This document shows positions 1-64,000 of a DNA stretch of 64,000 bases, piece after piece. The stretch's first letter is position 1; the number at the start of each line of letters is the position of its first letter. The position numbers and the translations under genes were made by a program. Origin of the DNA: Nocardia asteroides (GTDB lineage: Bacteria; Actinomycetota; Actinomycetes; Mycobacteriales; Mycobacteriaceae); contig CP082844.1 in assembly GCA_019930625.1 (NCBI GenBank), positions 3,348,001-3,412,000 on the forward strand, read 5' to 3'. The notes under the pieces are model-generated. The model was not told the origin of the DNA. It ran no database searches and saw nothing but the letters and a program-made list of their open reading frames with translations.

Positions 1-1
1 T

Positions 2-880
2 ACCGCTTCGGCCACCGCGAAGCTACTCGCCGAGTCAGGCGACCGGGTACGCATGGTCAGTCGCAGTGGCGCGGGCCCCGAGAACCCGAGCATCGAGCGC
101 GTGGCGCTGGACGCGGTCGACACGGCCGCGCTGGCCGCACTCGCCGAGCAAGCCGACACCGTGTTCAACATGGCCATGCCCGCGTATCACACTTGGCCGC
201 AGACCGTTCCGCCGCTGTTCGGGTCCATTCGCGCCGCCGCGGAACAGGTCGGCGCGACTTACGTGATGTTGGGCAACCTGTACGGCTACGGTCCCGCCGA
301 CGGCCCGCTCACCGAGCAGTCGCCGCTGGCGGCCACGGGACCGAAAGGCCGAGTGCGTGCCCGGATGTGGCAGGAGGCCGAACGGGCCCACCGCGCGGGT
401 CGCGTGCGCGCCGTCGAAGTGCGGGCCGGGCAATTCGTGGGCGCCGGCGCGGCCTCGCTGTTCTCGATACTGGCCGAGCCGAATATCCGCGGCGGCCGGT
501 TGGCGTTGCTTCCCCAAGCCCTCGACCTGCCCCATGCCTACACCGCGATCGGCGACGCCGCGGCGGCCGCCGTCGCGGTCGCGCGCGACGAACGCGCCTG
601 GGGGCGCGCCTGGCACGCGCCCACCATCACCGCGACCGTGCGCGAGCTGGCCGGACGATTCGCCGCGGCGGCCGGTGCGCCCGAGCCGCAGCTGGCGGTC
701 ATGAGCGATCGCGAGCTGGCGCTGCTGGCGATCACCGACCCGTTCTGGGGCGAGCTGTTCGAGACCTACCACATGTCGCACGCGACCTTCACCGTCGACG
801 ACTCGGCCATCCGCGACACGTTCGGCTTGAAGGCGTCCGACCCGGACGAGGTGTTCGCGGAGGTCGTGCGCGCCGCTTGA
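2..880 (+). CDS. NAD-dependent epimerase/dehydratase family protein (5' end cut by window)
   Basis: The frame is open from base 2, so the gene starts upstream of the window and the glycine-rich Rossmann loop is probably just outside. The visible part begins TASATAKLLAESGDRV, the usual helix after that loop, and continues with a GNLYGYGP segment typical of extended short-chain dehydrogenase/epimerase proteins. About 292 residues are present, so only a short N-terminal piece is missing. It probably acts on a small sugar or hydroxy/keto substrate with NAD(P), but the substrate cannot be told. It sits 22 bases from the end of the convergent ECF41-type sigma factor gene. Epimerases, oxidoreductases and carboxymuconolactone decarboxylases are the known genomic partners of that sigma family, so this is a plausible regulon member. 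Its promoter is outside the window. Confidence 0.8.
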   Translation, partial: TASATAKLLAESGDRVRMVSRSGAGPENPSIERVALDAVDTAALAALAEQADTVFNMAMPAYHTWPQTVPPLFGSIRAAAEQVGATYVMLGNLYGYGPADGPLTEQSPLAATGPKGRVRARMWQEAERAHRAGRVRAVEVRAGQFVGAGAASLFSILAEPNIRGGRLALLPQALDLPHAYTAIGDAAAAAVAVARDERAWGRAWHAPTITATVRELAGRFAAAAGAPEPQLAVMSDRELALLAITDPFWGELFETYHMSHATFTVDDSAIRDTFGLKASDPDEVFAEVVRAA

Positions 881-902
881 CCGATCGAACAGCCGATTCG
901 CC

Positions 903-1784
903 TTATCCGAGGACTGCGGTCAGGTCCAGGTGCGCGAGTCGGTCGTGGTCGGCGAGGATGTCGATGGCGGTGATACGGCCGCCGACGACAGTGAAGCTCA
1001 TGATCGAGAACGGGGCGCCGTCGAGGGTGTTGACCAGTCCGGCGACGCCGTTGACGACCGCCGGGTTGACGGTGCACAGGGTGGCCATGCGCTGGAAGGT
1101 TTCGGCTTGCCCGGCGACGGCTGTCGCGCCCCGGATCACGCGCATCGCCTCGCCGGCGTCGGCGCGCAACACCACGTCGGGGTCGAGCATTCGCAGTAGT
1201 TCGTCGAAATCTCCACCGCGTGCGGCGGCGAGGAAGGCATCGACGACGCGGCGTTGCCGGGACAGGTCCGGGTCGGGGCCCGGTGTCGCGCCTCGGACCC
1301 GGCGCCGCGCCTGGCTGGCCAGCTTCTTGGCGGTTTGCGGCGTGCGATCCACGATGGGCGCGATCTGTTCGTACGGCATGGCGAACATGTCGTGCAGGAC
1401 GAAGGCGAGTCGCTCGGCCGGGCTCAGCGATTCCAGCACTATGAGCAGCGCCAGTCCCACCGAATCGGCGAGCAGCGCTTGTTGTTCCGGGCCGGGCGTG
1501 GTCTCGCTGGTGATCACCGGGTCGGGTAGGTGGTGGGCCTCTAACGGTTCCTCGTGGCGGCTCTTGCGTGCCCGCAGCATGTCCAGGCAGACCCGTCCGA
1601 CGACCGTGGTCAGCCAACCGCCCAGGTTGCCGACGCCGGCGGCGTCGGTGCGGGCCAGGCGCAGCCATGCCTCCTGAACCGCGTCGTCGGCTTCGGTGAG
1701 CGAGCCGAGCATCCGGTAGGCGACCGACCGCAGGTGTGTGCGGTGCTCTTCGAACCGGTCGGCCAGGAACTGCTCATCGTGCAC
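903..1784 (-). CDS. ECF41-type (SigJ-like) RNA polymerase sigma factor
   Basis: A 293-residue extracytoplasmic-function sigma factor. Sigma region 2 covers about residues 10-75 (YRMLGSLTEADDAVQEAWLR) and region 4 about 105-165. It is followed by a SnoaL-like C-terminal domain (about 175-290), the hallmark of ECF41/SigJ-type factors, where the fused domain modulates activity in place of an anti-sigma factor. The linker has HLPDP (85-89), matching the family WLPEP motif. The usual DGGGKV is degenerate here (DAGEAM, about 209-214) and NPDKL appears as DHDRL. Start is GTG at 1784, preceded by GAGGAGG six bases away. Its own upstream region and that of the divergent hydrolase carry near-identical ECF41-type promoter elements, suggesting autoregulation. 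A related ECF56-like assignment is possible because of the degenerate motifs. Confidence 0.85.
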   Translation of the reverse strand: MHDEQFLADRFEEHRTHLRSVAYRMLGSLTEADDAVQEAWLRLARTDAAGVGNLGGWLTTVVGRVCLDMLRARKSRHEEPLEAHHLPDPVITSETTPGPEQQALLADSVGLALLIVLESLSPAERLAFVLHDMFAMPYEQIAPIVDRTPQTAKKLASQARRRVRGATPGPDPDLSRQRRVVDAFLAAARGGDFDELLRMLDPDVVLRADAGEAMRVIRGATAVAGQAETFQRMATLCTVNPAVVNGVAGLVNTLDGAPFSIMSFTVVGGRITAIDILADHDRLAHLDLTAVLG

Positions 1785-1815
1785 GGGATCCTCCTCGATT
1801 TCTTCCCGAACCGAT

Positions 1816-1842
1816 GACGAACCGGCGACGGAAAACGTGACC
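1816..1842 (-). promoter_or_regulatory. Candidate ECF41-type promoter of the sigma gene
   Basis: Read on the minus strand, GGTCACG is followed after exactly 16 bases by CGTC. The published ECF41 consensus is close to TGTCACA-N16-CGTC. The element ends 31 bases before the GTG start of the sigma factor and matches the promoter on the opposite strand in the same gap, which argues against chance. Confidence 0.55.
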
Positions 1843-1942
1843 CTATCCCTTCGCCGGTCCGTCGTGCGGCCTGGCCGACCCGTCGGCGAGATGCGCGGCC
1901 GAAGGGCTCGCCAGCGCTTCGACCAGGAGTTCTCCGTGCTGC

Positions 1943-1969
1943 GGTCACAGTCTGTTCCCGCTGTACGTC
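1943..1969 (+). promoter_or_regulatory. Candidate ECF41-type promoter of the hydrolase-DoxX-CMD operon
   Basis: GGTCACA at 1943-1949 and CGTC at 1966-1969 are separated by 16 bases, differing from the ECF41 consensus TGTCACA-N16-CGTC in one position. It lies about 55 bases before the GTG start at 2024 and points into the three-gene operon ending at 4236. Confidence 0.6.
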
Positions 1970-2023
1970 AGTGCAGCGGAACACGATCCGCAAAGCCGGG
2001 CAACTGTCGAAGGGAACAACACT

Positions 2024-3196
2024 GTGAACGCGATCGAAGTACACGGCACCGTCGCCGAGGGCTACGAACAGGTGCGTGCCGAGTTCGCCACCGTGGTCGC
2101 CGAGGAGAACGGGGAATCGGGCGCGCAACTGGCCGCGTTCGTCCGCGGCCGCCAGGTGGTGGACCTGTGGGCGGGCGCGGAGGTCACCGCGACCACACTC
2201 ACCGGCCTGCACTCATCTACCAAAGGGGCCGCGGGCCTGGTGATGGCGCTGCTGATCCAGGACGGGGCTCTCGACGTCGACAAGCCGGTCGCCCACTATT
2301 GGCCGCGGTTCGCAGCCGCGGGCAAGGAGCGCATCACGGTGCGAGACGTGCTCGTGCACCGAGCCGGGATCATCGGGGTCGACGGTGGTTGCACCGTCGC
2401 GGAACTGGCTGACGAGCAGATCATCGCCGAGCGGCTGGTGGAGCAGCGGGCCTACTTCGCGCCGCGCACCGTGCACGGCTACGGCGGGTTCGTCATGTAC
2501 GCGATCCTGGGTCAGGTGGTGCGCGCGGTCACCGGAAGCACCATTCAGAAACTGTTCGAGCAGCGCGTCCGCGCCCCCTATGGGCTGGACGTATACCTGG
2601 GTCTGCCCGAGGAACTGGACCACCGGTACCTGCCGATCCTGCCGTGGCGGGCGACGCCGGAGATGGAAGCGGCCTTCGCCGCGAACTCACCGAACCCGCA
2701 CAGTATGGCCGGGATCTCCTACAACCTCAACGCGCGCGGCTTCACCGCCGCCGACGTCATGGCGCTGCCCAACGACACGAAAGTGCGCCGCCTCGGGCAG
2801 GGTTCGGCCGGCGGCGTCGGCAGTGCGCGCGGCCTGGCGCGGATGTACGCGGCGGCCACCACCGGCGTCGACGGACGGCCACCGCTGTTGTCCCTGGAAA
2901 CCATCGCCACCATTTCCGCAGTCCATTCCAGCGGCGCGGACTTGGTGCGCGGGAACCGCGCACCCTACACGTTGGGATTCGAGGCCAAGAGCCTGCTGCA
3001 TCCGTTCCTCGGCGTACACGCCTTCGGGCACACCGGCTCCGCGGGCTCGGACGGATTCGCCGATCCGCACAGCGGTCTCACCTACGGCTACACCCGCCAC
3101 CGCGCGGCGTTCGCGTTCAACGCACCCGAGAACGGACGGCTGGCCGCCGTCCTGCACCGCGCCGTGACCGACACCGACGTCGCGTCGGCCGCCTGA
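2024..3196 (+). CDS. Serine hydrolase of the beta-lactamase/esterase (class C-like) family
   Basis: A 390-residue protein of the beta-lactamase-related serine hydrolase family (EstB-like esterases). The nucleophile motif SxxK is SSTK at residues 64-67, the second motif is YGG at about 153-155, and HTG in GHTGSAG near residue 335 resembles the third (KTG-like) box. No signal peptide is visible, so it is probably a cytoplasmic esterase or peptidase rather than an antibiotic-resistance enzyme. Start is GTG at 2024 with GAAGGGA upstream. It is the first gene after an ECF41-type promoter and is followed closely by a DoxX-like and a CMD-like gene, so it likely belongs to the sigma factor's regulon. 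The substrate is unknown. Confidence 0.8.
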   Translation: MNAIEVHGTVAEGYEQVRAEFATVVAEENGESGAQLAAFVRGRQVVDLWAGAEVTATTLTGLHSSTKGAAGLVMALLIQDGALDVDKPVAHYWPRFAAAGKERITVRDVLVHRAGIIGVDGGCTVAELADEQIIAERLVEQRAYFAPRTVHGYGGFVMYAILGQVVRAVTGSTIQKLFEQRVRAPYGLDVYLGLPEELDHRYLPILPWRATPEMEAAFAANSPNPHSMAGISYNLNARGFTAADVMALPNDTKVRRLGQGSAGGVGSARGLARMYAAATTGVDGRPPLLSLETIATISAVHSSGADLVRGNRAPYTLGFEAKSLLHPFLGVHAFGHTGSAGSDGFADPHSGLTYGYTRHRAAFAFNAPENGRLAAVLHRAVTDTDVASAA

Positions 3197-3230
3197 CTCC
3201 CCTCCATCGACCATCAGGAGCGACACGAAC

Positions 3231-3677
3231 ATGTCCACTCACACCACCTCGAAAATCCGCACCCGCGGCGTGAAACTCGCGCGCTGGGTCCCCGTGGCCG
3301 CCGTGCTGGCCGAGACCGCGGTCGGCGCGTACTGGGACCTCGCGCGGATCTCCTATGTCCGTGAGTCGTTCGACCACCTCGGCTACCCCATGTACTTCGC
3401 GACCATCCTCGGCGTCGCCAAGACCGCAGCGCTCGCGGCGATCCTCACGCCCGGCCATCCCCGCACCAAGGAATGGGCCTACGCCGGACTGGTCTTCGTC
3501 TACGGCGGCGCCGCCGCGTCCCACGTAGCCGCCGGTGACGGCCCGGACAAGTGGGCGATGCCGCTGTTCTTCGCCGTCGCCACCTTCGCCGCGCGCGCCT
3601 GGCTGCCGCAGGGCGGCTCCACCACAGCCGCCCTGCGCGCACTCGGCGGCTCCCGACGCCGGCCCCAGTACGCCTGA
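3231..3677 (+). CDS. DoxX-like small integral membrane protein
   Basis: A 148-residue protein with about four hydrophobic segments and the overall pattern of DoxX-like proteins (first helix after a basic N-terminus, then a FATILGVAKTAALAAIL helix, then VFVYGGAAASHVA). It starts with ATG after AGGAGCGA and lies 34 bases after the hydrolase and 49 bases before the CMD-like gene, so the three are probably co-transcribed. DoxX-like proteins occur with redox enzymes and stress regulators, but no biochemical role can be assigned from sequence. Confidence 0.7.
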   Translation: MSTHTTSKIRTRGVKLARWVPVAAVLAETAVGAYWDLARISYVRESFDHLGYPMYFATILGVAKTAALAAILTPGHPRTKEWAYAGLVFVYGGAAASHVAAGDGPDKWAMPLFFAVATFAARAWLPQGGSTTAALRALGGSRRRPQYA

Positions 3678-3726
3678 CCGATCACACCAACCACAGATTC
3701 ACCCCGAGAGATAAGGAAACCGGACC

Positions 3727-4236
3727 ATGAACGCGAACACCACCACCCAGCAGCGCAGCGGCTCCCGTCTGCCCAACCCACAGCAGCTCGTCCCGGCACT
3801 GGGAGAGGTCGGCGCGGCGCTGTTCAAGGCCACCGGCACCGGAGCGATCCCGCCGGCCACGGTCAGCCTGGTCCAACTGCGCGCCGGCCAGATCGTCGGC
3901 AGCACCTACCTGGCCATCCTGCACGCGGGCAACCTGCGCACCGCCGGTGAATCCGAGGAACGCATCGCCGCGGTGGCGACTTGGCGTGACGCCCCGTATT
4001 TCACCGAGCCAGAACGCGCCGCGCTCGCCTTGGTCGAGGCCGTTCTGCAACCCGCACCGCTCGGCGAGCGAGTGCCCGACGAGCTCTACGCCCGCGCGGC
4101 CGAGTACTACGACGACAAAGCCCTGGCCACGCTCGCGATGGCCATCGGCCAGGTGAACTTCTTCGTCCCGCTGGCCCTCATCGGCAAGCCGCTGCCCGGT
4201 CGGCCGCAGGCCGAGCAGTGGACCCCCGTCTTCTGA
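3727..4236 (+). CDS. Carboxymuconolactone decarboxylase/AhpD-like protein without cysteines
   Basis: A 169-residue all-helical CMD/AhpD-like protein. The family segment is recognisable as LRAGQIVGSTYLAILHAGNL followed by AGESEERI (about residues 57-85). In AhpD-like members this position carries CxxC (for example INGCAYC-x2-H), which reduces peroxides. Here it reads STYL and the whole protein has no cysteine, although the histidine and AGE-ERI motif remain. It therefore cannot use the usual thiol chemistry and may act as a lyase/isomerase or a binding protein. CMD proteins are among the best-known genomic partners of ECF41 sigma factors, matching the module here. RBS AAGGAAA precedes the ATG. 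Confidence 0.8.
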   Translation: MNANTTTQQRSGSRLPNPQQLVPALGEVGAALFKATGTGAIPPATVSLVQLRAGQIVGSTYLAILHAGNLRTAGESEERIAAVATWRDAPYFTEPERAALALVEAVLQPAPLGERVPDELYARAAEYYDDKALATLAMAIGQVNFFVPLALIGKPLPGRPQAEQWTPVF

Positions 4237-4257
4237 CGGTTCGACACCACCGGCCGC

Positions 4258-4283
4258 GGGGCCGGGTCACCCGCCCCGGCTCC
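4258..4283 (+). terminator. Candidate hairpin terminator after the ECF41 operon
   Basis: GCCGGG (4261-4266) pairs with CCCGGC (4275-4280) around an 8-base loop, extended by two G-C pairs and a wobble. It begins about 20 bases after the last stop codon of the operon. There is no U-run, as is common in high-GC actinobacteria. The rest of the 4237-4505 gap holds no supported gene. Confidence 0.4.
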
Positions 4284-4505
4284 GCAGCAGTGCCGTCCTC
4301 GCCAGGTCACCGACCGCGAACGGCCGAGGACGTGCCGACGGCCGTACCGGGGCCACATCAACTGTCGTTGCTGAACAATAGCTAGATTTGAGAAAATCGC
4401 CGAGTCTCCGCTGTTTATCCCACTTCAAATGCGAATTCGTGAGCATTCGGTAACATGCTGGATGGATGCCTCGAGGGCTTGGGCGGGCGTGATAGGAACT
4501 CATTC

Positions 4506-5483
4506 ATGTACCGGCTCCTGCGATGCCTGGTTCCACTTCTCGCGGTATGCGCCGCCTTCGTCCCGCCCACGACAGCCGCCGCCGCTCCCGGCGCTCGCAT
4601 CATCGATGTGCGCTCGCTGGGCGGGCGGGAATTCGAAGTCGTAGTCCATTCGGGAGCGATGGATCGCCCCATCACGCTGTGGGTCTCGCATCCGGGTTCC
4701 GGCGCACCCGCGCTGTACCTGCTCAACGCCGTGGACGGGGGTGAGGAGGGCGGGCCGTGGCCCCGGCGCACCGACGTCGCGGCGTTCTTCGCGGACAAGC
4801 CGGTCAACGTGATCGTGCCCATGGGCGGGCGCGCCAGCTACTACAGCGATTGGTCGCGCGACGACCCGGTGCTCGGCCGGAACAAATGGACGACGTTCCT
4901 GACCAGGGAACTGCCGCCGCTACTCGCGGCCAGGTTCGGGATGAACGGCCGCAACGCCGTCGCGGGACTGTCCATGTCGGCGACCTCCGCGTTGAACCTC
5001 GCGATCGGCGCGCCCGGCCTGTACCGGGCGGTGGGCGCGTACAGCGGGTGCCCACGCGTCAGCGATCCGATGGGCCAGGCGATCGTCGCGGCGCAGCTGG
5101 CGGTGTTCGGCGCGGCCCCGGCCAATATGTGGGGTCCGCCTGGTGACCCGGCCTGGTCCGAACACGACCCGATGGTGCAGACAGAGCGGCTGCGCGGTGT
5201 GGCGCTCTACATCTCGGCGGGCACCGGCGTGCCGGGACCCCACGAGACGCTCAGCGATCCGGGCATCGACGGCAACCCCGGCCGGCTGGTCGACCGGCTG
5301 CTGGTCGGCGGGGCCATGGAAACGGTGATCAACGGCTGCACCCGGGCGTTCCTGGACCGCTTGAATGCCCTCGGCATCCCGTTCACGGCGAATCTGCGCC
5401 CCGTGGGCACGCATGCCTGGACGTACTGGCAGGACGACGTGCACGAGTCGTGGCCGATGTTCGCCAGTGCGCTGGGTGTCTGA
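4506..5483 (+). CDS. Secreted mycolyltransferase / antigen 85-type esterase
   Basis: A 325-residue exported alpha/beta hydrolase of the antigen 85 (Fbp) family, which transfers mycolic acids onto trehalose or arabinogalactan in the cell envelope. A signal peptide covers about residues 1-28 (hydrophobic core LVPLLAVCAAFV, then AAAAPG). Family motifs include LLNAVDGG, PMGGRASYYSDW (105-116), KWTTFLTREL, the nucleophile GLSMSA with Ser156, and the catalytic-histidine motif GTHAWTYW with His303. Start at 4506 was chosen because the signal peptide begins there and AGGAA lies 7 bases upstream; the frame is open further upstream. Presence of this family supports a mycolic-acid-containing host. It stands alone rather than in an fbp cluster. 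Confidence 0.85.
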   Translation: MYRLLRCLVPLLAVCAAFVPPTTAAAAPGARIIDVRSLGGREFEVVVHSGAMDRPITLWVSHPGSGAPALYLLNAVDGGEEGGPWPRRTDVAAFFADKPVNVIVPMGGRASYYSDWSRDDPVLGRNKWTTFLTRELPPLLAARFGMNGRNAVAGLSMSATSALNLAIGAPGLYRAVGAYSGCPRVSDPMGQAIVAAQLAVFGAAPANMWGPPGDPAWSEHDPMVQTERLRGVALYISAGTGVPGPHETLSDPGIDGNPGRLVDRLLVGGAMETVINGCTRAFLDRLNALGIPFTANLRPVGTHAWTYWQDDVHESWPMFASALGV

Positions 5484-5501
5484 CCGGGCAGCCTGTCTCC
5501 G

Positions 5502-7682
5502 CTACGGATTCCAGGGGTCGAGCCCCCCTTCGGGATCGAGGTGGTCGAGGTTGGCCACCCGCCTGGCCGAGCGCATCAGGGCTTCGCGGTTGATGTCGGT
5601 CGGGTTCTCGTAGTAGGCCCGAGCCGCCTCCTGATGCATGGTCGCGACCCGGTGGCCGATCGCCCAGCGGGTGTCACGGCCCGCGCCGTCCCACTCGTCC
5701 GGGGTGATCGCCGCGCGCAATGCCCGGTCCGAATGCCAGTTCTGCTCGACCCGCTGAACGAACGCCTGGTCGATCGCGGCGCCGGGGGCCGGTGCGTTGC
5801 TGTGCCGGACGAAGCTGTCCGCCGAGATGACCGCCTGGGCGGCGAAGGCGTCGTGTGCCTCGTGGCCGACGTGATTGTCCACCGCCCATGCCGCCGCGAT
5901 CGCCTTCTGCAACGGTGCGAAGCTGTACGGATTCTGCGATGCGGTCGATTCCTGGACGGAGTACGCCGTCAGCGCGTGCGTGACCCGCTCGTTGGTGGCG
6001 CCGGAGGAGAGCAGGACGGAATGGATACGCGAATCGGGAACCTTGTTGTCGCGTAGCACTTTCAGAGCGCGAGAGACGCCCAGCTGGGTGTGCATGCCCC
6101 CGGCCTCCGTGGCCGCGGCGACCGCGACACCTCGCCAGTTGGTGCGGGCGAGCTGATGCTCGATGTATCCCTCTTCGCGGCTGGTCAAGATCCTGTTGGT
6201 GGAGCGTTCGATCCTGCGTCGTGCGCCGGCCAGCGGATTCAGCGGGTTGACCCTTCCGCCGGCGAGCCAAGCCGTCACCGGCGAGGTGTTGATGGCGCTG
6301 AGCGTGGTGAGCGTGTTCATCAGCCCCATGCCGGGCGAGGTCTTCCCAGTGCCGCCACCACCCATGCCGAGGGCTGTGCCGCTGCTGCCGGCCGCCTTGC
6401 TCGAACTGCCCTGGATCGCGAGACCGAATCGGTTGGCGATCCAGTCGTTGCCGCGGGTCAGGCCGTTGCTGAGGCGTCTGAGCTGGAATATGGCGACGAT
6501 CTCGACGGTGCCCGCGATGACGATCACCGCCATGACCTGGCCGCGAGCCTGCGCGAACAGGTTTCCCATGAAAAGAATGTAGACACCGAGAAATATGGTG
6601 TACGCCGTCATTCGCGCCGCGGCGACGAAGCTGTCCACGACATTGCGGACCAGAAATGTCTGCGTGGGGCCGTACACGAACCCGCCCGCGGCGAAGCCGA
6701 ATATCGACATGATTCCGTGGTAGATCGTGTCCAGCGCGGCCTTGATGACCTTGAGGCCCAGGTACATCGCGAAGATCAGCAAGATGCCGCCGCAGGTCAA
6801 CAGCATGAATCCGGTGGCGACCTGCCCCATGGACGGATTCTGGGCCTTCGCTTGCGCGGCGGCGTCTCCGCATGCCTTCATGCCGCTGATCACCCGGGCG
6901 TCGTCACCGGCCGACACCCCGGCCGACCATGCCGACCGGCAGGCGGGCCGCTGGTCGACCGTATGCCCGAAATTCCACACTTGCAGCGGCTGCCGGGCGA
7001 AGTTGTCGGCCAGATCGCTCTGCATCGTCGCCACCAGTTGGGTCGGATTCGGGTCGGAGTTCCCGTTCAAGCCCGCCGCCACCGAGATGCCCAGATCACG
7101 GCCCTGGGCAAGCAAACCGTCCGAGGACAGCACATCCGCCAGTGGCTCGGCGAGGAACAGCGGCCCCAGCAACGCCACGCCCACCATCGTCACCACCTGC
7201 ATGGTGGCCTTCGCGTGATAGCCGCGCACGATGAACCACCCGACGAAGAACGCACCGATGCTCGCCGCGGTGACCAGCATGAGCGGCGTCGCGATCTGAC
7301 CGGCCAGAGCATCGGCCACGCCACGCAACGCCGCGCTGAACATGTCCAGCCACCGGAAGCTCAACGCGTAGCCGATCAGCCAGATCGCCGTCGTCACGAT
7401 GGCTATGTAGCCGATGAACTCCAAGCCCAGCACGGCCCACAGGATGGTGGCGCGCGGCTTGAACAGGCTTTCGTCACCGGTCGCGAAGCGATAATCCGAC
7501 AGCGCGATCCCCGACGAGTCGCGAACGTTCATCCAGCTGAGTCCGTCGATCTCGGATGTCTCCGCCGTGGCGCCCGCCGCGTCCTGGGCGACGGCAAGCG
7601 CGCCGATGAAACCGGGGAACACGAATAGCGCGAATGTGGTCAGGCCGAACCAGATCGCCCTTCGCCGCCAAGGACTCGCCAT
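5502..7682 (-). CDS. Large polytopic membrane protein, VirB6/TrbL-like (orphan)
   Basis: About 726 residues. The N-terminal part has a signal-like first helix (WFGLTTFALFVFPGFIGAL), then roughly seven more membrane segments: two around residues 78-150, one at about 155-178 and four between about 285 and 430. Between them lies an extracytoplasmic stretch of about 100 residues with two cysteines. A C-terminal soluble region of about 290 residues follows, starting with a Gly/Ser-rich linker (ALGMGGGGTGKTSPGMG). This topology resembles the polytopic channel proteins of type IV secretion/conjugation (VirB6/TrbL), but no VirB4, VirD4 or relaxase gene is nearby. Start ATG at 7682 is chosen because the first hydrophobic helix follows it; no clear ribosome binding site is seen and the frame stays open to 8057. 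Function is unknown. Confidence 0.6.
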   Translation of the reverse strand: MASPWRRRAIWFGLTTFALFVFPGFIGALAVAQDAAGATAETSEIDGLSWMNVRDSSGIALSDYRFATGDESLFKPRATILWAVLGLEFIGYIAIVTTAIWLIGYALSFRWLDMFSAALRGVADALAGQIATPLMLVTAASIGAFFVGWFIVRGYHAKATMQVVTMVGVALLGPLFLAEPLADVLSSDGLLAQGRDLGISVAAGLNGNSDPNPTQLVATMQSDLADNFARQPLQVWNFGHTVDQRPACRSAWSAGVSAGDDARVISGMKACGDAAAQAKAQNPSMGQVATGFMLLTCGGILLIFAMYLGLKVIKAALDTIYHGIMSIFGFAAGGFVYGPTQTFLVRNVVDSFVAAARMTAYTIFLGVYILFMGNLFAQARGQVMAVIVIAGTVEIVAIFQLRRLSNGLTRGNDWIANRFGLAIQGSSSKAAGSSGTALGMGGGGTGKTSPGMGLMNTLTTLSAINTSPVTAWLAGGRVNPLNPLAGARRRIERSTNRILTSREEGYIEHQLARTNWRGVAVAAATEAGGMHTQLGVSRALKVLRDNKVPDSRIHSVLLSSGATNERVTHALTAYSVQESTASQNPYSFAPLQKAIAAAWAVDNHVGHEAHDAFAAQAVISADSFVRHSNAPAPGAAIDQAFVQRVEQNWHSDRALRAAITPDEWDGAGRDTRWAIGHRVATMHQEAARAYYENPTDINREALMRSARRVANLDHLDPEGGLDPWNP

Positions 7683-8190
7683 GACGAGTGACCGCAGGCC
7701 GGGCCCGCCGCCGTGGATATGCCGGATTACGCGGAACTCGCGGGGGACTCGGACCGGAAGCCGTTCGGACGAGCTACGGCTGACAGTGCGGGATCGCACC
7801 GCTGGGGAGCAGATGTGCACGGAAGAGTCCTTCGTCCCGTCTTCGGGGGCGCGGTCGACTGCGAATGCTGAAACCGGTTGCACGCGAGCGGTAACGACAG
7901 TTCCCACCCGCGTCTCATGCCCTGTATTACAGACAGGTACGGAAACATCCGCTTGAATGGTCAATGACATCCAGACGGCTCGGGGGTGTACGTACGTACC
8001 TGGAGGAGCACGTGGGAGACAGTGCGAAATGCACTGGCACACAACTGTTTTCGGCAACCGATGGCTACTCGTTCGGCGGGCGGGAGCCTGTGCAGACCGT
8101 CTCGACCTCGCAGAAGTGCGACAGAGGACACGTGAACGGCCGGGATCGCGAAATCACCGCGTTGTCGTACTCCGGGCGGACAATGCCGCT
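7683..8190. other. Intergenic region with a 12-base GTAC-repeat palindrome
   Basis: This 508-base gap separates two divergent genes. It contains the perfect palindrome GTACGTACGTAC at 7988-7999, of which 11 bases (including one flanking base) recur at 11116-11126 at the start of a TetR gene. GGAGGAG at about 8003 precedes a GTG codon, but that frame overlaps the TfoX-like gene and does not look like a protein. No further gene is supported. Confidence 0.4.
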
Positions 8191-8520
8191 ATGGCATACG
8201 ACGAAGAGTTGGCCGAGCGAATCCGGGAGCTGATCGCGCCCGGCCCCGAACTCACCGAGCGCAAGATGTTCGGCGGCCTGAGCTTCCTGATCAGCGGAAA
8301 TATGGCGGTGGCGGCCAGCGGGCAGGGTGGGTTGCTGGTGCGGGTCGGTCCCGGCGAAGGTGAGCGGCTACTCGGTGACGCCGCGCGGCCCATGGTCATG
8401 GGCGGGCGCGAGATGGTCGGCTGGCTGCTGGTTACCGATGTCGACGACGACGAAGTCCTGCGGGAATGGGTCGAGCGCGGCGTCGCCTACGCTCGCGCGC
8501 TCCCGCCCAAGAAGAAGTAG
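8191..8520 (+). CDS. TfoX N-terminal domain family protein
   Basis: A 109-residue protein matching the TfoX/Sxy N-terminal domain: AYDEELAERIREL, then the characteristic ERKMFGGLSFLISGNMAVAA segment, and a C-terminal end in basic residues (PPKKK). In gamma-proteobacteria Sxy/TfoX activates competence genes. Stand-alone N-terminal domains such as this are widespread in actinobacteria and of unknown role, so competence should not be assumed. Start ATG at 8191 is set by where family similarity begins; the frame remains open upstream. It ends 6 bases from the convergent phosphatase gene. Confidence 0.75.
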   Translation: MAYDEELAERIRELIAPGPELTERKMFGGLSFLISGNMAVAASGQGGLLVRVGPGEGERLLGDAARPMVMGGREMVGWLLVTDVDDDEVLREWVERGVAYARALPPKKK

Positions 8521-8526
8521 GCCGGC

Positions 8527-10230
8527 TCAGGGCCGCACCTGCCGCCGGAAGAGCACGCGGTCGAATTCGCGGCCGTACTCGTCCACCGCGACCACGTCCA
8601 TCTCGCTGGCGAAGACGCCCGGCCGGACGTCGACGCGCAGGAACGAGTAGTTCCGGAAGCGGACCCGCGACCACGGCGCGGCTTCGTCCTGCTTGCCGCC
8701 GCCCGGCGTCCAGACGTAGCTGTTCGGCACCGTCGTGTCCGATAACTCGTTGCCCCGGAACGATTCTCGTGAGTCGGGCTGGAATTCGTAGCGCGGGCGT
8801 CCGCCACCGCCCACGGTGTAGTAGACGGTCCCGTCGGTCTCCGGATAGACGATCGAGTTGTCGCCCGCGACCTTCGTCGCTTGCCCGCCGCGGATCGGAT
8901 CGGTGCGTTCGTAGACGTGATTGTGGCCTTGCAGCACCAGATCCACGTGGTAGCGGTCGAACAGCCCGACCCACGCGTCCCGCACGCCGCCGTCGCTGGC
9001 GTGCGCTTCGGTGGTCGAATACGCGCAGTGGTGGAAGAAGCAGACGATGAAGTCGATGCCGGGGTCGGCGCGGCAGGCGGCCAGCGTGCGCTCCACCCAA
9101 CTCGTCTGCGCTCCACCGGAATAGCCGGTGTTCGCGCGGATCTCGTAGGAGACGTCGTTGGCGTCCAGTGAAAGCACCGCAACGTTGCCATAGGTGAACG
9201 AGTACGCCGCCGGGCAGCCCGCCGGACCGTTGCCGGGGAAGTCCAGGCGCGCGAGATGGCCGCCGTAGCCGTGTTCGCCGTACGTCGCCTCCATGTCGTG
9301 ATTGCCGGTGGCGAACATCCACGGCGTCTGCGCGGCGCTGGGCTCGATGGCGTGGAAGTAGGCGTCCCAGACGTAGGGGTTGTACTTGTCGAACCCGCTC
9401 GCCGGCCGCGCTCCGTGCCGGACGAACTGTCCGGGTTTGCCCGCGCCGGAGGGGTCGGCGTAGGCGATGTCGCCGGCGAGGATGTGGAAATCGGGCCGGG
9501 CCGCGGCGATCTGGCGCAGCACATTGCTCGCGTGCGGCGCGGCCGGATCGTTGTCGGCCTTGTAGTACTTGTCGTCGTAGTCACCGGGCGCGATGCCCTC
9601 CGGCAGCGCCGGAGTCTCGTCGGTGCCCTGGTCGCCCATCATGGTGAAGCGGAACGGAAGGATCGCGGCGCGTCCGGTGGGCATCGCGGGCGCGGCGGCA
9701 CGGATGTCGCCGACGAATCCCTCGGAGGTCCGCCATCGGTAGAAGTGCGGCACGCGACCGGGCAGCCCGTCCACCGGGGCGTGGACGTAGAACTGTTCGG
9801 CAGCGAGCACTCCGCCGTCGGCTGTGGGTACCTGGGTGAGCAGGTTGCGCACTTCGGCCTCGACCGTCCCGCCCAGCGCCGGCGTAGGTCCGTGGTCGAG
9901 GTACACCGTCGCGCCCGCCGGGCGTCGCGACAACTGCGCCGCGAAACGCAACTGGCTCGCCGCATCCGCACCGAAGGCCACCCGCCGTCCACCCACCGCC
10001 AGCTGCGACTCCTCGGCGTAGGCGCGCCCGCCGAACGGCGCGGCGCCGACCGCGGCGACGGCTGCGGCCGCTGCCGCGCCCCGCAGGACATTGCGCCGCG
10101 ACACCGGATGACGGCGCAGGTAGGCGCGATGCCAGTCGTGCTGCTCGGCCATGGTCATGTCGGCAGCGAGATGGCCGGGAATCCCGGTGTCCGGAACGTC
10201 GCCTGCTGGATTCAGCGGTGTGGACGGCAT
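8527..10230 (-). CDS. Tat-exported purple acid phosphatase / calcineurin-like metallophosphoesterase
   Basis: A 567-residue exported phosphatase. The twin-arginine signal SRRNVLRG (44-51) is followed by an alanine-rich hydrophobic stretch. An N-terminal fibronectin-like region (about 80-180) precedes the catalytic domain. The metal-binding motifs appear in the canonical order: GDQG (199-202), GDIAYAD (253-259), GNHD (309-312), FFHHCAYS with His400/401, and GHNH (435-438). These are the ligands of a two-metal phosphoesterase centre. The closest known type is the mycobacterial purple acid phosphatase exemplified by Rv2577. It likely scavenges phosphate outside the membrane. It is monocistronic; nothing in the flanks identifies a phosphate-regulated promoter. 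Confidence 0.88.
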   Translation of the reverse strand: MPSTPLNPAGDVPDTGIPGHLAADMTMAEQHDWHRAYLRRHPVSRRNVLRGAAAAAAVAAVGAAPFGGRAYAEESQLAVGGRRVAFGADAASQLRFAAQLSRRPAGATVYLDHGPTPALGGTVEAEVRNLLTQVPTADGGVLAAEQFYVHAPVDGLPGRVPHFYRWRTSEGFVGDIRAAAPAMPTGRAAILPFRFTMMGDQGTDETPALPEGIAPGDYDDKYYKADNDPAAPHASNVLRQIAAARPDFHILAGDIAYADPSGAGKPGQFVRHGARPASGFDKYNPYVWDAYFHAIEPSAAQTPWMFATGNHDMEATYGEHGYGGHLARLDFPGNGPAGCPAAYSFTYGNVAVLSLDANDVSYEIRANTGYSGGAQTSWVERTLAACRADPGIDFIVCFFHHCAYSTTEAHASDGGVRDAWVGLFDRYHVDLVLQGHNHVYERTDPIRGGQATKVAGDNSIVYPETDGTVYYTVGGGGRPRYEFQPDSRESFRGNELSDTTVPNSYVWTPGGGKQDEAAPWSRVRFRNYSFLRVDVRPGVFASEMDVVAVDEYGREFDRVLFRRQVRP

Positions 10231-10418
10231 ACCGCAGATGCTGTACCGGCCGGGCGTACCTGATCAATTCGGACACCGCACCGCGGCCGGGAATACCGTC
10301 GCGACAGCCGGACTCGCCGTCGTGATCGGCGCACGGTGCGGGGCTGAACCGCCTCGGCCTTCGTCTGGGGCGGCACCGGCGCGTGTGATCGATCCCTCCC
10401 GCAGGTATGCGTGACCTT

Positions 10419-11153
10419 CTACGTCGGCGGCTGATCCGGGGTGTCCGGTGGCTGTGCTGGGTCGGCGGGAGGACCGGGGGAGAACGGGGAGACGATCGAA
10501 GGATCCCAGGGGAAAGTCCCAGCACCGTCGGTCCGCCGCGCGGTGGGCGCGGCCAGCGGCTCGTTGTTACCGGTCAGCCTGCGGACAGTCCGCTCGAGTG
10601 CGGGCAGGATCTCGGTGATGTCGAGATCGGCGTGCGCGAATCGGCCGATCAGCGCGTACGTCATGTGGGTGAGCACGAGCGCGATGTCCGCGGTGTACTC
10701 GGGATCGATATCGGCGAAGAGGGCGCCCACCGCGGGCAGCACGGCGTCGAAACCCTGTGCGTCCAGTCGACGGCCCGCCGGGCTGGATCGCACGCGATAG
10801 TAGGCCTCCAGCATCCGAGGATTGCGCTCCCACGGTTCGAAGACGTACCGCAGCAGACGAAGCAGACCATCGGTCAGCGACTCGCCCTCGAGCGTCGGAG
10901 CGGGCGCCGCATAGGTGTTCGTGGCCATCCACCGCTCGACCGCGGCGAGCATCAAATCGTCCCGGGTGGGGAACTGCTTGTAGACCGTGGCGAGGGAGAC
11001 GTGCGCACTTCGGGCGACTGCCCGCAGTTGGACCGCGTCGTAACCGTCCGACTCCAGCATCGACACCACGGCGTCGATGATCTTTGCCGCCGAATCCCTT
11101 TCGTCTGACCTGGCCACGTACGTACCGTAATCCAGTCGCCGGATTCCGGACAC
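10419..11153 (-). CDS. TetR-family transcriptional regulator
   Basis: About 244 residues. The N-terminal helix-turn-helix is clear (AAKIIDAVVSMLESDGYDAV, then VARSAHVSLATVYKQFPTRDDL, about residues 22-66), followed by a helical ligand-binding domain and a low-complexity proline-rich tail. The start is uncertain: GTG at 11153, or GTG at 11117, which falls within a GTAC-repeat element (11116-11126) that could be its own operator. The DNA-binding half resembles regulators of the KstR type, but lipid catabolism genes are not nearby, so the target is unknown. The gene is flanked by the phosphatase (convergent to TfoX) and a divergent SnoaL-like gene. Confidence 0.75.
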   Translation of the reverse strand: MSGIRRLDYGTYVARSDERDSAAKIIDAVVSMLESDGYDAVQLRAVARSAHVSLATVYKQFPTRDDLMLAAVERWMATNTYAAPAPTLEGESLTDGLLRLLRYVFEPWERNPRMLEAYYRVRSSPAGRRLDAQGFDAVLPAVGALFADIDPEYTADIALVLTHMTYALIGRFAHADLDITEILPALERTVRRLTGNNEPLAAPTARRTDGAGTFPWDPSIVSPFSPGPPADPAQPPDTPDQPPT

Positions 11154-11311
11154 TCACGCCGCGTACCGCCACGACCGTGGCGTCGCCGGGTCGCGGAGAG
11201 CGCGGCGGCACAGTTGTGGACGGCTGTGGACGCTCCGGTCGGCGCACTGACGCAAATGATCTTGTCTGTTTTCCGCTAGTCTGCCGCGTGGGACATTTGT
11301 ACTGTGGGTCC

Positions 11312-11770
11312 ATGACCACCGACAACCGGGCTATCGTTCAGGCCGCGTGGCGGGCGTTCGCCAGTCACGACGCCGAGCGGATCGCACCGTTTTTCACCGA
11401 GGACGCCGAATGGCTCGCCCCGGCGGACAACGCCACCGCGGTCGCGCTCGACATCCCCAGTCACATGATCGGCCGGCAGGCGATCACCGACTTCCTCGCC
11501 CACGAGTACACGAAATTGTTCGTCAGTGACGTCACTGTGGACTTTCGCGGCTTCTACCTGGACGGAGACCGGGTGATCGTGGAGGAAACGATGAGTGCCA
11601 CGTTGGCGAACGGAAACGCCTACAGCAATGACTACTGCTTCGTCTTCGAGTTACGGGACGGCCTGATCCACCGGGTTCGCGAGTACATGGACACTGCGCG
11701 CGGGCACCGCGACGTCTTCGGAGATGCTGCCGTAGCTGGTAGCGCCGAAACCGAGGCCGCGCACTCATAG
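11312..11770 (+). CDS. SnoaL-like / NTF2-fold protein
   Basis: A 152-residue protein of the SnoaL-like (NTF2 fold) group: WRAFASHDAERIAPFFTEDAEW at the N-terminus, a middle DFRGFYLDGDRVIVEE strand pair and a C-terminal YCFVFELRDGLIHRVREYMD, the usual beta-bulge ending. Such proteins act as ketosteroid-isomerase-like enzymes or as small-molecule binding proteins. Start ATG at 11312 is chosen from the fold; the frame is open to 11084 but the extension is not conserved-looking. It is divergent from the TetR gene, which may control it. Confidence 0.75.
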   Translation: MTTDNRAIVQAAWRAFASHDAERIAPFFTEDAEWLAPADNATAVALDIPSHMIGRQAITDFLAHEYTKLFVSDVTVDFRGFYLDGDRVIVEETMSATLANGNAYSNDYCFVFELRDGLIHRVREYMDTARGHRDVFGDAAVAGSAETEAAHS

Positions 11771-11902
11771 ATCAGGTGAGTGGGTGGCCGCGGCGGTGGC
11801 ATTGTGCGGCGTCGTCGCCAGCGTGATCAGGCCAGAATGATAAGCACCAGTGGTGGCGAACCGACCGAACACAGGACACCGTTGCCGCTCTTGGCCGGTT
11901 CT

Positions 11903-12389
11903 CGCGCCGATCGTGGTCAGCCGGAGCAGATCCGCGTGTGGAGCCGCAGCCGCGCCGGCCAGATCGTGGCCGACGCGCCCCCGCAGGCGTGGAAGCGCCG
12001 TAGCTGCGGAAACGGCGCGAAAGGCCCTCGGGTGTTCGACTGGGCCGTCGCCACGGTGCCGACCGTGAGCGAGGCCGGACCCGGCTGGGGACGCTGGCTG
12101 CTGGCTCGTCGGTCGCTGACGCCAAAGGCGAACTCGAAACGGCCTACTACATGGCACCCACATACCTTGCTGTGACAGCCGCCATCTCCCCAAAAGCATT
12201 GGCAGCGACCTCATTCCACTCACGGTCGGTGAGATCAGACGTCTCCCGGCATACCTGACCACACCGACACCGAACCTCACCACTGCGTTGCACTGGTCGA
12301 CCTGGCGCAGACGCCACCAGCACCAGGCAAAACAGGCCCACTACCAGCGACGACGCCGATTACATCACGAAGTGATGCTGGAGTACTAA
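11903..12389 (+). pseudogene. Relic of an IS701-type transposase, C-terminal half
   Basis: Three consecutive frames carry pieces of one transposase. From about 11903 the frame starting at 11780 reads PPQAWKRRSCGNGAKGPRVF then GWGRWLLARRSLT. At 12118 the similarity moves to a second frame, DAKGELETAYYMAP, joined directly to TYLAVTAAISPK. At 12201 it moves to a third frame, SDLIPLTVGEIRRLPAYL, then LHWSTWRRRHQHQAKQAHYQ, ending with TAA at 12387. These are the order and wording of the C-terminal half of IS701-group transposases. There are at least two frameshifts and an internal deletion between YYMAP and TYLAVTAA. The DDE catalytic N-terminus is missing, so it is inactive. Terminal inverted repeats were not identified. 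Confidence 0.75.
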
Positions 12390-12582
12390 TGGGTTGAACA
12401 AACAATCAGCCCTGTCGCGAGCCAGCTTGGTCTACCCAGCGATCCGGCGAGATGAACTGATGAACGCTCGCTTGTTGGTTCAGGGTCTCCTTCGAAGCCG
12501 CCGAATATGCCACGGGCTGGGAAGCCGGTGGGACGGTCGGGTGATTAGGCTGAGTGTCCTGTGACAGCATGAAAGGTGATCC

Positions 12583-13014
12583 ATGCCTGGTGTTTTCGCG
12601 CATGTCCTAAAGGTGCATCAGTGGGTCTACGAGCACAGTGGTGGATTTGTCGGGCATCGGACGCTGCTCGGGAAGCCGACGCTGCTGCTACGGACGGTTG
12701 GACGCAAAACGGGGCATTTGCGGACCTCAGCGTTGGTTTACGGACGGGACGGCGAGGACTATCTGATCGCTGCGTCCAATGGCGGTTCGCCGCGACCGCC
12801 GGGGTGGCTGGCTAATCTGAAGTCGCAGCCGGCGTGCGAAATTCAGATCGTACGGCGGCGGATACGGGTGGTGGCACGTGCGTTGTATCCAGGCGACCCG
12901 CACTACACGCGCATGTTCCAGATCATGGACAAGGTTCTCGACGGACAATATACGGCCTACCAAAAACAGACGACGCGACCGACCGCCGTGGTAGTGCTGT
13001 CACCTCTCGACTGA
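12583..13014 (+). CDS. F420-dependent (Ddn-type) nitroreductase family protein
   Basis: A 143-residue single-domain flavin/deazaflavin oxidoreductase. It has the family landmarks PTLLLRTVGRKTGHLRTSAL (residues 32-51), the ASNGGSPRPPGWLANLKSQP segment that binds the F420 phosphate side, and a C-terminal YTAYQKQTTR. Mycobacterial Ddn and related proteins use reduced F420 to reduce quinones and activate nitroimidazoles; the physiological substrate here is not known. RBS GAAAGG lies 7 bases upstream of the ATG. It follows the IS701 relic and sits in a slightly lower-GC, patchy region. Confidence 0.82.
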   Translation: MPGVFAHVLKVHQWVYEHSGGFVGHRTLLGKPTLLLRTVGRKTGHLRTSALVYGRDGEDYLIAASNGGSPRPPGWLANLKSQPACEIQIVRRRIRVVARALYPGDPHYTRMFQIMDKVLDGQYTAYQKQTTRPTAVVVLSPLD

Positions 13015-13035
13015 CGCCGACAGATTCGAAAGAGC

Positions 13036-13446
13036 TCAATACGGCAGGGCACAGTCGGGCGCTGTCCCATTTATGTCCTGCCGGATTCGTCTCGGTTTGT
13101 CACGGCTCGCCCCAGGAAGTCCTACTCGATCAGTCGATGACAGGCTCCAGCTCGTCGTCTGCGACGGCACAATTTCTGCGAGCCGAACGGCAACGGAACC
13201 CAGAAGTTTGTCCAGTTCTATGTCCAGGTCGGTGACCAACCGATCGATTTCGCCGAACTTTTTCGCAAGCTCGAAGAATACCGGTTCTCGAAGGGCAGCG
13301 TCTGCCTGCTCACGCATGTGTGGATCATTGCGATCGGCGATGACGTTACCTGGGTAGAAAACAAGCGGATCGGTGTTCTTTGCGATCACCCGGCGAATGA
13401 GCGACTCTTCTGCGTTCGCCAGCCATATACCCAGAGGGGGAGTCAC
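13036..13446 (-). CDS. Hypothetical protein
   Basis: A 136-residue frame starting at GTG 13446 (MTPPLGIWLANAEESLIRRV). The first 100 residues look protein-like, with alternating charged and hydrophobic residues (FFELAKKFGEIDRLVTDLDI, a probable amphipathic helix). The C-terminal 35 residues look less so, which may point to a truncated or frame-shifted end. Base composition is lower in GC than the core genes around. I do not recognise a family. It lies between the Ddn-like gene and a TetR gene in the accessory stretch. Confidence 0.4.
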   Translation of the reverse strand: MTPPLGIWLANAEESLIRRVIAKNTDPLVFYPGNVIADRNDPHMREQADAALREPVFFELAKKFGEIDRLVTDLDIELDKLLGSVAVRLAEIVPSQTTSWSLSSTDRVGLPGASRDKPRRIRQDINGTAPDCALPY

Positions 13447-13709
13447 CGACTATGACTGTGAGCATGCTGGAGCCGATTGCACACCTTCCGTGGGGCTCAG
13501 TCGCCCGACAATCCAGCGGTCTGACTGCCATCCACCGGGACGGCGACGGCCGGACAGGCAGCGCCGACCCCGACGCGAAGGCGCAGCCTCCGGGGACCAC
13601 TCCATTGATCGGGGACCGCCGCTGGTCCCTGGGCATGCTGCGCAAACGCATACATCACGGATCCCATATCCGCATAGATAGCGATCCAGCGCGTGCGTGG
13701 AACCGCTTC

Positions 13710-14363
13710 CTACGACCGCCGCGCCGACTCCCTACACTGCTGGATGAGGGTTGCTGCGAGCCATTCTTCGTAGCGGTCGGATGTCCAGCCTGCTTTGCGG
13801 ACCAGGAGGTCGTACACCTCGGGGCCGGATAGGGCGTACACGACGGTGACGTATGAGTCGAGGTCGGCGATGGGGGCTGCGGCTCTGGCCGCTGCTGCTT
13901 CGCCGATCATGCGGAGCCCGGCTTGCCGCTGCTGGTGCGATTCGGCGTGCAGGTCGCGCAGCGTCGGCTCGACGTCGCCCGCCGCGGCGAGCACCAGCTC
14001 CAGACCCGCCTCACGGTCACAGATCATCCGCATGTTGCGCGCGTGGAGTCGCAGGACCTGTTCGGTGCTTTCGGCGTCCAGGGCCTCGCGGAACCAGGGG
14101 CGTTCCAGCATCGGAATCGGCTCGTCGTCACCAACAAGTCGCATGTCCCGCAACGCCTTCAGGATCTCCACCTTCGATCCGCACGCGGTGAACACGGTCG
14201 CGCGGGCGACGTTCGCTTCCTCGGCGATGGCATCGACCGAGGTCGCCGCGTAGCCGCGGGCCAGAAACAGGGTTTCGGCCGCGTTCAGGATGTCGATCCG
14301 TGTCGCGGCTGCCTGCAGCTGACGGCGGGTGGAGCGATGTCGGGCTTTGACTTCGCCGGTCAT
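13710..14363 (-). CDS. TetR-family transcriptional regulator
   Basis: A 217-residue regulator with an N-terminal helix-turn-helix: RIDILNAAETLFLARGYAAT then AIAEEANVARATVFTACGSKVEILKA (about residues 22-70). The ligand domain is typical helical TetR and ends GWTSDRYEEWLAATLIQQ. It is divergent from the SnoaL-like gene at 14438, with a 74-base AT-rich gap between the two starts. It therefore probably regulates itself and the SnoaL-LuxR-type pair. The inducer is unknown. Confidence 0.82.
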   Translation of the reverse strand: MTGEVKARHRSTRRQLQAAATRIDILNAAETLFLARGYAATSVDAIAEEANVARATVFTACGSKVEILKALRDMRLVGDDEPIPMLERPWFREALDAESTEQVLRLHARNMRMICDREAGLELVLAAAGDVEPTLRDLHAESHQQRQAGLRMIGEAAAARAAAPIADLDSYVTVVYALSGPEVYDLLVRKAGWTSDRYEEWLAATLIQQCRESARRS

Positions 14364-14437
14364 GGGTTCACATTATCCGTGATACTCGCTAGCATACCAG
14401 TCTACTAATCATACTGATGGTCCGCAGGGAGCTGCTC
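14364..14437. promoter_or_regulatory. Divergent promoter/operator region of the TetR and SnoaL genes
   Basis: An AT-rich 74-base gap between divergent starts. It contains an imperfect dyad, AGTCTACTAATCATACT (about 14398-14414), with AGT and ACT arms, a plausible TetR-type operator. CAGGGAG 6 bases before the ATG at 14438 is the ribosome binding site of the rightward gene. Confidence 0.4.
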
Positions 14438-15031
14438 ATGGATGCGCGAGAGATCGTCGAGAACGAGTTCCGGATGCTTGCCACGGGTGATGTCGAACTC
14501 GCTCACCGTGTGATCAGCCCGGATCACGTCAACCACATGGCGCTCGACGAACCGCCCGCCTGCCGCGAGCCCGGCGTGCCCGGCATGCTGGCCACCGGCG
14601 TCTGGCTGCGTACCGCGTTCTCGGACCTGCGCTGGGACATCCTCGACTTCATCGAGTCCGGCGATCGCGCCTGCGCCTTCACCGAAATGTGCGCCGTCCA
14701 CACCGGGCCGTTCATCGTCTACCCGCCCGGCGCGAAGCCCAAGGTATTCCCGGCGACCGGGCGCCCCATCCGGGTACGGCAAGCCCACATCGACACGTTC
14801 AAAGACGGAAAGACCAACAGCCACATAGCCGTTCGGGACGACCTGGCGATGATGACCCAGCTCGGCTATCTACCACCCAACCCGCGGGCGATGTTCCGGC
14901 TCGCCACGCACGAACTTCTCGGCCGCAACCGGCGGGCGGTTCGCGAGGTCACCCGCGCCGCTGCCGACGCCGCCGACGCCGCCAGCACGACCAACCACAA
15001 CAGCCATTCGGCTCGTCGATCACTCGACTGA
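14438..15031 (+). CDS. SnoaL-like ester cyclase / polyketide-cyclase-fold protein
   Basis: A 197-residue protein. The first 140 residues have the SnoaL pattern: ENEFRMLATGDVELAHRVISP, a conserved H-N-H patch (PDHVNHMA), GVWLRTAFSDLRWDILDFIE, and RPIRVRQAHIDTFKDGK, as in aklanonic-acid-methyl-ester cyclase relatives. The C-terminal 45 residues are extra and end in a low-complexity AAADAADAAS run. Start ATG at 14438 is supported by CAGGGAG and is preferred to the upstream in-frame start at 14417. It lies 18 bases before the STAND-LuxR regulator gene and is probably in the same transcript. Confidence 0.75.
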   Translation: MDAREIVENEFRMLATGDVELAHRVISPDHVNHMALDEPPACREPGVPGMLATGVWLRTAFSDLRWDILDFIESGDRACAFTEMCAVHTGPFIVYPPGAKPKVFPATGRPIRVRQAHIDTFKDGKTNSHIAVRDDLAMMTQLGYLPPNPRAMFRLATHELLGRNRRAVREVTRAAADAADAASTTNHNSHSARRSLD

Positions 15032-15049
15032 ACACAGAGAGGACCTGCG

Positions 15050-17677
15050 GTGCACTGGATCGGTAGCAGGCATGAGGGTACTGGCGCACTCGCGACAGTT
15101 CCTCGGCCACATTCGGCCGACCAGTTATCGGCAATCGAGAACGCCTCGAGAAGTTCTGATTTCGTCGGTCGAGAGCGCGAACTCTCGACTATCGCAACGC
15201 TGCTGCTCGGCTCCACTCGGCTGATCACCTTGGTCGGCGCGGGCGGCATCGGCAAGACTTTCCTGGCGCACGAAGCGATCCGCAGATATCAGAAAGCACG
15301 ACGGATTCCCGTCTTTTGGGTGCGACTGTCGAGGTTGTCCAAGGATTGCGGGGTGACCGCCGTCGAGGAGGAATTCGCCAGAGCCGTTGTCGACGCGGAC
15401 TTCTCGGGACGATCCGCCTGGGACACACTGGTCGAGACGCTGACCGACCGAACGGGCGGAGGGCGGGCCGGGCAGTCGATCGTGGTGGTGGACAACTGCG
15501 AGCATGTGCTGCTCGCAGCGGGCCACGTGATCACGAATCTACTGGAGGCGGCACCAGATGTGACGATCCTGGCGACCAGCCGAAAGCCGATCGACTGGAC
15601 CGACGAGCGACTGCTCCCTGTTCCGCCGCTCACGGAGGGACAAGCCCTCGCATTGTTTCGCGCTCGTGCCGAGCTGGCCGGGCATCCGATCGTCCACCGC
15701 GAACAGGTTCAGCAGGCGGTGTCGATCTGCACGCGAGTGCACAACAATCCGCTCTATATTCGGCTTGCGGCGGCTCGGCTGCACCGGCAGCCGCTGGCGA
15801 TGCTGCTGCGCGACTTGACCGGAGAATCTGGTGATCGCCGCCTGCGTTGGTCGGGCGGACCCCGGTTCGGCGTCGAGGAACGGCATCGCCGCATCGCCGA
15901 CGTCATCGCCTGGTCCTACGACCTCTGCGACGCCAAGGAGCGGCTGCTGTTCGAGCGGCTCGCGATCTTCGCCGCCGGGTACGACACCGCGTCCGAAGAC
16001 GACGCGGGCTTCGCCGACCGGGACGGGGGCGCCGATCTGGAGGCGATCGAAGCAGTATGTGCCGATGAGCATTTCGACGGCACCGCTGCGGTCATCACGC
16101 GAGCGGAGATAGCCGATCTGCTCGATCGCTTGGCCGACCACTCGCTGGTTTCACTGCACCTGACACCGACAGCGGTGCGCTATTCGCTGGTGGAGAGCCT
16201 GCGGATCTTCGCCGCCGAGCGGCTGCACGAGCGCTCGTCCACCGAGTGGCAGCGGTTGGCCGCGAAACACCGAAACTACTACTGCGGCAAAATCGTTCGA
16301 GCGCAGGCCGAATGGTTCGGCCCGGCCGAGCAGGAACTGCTGCACTGGGCTCGGCTGGTCTGGCCCAACCTGGTGCGCGCCATCGACGAGAGTCTGCACT
16401 CGCCCGAAACCGCCGTCGAGGGCCTGCGGATCGCCGTCGGCGTCGTCACTATTCGCCTGCCGATCCTCAATGGCTCATTGCGCGAGGCATATTCACTCAT
16501 CGAACGGACCGTGACGCTCGCGGAGCATTCGGCGCAGTTGCCGATGGCGTTGCGGATCGAAGCGAAAGCGCTGATGACCTGGCTCAGTCTGATGCGCGGC
16601 GCGAACGCGGATGCCGCACGCGCACTTGACGAATGTGTCGCACTATGCCTGCCGGACCAGGCGGATCGAGCCCGTTGGCGTACGAACCCCGAACACGATC
16701 ACGGATTGCCCGCATGGGTCGACCTCGCACACGGCGTCGAGCTACTGCTGGCGCGCGGAGACGTGCGAGCCGTCGCGGTGCTGCAGCGGGCACGGGAAAA
16801 GTTCACCGCGGCAGGAGATCTCGGCGCCTCGGCCACCAGCGAGCTGACCGGGGCATTGGCGGCGGCCCTGCTCGGCACCGCCGCGCAAGCACTCGACAGC
16901 GCACGCGACTACCTCGACCGAGCCACCCGCGCCGGGGCCCAGTGGGCGACGTCGTGGGCGCAGTTCGTGCTTGCGCTCGCGCTCACCATCCACGACGATC
17001 CGCGCGAGGCAATGCCGCTGGGTCGCCTGGCGCTGCGAGCGCACCTCGACATGAACGACCGCTGGGGCGTACTACTCGGCACCCACCTGCGCGCCTGGAC
17101 CCTCGCCAAGTCGATCGTCATCGCACGCACCGAGAGCCGTCCAGTCCGCCGGGAACAGCTCGTCGAATGGGCAACCGAGATCGCGCACCTACTCGGCGGC
17201 AGCAGCGAACTCCGCAAACGCATCCCCGCCGAACACACCAACCTAGGCCCTTTCGTGGCCGCGACCGACGCGGCCACCGAGGCCGCTCGCTCCGTGCTCG
17301 GCACACGCTTCGCCGCAGCGTACCGTTCGGGCGCGACGCTGCGAGCCGAACATCACGAAGCGGCACGGCTGGCACTCGGCGACATGCCACTCGGCCAGTC
17401 ATCGATCCACCTCCCCGCTCGCAACCAGCCCTATACGCACTGGCAAGAACTTTCCGCCGCCGAACAACAGGTCGCCGTCCTCGCGGCCGCAGGCTGGACC
17501 AACACCGCGATCGCGGCCCGACGCGGCACATCGACCAAAACCGTTGACGCGCAGATGGCCTCGATCTTCAACAAGCTGCTGATCAACTCCCGCACCCGCA
17601 TCGCCGCCCTGATACCGCCCGAGGTGCGCCCCCAGGTCACAGAGGAGGCAACCAAGCTCCCCCGGCGCGCCTGGTAG
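15050..17677 (+). CDS. Large STAND ATPase regulator with C-terminal LuxR-type helix-turn-helix
   Basis: An 875-residue regulator. An FVGRERELSTI leader precedes the Walker A motif GAGGIGKT (63-70) and a Walker B-like VVVDNCEH (about 145), typical of the NB-ARC/AfsR-like STAND class. A central alpha-solenoid region (about 350-780) is the expected ligand or protein sensor. Residues about 801-858 form a LuxR/GerE-type DNA-binding domain (LSAAEQQVAVLAAAGWTNTA, then TSTKTVDAQMASIFNKL). Start is GTG at 15050 with AGAGAGGA before it. Such proteins couple ATP binding and a signal to transcription activation. The immediate upstream SnoaL-like gene and the divergent TetR suggest one small regulatory unit; targets are unknown. 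Confidence 0.8.
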   Translation: MHWIGSRHEGTGALATVPRPHSADQLSAIENASRSSDFVGRERELSTIATLLLGSTRLITLVGAGGIGKTFLAHEAIRRYQKARRIPVFWVRLSRLSKDCGVTAVEEEFARAVVDADFSGRSAWDTLVETLTDRTGGGRAGQSIVVVDNCEHVLLAAGHVITNLLEAAPDVTILATSRKPIDWTDERLLPVPPLTEGQALALFRARAELAGHPIVHREQVQQAVSICTRVHNNPLYIRLAAARLHRQPLAMLLRDLTGESGDRRLRWSGGPRFGVEERHRRIADVIAWSYDLCDAKERLLFERLAIFAAGYDTASEDDAGFADRDGGADLEAIEAVCADEHFDGTAAVITRAEIADLLDRLADHSLVSLHLTPTAVRYSLVESLRIFAAERLHERSSTEWQRLAAKHRNYYCGKIVRAQAEWFGPAEQELLHWARLVWPNLVRAIDESLHSPETAVEGLRIAVGVVTIRLPILNGSLREAYSLIERTVTLAEHSAQLPMALRIEAKALMTWLSLMRGANADAARALDECVALCLPDQADRARWRTNPEHDHGLPAWVDLAHGVELLLARGDVRAVAVLQRAREKFTAAGDLGASATSELTGALAAALLGTAAQALDSARDYLDRATRAGAQWATSWAQFVLALALTIHDDPREAMPLGRLALRAHLDMNDRWGVLLGTHLRAWTLAKSIVIARTESRPVRREQLVEWATEIAHLLGGSSELRKRIPAEHTNLGPFVAATDAATEAARSVLGTRFAAAYRSGATLRAEHHEAARLALGDMPLGQSSIHLPARNQPYTHWQELSAAEQQVAVLAAAGWTNTAIAARRGTSTKTVDAQMASIFNKLLINSRTRIAALIPPEVRPQVTEEATKLPRRAW

Positions 17678-17688
17678 GACTTTGTCAG

Positions 17689-17886
17689 GTGGGTTGGGAT
17701 GCTCACCAGCAGCTCCAGCAGTTCGTGACCACCTCGACCTGGGACCACACCGAGGTGAGGGCCCGGTTGACCGGGTGGGCGGCGCGGTTGATCGATCCGG
17801 ACGCCCTCGTGGTCGATGACACCGGTATCCCGAAGGACGGGACGAACTCTCCTGGTGTGGCGCGGATGTATTGCGGGGCGCTGGGG
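17689..17886 (+). pseudogene. Relic of an IS701-type transposase, N-terminal catalytic piece
   Basis: A short frame reads QLQQFVTTSTWDHTEVRARL, then LVVDDTGIPKDG and SPGVARMYCGALG. This is the first catalytic-aspartate block of IS701-group DDE transposases. The reading stops at 17898 right after GALG, so everything downstream in the transposase is missing. It is on the same strand as, and about 5.3 kb after, the C-terminal relic at 11903-12389. The two could be halves of one disrupted copy or two different copies. Confidence 0.75.
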
Positions 17887-18263
17887 GCTCGTCCGTAAAT
17901 CACTGTCGGAGTTGATTTTTGGAGCGGGCGGTGGATGCGACGTTGGAAGGCCGCCTCTGCCAGGGCGTCCCAATACGGTTCCGAGACCGCGACCAGCTGC
18001 GCGAAGTCCGTTCGAGACATGCCGGTCAGAGCCGGATCGGTGAGCATTTCGGTCACGGCGGGATCGAGCGTGCGGTGGGTCGGGGCTTGCTCGGGCGGGT
18101 GTAGTGCGCAGGGGGCCACGGTGTAGTTCCAGTCGCCGTGGAAGGCGTCGGGTGTGATCGGCAGGGCGTGGAACTCGGTGGGGGGTGACGGTGCCGCCGC
18201 GTGGGTAGCTGCTGGTGTCCAGGTCGGCGCCGATGGTCCGCTACCAACGGACCCGATTACCAA
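17887..18263 (-). pseudogene. Unassigned insertion-sequence-like debris
   Basis: A minus-strand open frame in this interval contains FHGDWNYTVAP near its start and LTDPALTGMSRTDFAQLV then PYWDALAEAAFQRR further on. The first resembles the C-terminal end of ISAzo13-type transposases and the second the N-terminal helix-turn-helix of IS5-like transposases. Two pieces of unrelated mobile elements side by side would fit a degraded insertion site next to the IS701 relic. The match is from memory of family wording and is weak; a hypothetical protein is the alternative. Confidence 0.3.
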
Positions 18264-18329
18264 AGTGACGAACTACAACTGTCGTGCTAGCGGAGGTACG
18301 AGGCGACCCGGTGGGATTAAGCTGCCAAG

Positions 18330-18776
18330 ATGACGCTCTCACTCCGCGTCGCCGTAGCGCCCGTCGTGCTCGCCGGTGCGCTGGCGGGTGCCGCCCCCGC
18401 CCATGCGACGCCCGGTAGCGACATCACCGCGGTCACCCTCGGCCAAGCGCAGATCCCCGCCGGACTGCTTCCGTTCGTCGCGGGCACCGACCTCGTCGTC
18501 CGCGAGATCACGATCGGCCCCGGCGGCTCCACCGGCTGGCACTACCACGACGGCCCCGTCTTCGGCTTCGTCCGATCGGGCACGCTCACCCACCCCGGTC
18601 CGGACTGTGCCGCTCCCGTCTACCGCACCGGCGAGTTCATCTACGAGCCCGCGGGCGAATGGAACGTCCATATCGGCCTGAACCTCGGCGCCGAACCGCT
18701 CGTCCTCGACGTGGTCTACGCCCCACCCACCGGTCAGCCGCTGTTCGTCGACGCACCCGCCCCACCCTGCGCTTAG
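18330..18776 (+). CDS. Secreted cupin-domain protein
   Basis: A 148-residue protein with a signal peptide (about residues 1-27; hydrophobic AVAPVVLAGALAGAAPAHA, cut after A-x-A). A single cupin domain follows. Cupin motif 1 is GSTGWHYHDGPVFGFVRSG with two histidines (about 71-73), and motif 2 is represented by EWNVHIGLN with His at about 111. The usual acidic ligand of motif 1 is not obvious, so metal binding is likely but incomplete. Its cargo or substrate is unknown. No operon partner is visible; an IS-like relic lies upstream. Confidence 0.75.
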   Translation: MTLSLRVAVAPVVLAGALAGAAPAHATPGSDITAVTLGQAQIPAGLLPFVAGTDLVVREITIGPGGSTGWHYHDGPVFGFVRSGTLTHPGPDCAAPVYRTGEFIYEPAGEWNVHIGLNLGAEPLVLDVVYAPPTGQPLFVDAPAPPCA

Positions 18777-18865
18777 AAGCTACCGGCGGCTGGAACGATC
18801 CGCGCGGCGCTTGCGCCCCGCAGCAGGCCGCCGCTGACGTCCGCGAACTCTCACTGCCCGATCGA

Positions 18866-19345
18866 CTACGTGCAGGAATTCGGGTGGAGGCCCGCGGCCA
18901 AGGTGACCCCATACCCGAAAACCATGATGAGAACACCGAGGCTGCTCAGGACGAGCCGGAACCTGCCGGTCCGGGAGCGATTCGTCACCAGAAGCACCAG
19001 TAGGAGAACACCGACCGCCAGCATGATCCCAGCACCAGCGACCCAAAAGATCTTGGCGGCAAAGTAATCCGCATTCCCTTCGCGTGCCTGCGAACCTGCT
19101 GCTGGTACTTCCCGTGGTGCGGTGGTATCGATCTGCGGCAAACCGCCGCTCGGGTGGTCTGGTATCACCAGCGCGGAACCACCGCAGCGATCACTGCTCT
19201 GGACGAGCCCGTAGCCAGTAAGGTAGATGGCCGGTCCGATCAGAATCGAACTCACGATGTAGACGAGGGCGACTACAGCCGGGCGACCAAGGAGCTTCAC
19301 CGCGCTCACCTTAGCGGTCTCGCTCGAAAGTTCGTCGGGCGTCAT
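18866..19345 (-). CDS. Hypothetical membrane protein
   Basis: A 159-residue protein with three clear membrane helices: VVALVYIVSSILIGPAIYL near the N-terminus, then IFWVAGAGIMLAVGVLLLVL and VLSSLGVLIMVFGYGVTLAA close to the C-terminus. A 45-residue extracytoplasmic loop separates the first two. It ends with a cysteine two residues from the terminus. No family is recognised. It is convergent with the cupin gene and stands alone. Confidence 0.6.
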   Translation of the reverse strand: MTPDELSSETAKVSAVKLLGRPAVVALVYIVSSILIGPAIYLTGYGLVQSSDRCGGSALVIPDHPSGGLPQIDTTAPREVPAAGSQAREGNADYFAAKIFWVAGAGIMLAVGVLLLVLLVTNRSRTGRFRLVLSSLGVLIMVFGYGVTLAAGLHPNSCT

Positions 19346-19608
19346 ACCACGCTTGAAGGATGTCGGTTGCTCCCGGAGGGAGGCCGCTCCTCCGATCCGG
19401 CAAGCGCAGATCGAGCGACAGATCCGCCCCGAGCCATCGTTGCCGACCGCTGATAGGGTCGGGTGTCGACGGTGGTCGGCGCGTTCGGCGTGACATTGGT
19501 GGGGACAACGGCTTCAGAGCTCGGCGGCCTGCCTGCCGAACTACGACCGCTTCCCGTTCGGCTGTTTGTTGCAGAGCCTGGCAGGGGTACGGGAGTGGGG
19601 GAGATCCA

Positions 19609-20466
19609 GTGAGCAGGGGCGGTCCGGCACGCGGCAAGATGGTGCGGTTTCGGGCCTTCCGCGAGTACGAGCACCACAAGGCCGAGGCCAACAACGCGAT
19701 GATGGCACTACTCGCGGGTGCCCAGTTGTCAGCGCACCTGTTGAGGTTGACCGAGGGGTCGGATCGGCTGCTGCCCGAGGTGTTCCCGGCGGTTGATCAC
19801 ATTCAGCGGTTCAACTTGAAGTCCGACGACGCCCGTACGATCCTTCTCGGCGCCGACGCACATCTCGGCAAAATGGCTGTACCGTACGTACTTTCCTTGC
19901 ACGAGGACTACATGAGGACCTGCGTCGAGATGCTGGCGCAGAACAAACTCTGCTCGAGCGCCCTCGCTAAGAGAAATCTCATCGACTTGCACCCGGGTTT
20001 CGAGCGTACGACCGGCCATATGTACGACACCGACATGATGTCCTACATGACGGTGCTGCGCCTGATGCGCAACGCCGTGATCCACAACGGCAGCACGATG
20101 ACGCAGGCTCTCCACGATGAGCTGGCGAAGTGGACAGCTCCGCAGGAGAAAGGTTGGTTCGACCTCGCCAAGCGCAACCCGCGAACTCTTCGAGTCGGTG
20201 ATCGGATCGACTTCGGGCAAGGCGAGATGATCGCCGCGCTCGCTATCACCAAACGCCTCGATCGCGAGACCAACGTCGGTTTGCAGGCTGCCCTTCCCCG
20301 AACCTGCTGGGCTGGGCTGGTGGTCGACGAGATCGTCGCCGACCAGCCCAGGGTGCTGCACGACACCAAGCTCGCTCTGCGGAAAGCGCAAGGCATCGCG
20401 CGGCATCACTACGGCGTAATCGGACTGACGGATGTCGAGCTCAGCTCAGAAATAGCGACCAGATAG
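19609..20466 (+). CDS. HEPN-motif protein of unknown function
   Basis: A 285-residue, mainly helical soluble protein. RLMRNAVIHNG at about residues 151-161 carries R154-x4-H159, the Rx4-6H signature that forms the active site of HEPN-domain ribonucleases, including abortive-infection and toxin proteins; the flanking RN and HN residues are typical. Start GTG at 19609 is supported by GGGGGAGA six bases upstream; the frame is open further upstream without family-like sequence. It has no partner antitoxin-like gene beside it. Its surroundings (IS relics, orphan genes, no syntenic core gene) suggest accessory DNA. A structural HEPN with no RNase activity is possible. Confidence 0.55.
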   Translation: MSRGGPARGKMVRFRAFREYEHHKAEANNAMMALLAGAQLSAHLLRLTEGSDRLLPEVFPAVDHIQRFNLKSDDARTILLGADAHLGKMAVPYVLSLHEDYMRTCVEMLAQNKLCSSALAKRNLIDLHPGFERTTGHMYDTDMMSYMTVLRLMRNAVIHNGSTMTQALHDELAKWTAPQEKGWFDLAKRNPRTLRVGDRIDFGQGEMIAALAITKRLDRETNVGLQAALPRTCWAGLVVDEIVADQPRVLHDTKLALRKAQGIARHHYGVIGLTDVELSSEIATR

Positions 20467-20469
20467 CAC

Positions 20470-20497
20470 GATGGGCGGCCGATACCGGCCGCCCATC
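20470..20497 (+). terminator. Strong hairpin terminator after the HEPN-motif gene
   Basis: A perfect 12-base-pair stem (GATGGGCGGCCG with its complement) around a 4-base loop begins 4 bases after the stop codon. It lacks a U-run, as usual for high-GC genomes. Confidence 0.75.
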
Positions 20498-20770
20498 GAG
20501 ATTACAAAGCGGGGCTCTACTTTTGAGCTATCGGCTCAGCCGACCGGGGCGTTAATCCCGAATCTCCGCGCTTCTGTGGAAACCCCGGTCATGAACCGGC
20601 AGGGCCGTTAACCCCAGCTTCCTGCACCTTCCGTGGTGCGCTCCCACTTTATCAGATGGCCGCCATGCACGCATCTAACGATGCCTTCGCCCGTCGGTTC
20701 CAAGATCAACGGCACGTGGCTGCGGCATTCGCCGAGGACGGCCTCCACCATGTGGCGCTGATCTCGGGCG
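20498..20770. other. Intergenic stretch with an imperfect 30-base direct repeat
   Basis: Two related segments, 20550-20579 and 20606-20636, both start CGTTAA and end GTGG, with intervening C/T-rich sequence about two-thirds alike. From about 20657 a short plus-strand frame reads MAAMHASNDAFARRFQDQRH, which is protein-like but runs into the end of gvpK and is probably a gene fragment. Nothing else is supported. Confidence 0.35.
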
Positions 20771-21076
20771 TCAGCCAGGCGGTGGGTCGCGGGGGAGGAG
20801 GGTGCCGAGGGGGCCGAGGTCGATGTTGAGGTCTTCGGGGGTGAGGCCGAAGTGGTCGCGGAGTTCTTCCATGCGTTGTTCGAGCAGCATCAGCGTGGTG
20901 CCGATGCGTTCGATCTGGGTGTCGGTGAGGTCACCCGCGTCGACTCGGCGTAGTGCTTGGCGCTCCATGAGTTGGCGCAGGAGCTCCACCAGGGTGAGGA
21001 CGAGGCTGACCAGCCCGCGTTCCACGGATTCGGGGTCGGTGTCGATACGCGGTGGTATGCCGCCGAATTCAGTCAT
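20771..21076 (-). CDS. gvpK: Gas vesicle protein GvpK
   Basis: A 101-residue protein matching GvpK: the central LVSLVLTLVELLRQLMERQA helix, then RRVDAGDLTDTQIERIGTTL and a C-terminal DLNIDLGPLGTLL. GvpK is an accessory protein needed for gas vesicle assembly, not part of the bulk wall. It is the last gene of the operon; its ATG overlaps the end of gvpS by 8 bases, so translation is probably coupled. Confidence 0.93.
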   Translation of the reverse strand: MTEFGGIPPRIDTDPESVERGLVSLVLTLVELLRQLMERQALRRVDAGDLTDTQIERIGTTLMLLEQRMEELRDHFGLTPEDLNIDLGPLGTLLPRDPPPG

Positions 21077-21308
21077 CGCGTGGCGTCTCCAGCGCGCGGT
21101 GGTCGGTGGGTCCGAGTGGCACGGACAGGGTTGACAGGGTGCTGATGGAGGAGATGAGCGCCCGCAACGAGATCTGGACCAGGTCGACGTCCGCGATGGC
21201 GAGTTTGATGTCGCCGGTGATCACCACGCCTCCGGCGAGCACCCGGTCCAGCAGGTCGACCAGCGCGACGCGCCGTTCCCCCTCGACGTTCTGCGCGACC
21301 CGGCTCAT
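21069..21308 (-). CDS. gvpS: Gas vesicle protein GvpS (GvpA-like minor wall protein)
   Basis: A 79-residue GvpA-related protein. It has the GvpA core VALVDLLDRVLAGGVVITGD then IKLAIADVDLVQISLRALI, but a divergent C-terminus. In the actinobacterial gvp order this position, between gvpL and gvpK, is gvpS. Start ATG at 21308 overlaps the gvpL stop as ATGA. GvpA-like minor proteins (J, M, S) probably nucleate or shape the vesicle tips. An earlier in-frame start lies inside gvpL and is not used. Confidence 0.88.
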   Translation of the reverse strand: MSRVAQNVEGERRVALVDLLDRVLAGGVVITGDIKLAIADVDLVQISLRALISSISTLSTLSVPLGPTDHRALETPRDD

Positions 21309-22099
21309 GCCGATTCTCGTTCCACGCCCGCGAACGAATACGGCGGCCACGGGCCGGTGAGTTCGAGCCGGATACCGGGGAATTCCTCGCCCAGCGCGGT
21401 GACGGCGGCCGCGAAGTCGTCGGCGCGGTCGTCGTCGACGAGATATGTTCCGTTGAGCACCAACCAGTCCCTGCGGCCACTGAGTGCCGGATCGGTCAGC
21501 GCCTGCCGTCGTCCGGCCGCGGCGTGGTGCACCAGGCGGGTGTGGATCTGCTCGGCACGCTCGGCCGCGTCGCGTTCCACGGTTTCCTGGGCGGACAGTT
21601 GCGCGCGCCGCCGGGCCAGGTAAGCCGCGCCGGCGCCTTTGGCGTTACCTTCGCTCGCGGCGCGCGCCTCGGCCACGGCGGCGGTCAGGGCGGCGCGATC
21701 GCCGTAGGCTTTCACTCCCCACTCGGTGCGGCCGCTCACCAGCGCCAACGCCGCCGCGAAGTCGGCCCGCCGCTCGTCGAGCAACTCGCGTACCCGGTCG
21801 TCGTCGAGGAAGACGGTGGCCAGCCGGAGCGGAACGGTGGGACCTCGGCGCACCAGGGCCGAAACTACGGCGTCGTGCGCGCGGGCCGTGCCCTCCAGCC
21901 AGTCGAGGTCCTCCAGATGCCTCCGTAGCGGCTGCTCTCCGAACACCTCCAGCGGCACCGAGCCGACGGTCGCGGCCAAATCGTGCGAGACCACCGAGCG
22001 CACCGGCTCGCCCGCGACTCCGGTCAGCTCGCTCAATCCCTGCGCGCTGTTTCGGCTGGACGTCACCGCGTACAGCCAGACCCCGAGCCCATCGGTCAC
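21305..22099 (-). CDS. gvpL: Gas vesicle protein GvpL (GvpL/F family)
   Basis: A 264-residue member of the GvpL/GvpF family. It starts VWLYAVTSS, has the duplicated ferredoxin-like halves, the conserved APLRF-like strand as VPLRLATVF, and a C-terminal LVLNGTYLVDDDRADDF followed by LELTGPWPPYSFA, the family ending. GvpL/F proteins are minor structural or chaperone-like components. GTG start at 22099 overlaps the gvpJ stop as GTGA; the frame is open upstream across gvpJ but only in shadow sequence. The second family member of the operon is gvpF at 23123-23884. Confidence 0.9.
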   Translation of the reverse strand: MTDGLGVWLYAVTSSRNSAQGLSELTGVAGEPVRSVVSHDLAATVGSVPLEVFGEQPLRRHLEDLDWLEGTARAHDAVVSALVRRGPTVPLRLATVFLDDDRVRELLDERRADFAAALALVSGRTEWGVKAYGDRAALTAAVAEARAASEGNAKGAGAAYLARRRAQLSAQETVERDAAERAEQIHTRLVHHAAAGRRQALTDPALSGRRDWLVLNGTYLVDDDRADDFAAAVTALGEEFPGIRLELTGPWPPYSFAGVERESA

Positions 22100-22530
22100 G
22101 AGCGATCTTCCCTCGGCTCGCGGCGGCGTTCTTCTCTCGGCTCGAGCCGGGGTTGTTCTCTCGGCTCGCGGCCGCGTTCGATGGAGGGACGGCGTTGGCC
22201 GCCCGCCTCCAGTTCGGCGATGCGGTCGCGGAGTTGCTGATTCTCGAGCTCGAGATCCCGGTCCTGCCGCTCCAGGGTGTGGGCCTTGCTGTTGAGCCAG
22301 GGGTCGGTCTCCCACCAGTCGATGCCCACCGCTTTGGCCGTCTCCAAGGACGCGATCACCAGGCGCAGCTTGATCGTGAGCAGTTCGATGTCGAGCAGGT
22401 TCACCTGGATGTCGCCCGCGATCACCAAGCCCTTGTCGAGGACCCGCTCGAGGATGTCGGCGAGGTTCGTCGAATGATGCTCGCCGCCGAAGGGCTGCGG
22501 TGCGGACGATCCGCCGCCGACCACCGTCAT
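22096..22530 (-). CDS. gvpJ: Gas vesicle protein GvpJ (GvpA-like)
   Basis: A 144-residue protein. Residues about 20-75 are a GvpA-type domain (NLADILERVLDKGLVIAGDI then IKLRLVIASLETAKAVGID), followed by a coiled coil (RQDRDLELENQQLRDRIAEL) and a charged Arg/Glu tail ending REPREDRS. The extended tail separates it from the main wall protein GvpA and is typical of GvpJ. Overlaps join it to gvpO (ATGA) and gvpL (GTGA). Confidence 0.9.
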   Translation of the reverse strand: MTVVGGGSSAPQPFGGEHHSTNLADILERVLDKGLVIAGDIQVNLLDIELLTIKLRLVIASLETAKAVGIDWWETDPWLNSKAHTLERQDRDLELENQQLRDRIAELEAGGQRRPSIERGREPREQPRLEPREERRREPREDRS

Positions 22531-22859
22531 GTTCGAGCCCTTCCGATGTCGGTGCTGCCGCGGGCGTAGCGTCTGGTCCGGCGGTAGGCCAGCAGATTGC
22601 CGTCGACATCGATCTCGACTTCGTAGAGTGCGAGCATGTCCGCCGAGGACGGGATCCGGCGGTCCTCGAGTACCTCGATCTCCACCAGCCAGCCGTCCTC
22701 CGTCGGTTCCATCGACGTGACGCCCTCCACCTGCTTGGAGGTCAGCTCCACGAGATGCCCGGCCGCCGTCGCGGCGGCTCGGGCGGGTGTGGGGGAAGAC
22801 GATTCGTCCGATGCGGAGTGCACATCCTCCGAGTCGCCGGAAGTGGTCTTGCGTGCCAC
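22527..22859 (-). CDS. gvpO: Gas vesicle protein GvpO
   Basis: A 110-residue protein with the GvpO domain: GWLVEIEVLEDRRIPSSADM then LALYEVEIDVDGNLLAYRRT and a basic end. The first 40 residues are acidic and disordered. GvpO is essential for vesicle formation in halophilic archaea. The start is best at GTG 22859, because AAGGAG lies 8 bases upstream of it, whereas the GTG at 22868 would touch that site. In Streptomyces gvpO is the first gene; here it sits between gvpG and gvpJ. Confidence 0.85.
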   Translation of the reverse strand: MARKTTSGDSEDVHSASDESSSPTPARAAATAAGHLVELTSKQVEGVTSMEPTEDGWLVEIEVLEDRRIPSSADMLALYEVEIDVDGNLLAYRRTRRYARGSTDIGRART

Positions 22860-22887
22860 GCGAGTCACTCCTTCCGATCGATCGCGA

Positions 22888-23118
22888 TCACGCCTGCCGA
22901 CCGGTCATGCGATCCAGGACCGCTTGCTGCGCTTGTTTGCGCTCCTCTTCGGACAGCTGACCGGCCGCCGCGGCCGCATCGATCTCCTCGAGTTCCCGCC
23001 GCATGGTGGCGGGATCGTGCATCTGCTGCTCGACCTGGTCCTGGATCAATTCGCCCAGCCAGATCACGCCACGCACCGGAGCGACGGGCAACGACAAGAT
23101 CGATGACAGCAGACCCAT
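22888..23118 (-). CDS. gvpG: Gas vesicle protein GvpG
   Basis: A 76-residue amphipathic protein: MGLLSSILSLPVAPVRGVIW, then LGELIQDQVEQQMHDPATMR and a charged helix to the end. This is the canonical GvpG pattern. It is a minor assembly protein. The gene starts 4 bases after the end of gvpF and probably uses GAGGGGTGAGG within the gvpF end as its ribosome binding site. Confidence 0.92.
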   Translation of the reverse strand: MGLLSSILSLPVAPVRGVIWLGELIQDQVEQQMHDPATMRRELEEIDAAAAAGQLSEEERKQAQQAVLDRMTGRQA

Positions 23119-23122
23119 GCCC

Positions 23123-23884
23123 TCACCCCTCCGCTGTGTGCTTGGTCACGAAGTCGTAGGCCGCCATCGGACCGAGCAGGCTCAGCTCCACGCGGCCTTC
23201 CCAGTCCTCCCCGAGCCTGCGCAGCGTTTCCTCCAGGTCTTTCTGCCGGGCCAGCTCGACCAGCACCGCGATGTGGACGGCTTCCTCCTCGTGGCTGGGG
23301 TCCCGATGGTTGACGAGCGCGTCGAACTGCTCGAGCTCGGAAACGACCCGGTGGGTGTCCTCGGCTCGCTTGGCCTCGATGGCCTGATTGATCAGCTCGC
23401 CCAATGCGATCCGGGCATTGCGGGTCGCGTCCTCGGGTTTGTCGCGGATCTCGTCTCGCAGCCGCGCGGCCTCGTCGTTCTCCTCGAGCAGTTCCCGCAA
23501 GATCGTGTCCTCGACGTAACGGCCCCGGATCACGAACTGCGCACGACCCTCCAACTGCTCCAACGCGGCGCGGAACTCGTCCTCGTTCGCCCCGAGCAAT
23601 TCGTTCTCCACCGCTTCGGTGTCGGTCATGACCGCACCGAACCGCAGCGGCAGCACCGGAGCGACCGCGGCCGAGCCGTCCAGCAGTTCGGCGTGCGCGG
23701 TCAAGTCATCGGGCGTACCCAGCGGCCGATCGGATTCGAGCGTGCTGATCAGTGCGGCGATCTCGCCGTGTCGCACCACCGCGACCTCGCCCGGAGGGTC
23801 GCCGACACCGGTGGCGTGCGGCTCGGGCTCCACGTCGGCGGGCACGATGCCGTAGACGTACACGGCGGCTTGATCGGTAGTCAT
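23123..23884 (-). CDS. gvpF: Gas vesicle protein GvpF (GvpL/F family)
   Basis: A 253-residue GvpL/F family protein: AVYVYGIVPADVEP at the N-terminus, the conserved VAPVLPLRFGAVM strand, a helical middle with GRAQFVIRGRYVEDTI, and the C-terminal VELSLLGPMAAYDFV ending. In cyanobacteria GvpF lies on the gas-facing side of the wall. Its ATG at 23884 shares one base with the gvpA stop codon (TGATG), so translation is probably coupled to that of the main wall protein. Confidence 0.92.
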   Translation of the reverse strand: MTTDQAAVYVYGIVPADVEPEPHATGVGDPPGEVAVVRHGEIAALISTLESDRPLGTPDDLTAHAELLDGSAAVAPVLPLRFGAVMTDTEAVENELLGANEDEFRAALEQLEGRAQFVIRGRYVEDTILRELLEENDEAARLRDEIRDKPEDATRNARIALGELINQAIEAKRAEDTHRVVSELEQFDALVNHRDPSHEEEAVHIAVLVELARQKDLEETLRRLGEDWEGRVELSLLGPMAAYDFVTKHTAEG

Positions 23885-24294
23885 CAACCCTCCCTGCGTT
23901 TGGGCCTGCTCGTCGTCTGGCGCTTGTCCTGCACGTCGCCGAGAAAGTCCATGACCTTCTCGCCCGCCGCCTCCAGCGCACCCTGTGTCTTGTGCTTCGC
24001 CGCGCCTTGGGTGACGTCGCCGACGATGTCGGTCAGTCCCTTCGGTTCGCTGGTGGAGATCTCCAGCCGGTTGACGGCTTCGGCGAAACGCAGATAGGTG
24101 TCTACGCTGGCCACCACGACGCGGGCGTCGATGGTCACCAGTTCGATGCCGACCAGCGACACGCGTGCGAACGCGTCGATGACCAGGCCTTTGTCGAGAA
24201 TCGTGTCGATAACGTCGGCCAGGCTGGAGGAGTTCGGGCGCGCCATCGTGCCCGCTCCGCCGCCGCCTCCGCCTCCCGCGGGTTCGATGGTCAT
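23884..24294 (-). CDS. gvpA: Gas vesicle structural protein GvpA
   Basis: The main wall protein, 136 residues. A glycine-rich leader ([14 protein letters not shown]) precedes the canonical core [20 protein letters not shown] then [20 protein letters not shown] and [16 protein letters not shown], the amphipathic beta-rich sheet unit that forms vesicle ribs. A C-terminal extension of about 60 residues (to the end KRREG) is longer than in classical 70-residue GvpA and gives it a GvpJ-like tail. Only one copy is present. ATG at 24294 overlaps the preceding gene as ATGA. A start nearer MARPNSSS is possible, since that is where classical GvpA begins. Confidence 0.9.
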
Positions 24295-25454
24295 GCGTCT
24301 GCTCCTCGCCTCTCGCGCGACCGGCGGGTCACTGTGGTGCGGCGGCGGCGGGCAGCCGGTCGACGGCGGGGCGGCTCTTGTTCGTCCTCCTCGTCTTCCT
24401 CCGGCTCGTCCGCGTCCTGCTCGTCGGCCTCGTCTTCTTCGTCTTCGTCCAGCTCTTCCTCGTCGGACGTTTCGTCGTCCGCGTGATCGGCTTGCTCGTT
24501 CTCCTCTTCCTCGCGTCGTGCGGTCTCGTCGTCCTTGACGACCTTGCTGTCGCGGATCTCGCCGTGCCAGCCGACGATGTCGTCGGGGTGCAATACGGCC
24601 TCGGTCATGACGTGCCGCTGGAAGTGCTTGAGTTCCAGACGGCACCGGCGACCAGCCGCGCGCCACATGTTGGCGGTCTTCTCGAAAAGCCCCTTGGGGT
24701 GGTACTCCAGCACCACGAGGATGCGGGTGAGGCCCGGCGTGATCTCGTGGAAGGTGACCGCGCCGTCGATGTGGCCCTTGTGGCCCTTGGAGCGCCAGAC
24801 GATCCGCTCGAACGGCACCTGTTCGAGAATCGTGGACTCCCAGGTCCGCCTGGACCAGAACACTTTGCCGGTCCAGCTGAGTTTCTCGTCGGACACCTGC
24901 TCGACCTGCTCGAGCTTCTTGGTGAACTTCGGGAAGTCGGCGAACTGGGTCCATTGGTCGTAGGCCAGGTCGACCGGAACGCCGACGTCGATGTACTCGA
25001 CGATATTGGTCAGCTTGATCTTCTTGCTGCCACCCTTGCCCTTGCCGCCGGTCAGCGATTCCTTCGCCGATTCGAATCCTTCGCGCAGGGTGTGGCCGAG
25101 CTTGCTCTTGCCCATGCTCATGGCCGCCTGCAGCGGCGAGGCGCCTCCGGCCAGCTTCTCCACGCCGGTCACCGCCGACAGCAGATTTCCTCCACCGCCT
25201 TCGGCGTACTCGGTCAACCGGCCCGCGGTCTTCGACACCTGATTCGTGAGGCCGGACACCGCGCGTTCGGCCAGCGTTCCGGCGAGGGTCTGCATCGATT
25301 GCTGAAGCACACCGGTCGGGGTGGCCGGAGGAGCCTTCTCTTTGGCGGTCGAGCCGGCCCGGCCCGCGGCTTTGGTGGCCCGGCCGACCGTGTCGGTGGC
25401 CGCCTTACCGACTCCGGCCGTAGCGTCGCGCAGAGTTTTCGTCATCGCGCTCAC
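24291..25454 (-). CDS. SRPBCC-fold protein of the gas vesicle operon
   Basis: A 387-residue protein. The first 140 residues are helical and Ala/Gly/Lys-rich. A START/SRPBCC (polyketide-cyclase-like) domain follows at about 145-290 ([56 protein letters not shown]). The last 90 residues are a strongly acidic run (E/D-rich, about 320-360) then a strongly basic one ([20 protein letters not shown]). Actinobacterial gvp clusters commonly include a gene of this sort (called gvpZ or gvpY in Streptomyces). It may bind lipid or help assembly. Start ATG overlaps the upstream gene (ATGA). Confidence 0.8.
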
Positions 25455-26164
25455 CTCCTCGTGCGTCGGACGGGCGCTTCACCGGCATCGGCGCGACTGC
25501 GGCGTCCACGGACGCCGGACGGCTTTCGTTCCGCGGAGCCACGGTCCTCGCTGCGGGAGCTCGCCGCGCGTCTGGCGGCGGTGCTCGACCGGCGCGTGCG
25601 CGGTCGTGCGGCGGGTCGCTCGGTGTCGTCCTCGTCATCGGGCCGCTCGGTGTCGTCCTCGGCCTCGGGCTGGTCGGTGTCTTCCTCGTCTTCCTCGTAC
25701 TCGTCCTCTAGGTCGTCGTCGGCGGACGCCGCTTGCTCGTCGTCCTGGTCGGACCCTGCTTGCTCGGCTTCCTCGGCGGACCCTGCTTGCTCGTCGTCCT
25801 CGGCCGGTTCGTCGTATGCGTCCTCGTCGGAATCCGTCTTCCGAGAGCGGCGGCGGTCCGCGTCCTCCAGAAGCGTCGAACCCTCCTGTAAACGGGAGTT
25901 CAGCGCATCGATGCGGTTACTCGCCGCGGCGACCGCGGCCGACCGCGCGGCGCCCAGCAACTCGCCGCGGACGGTGTCGGTGATCTTGGTCAACTCCGGC
26001 GATTTGAGCAGCGACGTCCCGCGCTCGAGCAGGTCCCCGGGCGTCCCCGCGGATCGCTTGGCCATCGCGGCGCCCGCCAGCGACAACGCGAAGCGCATCT
26101 TGCGCGTGCGGCCCAGCACGTACCCGATGCCCACCCCTAACGCAATTCTCGATCCACCTTTCAT
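25451..26164 (-). CDS. Acidic/basic polyampholyte protein at the head of the gas vesicle operon
   Basis: A 237-residue protein, first gene of the operon. Residues 1-90 look folded and include a short N-terminal hydrophobic stretch (SRIALGVGIGYVLGRTRKMR) followed by helices. Residues about 105-185 are almost all Asp/Glu with Ala/Ser (repeated EEDEEDT and ERPDDEDD type words). The last 50 are Arg/Ser-rich. The blocky charge resembles the tail of the next protein. The ATG at 26164 is preceded by AAGGAG 7 bases away. Similar genes are found in other actinobacterial gvp clusters, but its role is unknown. Confidence 0.7.
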   Translation of the reverse strand: MKGGSRIALGVGIGYVLGRTRKMRFALSLAGAAMAKRSAGTPGDLLERGTSLLKSPELTKITDTVRGELLGAARSAAVAAASNRIDALNSRLQEGSTLLEDADRRRSRKTDSDEDAYDEPAEDDEQAGSAEEAEQAGSDQDDEQAASADDDLEDEYEEDEEDTDQPEAEDDTERPDDEDDTERPAARPRTRRSSTAARRAASSRSEDRGSAERKPSGVRGRRSRADAGEAPVRRTRR

Positions 26165-26475
26165 TGCTCACTCCTTGCTCGCCTCGACGGCCACCGCTCC
26201 GGTGGAGCCGGGCATGACGTTCCCGAAAGTGGGGTAGACCACATTGCGGTGGCCAAACCTCAGCGTATGCCTGGTTACCCATCGGGTCGATGGGTTCTGC
26301 CTGCGAAGAGTGCGGGATGCGGGGACTGTCGAAGTGCTGCCAGCGATCACCTGGCCGAGAGCGGCCGCCACTCCCGGAAAAATATTTCGGGAAACTTCGC
26401 GAACTATGTCGAACAGCCGCGGGCGACTCCGACCGGTAGGTGACAGCAGGTCACACCACAGCACAGGAGCACATC
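26165..26475. promoter_or_regulatory. Divergent upstream region of the gas vesicle operon and a VOC-family gene
   Basis: A 311-base gap between divergent genes; the gas vesicle operon promoter must lie here. On the minus strand GGTTT (26255-26259) and GTCTAC (26234-26239) are 15 bases apart, a weak match to stress sigma (SigF/SigB-type GTTT-N15-GGGTA) promoters, about 70 bases before the first gene. An ACAGGAGC ribosome binding site precedes the rightward gene at 26476. No other gene is visible. Confidence 0.35.
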
Positions 26476-26931
26476 ATGTCCGTCAACACCTTCTTCTGGT
26501 TCGACAACGCCGCCGAGGAAGCCGCGGCCTTCTACGCCTCGGTGCTTCCGAACTCGCGGGTGGTCGAGGTCTCCCGCAACTCCGATGGTTCGGCGTTCAT
26601 CGTCTCGCTGGATCTCGACGGTCACGCGGTCACGCTGATGAACGGCGGGCCGGACCACCCGCTCACCGATGCCGCGTCGCTGCAAGTGGTGGTGGACACC
26701 CAGGACGAGGTCGATCGCCTGTGGGAGGCGCTCACCGCGCGCGGCGGCGAGCCGGGACCGTGCGGCTGGCTCACCGACCGCTACGGCCTGTCCTGGCAAG
26801 TGGTGCCCGCAGCGCTGCCGCAGCTGATGAGCGGTGACGATCCCGCCAAGACCATCGCCGTCGGCACCGCCCTGCGCTCGATGTCCAAACTCGACGTCAA
26901 GGTCCTCCGGGACGCCTACGACAACGCCTGA
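26476..26931 (+). CDS. VOC-superfamily protein (PhnB/glyoxalase-like)
   Basis: A 151-residue protein starting VNTFFWFDNAAEEAAAFYAS, the classic opening of the PhnB-like VOC family (often annotated as 3-demethylubiquinone methyltransferase-like). It continues VVEVSRN, LDGHAVTLMNGGPDHPL, TQDEVDRLWEALTARG and ends with PCGWLTDRYGLSWQVVP, the strand with the last metal ligand position. Usual role: metal-dependent lyase/isomerase, or a non-enzymatic binding protein. ATG at 26476 is preferred because AGGAG lies 9 bases upstream; an earlier in-frame ATG at 26440 is less likely. Confidence 0.8.
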   Translation: MSVNTFFWFDNAAEEAAAFYASVLPNSRVVEVSRNSDGSAFIVSLDLDGHAVTLMNGGPDHPLTDAASLQVVVDTQDEVDRLWEALTARGGEPGPCGWLTDRYGLSWQVVPAALPQLMSGDDPAKTIAVGTALRSMSKLDVKVLRDAYDNA

Positions 26932-26972
26932 TCGGGACTCCGCAGACGATGGGGACGCCCCACAATGTCGAA

Positions 26973-27006
26973 GACCCCGCCCGGACGCCATTGTCCGGGC
27001 GGGGTC
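26973..27006 (-). terminator. Strong bidirectional terminator between the VOC gene and narI
   Basis: A perfect 14-base-pair stem (GACCCCGCCCGGAC with its complement) and a 6-base loop lie between two convergent genes, 42 bases after the rightward gene and 14 bases after the stop of narI. It ends the nar operon. Confidence 0.8.
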
Positions 27007-27019
27007 TCCCGCGACGGCG

Positions 27020-27778
27020 TCAACGCCAGCGTTCGGGAGTGACGGGCGCCTCCCACGCCCGGGCGTAACGGCGCTTGTCAGGAGCGTCGTATTCCTTGCT
27101 GCGGTAGACCACATACGGCCGCACCAGGTAGCCGACCGGCGCGCTGAACATGTGCACCAGCCGGGTGTAAGGCCACAATCCGATCAGCGCGAGCACGACC
27201 AGCCCGTGCAGCTGGAAGGTCCACGGGGTGTCCACCATGAGTTCGGGCTGCGGGCCGAGGGTGAACAGGCTGCGGAACCACGGCGACACCGTCTCGCGGT
27301 AGTTGTAGGTCCCCCACAGCAGGTTGCTGCCCCAGGTGTTGAGCAGACCGGTGATCAGCGCGGCGGCCAGCAGCGCGTACATCAGCTTGTCGTTGCCGGT
27401 CGTCGCCTTGCGGACGGCCGGAACCGTGAAACGCCGGTAGAGCAGGATGGCCACCCCGGCCAGCACGGCGAGCCCGGCCACCGACCCCGCCGAGACGGCG
27501 ATCAGGTGGTAGGCGTGCTCGGAGATCCCCACCGCGGCGGTCCACGATTCCGGGATCAGCACGCCGAGTACGTGACCGCCGAACACCCCGAGCATGCCGA
27601 AGTGGAACAGCGGGCTGCCCAGGCGCAGCAGGCGGCTCTCGTAGACCTGCGAGGAGCGGGTGGTCCAGCCGAACTGATCGTTGCGGTAGCGCCACAGGTG
27701 ACCGAGCACGAACGAGGTGAACGCGACGTACGGCAGGATCAGCCACAGCGCGGTCGGCAGGTTCGGCGTTGCGTTCAT
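27020..27778 (-). CDS. narI: Respiratory nitrate reductase gamma subunit NarI
   Basis: A 252-residue membrane subunit that takes electrons from quinol and passes them through two haems b to NarH. Five membrane helices are visible, starting ALWLILPYVAFTSFVLGHLW. Conserved haem-ligand regions are LFHFGMLGVFGGHVLGVLIP (histidines 59 and 68 by position) and the C-terminal WTFQLHGLVVLALIGLWPYT with VHMFSAP after it. ATG at 27778 overlaps narJ (ATGA). It is the last gene of narGHJI, ahead of a strong terminator. Confidence 0.95.
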   Translation of the reverse strand: MNATPNLPTALWLILPYVAFTSFVLGHLWRYRNDQFGWTTRSSQVYESRLLRLGSPLFHFGMLGVFGGHVLGVLIPESWTAAVGISEHAYHLIAVSAGSVAGLAVLAGVAILLYRRFTVPAVRKATTGNDKLMYALLAAALITGLLNTWGSNLLWGTYNYRETVSPWFRSLFTLGPQPELMVDTPWTFQLHGLVVLALIGLWPYTRLVHMFSAPVGYLVRPYVVYRSKEYDAPDKRRYARAWEAPVTPERWR

Positions 27779-28455
27779 CGTCGGCCTTCCGATCCGTCGA
27801 ACAGGGAGGGGTCCATCGCGAAGGGTTCCAGCCCGACTTCCTCCTCGGGCGGACCCTGCGCGGCGAGTTCGGCGATGCGCCTCCGGTCCGCGGTGGTCGG
27901 CGGCGGCAATGTCGCCCCGATCGCCGCGAGCACTCCGGCATAGGGAGACCCGTTGTCCGACAGGGACAGTCGCAGCAGCTCCAGCACCGGAACATGCTCG
28001 CCGAGCAACCGTTCGCCGCCGATCGGATCGACGGTGGCGGCGAACTCCAGCAGCACTGGCAGGTGGTCGGGCAGTTCCTCGTCGCCGAGTTCGACACCGG
28101 CGTGCCGGTAGGCGTGCTTGAAGCGCAGCAACGCCATTCCGCGCTTGCGGGTGTCGCCGTAGGCGTAGAAGGTCAGGTGCAGGCTGGCGCGGCGGCGCAT
28201 GTCGAAGGTCGCGACATAGTCCGCCGCGAGTTCCAGCGGCGGTGTCGTGCGCAGGTACTCGAGGCATTCGCTCAGGCGGGCGCGCACCTCGTCCGGCAAT
28301 ACGGTCGCGGCGTCGGTGAGTTGACCGATCATGGCCAGCGTCTGCTCACTCGGGTAGTCCAGCAGCAGCGCGGCGATCCGCCACACCAATTGACGGTCGC
28401 GCTGGGCCAGTTCGACCACCGGTTCCGGGCGGCGGCGCAGTTTCAGCAGGCTCAT
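27775..28455 (-). CDS. narJ: Nitrate reductase assembly chaperone NarJ
   Basis: A 226-residue TorD/NarJ-type chaperone needed to insert the molybdenum cofactor into NarG and to attach NarGH to the membrane. Family wording: IAALLLDYPSEQTLAMIGQL, then LELAADYVATFDMRRRASLH, LTFYAYGDTRKRGMALLRFK, and DHLPVLLEFAA. The C-terminal segment is charged. It overlaps narH at its start and narI at its end, four bases each, so the three are probably translated in concert. Confidence 0.94.
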   Translation of the reverse strand: MSLLKLRRRPEPVVELAQRDRQLVWRIAALLLDYPSEQTLAMIGQLTDAATVLPDEVRARLSECLEYLRTTPPLELAADYVATFDMRRRASLHLTFYAYGDTRKRGMALLRFKHAYRHAGVELGDEELPDHLPVLLEFAATVDPIGGERLLGEHVPVLELLRLSLSDNGSPYAGVLAAIGATLPPPTTADRRRIAELAAQGPPEEEVGLEPFAMDPSLFDGSEGRR

Positions 28456-30170
28456 CGACCTGCTCCGGTCGGAGTGGAGTCAGGCTCACCGGCGACGGTG
28501 CCGCTCGAGCCGTTGGTGTGCCCGTTGCCGACGCCGTTCGCGTGCCCGTTGCCCGCGCCGTCGGCATGCCCGTTGCCGTTGGTCGGCAGCAAACCGTCGG
28601 TGCTCTTGCCGTCCCAGTTCAACAGGTTGATCCGGGACGACTTCTCCTGCGGCGCGGCATCATTGGAGTCGGTGAGGTGGAACTTCTCCACCATCTGGTC
28701 GAACGCCGTCATACCCGGCCCGCCGTCGGTGTCCAGGCTGCATCCGGTGGCGAGCGAATCCAGTTCGTGCGCGCGGGCTCCCGCGCCGGTCGGGATGACG
28801 TAGCGGTGCTCGTACTTGGCGATGGCCAGCAGCCGGTACATCGCCTCGATCTCCTCCGGCTCCAGCCGCACCGACGGCGCGATCGAGGGGTCCGGCTCCT
28901 CGCCGAGATTCACCGACCGCATGAACGAGCGCATCGCCGCCAAGCGTTGCAGGGCGGCGCGCACCGGCCCCACCTCGCCCGCGGTGAACAGCTCCGCGAG
29001 GTACTCCACCGGAATGCGCAGCGCGTCGATGGCGCCGAACAGGTTCGACGCGTTCTCGCCGTCGTGGCCGGTCTCGGTGAGCACGTCCACCACCGGCGAC
29101 AGCGGCGGCACGTACCAGACCATGGGCATGGTGCGGTATTCCGGATGCAGCGGCAGCGCGATCTGGTAGTCCACGATCAGCTTGTAGACCGGCGAATCCT
29201 GGGCCGCCTGGATCCACTCCGGCGAGATCCCGGCCCGCTCCGCTTCGGCGACCACTCGCGGGTCATGGGGATTGAGGAACACCCCCAGTTGAGACGGGTA
29301 GAGATCCTTGTCGTCGGTGACCGACGCGGCCTCCAGCACGGCGTCGGCGTCGTAGAGCATGACGCCGATGTAGCGCAGCCGCCCGACGCAGGTCTCCGAG
29401 CACACCGTCGGCATGCCCACCTCCACGCGCGGGTAGCAGAAGGTGCACTTCTCCGCCTTGCCCGTCTTGTGGTTGAAGTAGATCTTCTTGTACGGGCAAC
29501 CCGACACGCACTGCCGCCAGCCGCGGCACTTGTCCTGGTCCACCAGCACGATGCCGTCCTCGGCGCGCTTGTAGATCGCGCCGGAAGGACACGAAGCCGC
29601 GCACGAGGGATTCAGGCAGTGCTCGCAGATCCGCGGCAGGTAGAACATGAAGGTCTCTTCGAACTCCAGTTTCACCTGATCGGACAGCTTCGCCAGCAGC
29701 GGGTCCTTGCCGACCTGCTCGGGGCCGGAGCCGAGATCGTCATCCCAGTTCGCGCCCCAGGTGACCTGCGTATCCTCGCCGGTGATCAGCGATTTCGGTC
29801 GCGCGACCGGCGTGGTGTCGGTGGGCGGTGAGGACAGCAGGTTGTCGTAGTCGTAGCTCCACGGCTCGTAGTAGTCCTCGACCGTGGGCAGATCCGGGTT
29901 GGCGAAGATGTTCAGCAGCCGCTCGAGCCGGGACCCGGACTTCAGGGTGAGCTTGCCGCGCTTGTTCAGCGTCCAGCCGCCCTTCCACTTCTCCTGATCC
30001 TGGTACTGGCGCGGATAGCCCTGTCCAGGGCGGGTTTCCACGTTGTTGAACCAGACGTACTCGGTGCCGCCGCGGTTGGTCCAGGCCTGCTTGCAGGTGA
30101 CCGAGCAGGTGTGGCAGCCGATGCACTTGTCCAGGTTCATCACCATGGCCAGCTGTGCCATGACGCGCAT
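28452..30170 (-). CDS. narH: Respiratory nitrate reductase beta subunit NarH
   Basis: A 572-residue electron-transfer subunit with three [4Fe-4S] clusters and one [3Fe-4S] cluster. Cysteine groups in order: CIGCHTCSVTC (about 18-28), CEHCLNPSCAASC, CRGWRQCVSGCPYKK (tryptophan in place of a cysteine, as in NarH) and CTFCYPR with VCSETCVGR. It is slightly longer than the usual about 510-560 residues because of a C-terminal Asn/Gly/His repeat (NGNGHADGAG, then NGHANGVGNGHTNG). The ATG at 30170 follows the upstream stop as TGACATG. It accepts electrons from NarI and passes them to NarG. Confidence 0.96.
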   Translation of the reverse strand: MRVMAQLAMVMNLDKCIGCHTCSVTCKQAWTNRGGTEYVWFNNVETRPGQGYPRQYQDQEKWKGGWTLNKRGKLTLKSGSRLERLLNIFANPDLPTVEDYYEPWSYDYDNLLSSPPTDTTPVARPKSLITGEDTQVTWGANWDDDLGSGPEQVGKDPLLAKLSDQVKLEFEETFMFYLPRICEHCLNPSCAASCPSGAIYKRAEDGIVLVDQDKCRGWRQCVSGCPYKKIYFNHKTGKAEKCTFCYPRVEVGMPTVCSETCVGRLRYIGVMLYDADAVLEAASVTDDKDLYPSQLGVFLNPHDPRVVAEAERAGISPEWIQAAQDSPVYKLIVDYQIALPLHPEYRTMPMVWYVPPLSPVVDVLTETGHDGENASNLFGAIDALRIPVEYLAELFTAGEVGPVRAALQRLAAMRSFMRSVNLGEEPDPSIAPSVRLEPEEIEAMYRLLAIAKYEHRYVIPTGAGARAHELDSLATGCSLDTDGGPGMTAFDQMVEKFHLTDSNDAAPQEKSSRINLLNWDGKSTDGLLPTNGNGHADGAGNGHANGVGNGHTNGSSGTVAGEPDSTPTGAGR

Positions 30171-30171
30171 G

Positions 30172-30411
30172 TCAGTACCGCTTTCTCGCGTCGGGAAGTG
30201 CCTCGTGCGTCCTTGTGCCGCGCTCGTGCATGTCAGTACTCCACTTCCTGCGAGCGCTCATGGACGCAGCGTGGTGACCTCGTCGGGCCATGTCAGTACT
30301 CCACTTCCTGCGAGCGCTCATGGACGCAGCGTGGTGACCTCGTCGGGCCATGTCAGTACTCCACTTCCTGCGAGCGCTCATGGACGCAGCGTGGTGACCT
30401 CGTCGGGCCAT
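30172..30411 (-). CDS. Possible 79-codon leader reading frame made of tandem repeats, between narG and narH
   Basis: The narG stop reads TGACATG, and the ATG at 30411 opens a frame of 79 codons. It consists of three copies of a 20-residue unit (MARRGHHAASMSARRKWSTD) and a 19-residue end, MHERGTRTHEALPDARKRY. It stops with TGACATG again, whose ATG is the narH start. So both ends have the same stop-C-ATG junction and the insert is 240 bases long, a multiple of three. The peptide has no known family, is strongly basic, and was probably made by duplication of the narG end in a shifted frame. It may serve only to keep ribosomes coupled between narG and narH; whether it is translated is not shown. 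Confidence 0.45.
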   Translation of the reverse strand: MARRGHHAASMSARRKWSTDMARRGHHAASMSARRKWSTDMARRGHHAASMSARRKWSTDMHERGTRTHEALPDARKRY

Positions 30412-30438
30412 GTCAGTACTCCACTTCCTGCGAGCGCT
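30229..30438. repeat. 60-base tandem repeat, three full copies plus a 30-base partial copy
   Basis: Copies at 30229-30288, 30289-30348 and 30349-30408 are identical. A fourth, partial copy (30409-30438) is the coding 3' end of narG itself. The stretch 30169-30228 has the same 60-base length and the same CATGTCAGTAC start but is otherwise diverged. The unit is thus derived from the narG end, where the last codons, stop and following bases have been copied. Identical copies suggest recent or ongoing expansion, and copy number is likely to vary between strains. Confidence 0.97.
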
Positions 30439-33400
30439 TCCGGATCGTGGTGACCTCGTCACGCTGATTTCCCGTGGGGCCGTGGTAGTTCAGCGCGAAG
30501 GACTGCTGCGCGTAGCCGCCGATGAGATGGGAGGGCTTGATCATGATGCGGGTGAGCGCGTTGTGGATGCCGCCGCGCTTGCCCCGTCCCTTGGTGTCCT
30601 CGCCGAGTCCTTCGATGCGCGGCACGTCCACCGCGCGGTCCTGGGCGTGGTACATGAACACCGTGCCCTCCGGCATCCGGTGACTGACGATGGCGCGGGC
30701 CACCACGATGCCGTTGCGGTTGATCGCCTCGATCCAGTCGTTGTCGGCCACACCGATCTTCGCCGCGTCGCGATCGGACATCCAGATCGTCTGCCCGCCG
30801 CGCGAGAGCGTCAGCATGTGCAGGTTGTCCTGGTAGGCGGAGTGGATCGACCACTTCGAGTGCGGCGTCAGATAGCGCACGGTGACGCCCTTGTCACCGA
30901 CGTCGCCGATCGAGGGCTCGCGGAACAGCGCGGTCATGTCCAGCGGCGGGCGGAAGATCGGCAGCTGCTCGCCGAGCTCGATCATCCAGTCGTGGTCGAG
31001 GTAGAAGTGTTGCCGCCCGGTGAGCGTGTGCCAGGGCTTGAGCCGCTCGGTGTTGATGGTGAACGGCGAGTACCGGCGTCCGCCGGTCTCGCTGCCCGAC
31101 CACTCCGGCGAGGTGATCACCGGCACCGGACGGGCCTGGGTGTCGGCGAAGGTGATCCGCTTGCCCTCGTGCTCGGCGGCCAGGTCGGCCAGCTGGGTTC
31201 CGGTGCGGCGTTCCAGCGCGTGGAAGCCCTCCACGGCCAGACGACCATTCGTGGTGCCCGACAGCGCGAGGATCGCCTCGGCCGCGTGCGTGTCCTTGGC
31301 CAGCGACGGGCGGCCTTGCGCCACGCCGGACACCACCGTGCCGTTCACCCCGGCGAGGTACTCGACCTCCTGGTCGGGGTAGGTGGTGACGCCCTTGGTG
31401 GTGACGCCGAGCGTGTCGATCAGCGGCCCGAGCGCGGCCATCTTCTCCGCCAGCTTCGGGTAATCGCGTTCGACGACGACCAGTTTCGGCATGGTCTTGC
31501 CCGGAATCGGTTCGCACTCACCGGCTTTCCAGTCCAGTACGCGCCCGCCCGCCTGGGCCGTCGCGTCCGGCGAGTCGTGCTGCAGCGGCACGGCGACGAT
31601 GTCCTTGCGCTTGCCCAGGTGCTTCTCGGCCATCCAGGAGAACCCGCGCGCGATCCGGTGGAAGGCGTCGAAGTCGGTCTTGGCCTCCCACGGCGGCGAG
31701 ATGGCGGGCGAGAAGGCGTGCACGAACGGGTGCATGTCGGTGGAGGACAGGTCGTGCTTCTCGTACCAGGTGGCCGCGGGCAGCACGATGTCGGAGAACA
31801 GCGTGGTGCTGGTCATCCGGAAGTCCAGCGACAGCAGCAGATCCAGCTTGCCGGTGGCCGCGGTCTCCCGCCAGGTCAGCTCCTGCGGCCGCACGCCGGT
31901 GGCGTCGGTGGTCTGCAGGTTGGAGTCGGCGCCGAGCAGGTGGCGCTGGAAGTACTCGTTGCCCTTGCCCGAGGAGCCGAGCAGGTTCGCCCGCCACACG
32001 GTCAGGCAGCGCGGGAAGTTCTCCGGCGCGTCCGGGTCCTCGCAGGCGAAGCGCAGGTCTCCGGATTTCAGCCCGTCCACCACGTGCTCGGGCGCGGTCT
32101 TGCCCGCCGCCTCGGCCTCGTCCGCCAGGTCCAGCGGGTTGCGGTCGAAGGTCGGGTAGCTCGGCATCCAGCCCAGCCGGGTGGCCAGCGCGATGTTGTC
32201 GGCGGCCGTGCGGCCTGCGAACTTTCCGGTGCCGAGCGGCGAGGCGAACGACTCGGCGGTGAAGGGGTCATAGCGCCACTGGTTGTTGGTCAGGTACCAG
32301 AACACCGTGCCCTGCATCTGGCGCGGCGGGCGCTGCCAGTCCAGTCCGAAGGCGAGAGTCGACCACCCGGTGACGGGGCGGCACTTCTCCTGCCCGACGT
32401 AATGCGCCCAGCCGCCGCCGTTCACGCCCTGGCAACCGGTCAGCAGGGTCAAGGTGAAGAACGCGCGGTAGATCTGGTCGGAGTGGAACCAGTGATTGGT
32501 GCCCGCGCCCATGAGGATCATCGAGCGACCGCCGGAACGGTCGGCGTTGTCGGCGAACTCCCGTGCGATGCGCTGCGCCTGGACGGCGGGCACGCCGGTG
32601 ATCGTCTCCTGCCAGGCCGGGGTGTAGGGCTCGGCCGCGTCGTCGTAGCCGCTCGGCCAGGTGCCGGGCAGTCCGTCGCGGCCGACGCCGTACTGCGCGA
32701 GCAGCAGGTCGAAGACCGTGGTGACGCGCTTGCCCGCGACGGTCGTGGTCGGTACCCCGCGGGTGAGCACGCCGGGGGTGTCGCTGTCGAAGCGGGGAAT
32801 CTGTACGGCCGCAGCATCGTCGGTGCGGCCATACAGACTCAGGAGGGGATCGACGTCCCCGAGATCGAGGTTCCAGCGCCCGGCGCCTTCTTCGCCGAAC
32901 CGGTGGCCCAGCGACCCGTTCGGCACCACCGGCTGCGCCCGCTCGTCCAGCAACACGGTCTGGAACTGCACGCCTTCGCCGGTGCGGCCCAGGTCGGCGG
33001 CGGTGAGGAACTTGCCGGGCACATACGCCCCGTCGCGCTCGTCCAGCGTGATCAGGTACGGCAGATCGGTGAAGCGCTTGATGTAGTCGAGGAAGCGCGG
33101 CGTCGACTTCTCGACGAAGAACTCCTTGAGCACCACGTGGCCCATCGCCATGGCCAAGGCCGCGTCGGTGCCGGGACGCGCGGCCACCCACTCGTCGGCG
33201 AACTTGGTGTTGTCGGCGTAGTCGGGGGAGACCACCACCACCTTCTGGCCGCGGTAGCGGGCCTCGGTCATGTAGTGCGCGTCCGGGGTCCGGGTCACCG
33301 GCACGTTCGAGCCCCACATGATGAGGTAGCCGGCGTCGAACCAGTCCGCGGACTCCGGCACGTCGGTCTGGTCGCCGAACACCTGCGGGGAAGCCACCGG

Positions 33401-34123
33401 CAGATCGGCGTACCAGTCGTAGAACGACAGCATGGAGCCGCCGAGCAGCGAGATGAACCGGGCGCCGACGGCGTGGCTGACCATGGACATGGCCGGAATC
33501 GGCGAGAACCCGGCCACCCGGTCCGGGCCGTACTGCTTGATCGTGTACACGTGTGCGGCGGCGGCGATCTCGGCCGCCTCCCACCACTCGGCGCGCACGA
33601 AACCACCCTTGCCGCGGGCGGCCTTGTAGCTGCGGGACTTCTCGGGATCCTCGACGATCTCACCCCAGGCCAGCACCGGGTCCTTGAGCCGGGACTTGGC
33701 TTCCCGGTACAGCTCGAGCAAGGTGCCGCGCACGTAGGGGTAGCGCACCCGGGCCGGCGAGTAGGTGTACCAGGAGAACGACGCGCCGCGAGGGCAACCG
33801 CGCGGCTCGTACTCCGGCTTGTCGGCGCCCACCGACGGGTAGTCGGTCTGCTGCGACTCCCAGGTGATCACACCGTCTTTCACGTAGATCTTCCACGAGC
33901 ACGAACCCGTGCAGTTCACGCCGTGCGTGGAGCGCACCACCTTGTCGTGCGACCAGCGATCCCGGTAGAACTCGTCGGCGCTGCGCCCGCCGACCTTGTG
34001 CAGCGTCCGGTGGTCGGCCGACACCTCGCCCCGGTGGAAGTATTTCCCCAGCCGCAGGAGGGCGTCCCCGGCGTCGACCGCCGGAGCGGAGGGCACGCGA
34101 CCCTGGCTACGCGAATTAACCAC
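30413..34123 (-). CDS. narG: Respiratory nitrate reductase alpha subunit NarG
   Basis: The 1236-residue catalytic subunit that reduces nitrate to nitrite at a molybdenum bis-MGD centre. The N-terminal [4Fe-4S] ligands are His67, Cys71, Cys75 (STHGVNCTGSCSWKI) and Cys110 (RGCPRG). The Mo-ligand aspartate lies in SFYDWYADLPVASPQ, and MWGSNVPVTRTPDAH is the MGD-binding segment. GTG at 34123 is chosen as start because GAAGGGGA precedes it by about 4 bases; the frame is open for 23 more codons without such a site. No Tat signal is expected, since NarG faces the cytoplasm. It ends EVTTIRKRSQEVEY, the part copied in the repeat downstream. Length fits the family. Confidence 0.96.
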   Translation of the reverse strand: MVNSRSQGRVPSAPAVDAGDALLRLGKYFHRGEVSADHRTLHKVGGRSADEFYRDRWSHDKVVRSTHGVNCTGSCSWKIYVKDGVITWESQQTDYPSVGADKPEYEPRGCPRGASFSWYTYSPARVRYPYVRGTLLELYREAKSRLKDPVLAWGEIVEDPEKSRSYKAARGKGGFVRAEWWEAAEIAAAAHVYTIKQYGPDRVAGFSPIPAMSMVSHAVGARFISLLGGSMLSFYDWYADLPVASPQVFGDQTDVPESADWFDAGYLIMWGSNVPVTRTPDAHYMTEARYRGQKVVVVSPDYADNTKFADEWVAARPGTDAALAMAMGHVVLKEFFVEKSTPRFLDYIKRFTDLPYLITLDERDGAYVPGKFLTAADLGRTGEGVQFQTVLLDERAQPVVPNGSLGHRFGEEGAGRWNLDLGDVDPLLSLYGRTDDAAAVQIPRFDSDTPGVLTRGVPTTTVAGKRVTTVFDLLLAQYGVGRDGLPGTWPSGYDDAAEPYTPAWQETITGVPAVQAQRIAREFADNADRSGGRSMILMGAGTNHWFHSDQIYRAFFTLTLLTGCQGVNGGGWAHYVGQEKCRPVTGWSTLAFGLDWQRPPRQMQGTVFWYLTNNQWRYDPFTAESFASPLGTGKFAGRTAADNIALATRLGWMPSYPTFDRNPLDLADEAEAAGKTAPEHVVDGLKSGDLRFACEDPDAPENFPRCLTVWRANLLGSSGKGNEYFQRHLLGADSNLQTTDATGVRPQELTWRETAATGKLDLLLSLDFRMTSTTLFSDIVLPAATWYEKHDLSSTDMHPFVHAFSPAISPPWEAKTDFDAFHRIARGFSWMAEKHLGKRKDIVAVPLQHDSPDATAQAGGRVLDWKAGECEPIPGKTMPKLVVVERDYPKLAEKMAALGPLIDTLGVTTKGVTTYPDQEVEYLAGVNGTVVSGVAQGRPSLAKDTHAAEAILALSGTTNGRLAVEGFHALERRTGTQLADLAAEHEGKRITFADTQARPVPVITSPEWSGSETGGRRYSPFTINTERLKPWHTLTGRQHFYLDHDWMIELGEQLPIFRPPLDMTALFREPSIGDVGDKGVTVRYLTPHSKWSIHSAYQDNLHMLTLSRGGQTIWMSDRDAAKIGVADNDWIEAINRNGIVVARAIVSHRMPEGTVFMYHAQDRAVDVPRIEGLGEDTKGRGKRGGIHNALTRIMIKPSHLIGGYAQQSFALNYHGPTGNQRDEVTTIRKRSQEVEY

Positions 34124-34683
34124 GACGTCCCCTTCGAGCTGTGCAAATCGGGTTGATGTTCCGACTGTAAAGAGGCGCGCACAGCTGGCCAAACGTCTCT
34201 CTCACACCCCATTCGGGTCTGTGGTGAGTTGTGAGATCGCCGCAACGTGACGGTCACGGCCGGACAGGCCCGCCGGGATGCGCGCTGCGGGGCGACCAGG
34301 GAAGATGGACGATGACCTGGCCGGAAGCCGGTCGCGGAGATCAATTCCAGGCAGTGCCGGTGATGCTTTGGAAACGACCGGTTCTCTCGCGCTTTACATT
34401 TGTTAACACAATCGAGCGGGCTTCGGCGGCGTACCTTTTACCGATTTCCGTCCGGGTGCACTCCGGTTTCCCGCATGCGCACAGTTGCTTGGGTCACAAT
34501 TCGCCGTGCGTTTGCCGATGGTCGGAAATTGTTGACGCCGAGGGCAGGATACGCCGAGATCCGGCCTCGAGGGGCCGACTTCGTCGAAGCGGCGAGATGC
34601 CCGCTCATTCGGTCCTGCGGGGGCGGCGCGAGCCCCTAGCTCGGGTCGCCGACAGCGCCAGCGCGGGATCGACGCCCACCGGG
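34124..34683. promoter_or_regulatory. Upstream region of narGHJI with a GlnR-like box
   Basis: This 560-base stretch between mtnC and narG contains no supported gene. It is clearly less GC-rich than its flanks around 34370-34460 and should hold the nar promoter on the minus strand. GTGAT-N6-GAAAC at 34358-34373 (plus strand) matches the actinobacterial GlnR consensus GTNAC-N6-GAAAC in nine of ten positions, about 235 bases before narG. Large plus-strand open frames here are shadows of high-GC sequence. Confidence 0.35.
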
Positions 34684-35367
34684 TCAGGCCGACGGATCGA
34701 TATCCGCGAACGTGCTGACCCAATAGTGAGGCGGCCGTGGAGGATTGGGCTCGCCGGGCCGGGCGAGCCCGACCACCCGCCAGCCCGCGGTGACGGCGGC
34801 ATCGAGTTCGTCGGGGTGGTCGGACAGGAACAGGATGCGCTCCGCGGGCGCGCCGATGGCGCTCGCGATCTTGTCGTAGGAGGACGACTCGCGCTTGCCG
34901 CCCGCCGTCGACAGATCGAAGTATCCGCTGATCAGCTCCGCGAGGCTGCCACCGCGCGCGAAGGCGAACCAATCCCGCTGATTGCGCACCGATCCCGAGG
35001 AGTAGACGTACAACGCCAGACCCGCCGCGTGCCACGCCGCGAGCGCGGGCGGCACATCCGGGAAGAACTCGCCGTGCAGCGCGCCGCCGCGGAAGCCTTC
35101 GGCGCAGATCAAGCCCTGCGCGGTCTTGAGCGGCTCGGCCTTCACATCGGTGTCGAGCCACTCGCGCAGGATCGCGGCGACTTCGTCCGGGCCCGCGTCC
35201 GGGCGACCGGCCAGCTGCCTGGTCGCCGCGAGGACGGTGGACGACGCCGGGCTGTCCTCGGCCAGCCAGCCCGGAAGCCGCTGCCGGGTGTAGCCGTACA
35301 GGTCTTCGCGGACGGCGGCGGTGGGGCTTGTGGTGCCCTCGATGTCGACGACTACGGCGACGGTCAC
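34684..35367 (-). CDS. mtnC: Enolase-phosphatase MtnC (acireductone synthase)
   Basis: A 227-residue haloacid-dehalogenase-family enzyme of methionine salvage. It enolises and dephosphorylates diketo-methylthiopentyl phosphate to the acireductone. HAD motif 1 is VVVDIEGTTSP (5-15, Asp8 and Glu10), motif 2 is YVYSSGSVRNQ, and motif 3/4 are the lysine region SSSYDKI with LFLSDHPDELDAA. GTG start at 35367 overlaps the mtnD stop (GTGA). It is the last gene of the mtnAB-mtnD-mtnC operon. Confidence 0.94.
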   Translation of the reverse strand: MTVAVVVDIEGTTSPTAAVREDLYGYTRQRLPGWLAEDSPASSTVLAATRQLAGRPDAGPDEVAAILREWLDTDVKAEPLKTAQGLICAEGFRGGALHGEFFPDVPPALAAWHAAGLALYVYSSGSVRNQRDWFAFARGGSLAELISGYFDLSTAGGKRESSSYDKIASAIGAPAERILFLSDHPDELDAAVTAGWRVVGLARPGEPNPPRPPHYWVSTFADIDPSA

Positions 35368-35939
35368 GGCGCGGTCAGCAGCTGGTCGAGGGTGGGGAAG
35401 CCCGCGCTGATCTTGTCGCCGGTGAAGTCGCCGACCCAGCCGTCCTCTTCCTCGAAGAAGCGGATGGCGATGAAATCGGGGCGCTCGCCCATGTCGAACC
35501 AGTGCAGCGTGCCCGCGGGCACCGACAGCAGATCGCCGCCTTCGCACACCACCGCGCAGACCTCTTCGCCCAAGTGCAGGTAGAAGCAGCCGCGTCCGGC
35601 GGCGAAGAAGCGCACCTCGTCCTCGGCGTGCCGGTGCTCGTCGAGGAACTTCCCGCGCGCGCCCTTGGCGATCTCCGGCCACTGCGGGTCGGAGTCGTCG
35701 GGGTGGATGCGGGCGATGTCGATGTGCTTGAAGCGCCCCGACTCGTTCAGTTCGGCGACGTTCGCTTGGTAGTGGGCGAGCAATTCCTCGGAGGACACCG
35801 ACTCGGCGTTCTCGACCACCGGCCAGCGGCCGAAGGTGATGCCGTGCTTCGCCAGTTCGGTGCCGATCAGCTCGTCATCGGTGGTGCGCACACGCACGTC
35901 GGCCGCGTCGCCGGCGGCCATCACTTGCAGCAGGGTCAT
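35364..35939 (-). CDS. mtnD: Acireductone dioxygenase MtnD
   Basis: A 191-residue cupin enzyme that converts the acireductone to the keto acid precursor of methionine and formate (Fe form), or to off-pathway products including CO (Ni form). Metal ligands His102, His104 and Glu108 are in EHRHAEDEVRFF, and His146 is in GTLHWFDMG. It overlaps the upstream fusion gene (ATGA) and the downstream mtnC (GTGA). Confidence 0.95.
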   Translation of the reverse strand: MTLLQVMAAGDAADVRVRTTDDELIGTELAKHGITFGRWPVVENAESVSSEELLAHYQANVAELNESGRFKHIDIARIHPDDSDPQWPEIAKGARGKFLDEHRHAEDEVRFFAAGRGCFYLHLGEEVCAVVCEGGDLLSVPAGTLHWFDMGERPDFIAIRFFEEEDGWVGDFTGDKISAGFPTLDQLLTAP

Positions 35940-37582
35940 GTCAGTCCAATCTCGAGAACGTCGTCGCGCGGGCCGAACGCCGCCGCACTACCGGTGCGAA
36001 TCACCAGTTCACACAATGCTTCCAGGCATTCGGCGCGGTCGCGTGCCTGAGCGAGATCATCACCCCACGCGGTGATCCCGTGTCCCGCGATGACCAGTAC
36101 CGGGAGAGCGCCGGGATGGTCGAGGAGATAACGCTCGATGTCCTCGCCGATGCGGGGGACCTCGGGCCGGTTGGGGAAGACCGGGATGTCCGCCACGTCC
36201 GGATCGCCGCCGCCGAGCCCCTTGATCAGTTCGTAGCCGGTGATCCGGAGCGTGCCGAGCGCGCCGGGAACCGCGGACCGGGTGGCCAGCGCCGTCGCGA
36301 ACGGCGGATGGATGTGCACCACCGCGTGGGCCGGGCGGGTCCGGTAGACAGCGGTGTGGATCGTGGTCTCCGCCGAGGGCCTTCGTCCGTGATCGGCAAC
36401 GGGCGCCGAATCCGCCACGCGCACGGTGACCATGTCGTTTTCGGTGAGTTCGCCTTTGGACAGCCCGCTTCCGGTGACGAGCGCGGTGGCGCCGGTGCGC
36501 ACCGAGATATTGCCCGCCGTGCCCGGCATCCACCCGCGCCGGTACAGCTCGCGGGCGATGTCGGCGATGGCCGTGCCGTGCGACCGATCGGATCGGTGCA
36601 CCACGCCGCGCTCGGTGACCACCGCGGTCACCAGGTCGCCCGGCGTCACGTCGAAGGCCGGGTTGAAGACCTCGGTGTGCGCGGGAGCCGTTGCGACACC
36701 GCCGAATCCGGTCACCTCGGCCGCCGCGCGTTGTTCCACGACGATCTCCCGGCCGGTGGCCATCGCGAGATCGCGGGTCGATTCCGGGGCGACCACGACG
36801 AACGGTATGCCGTGATGACGGGCGGCCAGCGCGAGGCCGTAGGTGCCGATCTTGTTGGCGACGTCGCCGTTGGCGGTGACCCGGTCGGCGCCGACGAGCA
36901 CGCAGTCGACCTGCCCGGTCGCCATCGCCCAGGCGGCGGCGGAATCGATGGTCAGCCGGTGCGGGATACCCGCTTCGGCGAGTTCCCAGGTGGTCAGCCG
37001 CGCGCCCTGTAGCAGCGGGCGGGTCTCGTCGACCAGGACGCGCTCGATCGCGCCGCGATCGGACAGCACCCGCAGCGTGCCGATGGCGGTGCCGAACGCG
37101 CTGGTGGCCAGCCTGCCGGTGTTGCAGTGGGTGAGCACGCGCAGCGGACGGTCGGGACACAAGCTCTGCACCAGGTCGGCGGCGTGCGTGGCGGCGGCCC
37201 GGTTGACCCGGCCGTCCTCGGCCAGCATGTCCAGCGTCTCGGCGAGGACGGCGTCGGCGCCCCGGCCCACGTGGGCCCGCACCCGTCGCACCGCCCAGGC
37301 CAGGTTGACCGCCGTCGGCCGCGCCGCGGCGATCCGGTCCGCCTCGGCTCGCACCGCGGCCTCGTCGACCACGCCGTCAACGGTGTGCGCGGCGGTGGCG
37401 ATGACGACGCCGAACGCGCCCGCGATGCCGATGGCGGGCGCGCCGCGGATGGCCAGCGTCTCGATCGCCTCGATGATCTCCTCGACCGTGCTCAGCCGCA
37501 GCTTACGTACCTCGTGCGGCAGTCCGCGCTGGTCGATGGTGACGAGCGCGCCGTCGTCCCAGACCAGAGAGCTGTCGTCCAT
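35936..37582 (-). CDS. mtnAB: Fused MtnA-MtnB: methylthioribose-1-phosphate isomerase and methylthioribulose-1-phosphate dehydratase
   Basis: One 548-residue protein with two consecutive enzymes of methionine salvage. Residues 1 to about 328 are MtnA: RGAPAIGIAGAFG (46-58), catalytic Cys153 in LTHCNTGRLATS, and Asp233 in VGADRVTANGDVANKIGTY. Residues about 338-548 are a class II aldolase-like MtnB: RRGWMPGTAGNISVR, GSGLSKGEL, zinc-type VVHIHPPFA (His423/His425), IAGHGITAWGDDL. Usually these are separate. A join here would channel the ribulose phosphate. ATG at 37582 is preferred over 37591 because AAGGA lies 9 bases upstream. Note there is no stop between the halves. The next genes are mtnD and mtnC. 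Confidence 0.94.
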   Translation of the reverse strand: MDDSSLVWDDGALVTIDQRGLPHEVRKLRLSTVEEIIEAIETLAIRGAPAIGIAGAFGVVIATAAHTVDGVVDEAAVRAEADRIAAARPTAVNLAWAVRRVRAHVGRGADAVLAETLDMLAEDGRVNRAAATHAADLVQSLCPDRPLRVLTHCNTGRLATSAFGTAIGTLRVLSDRGAIERVLVDETRPLLQGARLTTWELAEAGIPHRLTIDSAAAWAMATGQVDCVLVGADRVTANGDVANKIGTYGLALAARHHGIPFVVVAPESTRDLAMATGREIVVEQRAAAEVTGFGGVATAPAHTEVFNPAFDVTPGDLVTAVVTERGVVHRSDRSHGTAIADIARELYRRGWMPGTAGNISVRTGATALVTGSGLSKGELTENDMVTVRVADSAPVADHGRRPSAETTIHTAVYRTRPAHAVVHIHPPFATALATRSAVPGALGTLRITGYELIKGLGGGDPDVADIPVFPNRPEVPRIGEDIERYLLDHPGALPVLVIAGHGITAWGDDLAQARDRAECLEALCELVIRTGSAAAFGPRDDVLEIGLT

Positions 37583-37660
37583 CGGGCACATCCTTATCGC
37601 GTCGAGCCGTGTCGTGCCTGGTCAACGGTATCGGACGGCGGACGGCGGGCCGAAATCGCG

Positions 37661-38002
37661 TCAGACCGCCTCGGCGCGCAGCTCGGCGGCGCGTTTGCGC
37701 GGGTCGTAATCCGGGCCGACCCCCTCGATCAGCAGCAGGTCGCCGTCGATGTGATCGGCGCGCAGCGGCAGGATCTCCTGGTAGGCGGGCGAGTGGTACC
37801 ACTCCCGCGCCTCGGTCATCCCGGGGAACTCGATCAGCACCATGCTGCCGGGCCAGCTGCCTTCCACCACCTCGGCCGGAGGTCCGTGGATGACGAAGCG
37901 GCCCCCGAAGGGGTCGAGAGTGGCCTGGATGCGCTCCAGGTATTCCAGGATGTCGGCATGGGGCCTGCGACTGCGGAGATGGGCGAAGCCATAGGCGGAC
38001 AT
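37661..38002 (-). CDS. DUF1330 family protein
   Basis: A 113-residue protein with the DUF1330 pattern: YGFAHLRSRRPHADILEYLE, GGRFVIHGP, WPGSMVLIEFPGMTEAREWY, SPAYQEILPLR and VGPDYDP. This is a small ferredoxin-like fold (dimeric alpha/beta barrel) of unknown reaction. ATG at 38002 is preceded by GGAGGA, although at 11 bases; an upstream start is not supported by family similarity. It is monocistronic, 69 bases downstream of the end of the 38120-38155 terminator in its own transcriptional direction. Confidence 0.75.
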   Translation of the reverse strand: MSAYGFAHLRSRRPHADILEYLERIQATLDPFGGRFVIHGPPAEVVEGSWPGSMVLIEFPGMTEAREWYHSPAYQEILPLRADHIDGDLLLIEGVGPDYDPRKRAAELRAEAV

Positions 38003-38119
38003 GGCGTGGGCGTTCCTCCGTTCGATGACACCGGAGATGGCGTCCGACCGACCGTAGGTCCGCTTCGCGCGGGGCGGCAATTACCTCGGAGGTAGTACCG
38101 CGGGGCCGGACACGACCGA

Positions 38120-38155
38120 GCCGCCGGTCCCGGGAGGAGTGGAGGGACCGGCGGC
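38120..38155 (-). terminator. Hairpin terminator of the small basic protein gene
   Basis: A perfect 12-base-pair stem (GCCGCCGGTCCC with its complement) around a 12-base loop lies 18 bases after the minus-strand stop codon at 38174. Confidence 0.7.
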
Positions 38156-38173
38156 GCGGGTGGCGCAGATCAG

Positions 38174-38344
38174 CTACTGGCGGCGGTCCTGCTCGCCGCG
38201 CCGGTCGGGCATCTCGGACCTGGTGCCCCGACGGCCTTCCATATCCGAGCCCTCGCGCATGTCCTGCTCCTGGCGCTGTTGCTGCTGCTGCCTCGGCATC
38301 TGCTTCGGCATTTTTTTAGGCGTTTTCTTCGACTTTTCAGCCAT
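38174..38344 (-). CDS. Small Lys/Gln/Arg-rich hypothetical protein
   Basis: A 56-residue, highly charged, probably disordered protein (AEKSKKTPKKMPKQMPRQ, then QQQQRQEQDMREGSDMEGRR and RGEQDRRQ). It has no hydrophobic core. The ATG at 38344 is the likely start because GGAAAGG lies upstream and a strong terminator follows the stop; the frame is open upstream but looks non-coding. Nucleic-acid binding would fit its charge, but nothing more can be said. Confidence 0.5.
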   Translation of the reverse strand: MAEKSKKTPKKMPKQMPRQQQQQRQEQDMREGSDMEGRRGTRSEMPDRRGEQDRRQ

Positions 38345-38955
38345 CTCCACACGGTCCTTTCCGGGGGATTGATATTCGCCTAACGATCCAACGATAGCGA
38401 GCGTGTGTGACTTCCGGAAGAGGAAATGAAAAATATGGTCCGTAGCGGCCATTCGTGGCATTTCCCCAGGTAGGCGGGATGAACAGGCGGCGTTATAGTA
38501 ACGAATCAGGTCATGCGGGCTTCGTCCGCGCATTTATGTTGGACAATCTGCCGGGCTGAGTCGCTCGGGGGGCGGCGCAATATATCTTGCGAATGCAAGC
38601 GGTTATCGGTATCGCGGTAAGCCGCGCATCCGAGGTAATGGCTTGTTCAATTCTGCTTTCGCTGCGCAGCGTGCGCCGTCATCCGGGAGTCGAGCGGGTG
38701 ACTCGTCGAAACCATTGCGGTGGTGTGCAATTCGCATCCAGCCTCTGCCGAGATGATGACCTCCGCGACTCCTGTCTACGTCTCGCACGCCGAATGACAA
38801 GTGTCCCAGTTTATTTCGCGCGTATGCACGAGGATGTCCGAAGCGTGGGGGTGATGCTGCCCCAACCATCAGCCGCTGGTGGTCGCCGAACAGTCGGCGT
38901 GCTCGAATCGCTCTATCCGGTGCACATCGACATGGGCTCGGACCGCTGGCGTTCC
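38345..38955. other. Long intergenic region without a supported gene
   Basis: This gap of about 610 bases is lower in GC than its neighbours, particularly 38380-38520 and 38700-38830. It must carry the promoter of the small basic protein gene on the minus strand near 38390-38420. Open frames on both strands here have no family-like sequence or plausible ribosome binding sites. No tRNA or known structured RNA could be recognised by eye. Confidence 0.4.
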
Positions 38956-40698
38956 TCAGCGGCGCAGCGGCAGGAATTCGACGATCGCGCCGTCGACGGC
39001 GTCGGGCGGGACGACGACCAGACCGTCGCGGTCCACGAGGCCGCCGAGATGGGCGGTGCGGACGGTCGGGTCACCGACCCACCCGCCTTCATCGACGGCG
39101 CGAGCGGGAACGATGCGGGGCGCCTGACCGGCGATCTCGGCCGCGTTGTGCAGCGGCCCGCGCAGTGGGCGGGCCGCGGACGCCCCGGTGCGGCCCTCCA
39201 CGATCGCGGGCGCGAGCGCCATGAGCGTGGCGACGGCGGCGAACGGGTTGCCGGGCAGGCCGAGCACCGTGGTGCCGGAGGCCAGTTCGGCGACGACGGT
39301 GGAACCTCCCGGACGCAGCCGCAGACGCGGCACCACGATCTCGGCTCCGGCGCGGGTCAGCGCTGCACGGAGCTGGTCGGCGGCCCCGCCGCCGGTCGCG
39401 CCGACGATCACCAGCAGGTCGTGATCCGGCGTGACGGTCAGGACCTCGTCGAAACCGTGCGGAGTGTCGCGCAGGTGTACCCGATCGGCGGTGCGAATGC
39501 CGTACCAGGACAGCAGATCCGGCAGGATCGGCCCGATCGAATCGCGGGTCTGGCCCGTCCGCAGCGGGCCCTCGCTGCGGATCTCGTCACCGGTCATGAC
39601 GATGCGGGCGCGCACGGGGCCGCGCACCGGCGCCGCGGTGACTTCGACGCTGGCGGCCGCGGAGATCAACGCCGCGGTGACCGGCGTGCCTTCCGGCGCG
39701 ACCGGATCACCGACTTCCCGGTCCTCGCCGCGGCGGCGGATGTCGTCGCGCGGTGGCGTGTCCGGCAAGCGATACAGCGTTTCGTCGGCGATGTGCGTGA
39801 ACTCGTCGCGCAGCACGCCCGTGGTGCCGTCCGGGACGTGCGCGCCCGTGGCGATCCGCACCGCCTCGCCCGGCAGCAGCCCCACCGGCCGCCGCCCGCC
39901 CGCGAAGCCGATGTCCCGGCGCAAGCGCCACGGCCCGTCACCCGCCACCGCGTAGCCGTCCATCGCGGAGACGTCGAAGCGGGGCAGCGGCCCGGCGGCC
40001 GTCAGCGGGCCCGCGAGCGCGGCTCCGACCACCGAACGCAAGTCGGCGTCGTACGTCGTGAGACGAGATAGTCTGGCGCGCAGTATGCTTCGCGCATCGT
40101 CCAAAGCCAGCGGTGGGTGCTGCCGTGGCGCGCCGACCGTGGCCCTGGCCTCCCGGACCTGCTCCTCGGTGTCGCAGTCGCCGACCCCGGACAACGGGAT
40201 GATCGCGGCGGAGGCGGGCACCAGCGCCTTCATCGGCTGGTTGATCAGCGTCCCGAGCCCGTCCAGCGCGGAGGCCAGCGCGGAGCGCCGCCACACTCCG
40301 ATCAGGTACTGCGGGCGTCCGGACTCGTCGGCCGCGAACACCGCGTCCGCGCCGGATTCGGTGGCGTGCCGGATGAGCTCGGCGATCGCCCAGGAGGACA
40401 GGAACGGCAGGTCGGCGGCCAGCACCACCACCAGCGGCGCGGCGGAGCCCAGGGCGCGCAGCCCCGTGTCGATCGCCGCCACCGGACCCGACCCGGGTGG
40501 CACCTCGCGAACCTGGATGATCTGCGGCGGGAGTTCGGGCCGGTACGGTCCGACGACCACCGTGTGCGCGCAGGAGGCCGCGGCGCCCAGCGACACCTCG
40601 AGCATGGAACGGCCGCCGATGACGATGGCGGGTTTGTCCACGCCGCCCATCCGGCTGGCCCGGCCGCCCGCGAGCACGATCGCGTCGGCGGCGATCAC
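38956..40698 (-). CDS. Fused MobA-like nucleotidyltransferase and MoeA molybdopterin molybdotransferase
   Basis: A 580-residue two-domain protein. Residues 1 to about 190 are a MobA-like domain with the signature LAGGRASRMGGVDK (9-22), PGSGPVAAID and the metal-binding ADLPFL; MobA adds GMP to molybdopterin. Residues about 196-580 are MoeA: FDVSAMDGYAVAGDG (241-255), GGRRPVGLLPGEAVRIATGA, MTGDEI and VLGLPGNPFA; MoeA inserts molybdate. Together they would carry out two late steps of Mo-bis-MGD formation, the cofactor of NarG, whose genes lie about 5 kb away. GTG start at 40698. Independent genes are the more usual arrangement. A MobA-type domain may instead act as MocA (CTP). Confidence 0.92.
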   Translation of the reverse strand: MIAADAIVLAGGRASRMGGVDKPAIVIGGRSMLEVSLGAAASCAHTVVVGPYRPELPPQIIQVREVPPGSGPVAAIDTGLRALGSAAPLVVVLAADLPFLSSWAIAELIRHATESGADAVFAADESGRPQYLIGVWRRSALASALDGLGTLINQPMKALVPASAAIIPLSGVGDCDTEEQVREARATVGAPRQHPPLALDDARSILRARLSRLTTYDADLRSVVGAALAGPLTAAGPLPRFDVSAMDGYAVAGDGPWRLRRDIGFAGGRRPVGLLPGEAVRIATGAHVPDGTTGVLRDEFTHIADETLYRLPDTPPRDDIRRRGEDREVGDPVAPEGTPVTAALISAAASVEVTAAPVRGPVRARIVMTGDEIRSEGPLRTGQTRDSIGPILPDLLSWYGIRTADRVHLRDTPHGFDEVLTVTPDHDLLVIVGATGGGAADQLRAALTRAGAEIVVPRLRLRPGGSTVVAELASGTTVLGLPGNPFAAVATLMALAPAIVEGRTGASAARPLRGPLHNAAEIAGQAPRIVPARAVDEGGWVGDPTVRTAHLGGLVDRDGLVVVPPDAVDGAIVEFLPLRR

Positions 40699-40780
40699 AC
40701 GCCACGACCTCGAGCTAGGTACACCATGGCGGCCATGCTAATTCGTCACCGCCGGGAAGCCGGGGAGCCGACGGCGCCGA

Positions 40781-41536
40781 TCAGGCGTTCGACCAGAACC
40801 GCGCCGGTGGCAGCAGCCGGAACTCGTTGAGCTCCGGATCGGCGAGCACGAGGTCGGTGTCCCGATCGGGAGCCGGGGCGGCGCGGTCGATCGTCGTGGC
40901 GCCCGCCGCGTGCAGCCTGGCCACCTCGGCGGCCCGGTCGTCGGCCGGAAATGAGGTGAGATCCAGGCGCAGCCTGGTCCGGCCTGTCCCCGCGTCGGGA
41001 GTGCGCACGAACTCCAGCCAGGAACCGAGGCCGGTCGGTGAACGCAGCCCGGCCAGCCGCTCGCCGCACCGCGCGGCGGGCCAGCCGGTGGCGGTCGACC
41101 AGAACTGACCGAGGAGCACCGGGTCGCGCGTGTCGACCACGATCGCCGCGATCGCGCCGGTGTCCACGTACTCCTCCCTGGGCTCGAGCACGCAGAACTC
41201 GTTGCCCTCCGGGTCGGCGAGCACGGCCCACGGCACCGCGCCCTGGCCGATGTTGACCGCTCGCGCGCCCAGCGCCAGCGCCCGGTCCACTTGGGTGCGC
41301 TGATGCTCCAGCGAGCGGGTGGCCAGATCCAGGTGCAAGCGGTTCTTGCCGACCTTCGCCCGCATCGCGGGCAGGAAGGTGAGTGCGAGTTCGCCACCGT
41401 CGGCGTCGGGGGCCGCGACGTCCACCTGGTCGGGCCGGTCGAGGGTCACGCTCCAGCCGAGCAGTTCGGCCCAGAAATCCGCGACCGAACGCGGCCGGTC
41501 GGCATCGAACACGACACATGCCAGGCGGGTGGGCAT
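40781..41536 (-). CDS. Tandem VOC (glyoxalase-like) domain protein
   Basis: A 251-residue protein with two VOC domains, each with the glyoxalase-like domain pattern: ACVVFDADRPRSVADFWAEL then NRLHLDLATR and ADPEGNEFCVLEP, and IVVDTRDPVLLGQFWSTATG then LRLDLTSFPADDR and ADPELNEFRLLPP. The duplicated fold forms one metal-binding pocket. The substrate is unknown. Start ATG at 41536. It stands next to, but 54 bases from, the alkyltransferase-like gene, perhaps in the same minus-strand unit. Confidence 0.85.
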   Translation of the reverse strand: MPTRLACVVFDADRPRSVADFWAELLGWSVTLDRPDQVDVAAPDADGGELALTFLPAMRAKVGKNRLHLDLATRSLEHQRTQVDRALALGARAVNIGQGAVPWAVLADPEGNEFCVLEPREEYVDTGAIAAIVVDTRDPVLLGQFWSTATGWPAARCGERLAGLRSPTGLGSWLEFVRTPDAGTGRTRLRLDLTSFPADDRAAEVARLHAAGATTIDRAAPAPDRDTDLVLADPELNEFRLLPPARFWSNA

Positions 41537-41590
41537 GAATCAACGGTACTGGCCGCCGATCCGGCCCGGAGGCATTTCCGGAAGCGGCGC

Positions 41591-41902
41591 TCAGCGGGCC
41601 GGAGGATCGGGTAACGGGAAGCGCGCGGCCCGCAGGTCGACACGGCCGTCCCGGGTCGGCACGCCTTCCTCTGCGAGCAGGCGCAGCTGGCGATGGGCCA
41701 GGTGCGCGGCCGGCCTGCCGCTCGCGCCGAGCACTCGATGCCAGGGCAGGTCGGCCGCGTCGGTGCGCATGATCCAGCCCACCGTGCGTGGCGTGGACAG
41801 TCCGACGGCCGCGGCGATGTCGCCGTAGGTGACGACCCGGCCCGGCGGGATCGACGCGACCAGGGCGCGCACTTGCTCGATCTGGGCGTCGGTGGTCGGC
41901 AT
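41591..41902 (-). CDS. Alkyltransferase-like (ATL) DNA repair protein
   Basis: A 103-residue homologue of the DNA-binding domain of O6-alkylguanine-DNA alkyltransferase: IPPGRVVTYGDIAAAVGLST then RTVGWIMRTDAADLPWHRVL. The active-site PCHRV of the methyltransferase is LPWHRVL here, tryptophan in place of the reactive cysteine. This is the defining feature of ATL proteins, which flip and mark alkylated guanines for nucleotide excision repair rather than removing the alkyl group. ATG at 41902. It lies directly beside the hydrolase gene (4-base gap), probably co-transcribed. Confidence 0.88.
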   Translation of the reverse strand: MPTTDAQIEQVRALVASIPPGRVVTYGDIAAAVGLSTPRTVGWIMRTDAADLPWHRVLGASGRPAAHLAHRQLRLLAEEGVPTRDGRVDLRAARFPLPDPPAR

Positions 41903-41906
41903 CGGC

Positions 41907-42683
41907 TCAGAGCACCGAGCGCACGAGCTCACCGGTCGCGGCCGGATACGCCTGGGCGACCATGTGATCGCAGTTCCATTCGAGCACGGTCAGGTTGGCG
42001 CCCATGTGCTCGGTGAGCGCCGCCCGGAACTCCGGCGTCACGAACGGCGGGTGCACCTTCATCGCCTGCACCAGCACGGTGGGCAGCTCGGTGGGCGGCA
42101 GCACCCAGTGGCGGGCCAGCTGGCCCCAGTAGGAGTTGACGGCGGGCAGGCTCATCCGCCAGCCGAAGCGCCCGTTCGCGGTGGGCATCAGATGTTCGTC
42201 GAGTTCCGCTTGCAGTAGCCGCGGCTCGACGTCTCCCCAGCCGGTGTCGAGTTTGTCCTGGCGCGCGTGCTCGACGCTGTCGTAGTCGGCCGAGACCAGA
42301 GTGGACAGCGCGATCTCGTTGAGCCATTCCGGCTCCAGCGCGATGGCCGGATCGAGCAGTACGAGCTTGCGCACCAGGTCGGGATGACGATGCGCCAGGT
42401 GCAGCGCGCACGCACCGCCGAAGGAGTGCGCGACCACCACCACCGGCCCGTCCGCCTCCGTGGTGATCAGCTCGACCAGGTCCTCGACGACGGTCTCGAA
42501 ATTCCACGGCGGCAGCGAGGTCGAGCGACCGTGCCCGCGCAGGTCGGGCGCGAGCACGCGGACGTCGGGCAGATGCCGGGTGGCCAGGTCCTCCCAGCGT
42601 TTGCCGTGACCGGTCACGCCGTGCAGGGCGAGCACCACCGGCCCCGTCGTCGGACCGAACCGATGGACATTCAAGACAGACAC
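41907..42683 (-). CDS. Alpha/beta hydrolase
   Basis: A 258-residue hydrolase. LALHGVTGHGKRWEDLA gives the oxyanion region, the nucleophile elbow is VAHSFGGACALHLA (Ser near residue 97), LVLLDPAIALEPEW carries a likely acid, and the C-terminal ECNCDH-like stretch (EWNCDHMVAQAYP) holds the catalytic histidine. Start is probably GTG at 42683; the frame is open upstream, so a longer form starting at 42728 (ATG) cannot be excluded. The substrate is unknown. It is divergent from adnA, with a gap of about 60 bases. Confidence 0.8.
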   Translation of the reverse strand: MSVLNVHRFGPTTGPVVLALHGVTGHGKRWEDLATRHLPDVRVLAPDLRGHGRSTSLPPWNFETVVEDLVELITTEADGPVVVVAHSFGGACALHLAHRHPDLVRKLVLLDPAIALEPEWLNEIALSTLVSADYDSVEHARQDKLDTGWGDVEPRLLQAELDEHLMPTANGRFGWRMSLPAVNSYWGQLARHWVLPPTELPTVLVQAMKVHPPFVTPEFRAALTEHMGANLTVLEWNCDHMVAQAYPAATGELVRSVL

Positions 42684-42746
42684 CGGTCCATTCTGACCTG
42701 CGCCCCGAGCGGCCGCAGCGCCGGTCATGCGGAGGCGTGTACCGGC

Positions 42747-45700
42747 GTGTCGGTCGTGTCTGTTGCAATAGCCCGCGTGGTGCGATCGGATGGCGCGGTG
42801 CGACTGGTTCGCCGGAATGTGGTGGCGCCCCGGCCGCGAGACTGGGGCGCCGACGTCCGCGCGCTGCTGGACGCCGCGGCCGAGGCCGGTCCCGCGCGCC
42901 CCGGGTGGCGGCCCTGGCAGGTACTCGGCGGCCCGGGCACCGGCAAGACCGCCCTGCTGGTGGATGTCGCCGCCGGGCGCATCGCGGCCGGAGCCGATCC
43001 GGAATCGGTGCTGGTGCTGACCCATTCGAAACAGGCGGCAGGCGCCGTGCGTGACGCCATCACCACGCGCCTGAGCGGACCGGAACCGGGCGCGGAGGGC
43101 GGTGTGCCCGGCGCCACACGAGAACCGCTGGTGCGCACGCTGCACTCGTACGCTTTCTCCGTGTTGCGCAGACACGCGATGGCGCACGGCAACCCGCCGC
43201 CGCGTCTGCTGACCGGCGCCGAACAGGACGCGGTGCTGCGCGAAATGCTGCGCGGCGACCTGGTGGACATGGCCGAGGGTGCGCGGAGTCTGTGGCCGGA
43301 GCGATTGCGGCCCGCGCTCGCGCTCGGCGGGTTCGCCGAGCAGTTACGCGATCTGATGCTGCGCGCCACCGAACGCGGCATCGGGCCGGAGGATCTGGTG
43401 CGCCTCGGCCGCGAGCACGCCAAGCCGGAGTGGGTGGCGGCGGGCAGGTTCGCCATCCGCTACGAGCAGACGATGCTGTTGCGCTGGTCGGTCGGCGTCG
43501 AGGCGCCGGAGGCGACCGCGCCCGCCCTGGACGCCGCCGAACTGGTCGGCGCGGCGCTGGACGCGCTGGCCGCCGACCCGAATCTGCTTGCCACCGAACG
43601 CGCTCGAATCAGATACCTGCTGGTCGATGACGCACAGCACCTGGACCCCCAGGCGGCGATGCTGGTCGAGGTGATCGGGCACAGCGCGCGCACCACGGTG
43701 ATCGCGGGCGATCCCGATCAGGCGGTCTTCGCCTTCCGCGGCGCGGACGCGCGGTTCGTCGCCGAACTCGACGTGCCCGGCGAGCGGCGCGTCGTGCTGC
43801 GGGACAATCATCGCTTCAGCGGTCAGGTGGAGCTGGCGGTCGCGCGGATCGCCGCGCGTCTGCCGGGCAGTGCGCCGCAGCGCATCCCCGTGCCGGAACG
43901 CGCCGAACCCGGGGCGGACGGCACCGAGGTGCGGGTCCGCGTGCTGGCCACACCCGCGAAGGAAGCCGCGCTCATCGCCGACCATTTGCGCCGCGCGCAT
44001 CTCACCGGCGGGGTGCCGTGGTCGCGGATGGCGGTGATCGTCCGTTCGGTGCCGCTGTCGCTGGCGCCGCTGCGCCGTGCCCTGCTCGCCGCGGGCGTCC
44101 CGGTGCAGCAGCCCGCGCTGGACACGCCGCTGGCGCGCAGGCGCGGCGCGGCCTGGATGCTGTTGTCGCTGCGCGCGGTGCTGGCGGGCGAGGCGGCGCA
44201 GCGGGACGCCGAACCCGCGTTCGAGCCGGAGGACGCCCTGGATCTGCTGTCCGGGCCGCTCGGCGGCGCCGACCAGATCTCCTTGCGCCGGTTGCGGCGC
44301 GGTATCCGGCGCGCGGTGCTGGAGTCCGTGCGCGCCGGGGCGAAGGCTCCGGACCCGGCCGGGGACTCGCCGCCGGATCGCGGCGCGGACCTCGACCGCC
44401 CCTCCGCGCAGATACTGCGCGACCTGCTGATCGGGACCGGCGATCCGGCGCTCCTGGATCGCCTCACCGACGTCGAGGCCGCGCCGCTGCGCCGGGTACT
44501 GGACACGTTGCGCCGGGCGCGCAAGGCGCGCGGGCGTGGCGCGGGCCTCGAGGACGTCCTGTGGGCGTTGTGGACCGGTTCCCGGCTGGAGCGACGCTGG
44601 GTGGCCCAGTCGGAGCGCGGCGGCGCGGTCGGCATGCAGGCCGACCGCGACCTCGACGCGGCCGTCGGATTGTTCGACGCGGCCGCGGCCTACGTCGACC
44701 GGTTGCCCCGCGCGAGCATCGAGGGATTCGTCGAATACCTGTCGCACCAGGAGATTCCGCAGGACGCGGCGCCGCGCACCGCGCCGCGCGAGGCCGTGGC
44801 GCTGCTGAGTGCGCACGCCGCCGCCGGTCGGGAATGGGACGTGGTCGCGGTCGCCGCCGTCCAGGAGGGGATCTGGCCGAATCCGCGCTCCCGTGGCACG
44901 CTGCTGCACACCGAGGAGCTGGTCGATCTCACCGCCGGGGTGTCCGACGCGGGGGAGCGGGTGAGCCGTGCGGCGCCGATCCTCGCCGAGGAACGCAGGC
45001 TGCTGCTCGTCGCGTGCAGCCGGGCCCGGCGGTCGCTGCTGGTCACCGCCGTGGAGTCGGTGTCGGGCGAACGTGACCTGGTGCCGTCGCGCTTCCTCGC
45101 CGAGCTGCTCGGGCACGACGACGACAGCGAGCCCGGTGCGCTGCCGGTGGTCGATCCCGGTCGCGCCCTGGTGATGCACTCCCTGGTGGCCGAATTGCGC
45201 GGCGTCGTCTGCGATCCCGAGGCCGACCCGCAGCGCAGGCGTCGCGCGGCACACCAGCTCGCCCGGCTGGCGGACGCGGGCGTGCGCGGCACCCATCCCG
45301 ACGATTGGTACGGCACCGCCGAGCTCAGCTCGCGGCGTCCGCTGTGGAGCGAGGACGACGCGGCGGTGGCCCTGTCGCCCTCCACCGTCGAAATGCTGCG
45401 CACCTGCCCGCTGCGCTGGGCGCTGGAACGCAACGGCGGCACCGACGGCGACAACCCGCACGCCGTCAAGGGCAACCTCGTGCACACGCTGGTGCAGGCG
45501 CTGGCGGGCAAGGTGCCCGAGGGCGAAGTGCGCGCGGCGCTGGAGCGCGCCTGGCAGGCGGTCGACCCCGGGAGCGGTTGGCATTCCCGGCAGGAGCTGC
45601 GCCGCACCGAGGCGATGCTGGCGACCTTCTCGTCCTGGGTGCGCAACACTCGCGGCGAACTCACCCAGGCCGGTGTCGAGGTGCCGGTCGACTGCGTGTT

Positions 45701-46187
45701 GCCCGCGCGCACGGAAGACGAACGCGCCGTGCGGATCCGGGGCCGCGTCGACCGGCTCGAGCGAGACGCGCAGGGGCGTTTCGTGATCGTCGACGTGAAG
45801 ACCGGCAAGTCGCCGGTCACCAAGCAGGCCGCCGTCGATCACGCACAGTTGGCGACCTATCAGGTGGCGGCGGCCATGGGCGCCCTCGACACTCCGGCGG
45901 AATCCGGCCCCGACGACGCGGCCACCGCGACCGGCCCGTCCGGCGAGCCCGGTGGGGCGCGGTTGGTGTACGTCGCCAAGCCGAGCAAGGCCGAAGGCGC
46001 GACCCAGCGCATGCAGCCACCGTTGGACGCCGAGGCGCTCGACCAGTGGCGCGACACGATTCACCAGGCCGCGGCGTCCACTCAGGGCCCCAGCTACCTC
46101 GCCATGCGTAACGACGGATGCCGCCACTGCGCGGTGGCGGGCAGCTGCCCCGTGCAGGACCGCGGGAGGCAGGTGACCGACGAGTGA
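42747..46187 (+). CDS. adnA: AdnA, helicase-nuclease subunit for recombination
   Basis: About 1146 residues; the frame is open further upstream and the start is uncertain among GTG codons at 42747, 42756, 42777 and 42780, with GGAGG at 42731-42735. UvrD/Rep-type superfamily 1 helicase motor: Walker A GGPGTGKT (61-68), LLVDDAQHLDPQA as motif II (DDAQ rather than DEAQ), motif III with AGDPDQAVFAFRGADARF, and REWDVVAVAAV later on. A C-terminal PD-(D/E)XK nuclease domain has IRGRVDRLER and VDVKTGKSP (about 998-1020), ending in CRHCAVAGSCP. It pairs with AdnB to resect DNA double-strand breaks in mycobacteria-like actinomycetes. Its neighbour order fits Rv3202c. Confidence 0.92.
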   Translation: MSVVSVAIARVVRSDGAVRLVRRNVVAPRPRDWGADVRALLDAAAEAGPARPGWRPWQVLGGPGTGKTALLVDVAAGRIAAGADPESVLVLTHSKQAAGAVRDAITTRLSGPEPGAEGGVPGATREPLVRTLHSYAFSVLRRHAMAHGNPPPRLLTGAEQDAVLREMLRGDLVDMAEGARSLWPERLRPALALGGFAEQLRDLMLRATERGIGPEDLVRLGREHAKPEWVAAGRFAIRYEQTMLLRWSVGVEAPEATAPALDAAELVGAALDALAADPNLLATERARIRYLLVDDAQHLDPQAAMLVEVIGHSARTTVIAGDPDQAVFAFRGADARFVAELDVPGERRVVLRDNHRFSGQVELAVARIAARLPGSAPQRIPVPERAEPGADGTEVRVRVLATPAKEAALIADHLRRAHLTGGVPWSRMAVIVRSVPLSLAPLRRALLAAGVPVQQPALDTPLARRRGAAWMLLSLRAVLAGEAAQRDAEPAFEPEDALDLLSGPLGGADQISLRRLRRGIRRAVLESVRAGAKAPDPAGDSPPDRGADLDRPSAQILRDLLIGTGDPALLDRLTDVEAAPLRRVLDTLRRARKARGRGAGLEDVLWALWTGSRLERRWVAQSERGGAVGMQADRDLDAAVGLFDAAAAYVDRLPRASIEGFVEYLSHQEIPQDAAPRTAPREAVALLSAHAAAGREWDVVAVAAVQEGIWPNPRSRGTLLHTEELVDLTAGVSDAGERVSRAAPILAEERRLLLVACSRARRSLLVTAVESVSGERDLVPSRFLAELLGHDDDSEPGALPVVDPGRALVMHSLVAELRGVVCDPEADPQRRRRAAHQLARLADAGVRGTHPDDWYGTAELSSRRPLWSEDDAAVALSPSTVEMLRTCPLRWALERNGGTDGDNPHAVKGNLVHTLVQALAGKVPEGEVRAALERAWQAVDPGSGWHSRQELRRTEAMLATFSSWVRNTRGELTQAGVEVPVDCVLPARTEDERAVRIRGRVDRLERDAQGRFVIVDVKTGKSPVTKQAAVDHAQLATYQVAAAMGALDTPAESGPDDAATATGPSGEPGGARLVYVAKPSKAEGATQRMQPPLDAEALDQWRDTIHQAAASTQGPSYLAMRNDGCRHCAVAGSCPVQDRGRQVTDE

Positions 46188-46230
46188 GCGCCTCGTCGGT
46201 CTCGCCGCGGTCGATCGCCGGGGCGGCGCG

Positions 46231-49200
46231 GTGACGGGCCGGGTGACGCCGCATCAGCTCGCGCAAGCGCTGGGCCTGCCGCCGCCGACCGACGAACAGG
46301 CCGCCGTGATCGCGGCCCCGCCGGGCCCGACCCTCGTCGTCGCGGGCGCGGGCGCGGGCAAGACCGAGACGATGGCCGCCCGCGTGGTGTGGATGGTCGC
46401 GAACCGGCTCGTGCTGCCCGACGAAGTGCTCGGGCTGACGTTCACGCGTAAAGCCGCACAGCAGTTGACCGCCCGCATCCGGACCAGGTTGGCCCGGCTC
46501 GCTGGCGCGCCGCTGCTGCGCGAACTCGACCCGACCGGTCGGCTGCGCGCCCAGCTGACCGGCGCGGAACCGGAGATCAGCACCTACCACTCGTACGCGG
46601 GCAGGTTGCTCACCGAACACGGCCTGCTGCTCCCGGTAGAGCCCTCGGCGACGCTGCTGACCGAGACACAGCTCTGGCAGCTCGCCCATCAGGTGGTCCG
46701 CGCCTGGGACGGAGACCTGGAGACCGACCGCACCCCGGTGTCGGTCACCGAGGCGGTGCTCGCGTTGTCCGGGCAGCTGGCCGAGCATCTGGTCGAGCCC
46801 GAGGAACTGGCCGAGGCGCACACCGAGCTGGCGAAGCTGGTGCACACACTGCCCGCGGGTCCGCGACAGCGCGGCGGGCCCAGTCAGACCCTGCTGAACA
46901 TCGTGCAGGTGCAGCGGGAACGGGTGGCACTGCTGCCGCTGGTGCAGCAGCTCGCCGAGGCTCTGCGCAGGCGCGGCGCACTGGATTTCGGCGCGCAGAT
47001 GTCGCTGGCCGCGCGCCTGGCCGCCGAGCATCCCGAGGTCGCCGCCGCCGAACGCGCCCGCTTCCGCCTGGTCCTGCTCGATGAATACCAGGACACCGGC
47101 CACGCCCAGCGAGTCCTGCTCGCCGCCTTGTTCGGTGGCGCGGAGGACGGCACTCAGAGAACCGATGACGATTCCTCGGTGGAAGACCAGCTTCCGCCGG
47201 AGACAGCGTCCCCACTCGGTGACGGTCCGCAGGACGCCCACTTCGCGCCGACCTCCCAGCGCGCCGATGCCGGGGACATGACGCAAGAGGGCCGACCGCG
47301 GTTCGCCGGTGCGCACGACCCTCGCGCCGAGACCAGGAGGCACGACCAGCGGACCCCGCCGCGAGACCCGCGAGCGCAGCGGCTCGCCGTGACCGCCGTC
47401 GGGGACCCGATGCAGTCGATTTACGGCTGGCGTGGCGCTTCGGCGGCGAATCTGCCCCGGTTCGCCACCGATTTCCCCACCGCACCGGGCGTGCCCGCCC
47501 CCACGCTGGCGTTGCTGACCAGCTGGCGCAATCCGCCGGAGGCGCTGGCACTGGCGAATCTGGTGGCGGAACCGTTGCGGCGCAAGGCGATCGAAGGCGG
47601 CGGCGTGACCGTCGACGCCTTGCGCGCCAAGCCCGATGCCGGAGCGGGAGTGGTGGCGCTGGCGCTGACCGCGACCGTGGCCGACGAACGCGAGTGGGTG
47701 GCCGAGCGGATCGCCGCGCAGTGGGCCGCCCGGCGCGCGGCGCAGCAGCCGCCGCCCACGTCGGCGGTGCTGGTGCGCCGCAACGCCGATGCCGCGCCGC
47801 TCGCCGAAGCCCTTCGCGCGCAGGGGCTCCCGGTGGAGATCGTCGGGCTCGGCGGATTGCTGGCCACCCCGGAGGTCGCCGACATCGTCGCCACCCTGCG
47901 GTTGATCGCCGAACCGGGCTCCGGCAGCGCCGCCATGCGTGTGCTGACCGGCGCGCGCTGGCGCCTGGGAGTGGCCGACATCGCCGCGCTCGCCCGCCGG
48001 GCCAGGGACCTGTCCATCCGGCCTCCGGGGTCGCAGGGCCCGGCCGAGATCGCCGACGGCGCGGCGCTGGACGAGGCGCTGCGGGAAGTGGCGCCGGAAC
48101 CGGCCGAGCAGGCCGGGCTGGCCGACGCGATCGCCGATCCCGGTCCGCGGCAGCAGTATTCGCAGGCCGGGTTCGCCCGTATCGAGGCGCTGGGACGGGA
48201 GCTGGCCGCGTTGCGCGAACGCAGCGGGCAGCCGCTGGCGGAGTTGGTCGCCGACGTCGAGCGCACCATCGGCGTCGGCGTGGAGACCCAGACGCGACGA
48301 GCCATGGCGGGCACCGGGGCCGGACGCGAGCATCTGGACGCGTTCGCCGAAGTGGTGGCGGGCTACGCCGCGGACACCGGCGCCTCGCTCGGCGGACTGC
48401 TCGCGTTCCTCGCCGCCGCGGAGGAGGTCGAGAACGGCCTGGAGCCGGGCGAGGTCGAGGTCGCCAAGGACCGGGTCCAAGTGCTGACCGTGCACGCGGC
48501 GAAGGGCTTGGAATGGGAGATCGTCGCCGTGCCGCACGTGGTGGAGGGCGTCTTCCCGTCCAAAGTCGGTTCCGGCACGTGGCTGGGCGCGCTCGCCGAG
48601 CTGCCGACGTCGTTGCGGGGCGACCGGAAGCAGGACGACGCGGCCGAAGGCGTGCCGGTGCTCGATCTCACCGACCTCTACGACCGCGCCGACCTCGACC
48701 GCGCGATCAAGGCGCACAAGGAGGCGCTGGAGCGCCGCCGGATCGATGAGGAACGCCGCCTGTTCTATGTCGCGCTCACCAGAACCGAACGCGTGCTGCT
48801 CGTCTCGGCCCACCACTGGGCGGAGACCGGTAGCTCCCCGAAAGGGCCCTCGGATTTCCTGCTGGAGCTGAAGCACGCGCACCAGGACCCCGACAGCCCG
48901 GCATACGACGTCTTGACGATCGACCGCTGGGACGACCCGCCCGCGGCCGACGCCGTCAACCCGTTCACCGACAACCCCGCCACCGCCGAGTGGCCGCGCG
49001 ACCCGCTCAGCACCCGCCGCGACCCCGTCGAACAGGGCGCGGCATTGGTCCGCGCCGCTCTGGCCGATCTGCGCTCCCGCGCTGCCGACGCCGGTCCTGC
49101 GCCACACGACACCGCCCAGGGCCGCGGCCTCCTCGAAGGGCAGTTGCCGCCGCTGGACGACGCGGCGGCATACCCGGACGAACCGGCCTACTATCCGCCC

Positions 49201-50154
49201 GACGACGAGGTCCCACCGGACGAGTTCGCGGACGACTTCGAGGTCCTCGCGACCGAATACGCCGACCCTTACGCGGACATCGAGCCCTATTTCGGCTCGG
49301 CGCCTGACCCGGTGGAGGAGTACCTGTCCGCTGACGAGCCGTTCGCCGCGACCGGCTTCGCTCCGCCCCCGCCGGAGGACCCGTACCGGCCGGAGCACAC
49401 CCATCCGGTGCCGGATCCGGACGATCCGGATGGCTGGGCCGCCGACGTGGACGCCTTGCTGGCCGAACACCAGGCCGCCGCTGCCGCGGCCGAGGAGGTC
49501 GAGCTACCCGGTCAGATCGCGGCGACCGCACTGGTCGAGCTGCGCGCCGACCCGGCGAAACTCGCCGCCCGCCTGCGTCGTCCGCTGCCCTACCCGCCCA
49601 ACCCGCTGGCCCGCCGCGGTACCGCGTTCCACGCCTGGGTGCAGCGCTGGTTCGGCTCCACCCGCCTGCTCGGTCTGGACGAACTGCCGGGCGCGGCCGA
49701 CAGCGGCGCGGCCGACGCGGGCCTGGACGCCGAACTCACCGCGATGCAGGAGGCGTTCCTGAACTCGCCGTGGGCCGACCGCAGCCCCATCGAAGTCGAG
49801 ATCCCGTTCGAGACCTCGATCGCGGGCACCGTGATCCGCGGCAGGATGGACGCGGTGTTCGCCGAACCCGGCGGCGGCTGGATCGTGGTGGACTGGAAGA
49901 CCGGCGCCGAGCCCAGCGCCGCCGAAGAGCCCGCGGTGGCCATGCAGCTGGCCGTGTACCGCTTGGCGTGGGCACGGTTGATGGCCGCGCGCGAGGGACG
50001 GTCCGAGCAGGAGATGTTGCCCCGGATCGGCGCGGCGTTCCACTACGTGCGCACCGGGCGCACCATCGCGCCGAGGAACCTGGCCGGTCCGGACGAACTG
50101 GCCGAGCTGGTCAGGAACGCCGCGCCCGCCGGCTCACCGCCAGCGACGAAGTGA
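46231..50154 (+). CDS. adnB: AdnB, helicase-nuclease subunit with an unusual insertion
   Basis: A 1307-residue UvrD-type motor plus nuclease, the main translocating subunit of AdnAB. Walker A GAGAGKT (39-45), motif II LLDEYQDTGHA (Asp284, Glu285), motif III GDPMQSIYGWRGAS (about 392-405), [15 protein letters not shown] and VALTRTERVLL later. The nuclease domain is IRGRMDAVF with VVDWKTG (about 1203-1226). Mycobacterial AdnB is about 1100 residues. The excess is a polar segment between motifs II and III (about residues 305-388) and an acidic, proline-rich linker (about 910-1090). GTG start at 46231, 43 bases after adnA. Confidence 0.92.
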   Translation: MTGRVTPHQLAQALGLPPPTDEQAAVIAAPPGPTLVVAGAGAGKTETMAARVVWMVANRLVLPDEVLGLTFTRKAAQQLTARIRTRLARLAGAPLLRELDPTGRLRAQLTGAEPEISTYHSYAGRLLTEHGLLLPVEPSATLLTETQLWQLAHQVVRAWDGDLETDRTPVSVTEAVLALSGQLAEHLVEPEELAEAHTELAKLVHTLPAGPRQRGGPSQTLLNIVQVQRERVALLPLVQQLAEALRRRGALDFGAQMSLAARLAAEHPEVAAAERARFRLVLLDEYQDTGHAQRVLLAALFGGAEDGTQRTDDDSSVEDQLPPETASPLGDGPQDAHFAPTSQRADAGDMTQEGRPRFAGAHDPRAETRRHDQRTPPRDPRAQRLAVTAVGDPMQSIYGWRGASAANLPRFATDFPTAPGVPAPTLALLTSWRNPPEALALANLVAEPLRRKAIEGGGVTVDALRAKPDAGAGVVALALTATVADEREWVAERIAAQWAARRAAQQPPPTSAVLVRRNADAAPLAEALRAQGLPVEIVGLGGLLATPEVADIVATLRLIAEPGSGSAAMRVLTGARWRLGVADIAALARRARDLSIRPPGSQGPAEIADGAALDEALREVAPEPAEQAGLADAIADPGPRQQYSQAGFARIEALGRELAALRERSGQPLAELVADVERTIGVGVETQTRRAMAGTGAGREHLDAFAEVVAGYAADTGASLGGLLAFLAAAEEVENGLEPGEVEVAKDRVQVLTVHAAKGLEWEIVAVPHVVEGVFPSKVGSGTWLGALAELPTSLRGDRKQDDAAEGVPVLDLTDLYDRADLDRAIKAHKEALERRRIDEERRLFYVALTRTERVLLVSAHHWAETGSSPKGPSDFLLELKHAHQDPDSPAYDVLTIDRWDDPPAADAVNPFTDNPATAEWPRDPLSTRRDPVEQGAALVRAALADLRSRAADAGPAPHDTAQGRGLLEGQLPPLDDAAAYPDEPAYYPPDDEVPPDEFADDFEVLATEYADPYADIEPYFGSAPDPVEEYLSADEPFAATGFAPPPPEDPYRPEHTHPVPDPDDPDGWAADVDALLAEHQAAAAAAEEVELPGQIAATALVELRADPAKLAARLRRPLPYPPNPLARRGTAFHAWVQRWFGSTRLLGLDELPGAADSGAADAGLDAELTAMQEAFLNSPWADRSPIEVEIPFETSIAGTVIRGRMDAVFAEPGGGWIVVDWKTGAEPSAAEEPAVAMQLAVYRLAWARLMAAREGRSEQEMLPRIGAAFHYVRTGRTIAPRNLAGPDELAELVRNAAPAGSPPATK

Positions 50155-50524
50155 TCAGCGGGATCTGCAGCGGAAGCCGCAGCGTCGCGCCGATCTTGAC
50201 CAGCCGCGGGGCCTTCTCACTGGCCAGCACGTCCGCGGCGAACTGCACGTTGGCCGGGAACACCGCGATGAACAGCAGTGCCGCGAGACGTCCGCCGAAC
50301 CCGCGGGTACGCGGGATCGCGAGCGCGATGGCGACGCCGAGTTCGGCCACGCCGGAGGCGTAGGTGTAGTCGCGGGCCCGGCCCGGCAGCAAGCGCGGCA
50401 CGATCGAATCGAAGGGCTTCGGCCAGACGAAGTGCAGCACCCCACTGCCGAACAGCAGGGTGGCCAGGGCCAGGGCGGGCCGCCGCCCGGCAGCGGCCAC
50501 GGGTGTCAGCGTGTTTTCTGCCAT
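50111..50524 (-). CDS. DoxX-like integral membrane protein
   Basis: A 137-residue protein with about four membrane segments: PALALATLLFGSGVLHFVWP, then ASGVAELGVAIALAIPRTRG, LAALLFIAVFPANVQFAADV and LRLPLQIPLITSSLAV. The pattern ASGVAELGVAIAL and the general order match DoxX-like/MauE-type small membrane proteins. ATG at 50524 is preferred over 50539. Its 3' end overlaps the 3' end of adnB by 44 bases on the opposite strand. It is inserted into an otherwise conserved gene block (Rv3202c-Rv3200c). Confidence 0.7.
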   Translation of the reverse strand: MAENTLTPVAAAGRRPALALATLLFGSGVLHFVWPKPFDSIVPRLLPGRARDYTYASGVAELGVAIALAIPRTRGFGGRLAALLFIAVFPANVQFAADVLASEKAPRLVKIGATLRLPLQIPLITSSLAVSRRARRS

Positions 50525-50579
50525 GAGGCACCCTTGCATTCACCCGGCGGCCGCGTCGACTCGACCCGACCTGATGCGG

Positions 50580-51060
50580 GCTCGGCGTTTCGCCCCCTCA
50601 CCGCCCAATCCGACATGTCTCACCCCGGTGAGACCGAGCAAGCGCCGTTCGTGTGGACGCGACCTGCGGGCTCGAGCATGTACCGTTCGCGGCCCGGCTC
50701 GCGTCCGAGTGGCCGCTGCGTAAGCGACGAAGGAGCGAGCGCTCTTCGCGTGGACGCGACCTGAGGGCTTCAGCATGTGCCGTTGACGACCTGGCGCGCA
50801 TCCGAGTAGCCGTGGCGGGTGCCGTCGACTCGACGGTGAGCCGTTGCGGGCATACATCTACGTCTGGTGCTCGAATGCCGACGTGCCCGGCTCGGCTCGA
50901 CTCCCGGTTTCGAGCGAAGCGAGACCGAGCATTGTCCGTTCGCGGCCCGGCTCGCGTCCGAGCGGCCGCCGCGTCCGCGACGAAGTCGCCAGCGGCGGTC
51001 GGTCGGACGCGAGCCACAAGGGGGCCGCGAACACCCAGCGCCGCAGGCGCTGGAGAATCA
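50580..51060. repeat. Intergenic region with two families of imperfect direct repeats
   Basis: A segment beginning CCGTTCGCGGCCCGGCTCGC occurs at about 50683 and 50936 (about 40 bases alike, about 250 bases apart). A second pattern, TGGACGCGACCTG then GGGCT and AGCATGT, occurs at about 50653 and 50752. GAGCGAAGCGAGACCGAGC (about 50922) is a further inverted, self-similar word. The region 50525-51136 has no supported gene. The cause is unknown; a dispersed Nocardia intergenic repeat is possible. Confidence 0.6.
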
Positions 51061-51136
51061 AACACAGTAGGCTGCCCTCCTGTGCCGGAGGGACAAGGAA
51101 TACCGGAGATGACCGACACGAGCGACGAGCCGGCGG

Positions 51137-52201
51137 GTGTGTCCGGTGTTCGGTGATCGAGCGCGTGCTCTGGGGTTGGCCAATCGCCCCGATTTCGCCC
51201 TGGTCGGCGTGCTGCGCATCCCGGAAGTGCAGGCCAGCCCGTGGATTTCGCTGACCAGGCGGGTGCTGTTCGCGACGGCGCTGCTCTTCCTGGCCGCGCT
51301 GGTCGTGTACATCGGGCGCGACGGTTACCACGACAACTCGGGAAACGAGCTGTCGTTCCTGGACGCGTTCTACTACGCCACGGTTTCGCTGTCGACCACC
51401 GGATACGGCGACATCCACCCGGTGACGCCCGATGCGCGGTTGGCGAATATCGTCATCATCACCCCGCTGCGCATCCTTTTCCTGATCGTCCTGGTCGGAA
51501 CTACCCTCAGCGTGCTGACCGAACGTTCCCGGCAGGCTTTCAAGATTCAGCGATGGAGGCACACCGTGCGCAATCACACCGTGGTCGTCGGATACGGCAC
51601 GAAGGGGCGGACCGCGATCGACGCGATGCTCGGCGACGGCGTGCAGCCCGCCGACATCGTCGTGGTGGACACCGACATGGTCGCTTTGGAGGCGGCGGCG
51701 AACGCCGGGCTGGTCACGGTGCACGGCTCGGCCACCCAATCCGACGTGCTGCGACTGGCCGGTGTGCAGAACTCCGAGTCGGTGGTGGTCGCCACCAACC
51801 GCGACGACACCGCCGTGCTGGTCACGCTGACCGCCCGGGAGTTGAACAAGACCGCCAAGATCGTGGTGGCGATCCGGGAGGCGGAGAACACCCACCTGGT
51901 GCGGCAGTCCGGCGCGAACTCGGTGGTGGTGTCCTCGGAGACCGCGGGCCGCTTGCTCGGCATCGCGACGACCACGCCGACGGTCGTGGAGATGATGGAA
52001 GATCTGCTGACGCCCGAGGAGGGCTTCGCCGTCGCCGAACGTGAGGTGGAGCCGTCCGAGATCGGCGGCTCGCCACGGCATCTCGGCGATATCGTCCTGG
52101 GCGTGGTGCGCAACGGCGTGCTGCACCGGGTGGGCGAGCCGGAGGTCGACGCGATCGAGGCGCGCGACAAACTGCTCTACATCCGTCGATCGGCGAAGTG
52201 A
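51137..52201 (+). CDS. Potassium channel with RCK/TrkA-N domain
   Basis: A 354-residue protein. Two membrane helices (about 40-60 and 108-130: LFATALLFLAALVVYIG, and IVIITPLRILFLIVLVGTTL) flank the selectivity filter STTGYGDIHP (86-95). A C-terminal cytoplasmic RCK domain follows, beginning VVVGYGTKGRTAIDAML (about 147), with DTDM in the second half and the usual TrkA-C end. It is the Rv3200c-type gene of the conserved block. Start GTG at 51137 is the longest form; a nearby start cannot be ruled out. The channel probably conducts K+ under control of NAD(H)-type ligands. Confidence 0.85.
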   Translation: MCPVFGDRARALGLANRPDFALVGVLRIPEVQASPWISLTRRVLFATALLFLAALVVYIGRDGYHDNSGNELSFLDAFYYATVSLSTTGYGDIHPVTPDARLANIVIITPLRILFLIVLVGTTLSVLTERSRQAFKIQRWRHTVRNHTVVVGYGTKGRTAIDAMLGDGVQPADIVVVDTDMVALEAAANAGLVTVHGSATQSDVLRLAGVQNSESVVVATNRDDTAVLVTLTARELNKTAKIVVAIREAENTHLVRQSGANSVVVSSETAGRLLGIATTTPTVVEMMEDLLTPEEGFAVAEREVEPSEIGGSPRHLGDIVLGVVRNGVLHRVGEPEVDAIEARDKLLYIRRSAK

Positions 52202-52247
52202 TCACGGCGCGGGCCGGGTGGTAGCCAGGGCGCGATAGTCTCGAACC

Positions 52248-53153
52248 GTGTCCGCTTTTCAGCTCAATAGTGTTCCGTTGCTGTCCCGTGCCGTCGTGGA
52301 CCGGGCCGAGCAGATCCGGGGTGATGCCCAGGCTCTGAAGGAGGGCTGGGGCAGCGCGAGACTCTTGCGAGTCAACCGGCGCGGGCAGGCGCGGTTCGAG
52401 GAGGGCGTCCTGGTCCTGGAATCGGCACTCGAGTTGTCCGCCGAGCCGAGCCCGGCCGCGGTGTTCCTCGGCGTCGAGGACGACATCCACCTCTGGGCGG
52501 TGCGGGACCCGGAGCTGGAGGGCACGCTGACCGATTTGCGCGCGCTGGCAGGCGGCACCGTCGACGACCGCACCGCCGGGCTGCTCTCCACCGCGATCGC
52601 ATTGCTGAACTGGCACGACAAGGCCGGATTCCACGGTGCCGACGGCACGGTGACGACCGCGGCCAAGGCGGGGTGGTCGCGCGTCACCGAGAGCGGTTAC
52701 GAGGAGTTTCCCCGGATCGATCCGGCGGTGATCTGCCTGATCCACGACGGTGGTGACCGGGTGCTGCTCGCGCGTCAGCACAGCTGGCCGAAGTCGCTGT
52801 TCTCGCTGTTGGCCGGGTTCGTCGAGGCGGGCGAGTCGCTGGAACGCTGCGTGGAGCGCGAGATGCGCGAGGAAGTCGGCCTCGACGTGCGCGAGATCAG
52901 CTACCTGGGCAGCCAGCCGTGGCCGTTCCCGCGCTCGCTGATGCTCGGCTTCGCCGCGGTCGCCGATCCCGAGCAGCCGCTGGTCTTCTCCGACGGGGAG
53001 ATCGCCGAAGCCAACTGGTTCACCCGCGCGCAGGTGCGCGAAGCGCTGGCGGTGGGCGACTGGTCGAAGCAGGGCGAGGGCGCCGAGCTGCTGCTGCCCG
53101 GCTCGATCTCCATCGCGCGCACCATCGTCGAATCCTGGGCCGCGATCGACTGA
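52248..53153 (+). CDS. nudC: NAD(+) diphosphatase NudC (NADH pyrophosphatase)
   Basis: A 301-residue Nudix enzyme. The Nudix box is complete (residues 190-212: GFVEAGESLER, then REMREEVGL). The SQPWPFPRS motif (222-230) marks the NADH/NAD-capped-RNA subfamily. NudC normally has a zinc-ribbon with four cysteines before the catalytic domain. Here that region (about 127-152, FHGADGTVTTAAKAGWSRV) has no cysteine, so zinc is unlikely to be bound. GTG start at 52248. It follows the potassium channel closely, as in the Rv3200c-Rv3199c order. Confidence 0.9.
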   Translation: MSAFQLNSVPLLSRAVVDRAEQIRGDAQALKEGWGSARLLRVNRRGQARFEEGVLVLESALELSAEPSPAAVFLGVEDDIHLWAVRDPELEGTLTDLRALAGGTVDDRTAGLLSTAIALLNWHDKAGFHGADGTVTTAAKAGWSRVTESGYEEFPRIDPAVICLIHDGGDRVLLARQHSWPKSLFSLLAGFVEAGESLERCVEREMREEVGLDVREISYLGSQPWPFPRSLMLGFAAVADPEQPLVFSDGEIAEANWFTRAQVREALAVGDWSKQGEGAELLLPGSISIARTIVESWAAID

Positions 53154-53163
53154 GCACATGCTC

Positions 53164-53190
53164 GCGCGCGGGTCGGGACGACCCGCGCGC
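53164..53190. terminator. Bidirectional terminator between nudC and the mycoredoxin gene
   Basis: A perfect 11-base-pair stem (GCGCGCGGGTC with its complement) with a 5-base loop sits between two convergent genes, 10 bases after nudC and 6 bases before the mycoredoxin stop codon. Confidence 0.75.
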
Positions 53191-53196
53191 GCCTGA

Positions 53197-53454
53197 TCAG
53201 GACAGACCGGCGAGGACCTGTTTGACGGCCGCCAGCGACGGGTTGGTCGCTGTGGAGCCGTCGGCGAACTTGACGGTCGGCACGACGTGATTGCCGCCGT
53301 TGACACTGCCGACGAACTCGGCCGACGCCGGATCTTGCTCGATGTCGATCTCGACGTAGGTGATGCCCGCCTCGTCCAGCTGCTTCTTGAGCCTGCGGCA
53401 GTAGCCGCACCAGGTGGTCGAGTACATCGTCAGGGTGGGGTTCGCGTCAGTCAC
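53197..53454 (-). CDS. mrx1: Mycoredoxin-1-like glutaredoxin
   Basis: An 85-residue glutaredoxin-fold protein with the active site [17 protein letters not shown] (Cys16/Cys19 by position) and the conserved cis-proline segment [16 protein letters not shown]. Mycoredoxins use mycothiol in actinobacteria to reduce mixed disulphides. GTG start at 53454 is chosen from the family start. In M. tuberculosis (Rv3198A) the gene sits between nudC and uvrD2, as here, though here it is on the opposite strand. Confidence 0.88.
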
Positions 53455-53645
53455 GGAGACTGCAACGCCGGAGACCCGCGCACTGTTCCAACTCGAACCT
53501 TTTTCCAACCGGCGCCGGCTTCTCACCGTCCACAGCGGTGGGGACCTGCGGCAAGGAAGGAAAGGCTCCGTCCGCGTGGGCCGCCGACGCGGGCGTGACA
53601 CCGCTGCACGCGACGGCGCTACGGTGCGTGTCGGTGGCCGCTGAC

Positions 53646-55793
53646 ATGATGGACCGCGTGCCCGCTCTCGACCTCGCCGACCTCGATCCCGAGCAGGCCG
53701 CCGCCGTCCGCGCGCCGCGCGGCCCGGTGTGCGTGCTCGCGGGCGCGGGCACCGGCAAGACCAGGACCATCACCTATCGCATCGCGCACCTGATCGCGCA
53801 GGGGCACGTCAAGGCTGATCAGGTGCTCGCGGTGACGTTCACCGCGCGGGCGGCGGGGGAGCTGCGCACCCGGCTGCGCGCGCTCGGCCTCGGCGGCGAC
53901 GCGACCCAGGTGCAGGCGCGAACATTCCACGCGGCGGCGTTGCGGCAGCTCAAGTACTTCTGGCCGCAGATCGTCGGTGACGTACCGTGGCGGCTGATCG
54001 ATGCGAAGTTCCCCATCGTCGCGCAGGCGGCGCACCAGGCGGGACTGTCCACGGCCACCGACAGCGTCCGCGACCTGCTCAGCGAGATCGAGTGGGCGAA
54101 AGCCTCGCTCATCGCGCCGGAGGACTACGCGGCGGCGGTGGCCGAGCAGCGGCGCGAGACCCCCTATGAGGCGCTGCGCGTCGCCGACGTCTACGCCGGT
54201 TACGAGAAGCTCAAGGCGACGCCGGACGGGCTGTTGCTGGATTTCGACGACCTGCTGCTGCATACGGCGGCCGCGCTGGAGGACTATCCGGCGGTGGCCG
54301 ACGAATTTCGCGGCCGGTACCGCAGTTTCGTCGTCGATGAGTACCAAGACGTCACGCCGCTGCAACAGCGCGTGCTCGACGCCTGGCTCGGCGAGCGGGA
54401 CGACCTCACCGTCGTCGGCGACGCCAACCAGACGATCTACTCGTTCACCGGCGCCACGCCGAGCTACCTGCTGGACTTCTCCCGTCGTTATCCCGATGCC
54501 ACCGTGGTCCGTCTGGAACGTGACTATCGCTCTACTCCGCAGGTGGTGTCGCTGGCCAACCGGGTGATCGGGTCGGCGCGCGGGCGCATCGCGGGCACCA
54601 GGCTGCAATTGATCGGCCAGCGCGCCGACGGGCCCGAACCGGTGTTCGCCGAATACGACGACGCGCCCGCGGAGGCCGCGGCGGTGGCCAAGGCGATCGG
54701 CCGGCTCATCGAGGCGGGCACACCGGCCGCCGAGATCGCCGTCCTGTATCGGATCAATGCCCAGTCGGAGAGCTACGAGCAGGCGCTCACCGAGCGCGGC
54801 ATCCCGTACCAGGTGCGCGGCGGTGAGGGTTTCTTCGCCCGAGCGGAGGTGAGGCAGGCCGTGCAGGCGCTGCGGCAGGTCGCGACCCGCGAGGACTTGC
54901 CCGATCAGGCACGCAGCGGCAAAGCGCTGGTCTCACTGGTCCGCGCGGCCCTCGCCCCGCTCGGCCTCACCGCCACCGAGCCCGCAGGCGCCCAGGCGCG
55001 CGAACGCTGGTCCTCGCTGGTCGCCCTGGTGCGCTTGACCGAGGAACTGGTCGGCAACGGCGAGCGGCTCGACCTGACCGGGCTGCTGCGCGAACTCGCG
55101 GCGCGCGCCGAGGCCAGGCATCCACCCACGGTGCAAGGGGTCACGCTGGCCTCGCTGCACGCCGCCAAGGGCTTGGAGTGGGACGCGGTGTTCCTCGTCG
55201 GCCTGTCCGACGGGACCATGCCGATCGCGCACGTTCTCGCCGACGACGGCTCGGTCGCCGACCAGGCGGCGCTCGAGGAGGAGCGGCGGTTGCTCTACGT
55301 CGGGGTCACCAGGGCGCGCGAACATTTGCGACTGTCCTGGGCGCTGGCCAGAAACGAAGGGGGCAGGCGCACGCGGCGGCGTTCGCGATTCCTCAACGGC
55401 CTCGTCCCCGACGATTCGCCCGCGTCGCGGATCGCGGCCGCGCCGCAGGCCCCGAACGGCGTCCGCCCGACCTGCCGGGTCTGCGCGAAGCCGTTGATCG
55501 GCACCTATGCGACGATGCTCGGCCGCTGCCGCCGTTGCCCGGCCGAACTGGACGCCGAATTGCTTGCGGCACTGCGGGACTGGCGTTCGGAGAAGGCGCA
55601 GGCACTGCGGGTGCGCGAATTCGTCGTGTTCACCGACACCACGCTCACCGCGATCGCCGAACAACTGCCCGCCGACGACGCCGCGCTGGCCGCGATCGCG
55701 GGCATCGGCGCGAAGAAGATCGACCAGTTCGGCGCCGACGTGCTCGCGATCGTCGCGTCCCGGCTTCGATCAAGGTCACAAAACCGCAGGTAG
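53646..55793 (+). CDS. uvrD2: UvrD2-type SF1 DNA helicase with HRDC domain
   Basis: About 715 residues. Helicase motifs: Walker A AGAGTGKT (32-39), [13 protein letters not shown] (Asp231 region), [15 protein letters not shown], and [17 protein letters not shown] with [14 protein letters not shown] tetracysteine CRVC-x-CRRC (about 611-630) and a C-terminal HRDC-like domain ([20 protein letters not shown]) follow, both diagnostic of the mycobacterial UvrD2 type, which unwinds in a manner that depends on the zinc module and Ku-like partners are not needed. ATG at 53646 or 53649 is the likely start; the frame is open upstream to 53538. It lies directly before the whiB7 leader. Confidence 0.9.
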
Positions 55794-55830
55794 AAAATAG
55801 GTTGTGGCGCTGGAAGATCTTGCCTATGGT
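55793..55830 (+). promoter_or_regulatory. Promoter of the whiB7 leader with WhiB7-type AT-rich box
   Basis: TTGTGG (55802-55807) and TATGGT (55825-55830) are 17 bases apart, a normal SigA-type promoter. Immediately upstream, AAAAT (55794-55798) lies three bases before the -35 element. An AT-rich block at just this distance is the known site for WhiB7 to activate SigA promoters, including its own. The element overlaps the uvrD2 stop codon. Confidence 0.65.
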
Positions 55831-55905
55831 GGATTTCACGCACCGGGAGGGCATCTCGGCGCGCACAGTTACCGACAAACACGAGTACAGGAGGGAGGCA
55901 GAGCA

Positions 55906-56244
55906 ATGGGCAACACCACGAACTTCAGCGCCAATGGCGTTGCGGTCTATGCGCCTATGGCGGCCTCCCGGGGGATCCTCGCCTTGCAGGGGATCGGTCT
56001 GTCCGAAATCGGTGGGTTCGGCACGTTCGGCACGCAAGTGAATTGCGCTGCCATGCACGCCTCGATCCGTACCGAAATCCAGGGCAAGCCCAGCGCGGGC
56101 TGGCACCCGACGGCTGCCGAGGCAGCACTCGGTGTCTTCGCGGATGAAGTCGGCTTCGAGCCGGCGGATCCGCGGGCAGCACGCCTCCGCACCGCACACC
56201 CAGCGACCGTGAACAGGACTCGACACAGATGTCGACCTAGGTAG
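55906..56244 (+). CDS. Leader reading frame (uORF) upstream of whiB7
   Basis: An open frame of 112 codons starting ATG at 55906 behind a very strong ribosome binding site (AGGAGGGAGG, 8 bases). The N-terminal part (MGNTTNFSANGVAVYAPMA then GIGLSEIGGFGTFG) is small-residue-rich and not like a known family. In whiB7 and wblC of other actinobacteria, a uORF in this position senses slow translation and controls premature termination. Here the uORF ends 19 bases before a hairpin, which fits that model. It could also be a small protein gene in its own right. Confidence 0.6.
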   Translation: MGNTTNFSANGVAVYAPMAASRGILALQGIGLSEIGGFGTFGTQVNCAAMHASIRTEIQGKPSAGWHPTAAEAALGVFADEVGFEPADPRAARLRTAHPATVNRTRHRCRPR

Positions 56245-56263
56245 GGAACTCTTCCCCGACCTC

Positions 56264-56300
56264 CTGGCCACGGATCGCGCGACAGCGAAACCGTGGCCAG
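56264..56300 (+). terminator. Attenuator-like hairpin between the uORF and whiB7
   Basis: CTGGCCACGG (56264-56273) and its perfect complement (56291-56300) form a 10-base-pair stem with a 17-base loop, followed by TATTCT. It begins 19 bases after the uORF stop and lies 82 bases before the whiB7 start, as expected of a leader terminator that is disrupted when ribosomes stall on the uORF. Confidence 0.6.
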
Positions 56301-56382
56301 TATTCTCCGGCCCTTCAGCCGACCGGCACCGGTTTCGCCGCTCAACGAAACGAACCGCTGCAACAAGCTGAAGGAGAACGAC

Positions 56383-56706
56383 GTGTTCACCGCACAGGGT
56401 TGGCCGCAGGCCACTACTGACGTGACATGCCGAACCGTGGCGTCGACTACTCCGTCCCAGGAGATCACCAAGGTCCTGCCCTGCCGTGCTGGAGATCCGG
56501 ACCTCTGGTTCGCCGAGAGCCCGGTCCAGTTGGAGCAGGCCAAGGCGCTGTGCGCGACCTGCCCCATCCGCAAGGGCTGCCTGAGCGCCGCCATGGATCG
56601 CCGTGAGCCGTGGGGTGTTTGGGGCGGTGAGATCTTCGACCAGGGTGTCGTGATCGCCCGCAAGCGTCCCCGCGGTCGTCCGCGCAAGGTCGCGGTCCCG
56701 GCGTGA
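56383..56706 (+). CDS. whiB7: WhiB7 transcriptional regulator of intrinsic antibiotic resistance
   Basis: A 107-residue iron-sulphur transcription factor. The four cluster cysteines are Cys34, Cys57, Cys60 and Cys66 (LPCRAGDPDLWF then ALCATCPIRKGC). EPWGVWGGE (75-83) is the WhiB-type beta-turn that contacts sigma factor SigA. The C-terminal AT-hook KRPRGRPRK (94-102) is diagnostic of WhiB7 and binds AT-rich DNA upstream of the -35 box. GTG at 56383 is the start, because AAGGAGA lies 6 bases upstream; the frame is open to 56293, inside the hairpin region. It follows uvrD2 and precedes an ABC1 kinase, as in mycobacteria. Confidence 0.95.
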   Translation: MFTAQGWPQATTDVTCRTVASTTPSQEITKVLPCRAGDPDLWFAESPVQLEQAKALCATCPIRKGCLSAAMDRREPWGVWGGEIFDQGVVIARKRPRGRPRKVAVPA

Positions 56707-56794
56707 GCTGGGGAGTGACTTCCCTCCCTCCGGTCGATGTGCTCGATTCGGTCGGTCCCGGCACGGGCCGAGCCAACGAACGAGAAAGCAGACC

Positions 56795-56823
56795 AGCCGC
56801 CCACCGGTCGTCGGTGGGCGGCT
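56795..56823 (+). terminator. Terminator of whiB7
   Basis: A perfect 12-base-pair stem (AGCCGCCCACCG with its complement) around a 5-base loop lies 88 bases after the whiB7 stop and 35 bases before the stop of the convergent kinase gene, so it may work in both directions. Confidence 0.75.
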
Positions 56824-56857
56824 GCTCTGCGTGGTGTCCGATCTGCGGCGCTGAGAG

Positions 56858-58201
56858 TCAGGAAGCAGTACGTTCTTCGGTGAAACCGGGCATCCAGGTG
56901 CGGACGAGTTGCATGAACGGCAACTCGGCGTCGAGTTGCGCCAAGATGCCGACGGAACCGCCGAGTACGCGGAAGATCATCACGTATTCCGCCGGAAGTT
57001 GCAGTGCCCGCGCGGTTTTCATCTCCGGGCTGGACAACTCCGAGGCTTTACCCGCCACGCGCTGCATCCACCTGCGGGTGAAGTGGAACGAGTCGGTCTG
57101 GATCGGGTCGGTGAACGGGCGCAAATAGTCGGCGATCTCCTGGTGGGTGACCACCCGGCCGGGAATGACCCAGCCGTGGTCGTACAGCAGTTCGGTGAGT
57201 TCGGCGAAACGCTCCTCGACCGCGAGGGCCAGCATCCGGCCCAGCACCGGGGGAAAGCCGTCGGGCATCGGTGCGCAGGCGCCGAAATCGATGACCGCGA
57301 GCCTGTTGTCGGGCAGCATCATGAAGTTCCCCGGGTGCGGGTCGGCGTGCAGTAGTCCGACGACCTCCGGGGAGGAGAAGTGGAACCGGCCCATCAGCCC
57401 CGCGACACGATTGCGCAGCGCGAGAGTGCCCGCAGGGTCCGCGGCGCCCTGCTTGATGATCGTGGAGACGGCGATGCCGTCCAGCCATTCGGTGACGATC
57501 ACTTTCGGCGCGCTGGCCACCACTTTCGGCACCACGATCTCGCCGTGCCCGTCGAAGCCCTTGGCGAAGGCGCGCTGGTTGGCCGCCTCGTTGCGGTAGT
57601 CCAGCTCTTCTTCGGTGCGTTCGGTGATCTCGGCGAGGATCGGCTTGACGTCCGCACCCGGGATCACGGAGGCGACCAGACCGGACATACGTGACAGTGT
57701 CTTCAGATCCGCGCGCAGGGCCTCGTCGGCGCCGGGGTACTGCACCTTGACTGCGACGGTCCGCCCGTCCGACCACACCGCCCGGTGCACCTGCCCGATA
57801 CTGGCCGAAGCGGCCGGTGCGTCGTCGAAGTCACGGAAACGGGTGCGCCACTGGGTGCCGAGTTGCTGATCGAGCACCCGGTGGACGGTTGCGGCGGGCA
57901 TGGGCGGCGCGGCGGCCTGCAGCTTGGTGAGCGCTTCGCGATAGTGCTCGCCGAACTCCTCCGGTACCGCGGCCTCCATCACGCTGAGCGCTTGTCCGAA
58001 TTTCATCGCGCCGCCCTTGAGCTCACCCAGCACGGTGAACAACTGTTCGGCGGCCTTCTGGTTGAGCTGCGCGTTGATCTCGGACTTGTCGCCTCCGGCG
58101 AGCTTCTTGCCGAACCCGACGGCTGCCCGCCCGGCGATGCCGAGCGGGATCTTGGCCAATTTGGCGTTGCGGGACGAGCGACGGCGCACAATCTCAGACA
58201 C
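56858..58201 (-). CDS. ABC1/ADCK (UbiB-type) atypical protein kinase family
   Basis: A 447-residue member of the ABC1/UbiB family. KxGQ is in GGAMKFGQALSVMEAAVP (near residue 60), the ASIGQVHRA loop replaces the usual glycine-rich loop, the ATP lysine is in VAVKVQYPG, EELDYRNEAAN follows, the catalytic loop is LLHADPHPGNFM and the metal Asp is VIDFG. Family members act as ATPases or kinases in lipid/quinone metabolism. GTG at 58201 (VSEIVRRRSSRN) is the likely start. It is the Rv3197-type gene, here convergent to whiB7 and next to the ThiF-like gene. Confidence 0.88.
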   Translation of the reverse strand: MSEIVRRRSSRNAKLAKIPLGIAGRAAVGFGKKLAGGDKSEINAQLNQKAAEQLFTVLGELKGGAMKFGQALSVMEAAVPEEFGEHYREALTKLQAAAPPMPAATVHRVLDQQLGTQWRTRFRDFDDAPAASASIGQVHRAVWSDGRTVAVKVQYPGADEALRADLKTLSRMSGLVASVIPGADVKPILAEITERTEEELDYRNEAANQRAFAKGFDGHGEIVVPKVVASAPKVIVTEWLDGIAVSTIIKQGAADPAGTLALRNRVAGLMGRFHFSSPEVVGLLHADPHPGNFMMLPDNRLAVIDFGACAPMPDGFPPVLGRMLALAVEERFAELTELLYDHGWVIPGRVVTHQEIADYLRPFTDPIQTDSFHFTRRWMQRVAGKASELSSPEMKTARALQLPAEYVMIFRVLGGSVGILAQLDAELPFMQLVRTWMPGFTEERTAS

Positions 58202-58252
58202 GTACCCATCATGGCGGACGGACCAGCCGATCGGCCACGGCAATCTTGATCA

Positions 58253-59125
58253 CTACCGAGTTCCGACGCCGAGTTCTGTGGAAACCCGTGCACAAGCGCA
58301 CGCGGGATGGCGGCCCCACGCCCGCCGATCCAGGACGTGTGCATCCAGGTCGAGCTCCAGAGTAGCGTTCAACGTGGCCGGGCTGCGCCGCGGTGAGCAG
58401 GCGATGATCGCCTCCAGTTCGCCGAGGGCGACCGCCGTGGTCGCCGTGATCCCGGCGGGGGAGGCATGTCCGACGCGGCCCAGTAGCTGGGCGGCGAGGT
58501 GTGGCCAATCGGCGTCGTTCTGCGAGCGGATCAGGTCCGCGCAGCGCAGGCAGCTGGTGACGCCGGGCAGCACCAGCGGCCCGACGACGCCCTTGTTGTC
58601 TCGGATACGTAGTTGCAGATGAGGGATGCGATGCAGCAGCAGGTCGCTCACCAGCCTCGGGTCGGGCATCAGCGCGTCGGCGAGCACCACGAGGTCCGAC
58701 TCCCACGACCGCACTACCGACGTACCGGACGGGTAGTCCCGGGAACGGCTCGGCCGCACTCCCAGCGCGCGCAGCCCGGCCGACACGGCGTCGGAGAGCG
58801 GACCGAGCCCGTGCACTCGCACCGCTCGCACCTGTCCGGCCCGGTCCTCCGGGTGGTCCAGCAGTCCGGCTTCGTCGACGAGGGTGAGCAATGCCGCGGC
58901 GCGCTCGGCGTCGATTCCGCATTCCCCGGCTCGCCAGATGATCTGCGGTTTGGTGCGCAGCCCGTCGAGCAGGCGGAGGAAGGCGAGAACGGTCTCGGCG
59001 TCCATGCCTTCCGGACCGAGCACCACCGCCGTTTCCGGATCGCACCCCAGCTGCACGACGCCGGTCGGGCGGACCAGGACGGTTACCCTGGGGCGCAACC
59101 GGGGACCGCGACACATCGTTGTCAT
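58253..59125 (-). CDS. ThiF/cyclodehydratase-like protein (Rv3196-type)
   Basis: A 290-residue protein of the family often annotated as bacteriocin-cyclodehydratase-like or ThiF-like. The N-terminal half has LRPRVTVLVRPTGVVQLGCD then GLRTKPQIIWRAGE, and the second half starts with a Rossmann-like VRVHGLGPLSDAVSAGLRAL (about 115) and carries cysteine pairs CLRCADL and ACACA, likely a zinc-binding site as in ThiF/MoeB E1-like enzymes. The usual adenylation arginine-finger sequence is not obvious, so it may not be active as an E1. ATG at 59125. It lies upstream of the ABC1 kinase on the same strand and the two may work together. Confidence 0.7.
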   Translation of the reverse strand: MTTMCRGPRLRPRVTVLVRPTGVVQLGCDPETAVVLGPEGMDAETVLAFLRLLDGLRTKPQIIWRAGECGIDAERAAALLTLVDEAGLLDHPEDRAGQVRAVRVHGLGPLSDAVSAGLRALGVRPSRSRDYPSGTSVVRSWESDLVVLADALMPDPRLVSDLLLHRIPHLQLRIRDNKGVVGPLVLPGVTSCLRCADLIRSQNDADWPHLAAQLLGRVGHASPAGITATTAVALGELEAIIACSPRRSPATLNATLELDLDAHVLDRRAWGRHPACACARVSTELGVGTR

Positions 59126-59210
59126 GTCATCAGTATGCGGACCACGCGGTGTACGACTCGTCCCGAAACCCCCACTTATCCACAGGGTTTCGTGCCATCC
59201 ACAGGATGGA

Positions 59211-60623
59211 TCAGGAGGCTGCGCCGCCCTCTTTGCCCAGGTCGGGCCCGGTGTCGTCGTCCTCGCGCGCACGCGTGGCTTGCTCACGCGCCTCGGTCTC
59301 GGCCAGTTGCGCGAGCGGATCGTCGAACGCGGTGGCGCCGCCGCCGATCACCGAGTCGATGAAGCCCGCAGGGGAGTCCAGGTCGTGAGAGTTCGGCAGC
59401 AGGTCGGGGTGCGCCCACACCCCGTCGCGCGCGGTCATGCCCGCGTCGCTGGTCAGCCTGCGCCACAGTGCGGCCGCCTCGCGCAGCTTGCGCGGCCGCA
59501 GCTCCAGGCCGACCAGGGTCGCGAAGGTCTGCTCGGCGGGCCCGCCGGTGGCGCGCCGCCTGCGCAGTGTCTCGGCCAGCGCGCCCGCGCCGGGCAACCG
59601 GTCGCCGACGGCGTCGCTGACCACCACCTGAACCCAGCCCTCGATGAGCGCGAGCAGCGTTTCCAGCCGTTCGAGCGCCTGCTTCTGCTCCGGCGTGGTC
59701 TGCGGCTCGAAGGTTCCCTGGGCCAGGATCTCCTCGAGCTTCGCGGGATCGGTCAGCGACATCGGGTCGATGCCCTGCGCGGCCTGCTCCAGCGCGGAGA
59801 AGTCCATGCGGATACCGCGCGCGTAGTCCTCGACCGCGCCGAGCACCTGCTGGCGCAGCCACGGCACGTGGGCGAACAGCCGCTGATGCGCGGCTTCCCG
59901 GGCGGCCAGGAAGACCAGGATCTCGCTCTCGGGCTGCTCCAGCCCCGAGCTGAACTCCGAGATCGCCGCGGGCAGCAGCGCGGCGGTGCCGGTGGGTCCG
60001 AGCGGGAGGCCGATGTCGGTGGAGGTCAGCACCTCCTTGGCGAGCTGGCCGAGCGCCTGCCCGAGCTGCGAACCGAAGGCCAAGCCGCCCATCTGGCCGA
60101 GCATGCCGACCATCGGAGCGGCGAACTGCCTGGCCTCCTCGGGCAGCGCCGCGGTCCACACCCCCGAGATCTGCTCGGCCACCGGGTCGCACAGGCGCTG
60201 CCAGGTGGGCAGGGTCTGCTCGATCCAGTCGTCGGCGGTCCACGCGACCGTCCTGGTGGCGCCCGCGGGCAGGGTGGTCGCGCTGTCGAGCCAGAGTTCG
60301 GCCAGGTGCGCGGCATCGGCCACCGCGCTCGCCGCGCCCGACGTCACCGGTGCGACGGTCGACCCGAGTTGCTGGCGGGCCAGCCGCTTGGCGACGTCGT
60401 AGTTCACCGGCCCGGCCTGTGCCGAGCCGGGCTGCCCCATCCCGCTGAGCATCTGGCCGAGCGAGGTCAGCATCTGCCCGAGTTGCGACGGGTCGAATCC
60501 GCCCGCGCCGGCCCCACCGATACCGAAACCGAACGGGTCGTTCGGACCGGGGCCGCTCGGCTCGTCGCCGCGCTTGCGATCGTCGTCGTCGCGGTCCGAG
60601 AATCCGAAGGGGAGGTCACTCAT
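59211..60623 (-). CDS. Zincin-like metallopeptidase family protein (DUF2342, Rv3195-type)
   Basis: A 470-residue protein. The N-terminal 60 residues are Gly/Pro-rich (PFGFGIGGAGAGGFDPSQLG). A mainly helical domain follows, including RQFAAPMVGMLGQMGGLAFG, LVFLAAREAAHQRLFAHVPW (the HExxH-like E-AAH motif near residues 222-230) and IEGWVQVVVSDAVGDRLPG. The last 60 residues are charged. This is the family annotated zinc-dependent metalloprotease or coenzyme F420 biosynthesis-associated protein. ATG at 60623. The exact reaction is not established. Confidence 0.8.
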   Translation of the reverse strand: MSDLPFGFSDRDDDDRKRGDEPSGPGPNDPFGFGIGGAGAGGFDPSQLGQMLTSLGQMLSGMGQPGSAQAGPVNYDVAKRLARQQLGSTVAPVTSGAASAVADAAHLAELWLDSATTLPAGATRTVAWTADDWIEQTLPTWQRLCDPVAEQISGVWTAALPEEARQFAAPMVGMLGQMGGLAFGSQLGQALGQLAKEVLTSTDIGLPLGPTGTAALLPAAISEFSSGLEQPESEILVFLAAREAAHQRLFAHVPWLRQQVLGAVEDYARGIRMDFSALEQAAQGIDPMSLTDPAKLEEILAQGTFEPQTTPEQKQALERLETLLALIEGWVQVVVSDAVGDRLPGAGALAETLRRRRATGGPAEQTFATLVGLELRPRKLREAAALWRRLTSDAGMTARDGVWAHPDLLPNSHDLDSPAGFIDSVIGGGATAFDDPLAQLAETEAREQATRAREDDDTGPDLGKEGGAAS

Positions 60624-60750
60624 ACCCCACAGGTTACGCGTGTACCACAGCGTCTCGATGTTCGCGCGGCGCGAAACCGGTGGCGGCGCGCCCGGGCGAA
60701 ACGACTGCCTCCGGCGCCCGGCGAGGCGGGCTGTCATTATCGTGGTCCGG

Positions 60751-61776
60751 GTGAATCGTCGGATCCTCACCTTGGTGGCCGCCCTGATCCCGGTGCTCGT
60801 GCTCGGCGTCGTCGGCAGCGTGCTGACCGTGCCGTTCGTCGCCCTCGGGCCCGGTCCCACCTTCAACACTCTCGGCACGGTCGACGGCAAGGAAGTCGTC
60901 GACGTGCGGGGCACCCAGGTCGATCCGACCACGGGCAATCTCAATATGACCACCGTCTCGGTGCGTGACGGGCTGAGCCTGTTCGAGGCGTTCGGCTTCT
61001 GGGCCAGCGGCAAGCACGGCCTGGTGCCGCGCTCGGAGGTCTACCCGCCCGGTGTGTCGCGTGAGGAGATCGACAAGTCCAACCAGCAGGACTTCAAGGA
61101 CTCCGAGGGCAACGCCGAGGTCGCCGCACTGCACTACCTGAACCTGCCCACGGTCGTGCTGCTGCGCAAGGTCGCCGACGACGGGCCGGCCCACGACGTA
61201 CTGCGTGCCGGCGACGAGCTGGTCAGCGTCAACGGCACGCCCATGACCTCGCCTCAGGAGGTCGTCACCGCGGTCTCGTCCCAGGCGCCCGGCAGCCCGC
61301 TGACAGTGGTGTACCGGCGCGACGGCGCCGAGCAGACCGCGACGATCGTTCTCGGTACCCGCCCCGGCGACCCCGCCAAGGGCTACCTCGGCGTGACGCC
61401 AGGGGAGGGCGCACGCCCGCCGATGCAGGTCACCTTCAACCTCGCCGACATCGGCGGGCCGTCGGCGGGCCTGATGTTCAGCCTGGCCTTGATCGACAAG
61501 CTCAGCCCCGGCGAGCTGGACGGCGGCAAGTTCGTGGCCGGCACCGGGACCATCGATCAGGAAGGCAAGGTCGGCCCGATCGGCGGCATCCAGTACAAGA
61601 TGATGGCCGCGCGCGAGGCGGGCGCGGAGACCTTCCTGGTCCCCGCCGCCAACTGCAACGAGGCCAAGCAGCGGATCCCGGACGGGCTGCGGCTGGTGCG
61701 GGTCGAGAACCTCACCGGCGCGGTGCAGTCGCTGAACGAGATCAACACCGGCAAGGAGCCGGTGAGCTGTGGGTGA
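60751..61776 (+). CDS. Membrane-anchored PDZ-domain Lon-type serine protease
   Basis: A 341-residue YlbL/Rv3194c-type protease. One N-terminal membrane helix (about 5-28) anchors it facing outward. A PDZ domain spans about 140-200 (VLRAGDELVSVNGTP). The C-terminal Lon-like proteolytic domain has catalytic Ser238 (IGGPSAGLMFSLALID) and Lys283 (KVGPIGGIQYKMMAA). GTG at 60751 is preferred; GTG at 60742 is also possible. It is divergent from the metallopeptidase gene, which is a conserved arrangement in mycobacteria. It probably degrades misfolded exported or membrane proteins. Confidence 0.9.
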   Translation: MNRRILTLVAALIPVLVLGVVGSVLTVPFVALGPGPTFNTLGTVDGKEVVDVRGTQVDPTTGNLNMTTVSVRDGLSLFEAFGFWASGKHGLVPRSEVYPPGVSREEIDKSNQQDFKDSEGNAEVAALHYLNLPTVVLLRKVADDGPAHDVLRAGDELVSVNGTPMTSPQEVVTAVSSQAPGSPLTVVYRRDGAEQTATIVLGTRPGDPAKGYLGVTPGEGARPPMQVTFNLADIGGPSAGLMFSLALIDKLSPGELDGGKFVAGTGTIDQEGKVGPIGGIQYKMMAAREAGAETFLVPAANCNEAKQRIPDGLRLVRVENLTGAVQSLNEINTGKEPVSCG

Positions 61777-61794
61777 GATCGCCCTGGCCCGGCT

Positions 61795-62388
61795 TCACTC
61801 CAGGGTGTGGTGCAGCGCCTCGACCAGATTCGGCGCGAGGTTGGGATAGGTGCGCAGGTCCAGCTCGCCGAAATCGTCGGCGTCATCTTCGGGCCGCAGT
61901 TGCAGCAGGCACAGTGACGCGCCCTCACGCAGCACCGCGGCGAACAACCGCGCCTCCCGGCGCTGCGGATGCGCTTCGGCGGCGGCGCGCGCGGCCGCGT
62001 CGGCGGCCTCGTGGTCGGCCAGCAGCGGGGCGAGCGCGTCGTCGAGTGTCGACTCCGCGTCCGGTGGCAGCACCACGATCTCCTGCACCAGCACGCAACC
62101 GCGGACGGCAGGCGGCCAGCTGGTGGTGGCCAGGAATTCGTCCAAGGCGATCGAGCCGCCGGTGATGTCGTCGGGGAAGGCCTCCTGGGCGACCGGCGTC
62201 AGCTCGCCGCCCTCATCGAGCTGATCCTCCAGCTCCGGCTGCGCGGCGACCAGGTCGGCGGTCGGCACCAGGGCGAACATCTGTGGGGGACGACCCCACC
62301 CCTCGGCATCGACGAATTCCGCCACCTCCCGGACGGAGCGGGCAAGGACGAGTTCGGCGTGCAGGTCTGGAGTCACGCGAACATCCAA
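61795..62388 (-). CDS. PPA1309 family protein
   Basis: A 197-residue acidic protein. Its landmarks are VAEFVDAEGWGRPPQMFALV then PTADLVAAQP, GCVLVQEIVVLPPDAESTL, and GASLCLLQLRPEDDADDF at the end. This is the conserved actinobacterial PPA1309 family, of unknown function. It is normally found beside the PDZ-Lon and UPF0182 genes, as here. The start at 62388 could be moved to about 62376. The C-terminal residues form an amphipathic helix. Confidence 0.8.
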   Translation of the reverse strand: MDVRVTPDLHAELVLARSVREVAEFVDAEGWGRPPQMFALVPTADLVAAQPELEDQLDEGGELTPVAQEAFPDDITGGSIALDEFLATTSWPPAVRGCVLVQEIVVLPPDAESTLDDALAPLLADHEAADAAARAAAEAHPQRREARLFAAVLREGASLCLLQLRPEDDADDFGELDLRTYPNLAPNLVEALHHTLE

Positions 62389-62585
62389 TCAAACCGCCGA
62401 GCGGGCCAGCCGGAAACCCGGACGATCGGTTCTCCGGCGCGGCAAGCGCAACCCTGCCAGCTGCATGGTGTCCGATTTCCGTAGAGTGGGCCGGGACGGT
62501 CCGGAAGGACCACCCGCAACATCGGACTGCGGCGCATCGGCCGGGCGTATCGGTGCGAGCGTCGCCGGACCTTGGAGAGTGGCAT

Positions 62586-64000
62586 CGTGGGCATGCGGCC
62601 CCCCACTGGCTTACCTTCGCTGTCCCGACGCAGCCGTGTGCTGCTGGTGGCGGCTGTCGTGCTCGCGGCATTGCTGCTGCTCGGGCCGCGGCTGACGGAC
62701 ACCTACACCAATTGGCTGTGGTTCGGTGAGGTCGATTTCCGCAACGTGTATCTCACGGTGCTGCGGACCCGGGTCTTGCTGTTCATCGCCGTCGCGGCCT
62801 TCGTCGGCTTGGTGGTCTGGCTGGCGCTGCTGCTGGCCTACCGGTCCCGGCCGGTGTTCATCCCGGTGGTGGGGCCGAACGATCCGATCGCGCGCTACCG
62901 CACCACTGTGATGAGCAGGCTGCGGCTGTTCGGCGTCGGCATACCGGTGCTGCTGGGCCTGCTGTCCGGCTTGGTGGCGCAGTCGAACTGGGTGACGGTG
63001 CAGCTGTTCCTCAACGGTGGATCCTTCGGTGAGAAGGACCCGGAGTTCGGTCTCGACGTGGGGTTCTACGCCTTCGACCTGCCCTTCTACCGGATGGTGC
63101 TGAACTGGTTGTTCGTCGCGGTGGTCATCGCGTTCTTCGCCAGCCTGGTCACCCACTACGTCTTCGGCGGACTGCGGTTGACCGGCCGCGAGGGCACGCT
63201 GACCCGCGCCGCCCGCGTCCAGCTCGCGGTGCTGGCCGGACTGTTCGTCCTGCTCAAGGCGATCGCGTACTGGTTCGACCGGTACGAATTGCTCTCCAGC
63301 AGCCGCAAGGAGCCCACCTTCACCGGCGGTTCGTTCACCGACATCAACGCGGTGCTGCCCGCCAAGCTCATCCTGCTGTCCATCGCGGTGATCTGCGCGC
63401 TGGCCTTCTTCGCCGGGATCGTGCTGCGTGATCTGCGGGTGCCCGCGATGGCCGCGGCGCTGCTGGTGCTGTCCTCGATCCTGGTCGGCGCGGTGTGGCC
63501 GCTGGTGGTCGAACAGTTCTCCGTGCGTCCCAACGCCGCGGACAAGGAAAGCGAGTACATCGAACGCAACATCGCCGCGACCAGGCAGGCGTTCGGCATC
63601 ACCAACGACAGGATCGAATACAAGGACTACAAGGGCGAGAGCAACAAGAGCCCGCTCGATGTCCCGGTCGACGCCGCGACCATCGGCAATGCCAGGCTGC
63701 TCGACCCGAACATCCTCTCGCCCACCTTCACCCAGCTGCGCCAGCTGAAGAACTTCTACGGTTTCCCGGAGTCGCTGGACATCGACCGCTATAACCTCGA
63801 CGGTGACGTACAGGACTACGTCGTCGCCGCCCGGGAGCTCTCGCCCGCGGCGCTGAGCGGCAACCAGACCGACTGGATCAACCGGCACACCGTGTACACC
63901 CACGGAAACGGCTTCGTCGCCGCTCCCGCCAACCGGGTGAACAAGCCGCCGTCGGAGGATCCCAACGCGGTAGGCGGCAGCGGAGACGGCGGCTATCCGA
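62586..64000 (+). CDS. UPF0182 large integral membrane protein (3' end cut by window)
   Basis: At least 471 residues are present; the gene runs off the right edge (full-length family members are about 900-1000 residues). Several membrane helices are visible: [70 protein letters not shown], and more up to about 305. A large extracytoplasmic domain follows, with [47 protein letters not shown] and [14 protein letters not shown], all conserved in Rv3193c-type proteins. GTG at 62586 (MGMRPP) is the likely start; ATG at 62592 is possible. Its function is unknown. Confidence 0.92.

Follow-up and report, generated by a model that had tools for sequence, protein, structure and literature searches.

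Organisation of the narG-narH junction

The window, by which we mean the entire 64,000-nucleotide stretch of Nocardia asteroides DNA analysed here, contains the nitrate reductase genes narG, narH, narJ and narI on the minus strand, all named after NCBIfam equivalog models. narG (30413..34192) encodes the alpha subunit and matches TIGR01580 over residues 45-1253. It ends in TAC TGA, with the stop codon at 30415-30413; its upper end at 34192 is a mechanical TTG start from the list of open reading frames (ORFs), the true start not being settled. narH (28452..30170; TIGR01660) encodes the beta subunit, starts with the ATG at 30170-30168 and overlaps narJ (27775..28455; TIGR00684) by 4 nt at its end. 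The start of narI (27020..27778) in turn overlaps the narJ stop by 4 nt. The narI ATG at 27778 was read off the sequence, and the ORF covered by the model TIGR00351 spans 27020-27763. Elsewhere in the window (35936-37591, minus strand), a single frame matches the models for both MtnA and MtnB of methionine salvage and looks like an MtnA-MtnB fusion.

narG and narH are separated by a spacer of 242 nt (30412-30171, minus strand) that consists of four units. Units 1 (30353..30412), 2 (30293..30352) and 3 (30233..30292) have the same sequence, measure 60 bp each and are copies of the narG 3' end, including its TGA. We refer to such narG-tail units as type A. They are followed by a 61-bp unit of different sequence, type B (30172..30232). 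TRF reports a repeat at 30229-30438 with a period of 60, 3.5 copies and a 100% match, in which the half copy is the narG end itself. This agrees with a first-pass annotation of the DNA, which had described three identical 60-bp copies plus a piece of narG. The annotation further took the junction to have been duplicated four times, which holds for the three narG-tail copies and fails for the fourth unit with its different sequence.

All four units are traversed by a fused micro-ORF of 79 codons plus stop (240 nt; ATG at 30411 to TGA at 30172, minus strand), the stop of which forms the end of the type B unit. The micro-ORF starts 1 nt past the narG stop, and its TGA lies 1 nt ahead of the narH ATG. 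Translation thus confirmed an open frame of 79 codons with the stop/start junction kept at both ends, as had been noted before. The insert length of 240 bases given at the same time is that of the ORF; the spacer has 242 nt, and the net insert over the usual TGA-C-ATG junction is 241.

A Shine-Dalgarno-like stretch, AGGAAGTGGAG, is located inside the narG end ahead of the micro-ORF start (30419..30429, minus strand). It recurs in units 1-3, in each of which it is followed by TACTGACATG. Another Shine-Dalgarno-like stretch, AGAAAGCGG (30178..30186, minus strand), precedes the narH start. The pairing computed for L082, which is the same locus as the window, is -8.8 kcal/mol at AGGAAGTGGAG and -8.1 kcal/mol at AGAAAGCGG. 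A consensus scan covering sigma-70-type promoters and simple terminators returned neither, and the predicted RNA fold is not unusual (z -0.89, with 16/100 shuffles folding as well).

No other array with a period of 30-200, 2.5 or more copies and a match of 90% or higher was detected in the 464 kb scanned of the 7.4-Mb genome. Among 626 junction-like sites in 664 kb, comprising the same 464 kb and 200 kb of two actinobacterial plasmids, the narG-narH junction is the only stop/start site that is exactly repeated (at least 12 bp, within 260 bp). The array is beyond chance. Identical tandem copies are a known hazard of genome assembly and could in principle have arisen as an artefact. The probability of this is close to nil, as the 7.4-Mb genome is assembled into 2 contigs and arrays of slightly diverged units are found in other assemblies (L120, L194, L207, L210).

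Inserts across Nocardia and the turnover of units

A narH match at E 1e-100 was obtained for 141 of 150 Nocardia genomes, sampled as one genome per species, and the junction regions of 130 were taken. The 11 genomes left out include several that have only a 68-70% narH type or cut matches. Parsing was possible for 128 of the 130 junctions, since L123 and L166 end at a contig edge. Eighty of the 128 have no insert and a stop-to-start distance of -1 to +3 nt, and 48 have a longer spacer. We treat 47 of the latter as inserts and set L181 (Nocardia G044) aside because its narG frame stops early. The L181 frame ends about two dozen codons before the usual narG tail, which reflects either a genuine premature stop or an error in the sequence.

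Type A units, as assigned by eye, are present in 18 of the 47 inserts. Next to the three 60-bp units of the window, we find three 61-bp units in L100, L120 and L194, two units in L207, two shorter ones in L210 and a single unit in each of twelve others. The number of narG-tail units between Nocardia species is therefore 0, 1, 2 or 3. Such a comparison had been proposed in the first-pass annotation, which named a repeat of the same fixed length in all relatives as an outcome that would speak against its proposal; because copy number differs between species, this is not what we observe. The remaining 29 inserts consist of type B or other sequence and reach lengths of up to 177 nt, measured to the linked narH start. 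Type B is found near the species of the window, with two units in L083 and two fused units in L085. Among relatives with a single type B unit, all length differences between the inserts are divisible by three.

Several other inserts at this site deserve mention. Long ones of 38-58 codons, all open and linked, occur in L142 and L144, in L132, and in L099, L158, L160 and L163. An insert of ~30 nt with a common GCTTGCGGAGTG stretch is found at the narG-narH site of L043, L053, L054, L068, L069 and L081, which belong to Mycobacteriaceae and uncultured Pseudonocardiales or Actinobacteria. Most of these ~30-nt inserts also end in ATGA at the narH start.

The two unit types differ in their relation to narG. 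The 60-bp unit corresponds to the narG tail plus ~4 extra bases and agrees with the narG 3' end at 48/54 aligned positions. The last 24 nt of the type B unit match the own narG tail at 12/24 positions only, and type B occurs without other units in close relatives. L088 and L090, the two rows nearest to the window in the tree, each have one B unit alone and no A unit. Since both have B only, units 1-3 were either gained on the line of the window or lost in L088 and L090. The junction of L090 is identical to that of L004, which is recorded as Nocardia abscessus.

Each of the six multi-unit type A arrays (L082, L100, L120, L194, L207 and L210) has, next to narG, a unit that equals the genome's own narG tail over the last 24/24 nt. 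In the case of L120 (units 1-2) and L194 (unit 1), this own tail is shared by none of the 127 others. The narG tail of L210 and of the window is common, being identical in 18/127 others, and because of this the unit match says little about origin in these two. In the five relatives, the last unit differs from the narG tail by one to six bases; the window has the B unit in this position. The match between tail and unit fits slippage or unequal exchange between the two. Near-identity upstream does not ensure a shared insert: L117 has one and L129 has none, with 348/351 upstream bases alike. Close to the end of its narG tail, L129 departs from L117 at two positions by having the letters of the unit. 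This hints at a collapse of the insert, but it could be the older state.

In a tree built from late narG and early narH (387 columns), insert presence needs 24 changes in 128 Nocardia and 29 over 158 rows. Well-supported branches alone force at least 17 of 30 changes over the 158 rows when L181 is counted as an insert, with the bootstrap behind this count not fully settled. Type A requires 14 changes on the tree, and multi-unit arrays require 7, that is, about seven gains. Multi-unit arrays have thus evidently expanded separately in several species.

Linkage of the narG stop to the narH start

We call an insert linked if the narG stop is connected to a narH start by successive ORFs, each opening with ATG or GTG, and every step lies within -4 to +3 nt. 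By this relay test, to which the micro-ORF of the window also conforms, 47/47 Nocardia inserts are linked, and the count is again 47/47 under a stricter rule of -1 to +2 nt. The micro-ORF chains bridge 27 to 242 nt with a spacing of mostly +1 nt. The first narH ATG is a possible target in 39/47 inserts; in the other 8/47 it is a second in-frame ATG only.

Shuffling the inserts at fixed length leaves 30.3/47 linked, and many GC-rich inserts stay open by chance. If the distinct layouts are compared with shuffled sequence in a random frame, 27/27 are linked against 10.3 expected. This excess would amount to ~1e-12 for independent layouts, a figure that is too small because the layouts are not fully independent. 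The link survives random removal of 1, 2 or 3 nt in 12%, 56% and 99% of trials, respectively. As controls we used 39 pairs of codirectional neighbours separated by 20-260 nt from the first 150 kb of the Nocardia plasmid pNF1, one of which is linked (1/39). These plasmid pairs have no duplicated boundaries and are an unmatched control; the shuffles are therefore the fairer test. One plasmid record has no feature table and supplied no control pairs, but its DNA is included in the 664-kb count given above. Outside Nocardia, 7/7 spaced junctions among the named loci are linked, two of them only via a GTG step, as are 2/2 spaced junctions in a sample of the order. TGATG overlaps without a spacer were classed by eye as directly coupled.

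Linkage is conserved, and the peptide is not, even where the frame stays open. Type A peptides start with MSPTRSP or alike in some species and with MIRRGHD or MARRG in others, which corresponds to a one-base shift over the same DNA, and most of them still finish in the narG frame (SQEVEY or alike). In the window, the one-base shift is not corrected within the unit, and the 60-bp period carries the frame through three units until it stops where the B unit ends. Type B peptides mostly finish in DARKRY or a similar ending. Within a unit type, the frame that is read varies among species, yet it ends at the narH start.

It could be argued that the micro-ORF encodes a functional peptide, as the frame is open in 47/47 inserts and most type B peptides share the DARKRY-like ending. 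We consider this highly improbable and rejected a conserved peptide as a candidate: the sequence is unconserved and the frames of one unit type vary between species, a word-based search of limited reach, which needs shared 5-residue words, found no relative of the 79-residue peptide, and 80/128 junctions are without any such ORF.

The mean pairing with the 16S end is -8.3 kcal/mol before micro-ORF starts (56 starts). Before narH it is -8.5 kcal/mol after an insert (47) and -8.2 kcal/mol without one (80), and random places in narG have weaker pairing (-5.3 kcal/mol; 635 places). In L132, L098 and L110, which are reached only by the second narH ATG, the pairing is nearly absent (-0.6 to -0.8), which counts against a ribosome site there. 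Because narH usually has its own ribosome site, coupling may be non-essential. The linked frames might then be a mere by-product, in which narH uses its own site, the spacers are neutral and the frames result from GC-rich composition together with duplicated boundaries. The outcome of the fixed-length shuffles would agree with this, as would the strong average pairing that narH retains after an insert. Even so, such an origin appears quite unlikely, as linkage is complete where little more than a third of the layouts would be expected to be linked once the frame may vary, and as one-base shifts between species are compensated inside the unit itself. The retention of linkage in every insert examined instead suggests selection for linked translation of narG and narH.

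A proposed ribosome relay and its relation to known systems

Reporters from Haloferax and E. coli, as described in the available part of PMC10666635, indicate that gaps of ~20 nt nearly abolish termination-reinitiation. An insert of such a size would for this reason break the coupling of narH to narG unless it is bridged by an ORF. We propose, as the probable explanation, that DNA at the stop/start junction was duplicated and that the copies were kept because termination-reinitiation coupling was preserved. The narG-narH junction would couple the translation of two subunits of the same enzyme, and its DNA would have been tandemly duplicated repeatedly in Nocardia. Because ~25 nt of the narG end hold a Shine-Dalgarno-like stretch, the stop and the next start, each copy would bring a whole landing site, and a narG-end copy could bridge by itself if its length fits. 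Slippage, or unequal exchange with the narG tail, may then raise or lower the number of units, and an insert would survive only if a micro-ORF still connects the narG stop to the narH start. A ribosome that finishes narG would reinitiate, translate through the insert and arrive at narH. Units of 61 bp would form a chain of separate 19-codon ORFs, and units of 60 bp would form one fused 79-codon ORF; both designs are predicted to survive a change in copy number. From the comparisons above we infer that the inserts are translated, that reinitiation takes place and that selection is the cause of the retained linkage.

The next junction in the gene order allows a look at the same arrangement elsewhere. 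Of 97 narH-narJ loci, which include some genomes twice, 74 have a candidate narJ start within -8 to +10 nt and 23 are spaced. In 13/23 spaced junctions (L019, L024, L033, L035, L042, L105 and others), a micro-ORF provides a link to one of the candidate starts, of which up to three were considered, and 10/23 are not linked. Such a micro-ORF overlaps narH by 4 nt and ends at a narJ start, and some have 56-78 codons. The non-linked junctions count against a ribosome relay, with the caveat that the starts there are uncertain. As starts are loosely assigned, we merely note narH-narJ as a second site.

The first-pass annotation had suggested that copy number tunes the NarG:NarH ratio. If copy number were selected to set this ratio, each unit would have to provide a reinitiation step or a ribosome entry site. 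Indeed, every unit carries a ribosome site and a start, the number of narG-tail units varies from 0 to 3, multi-unit arrays account for 7 changes on the tree, and in the 61-bp chains each copy would add one step. The suggestion nevertheless did not hold up well, and we regard adaptive tuning as unlikely. Because the 60-bp units of the window keep one fused frame, an extra unit would leave the number of reinitiation steps unchanged. Even species that are near-identical (L117 versus L129) differ in whether they have an insert, a pattern that simple tolerance of inserts would produce. As NarG and NarH both belong to one complex, an altered ratio would be without obvious use. A broader version, in which the relay itself evolves and both copy number and unit length are selected to set the reinitiation steps between the subunits, likewise seems rather unlikely.

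If preserved coupling explains the inserts, the narG-narH junction provides a natural experiment on translational coupling, with 27 insert layouts at one gene pair, all of them linked. It would constitute evolutionary evidence of selection for coupling between enzyme subunits. Some micro-ORFs may thus exist for passing ribosomes on and not for their peptides, and the copying of the end of the upstream gene suggests a route by which they could arise. The 60-bp and 61-bp arrays would lead to different testable predictions for a change in copy number.

In a literature search that covered few subscription journals, we found no report of narG-narH intergenic translational coupling, of an intergenic tandem repeat in Nocardia nitrate reductase genes, or of translational coupling via a tandemly duplicated short ORF or stop codon in an operon. 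On reinitiation in connection with intergenic repeats and their copy number, the same literature yielded a single synthetic-biology review. A search for Nocardia interspersed or variable-number repeats gave no Nocardia repeat by title among the best 10 of 15 matches, and coupling was not found treated in the accessible portion of PMC9094748.

Three known systems bear comparison. According to the available text of PMC10666635, termination-reinitiation pairs have stop and start within a few nt and often encode subunits of one complex, which is also the arrangement here. The spacing in the window, +1 nt at both ends, lies within the range of ~-8 to +10 nt that characterises coupled pairs. Unlike plain pairs of this kind, the Nocardia chain is kept by one or more bridging micro-ORFs over 27 to 242 nt. 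In upstream ORFs that deliver ribosomes, and in engineered bicistronic designs, a short ORF likewise supplies a ribosome and not a peptide (PMC12548453, accessible part). The Nocardia ORF differs in that it bridges two coupled genes and consists partly of copies of the end of the first.

A third likeness is to MIRUs (mycobacterial interspersed repetitive units), short repeats with an ORF that is coupled to the downstream gene (PMC12548453, in the text available). They lie between codirectional genes and also occur in tandem, such as the three 77-bp copies between senX3 and regX3 in H37Rv (PMC4213456, in the part accessible). The statement in the first-pass annotation that no such case has been described was therefore too strong, as these sources, as far as their available text goes, provide an analogue. 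The similar position and layout, together with type B and other inserts that have no identified source, could point to a mobile MIRU-like repeat that inserted at the stop/start site. We consider this very unlikely. A search of the window's own genome (7.4 Mb, 2 contigs) places the array at a single site and the B unit at a single site, with a next best B match of 19 nt at E 0.24 that is short and weak, and a dispersed MIRU-like element was rejected on these grounds. Type A units, moreover, are copies of the narG 3' end, which points to local duplication and away from a moving insertion element. MIRUs are described, in the available text, as mobile and dispersed with a -4 nt spacing. The Nocardia array sits in one place, its ORF abuts the neighbouring genes at +1 nt on both ends in the window, where -4 nt spacing is absent, the spacing in Nocardia is mostly +1 nt, and its type A unit derives from the upstream gene narG itself and has multiplied independently in several species. 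The array would work in the manner of a MIRU tract. We nevertheless file it as a coupling-preserving intergenic repeat and not as a MIRU, set apart from MIRUs, as these are described, by dispersal and by its narG origin.
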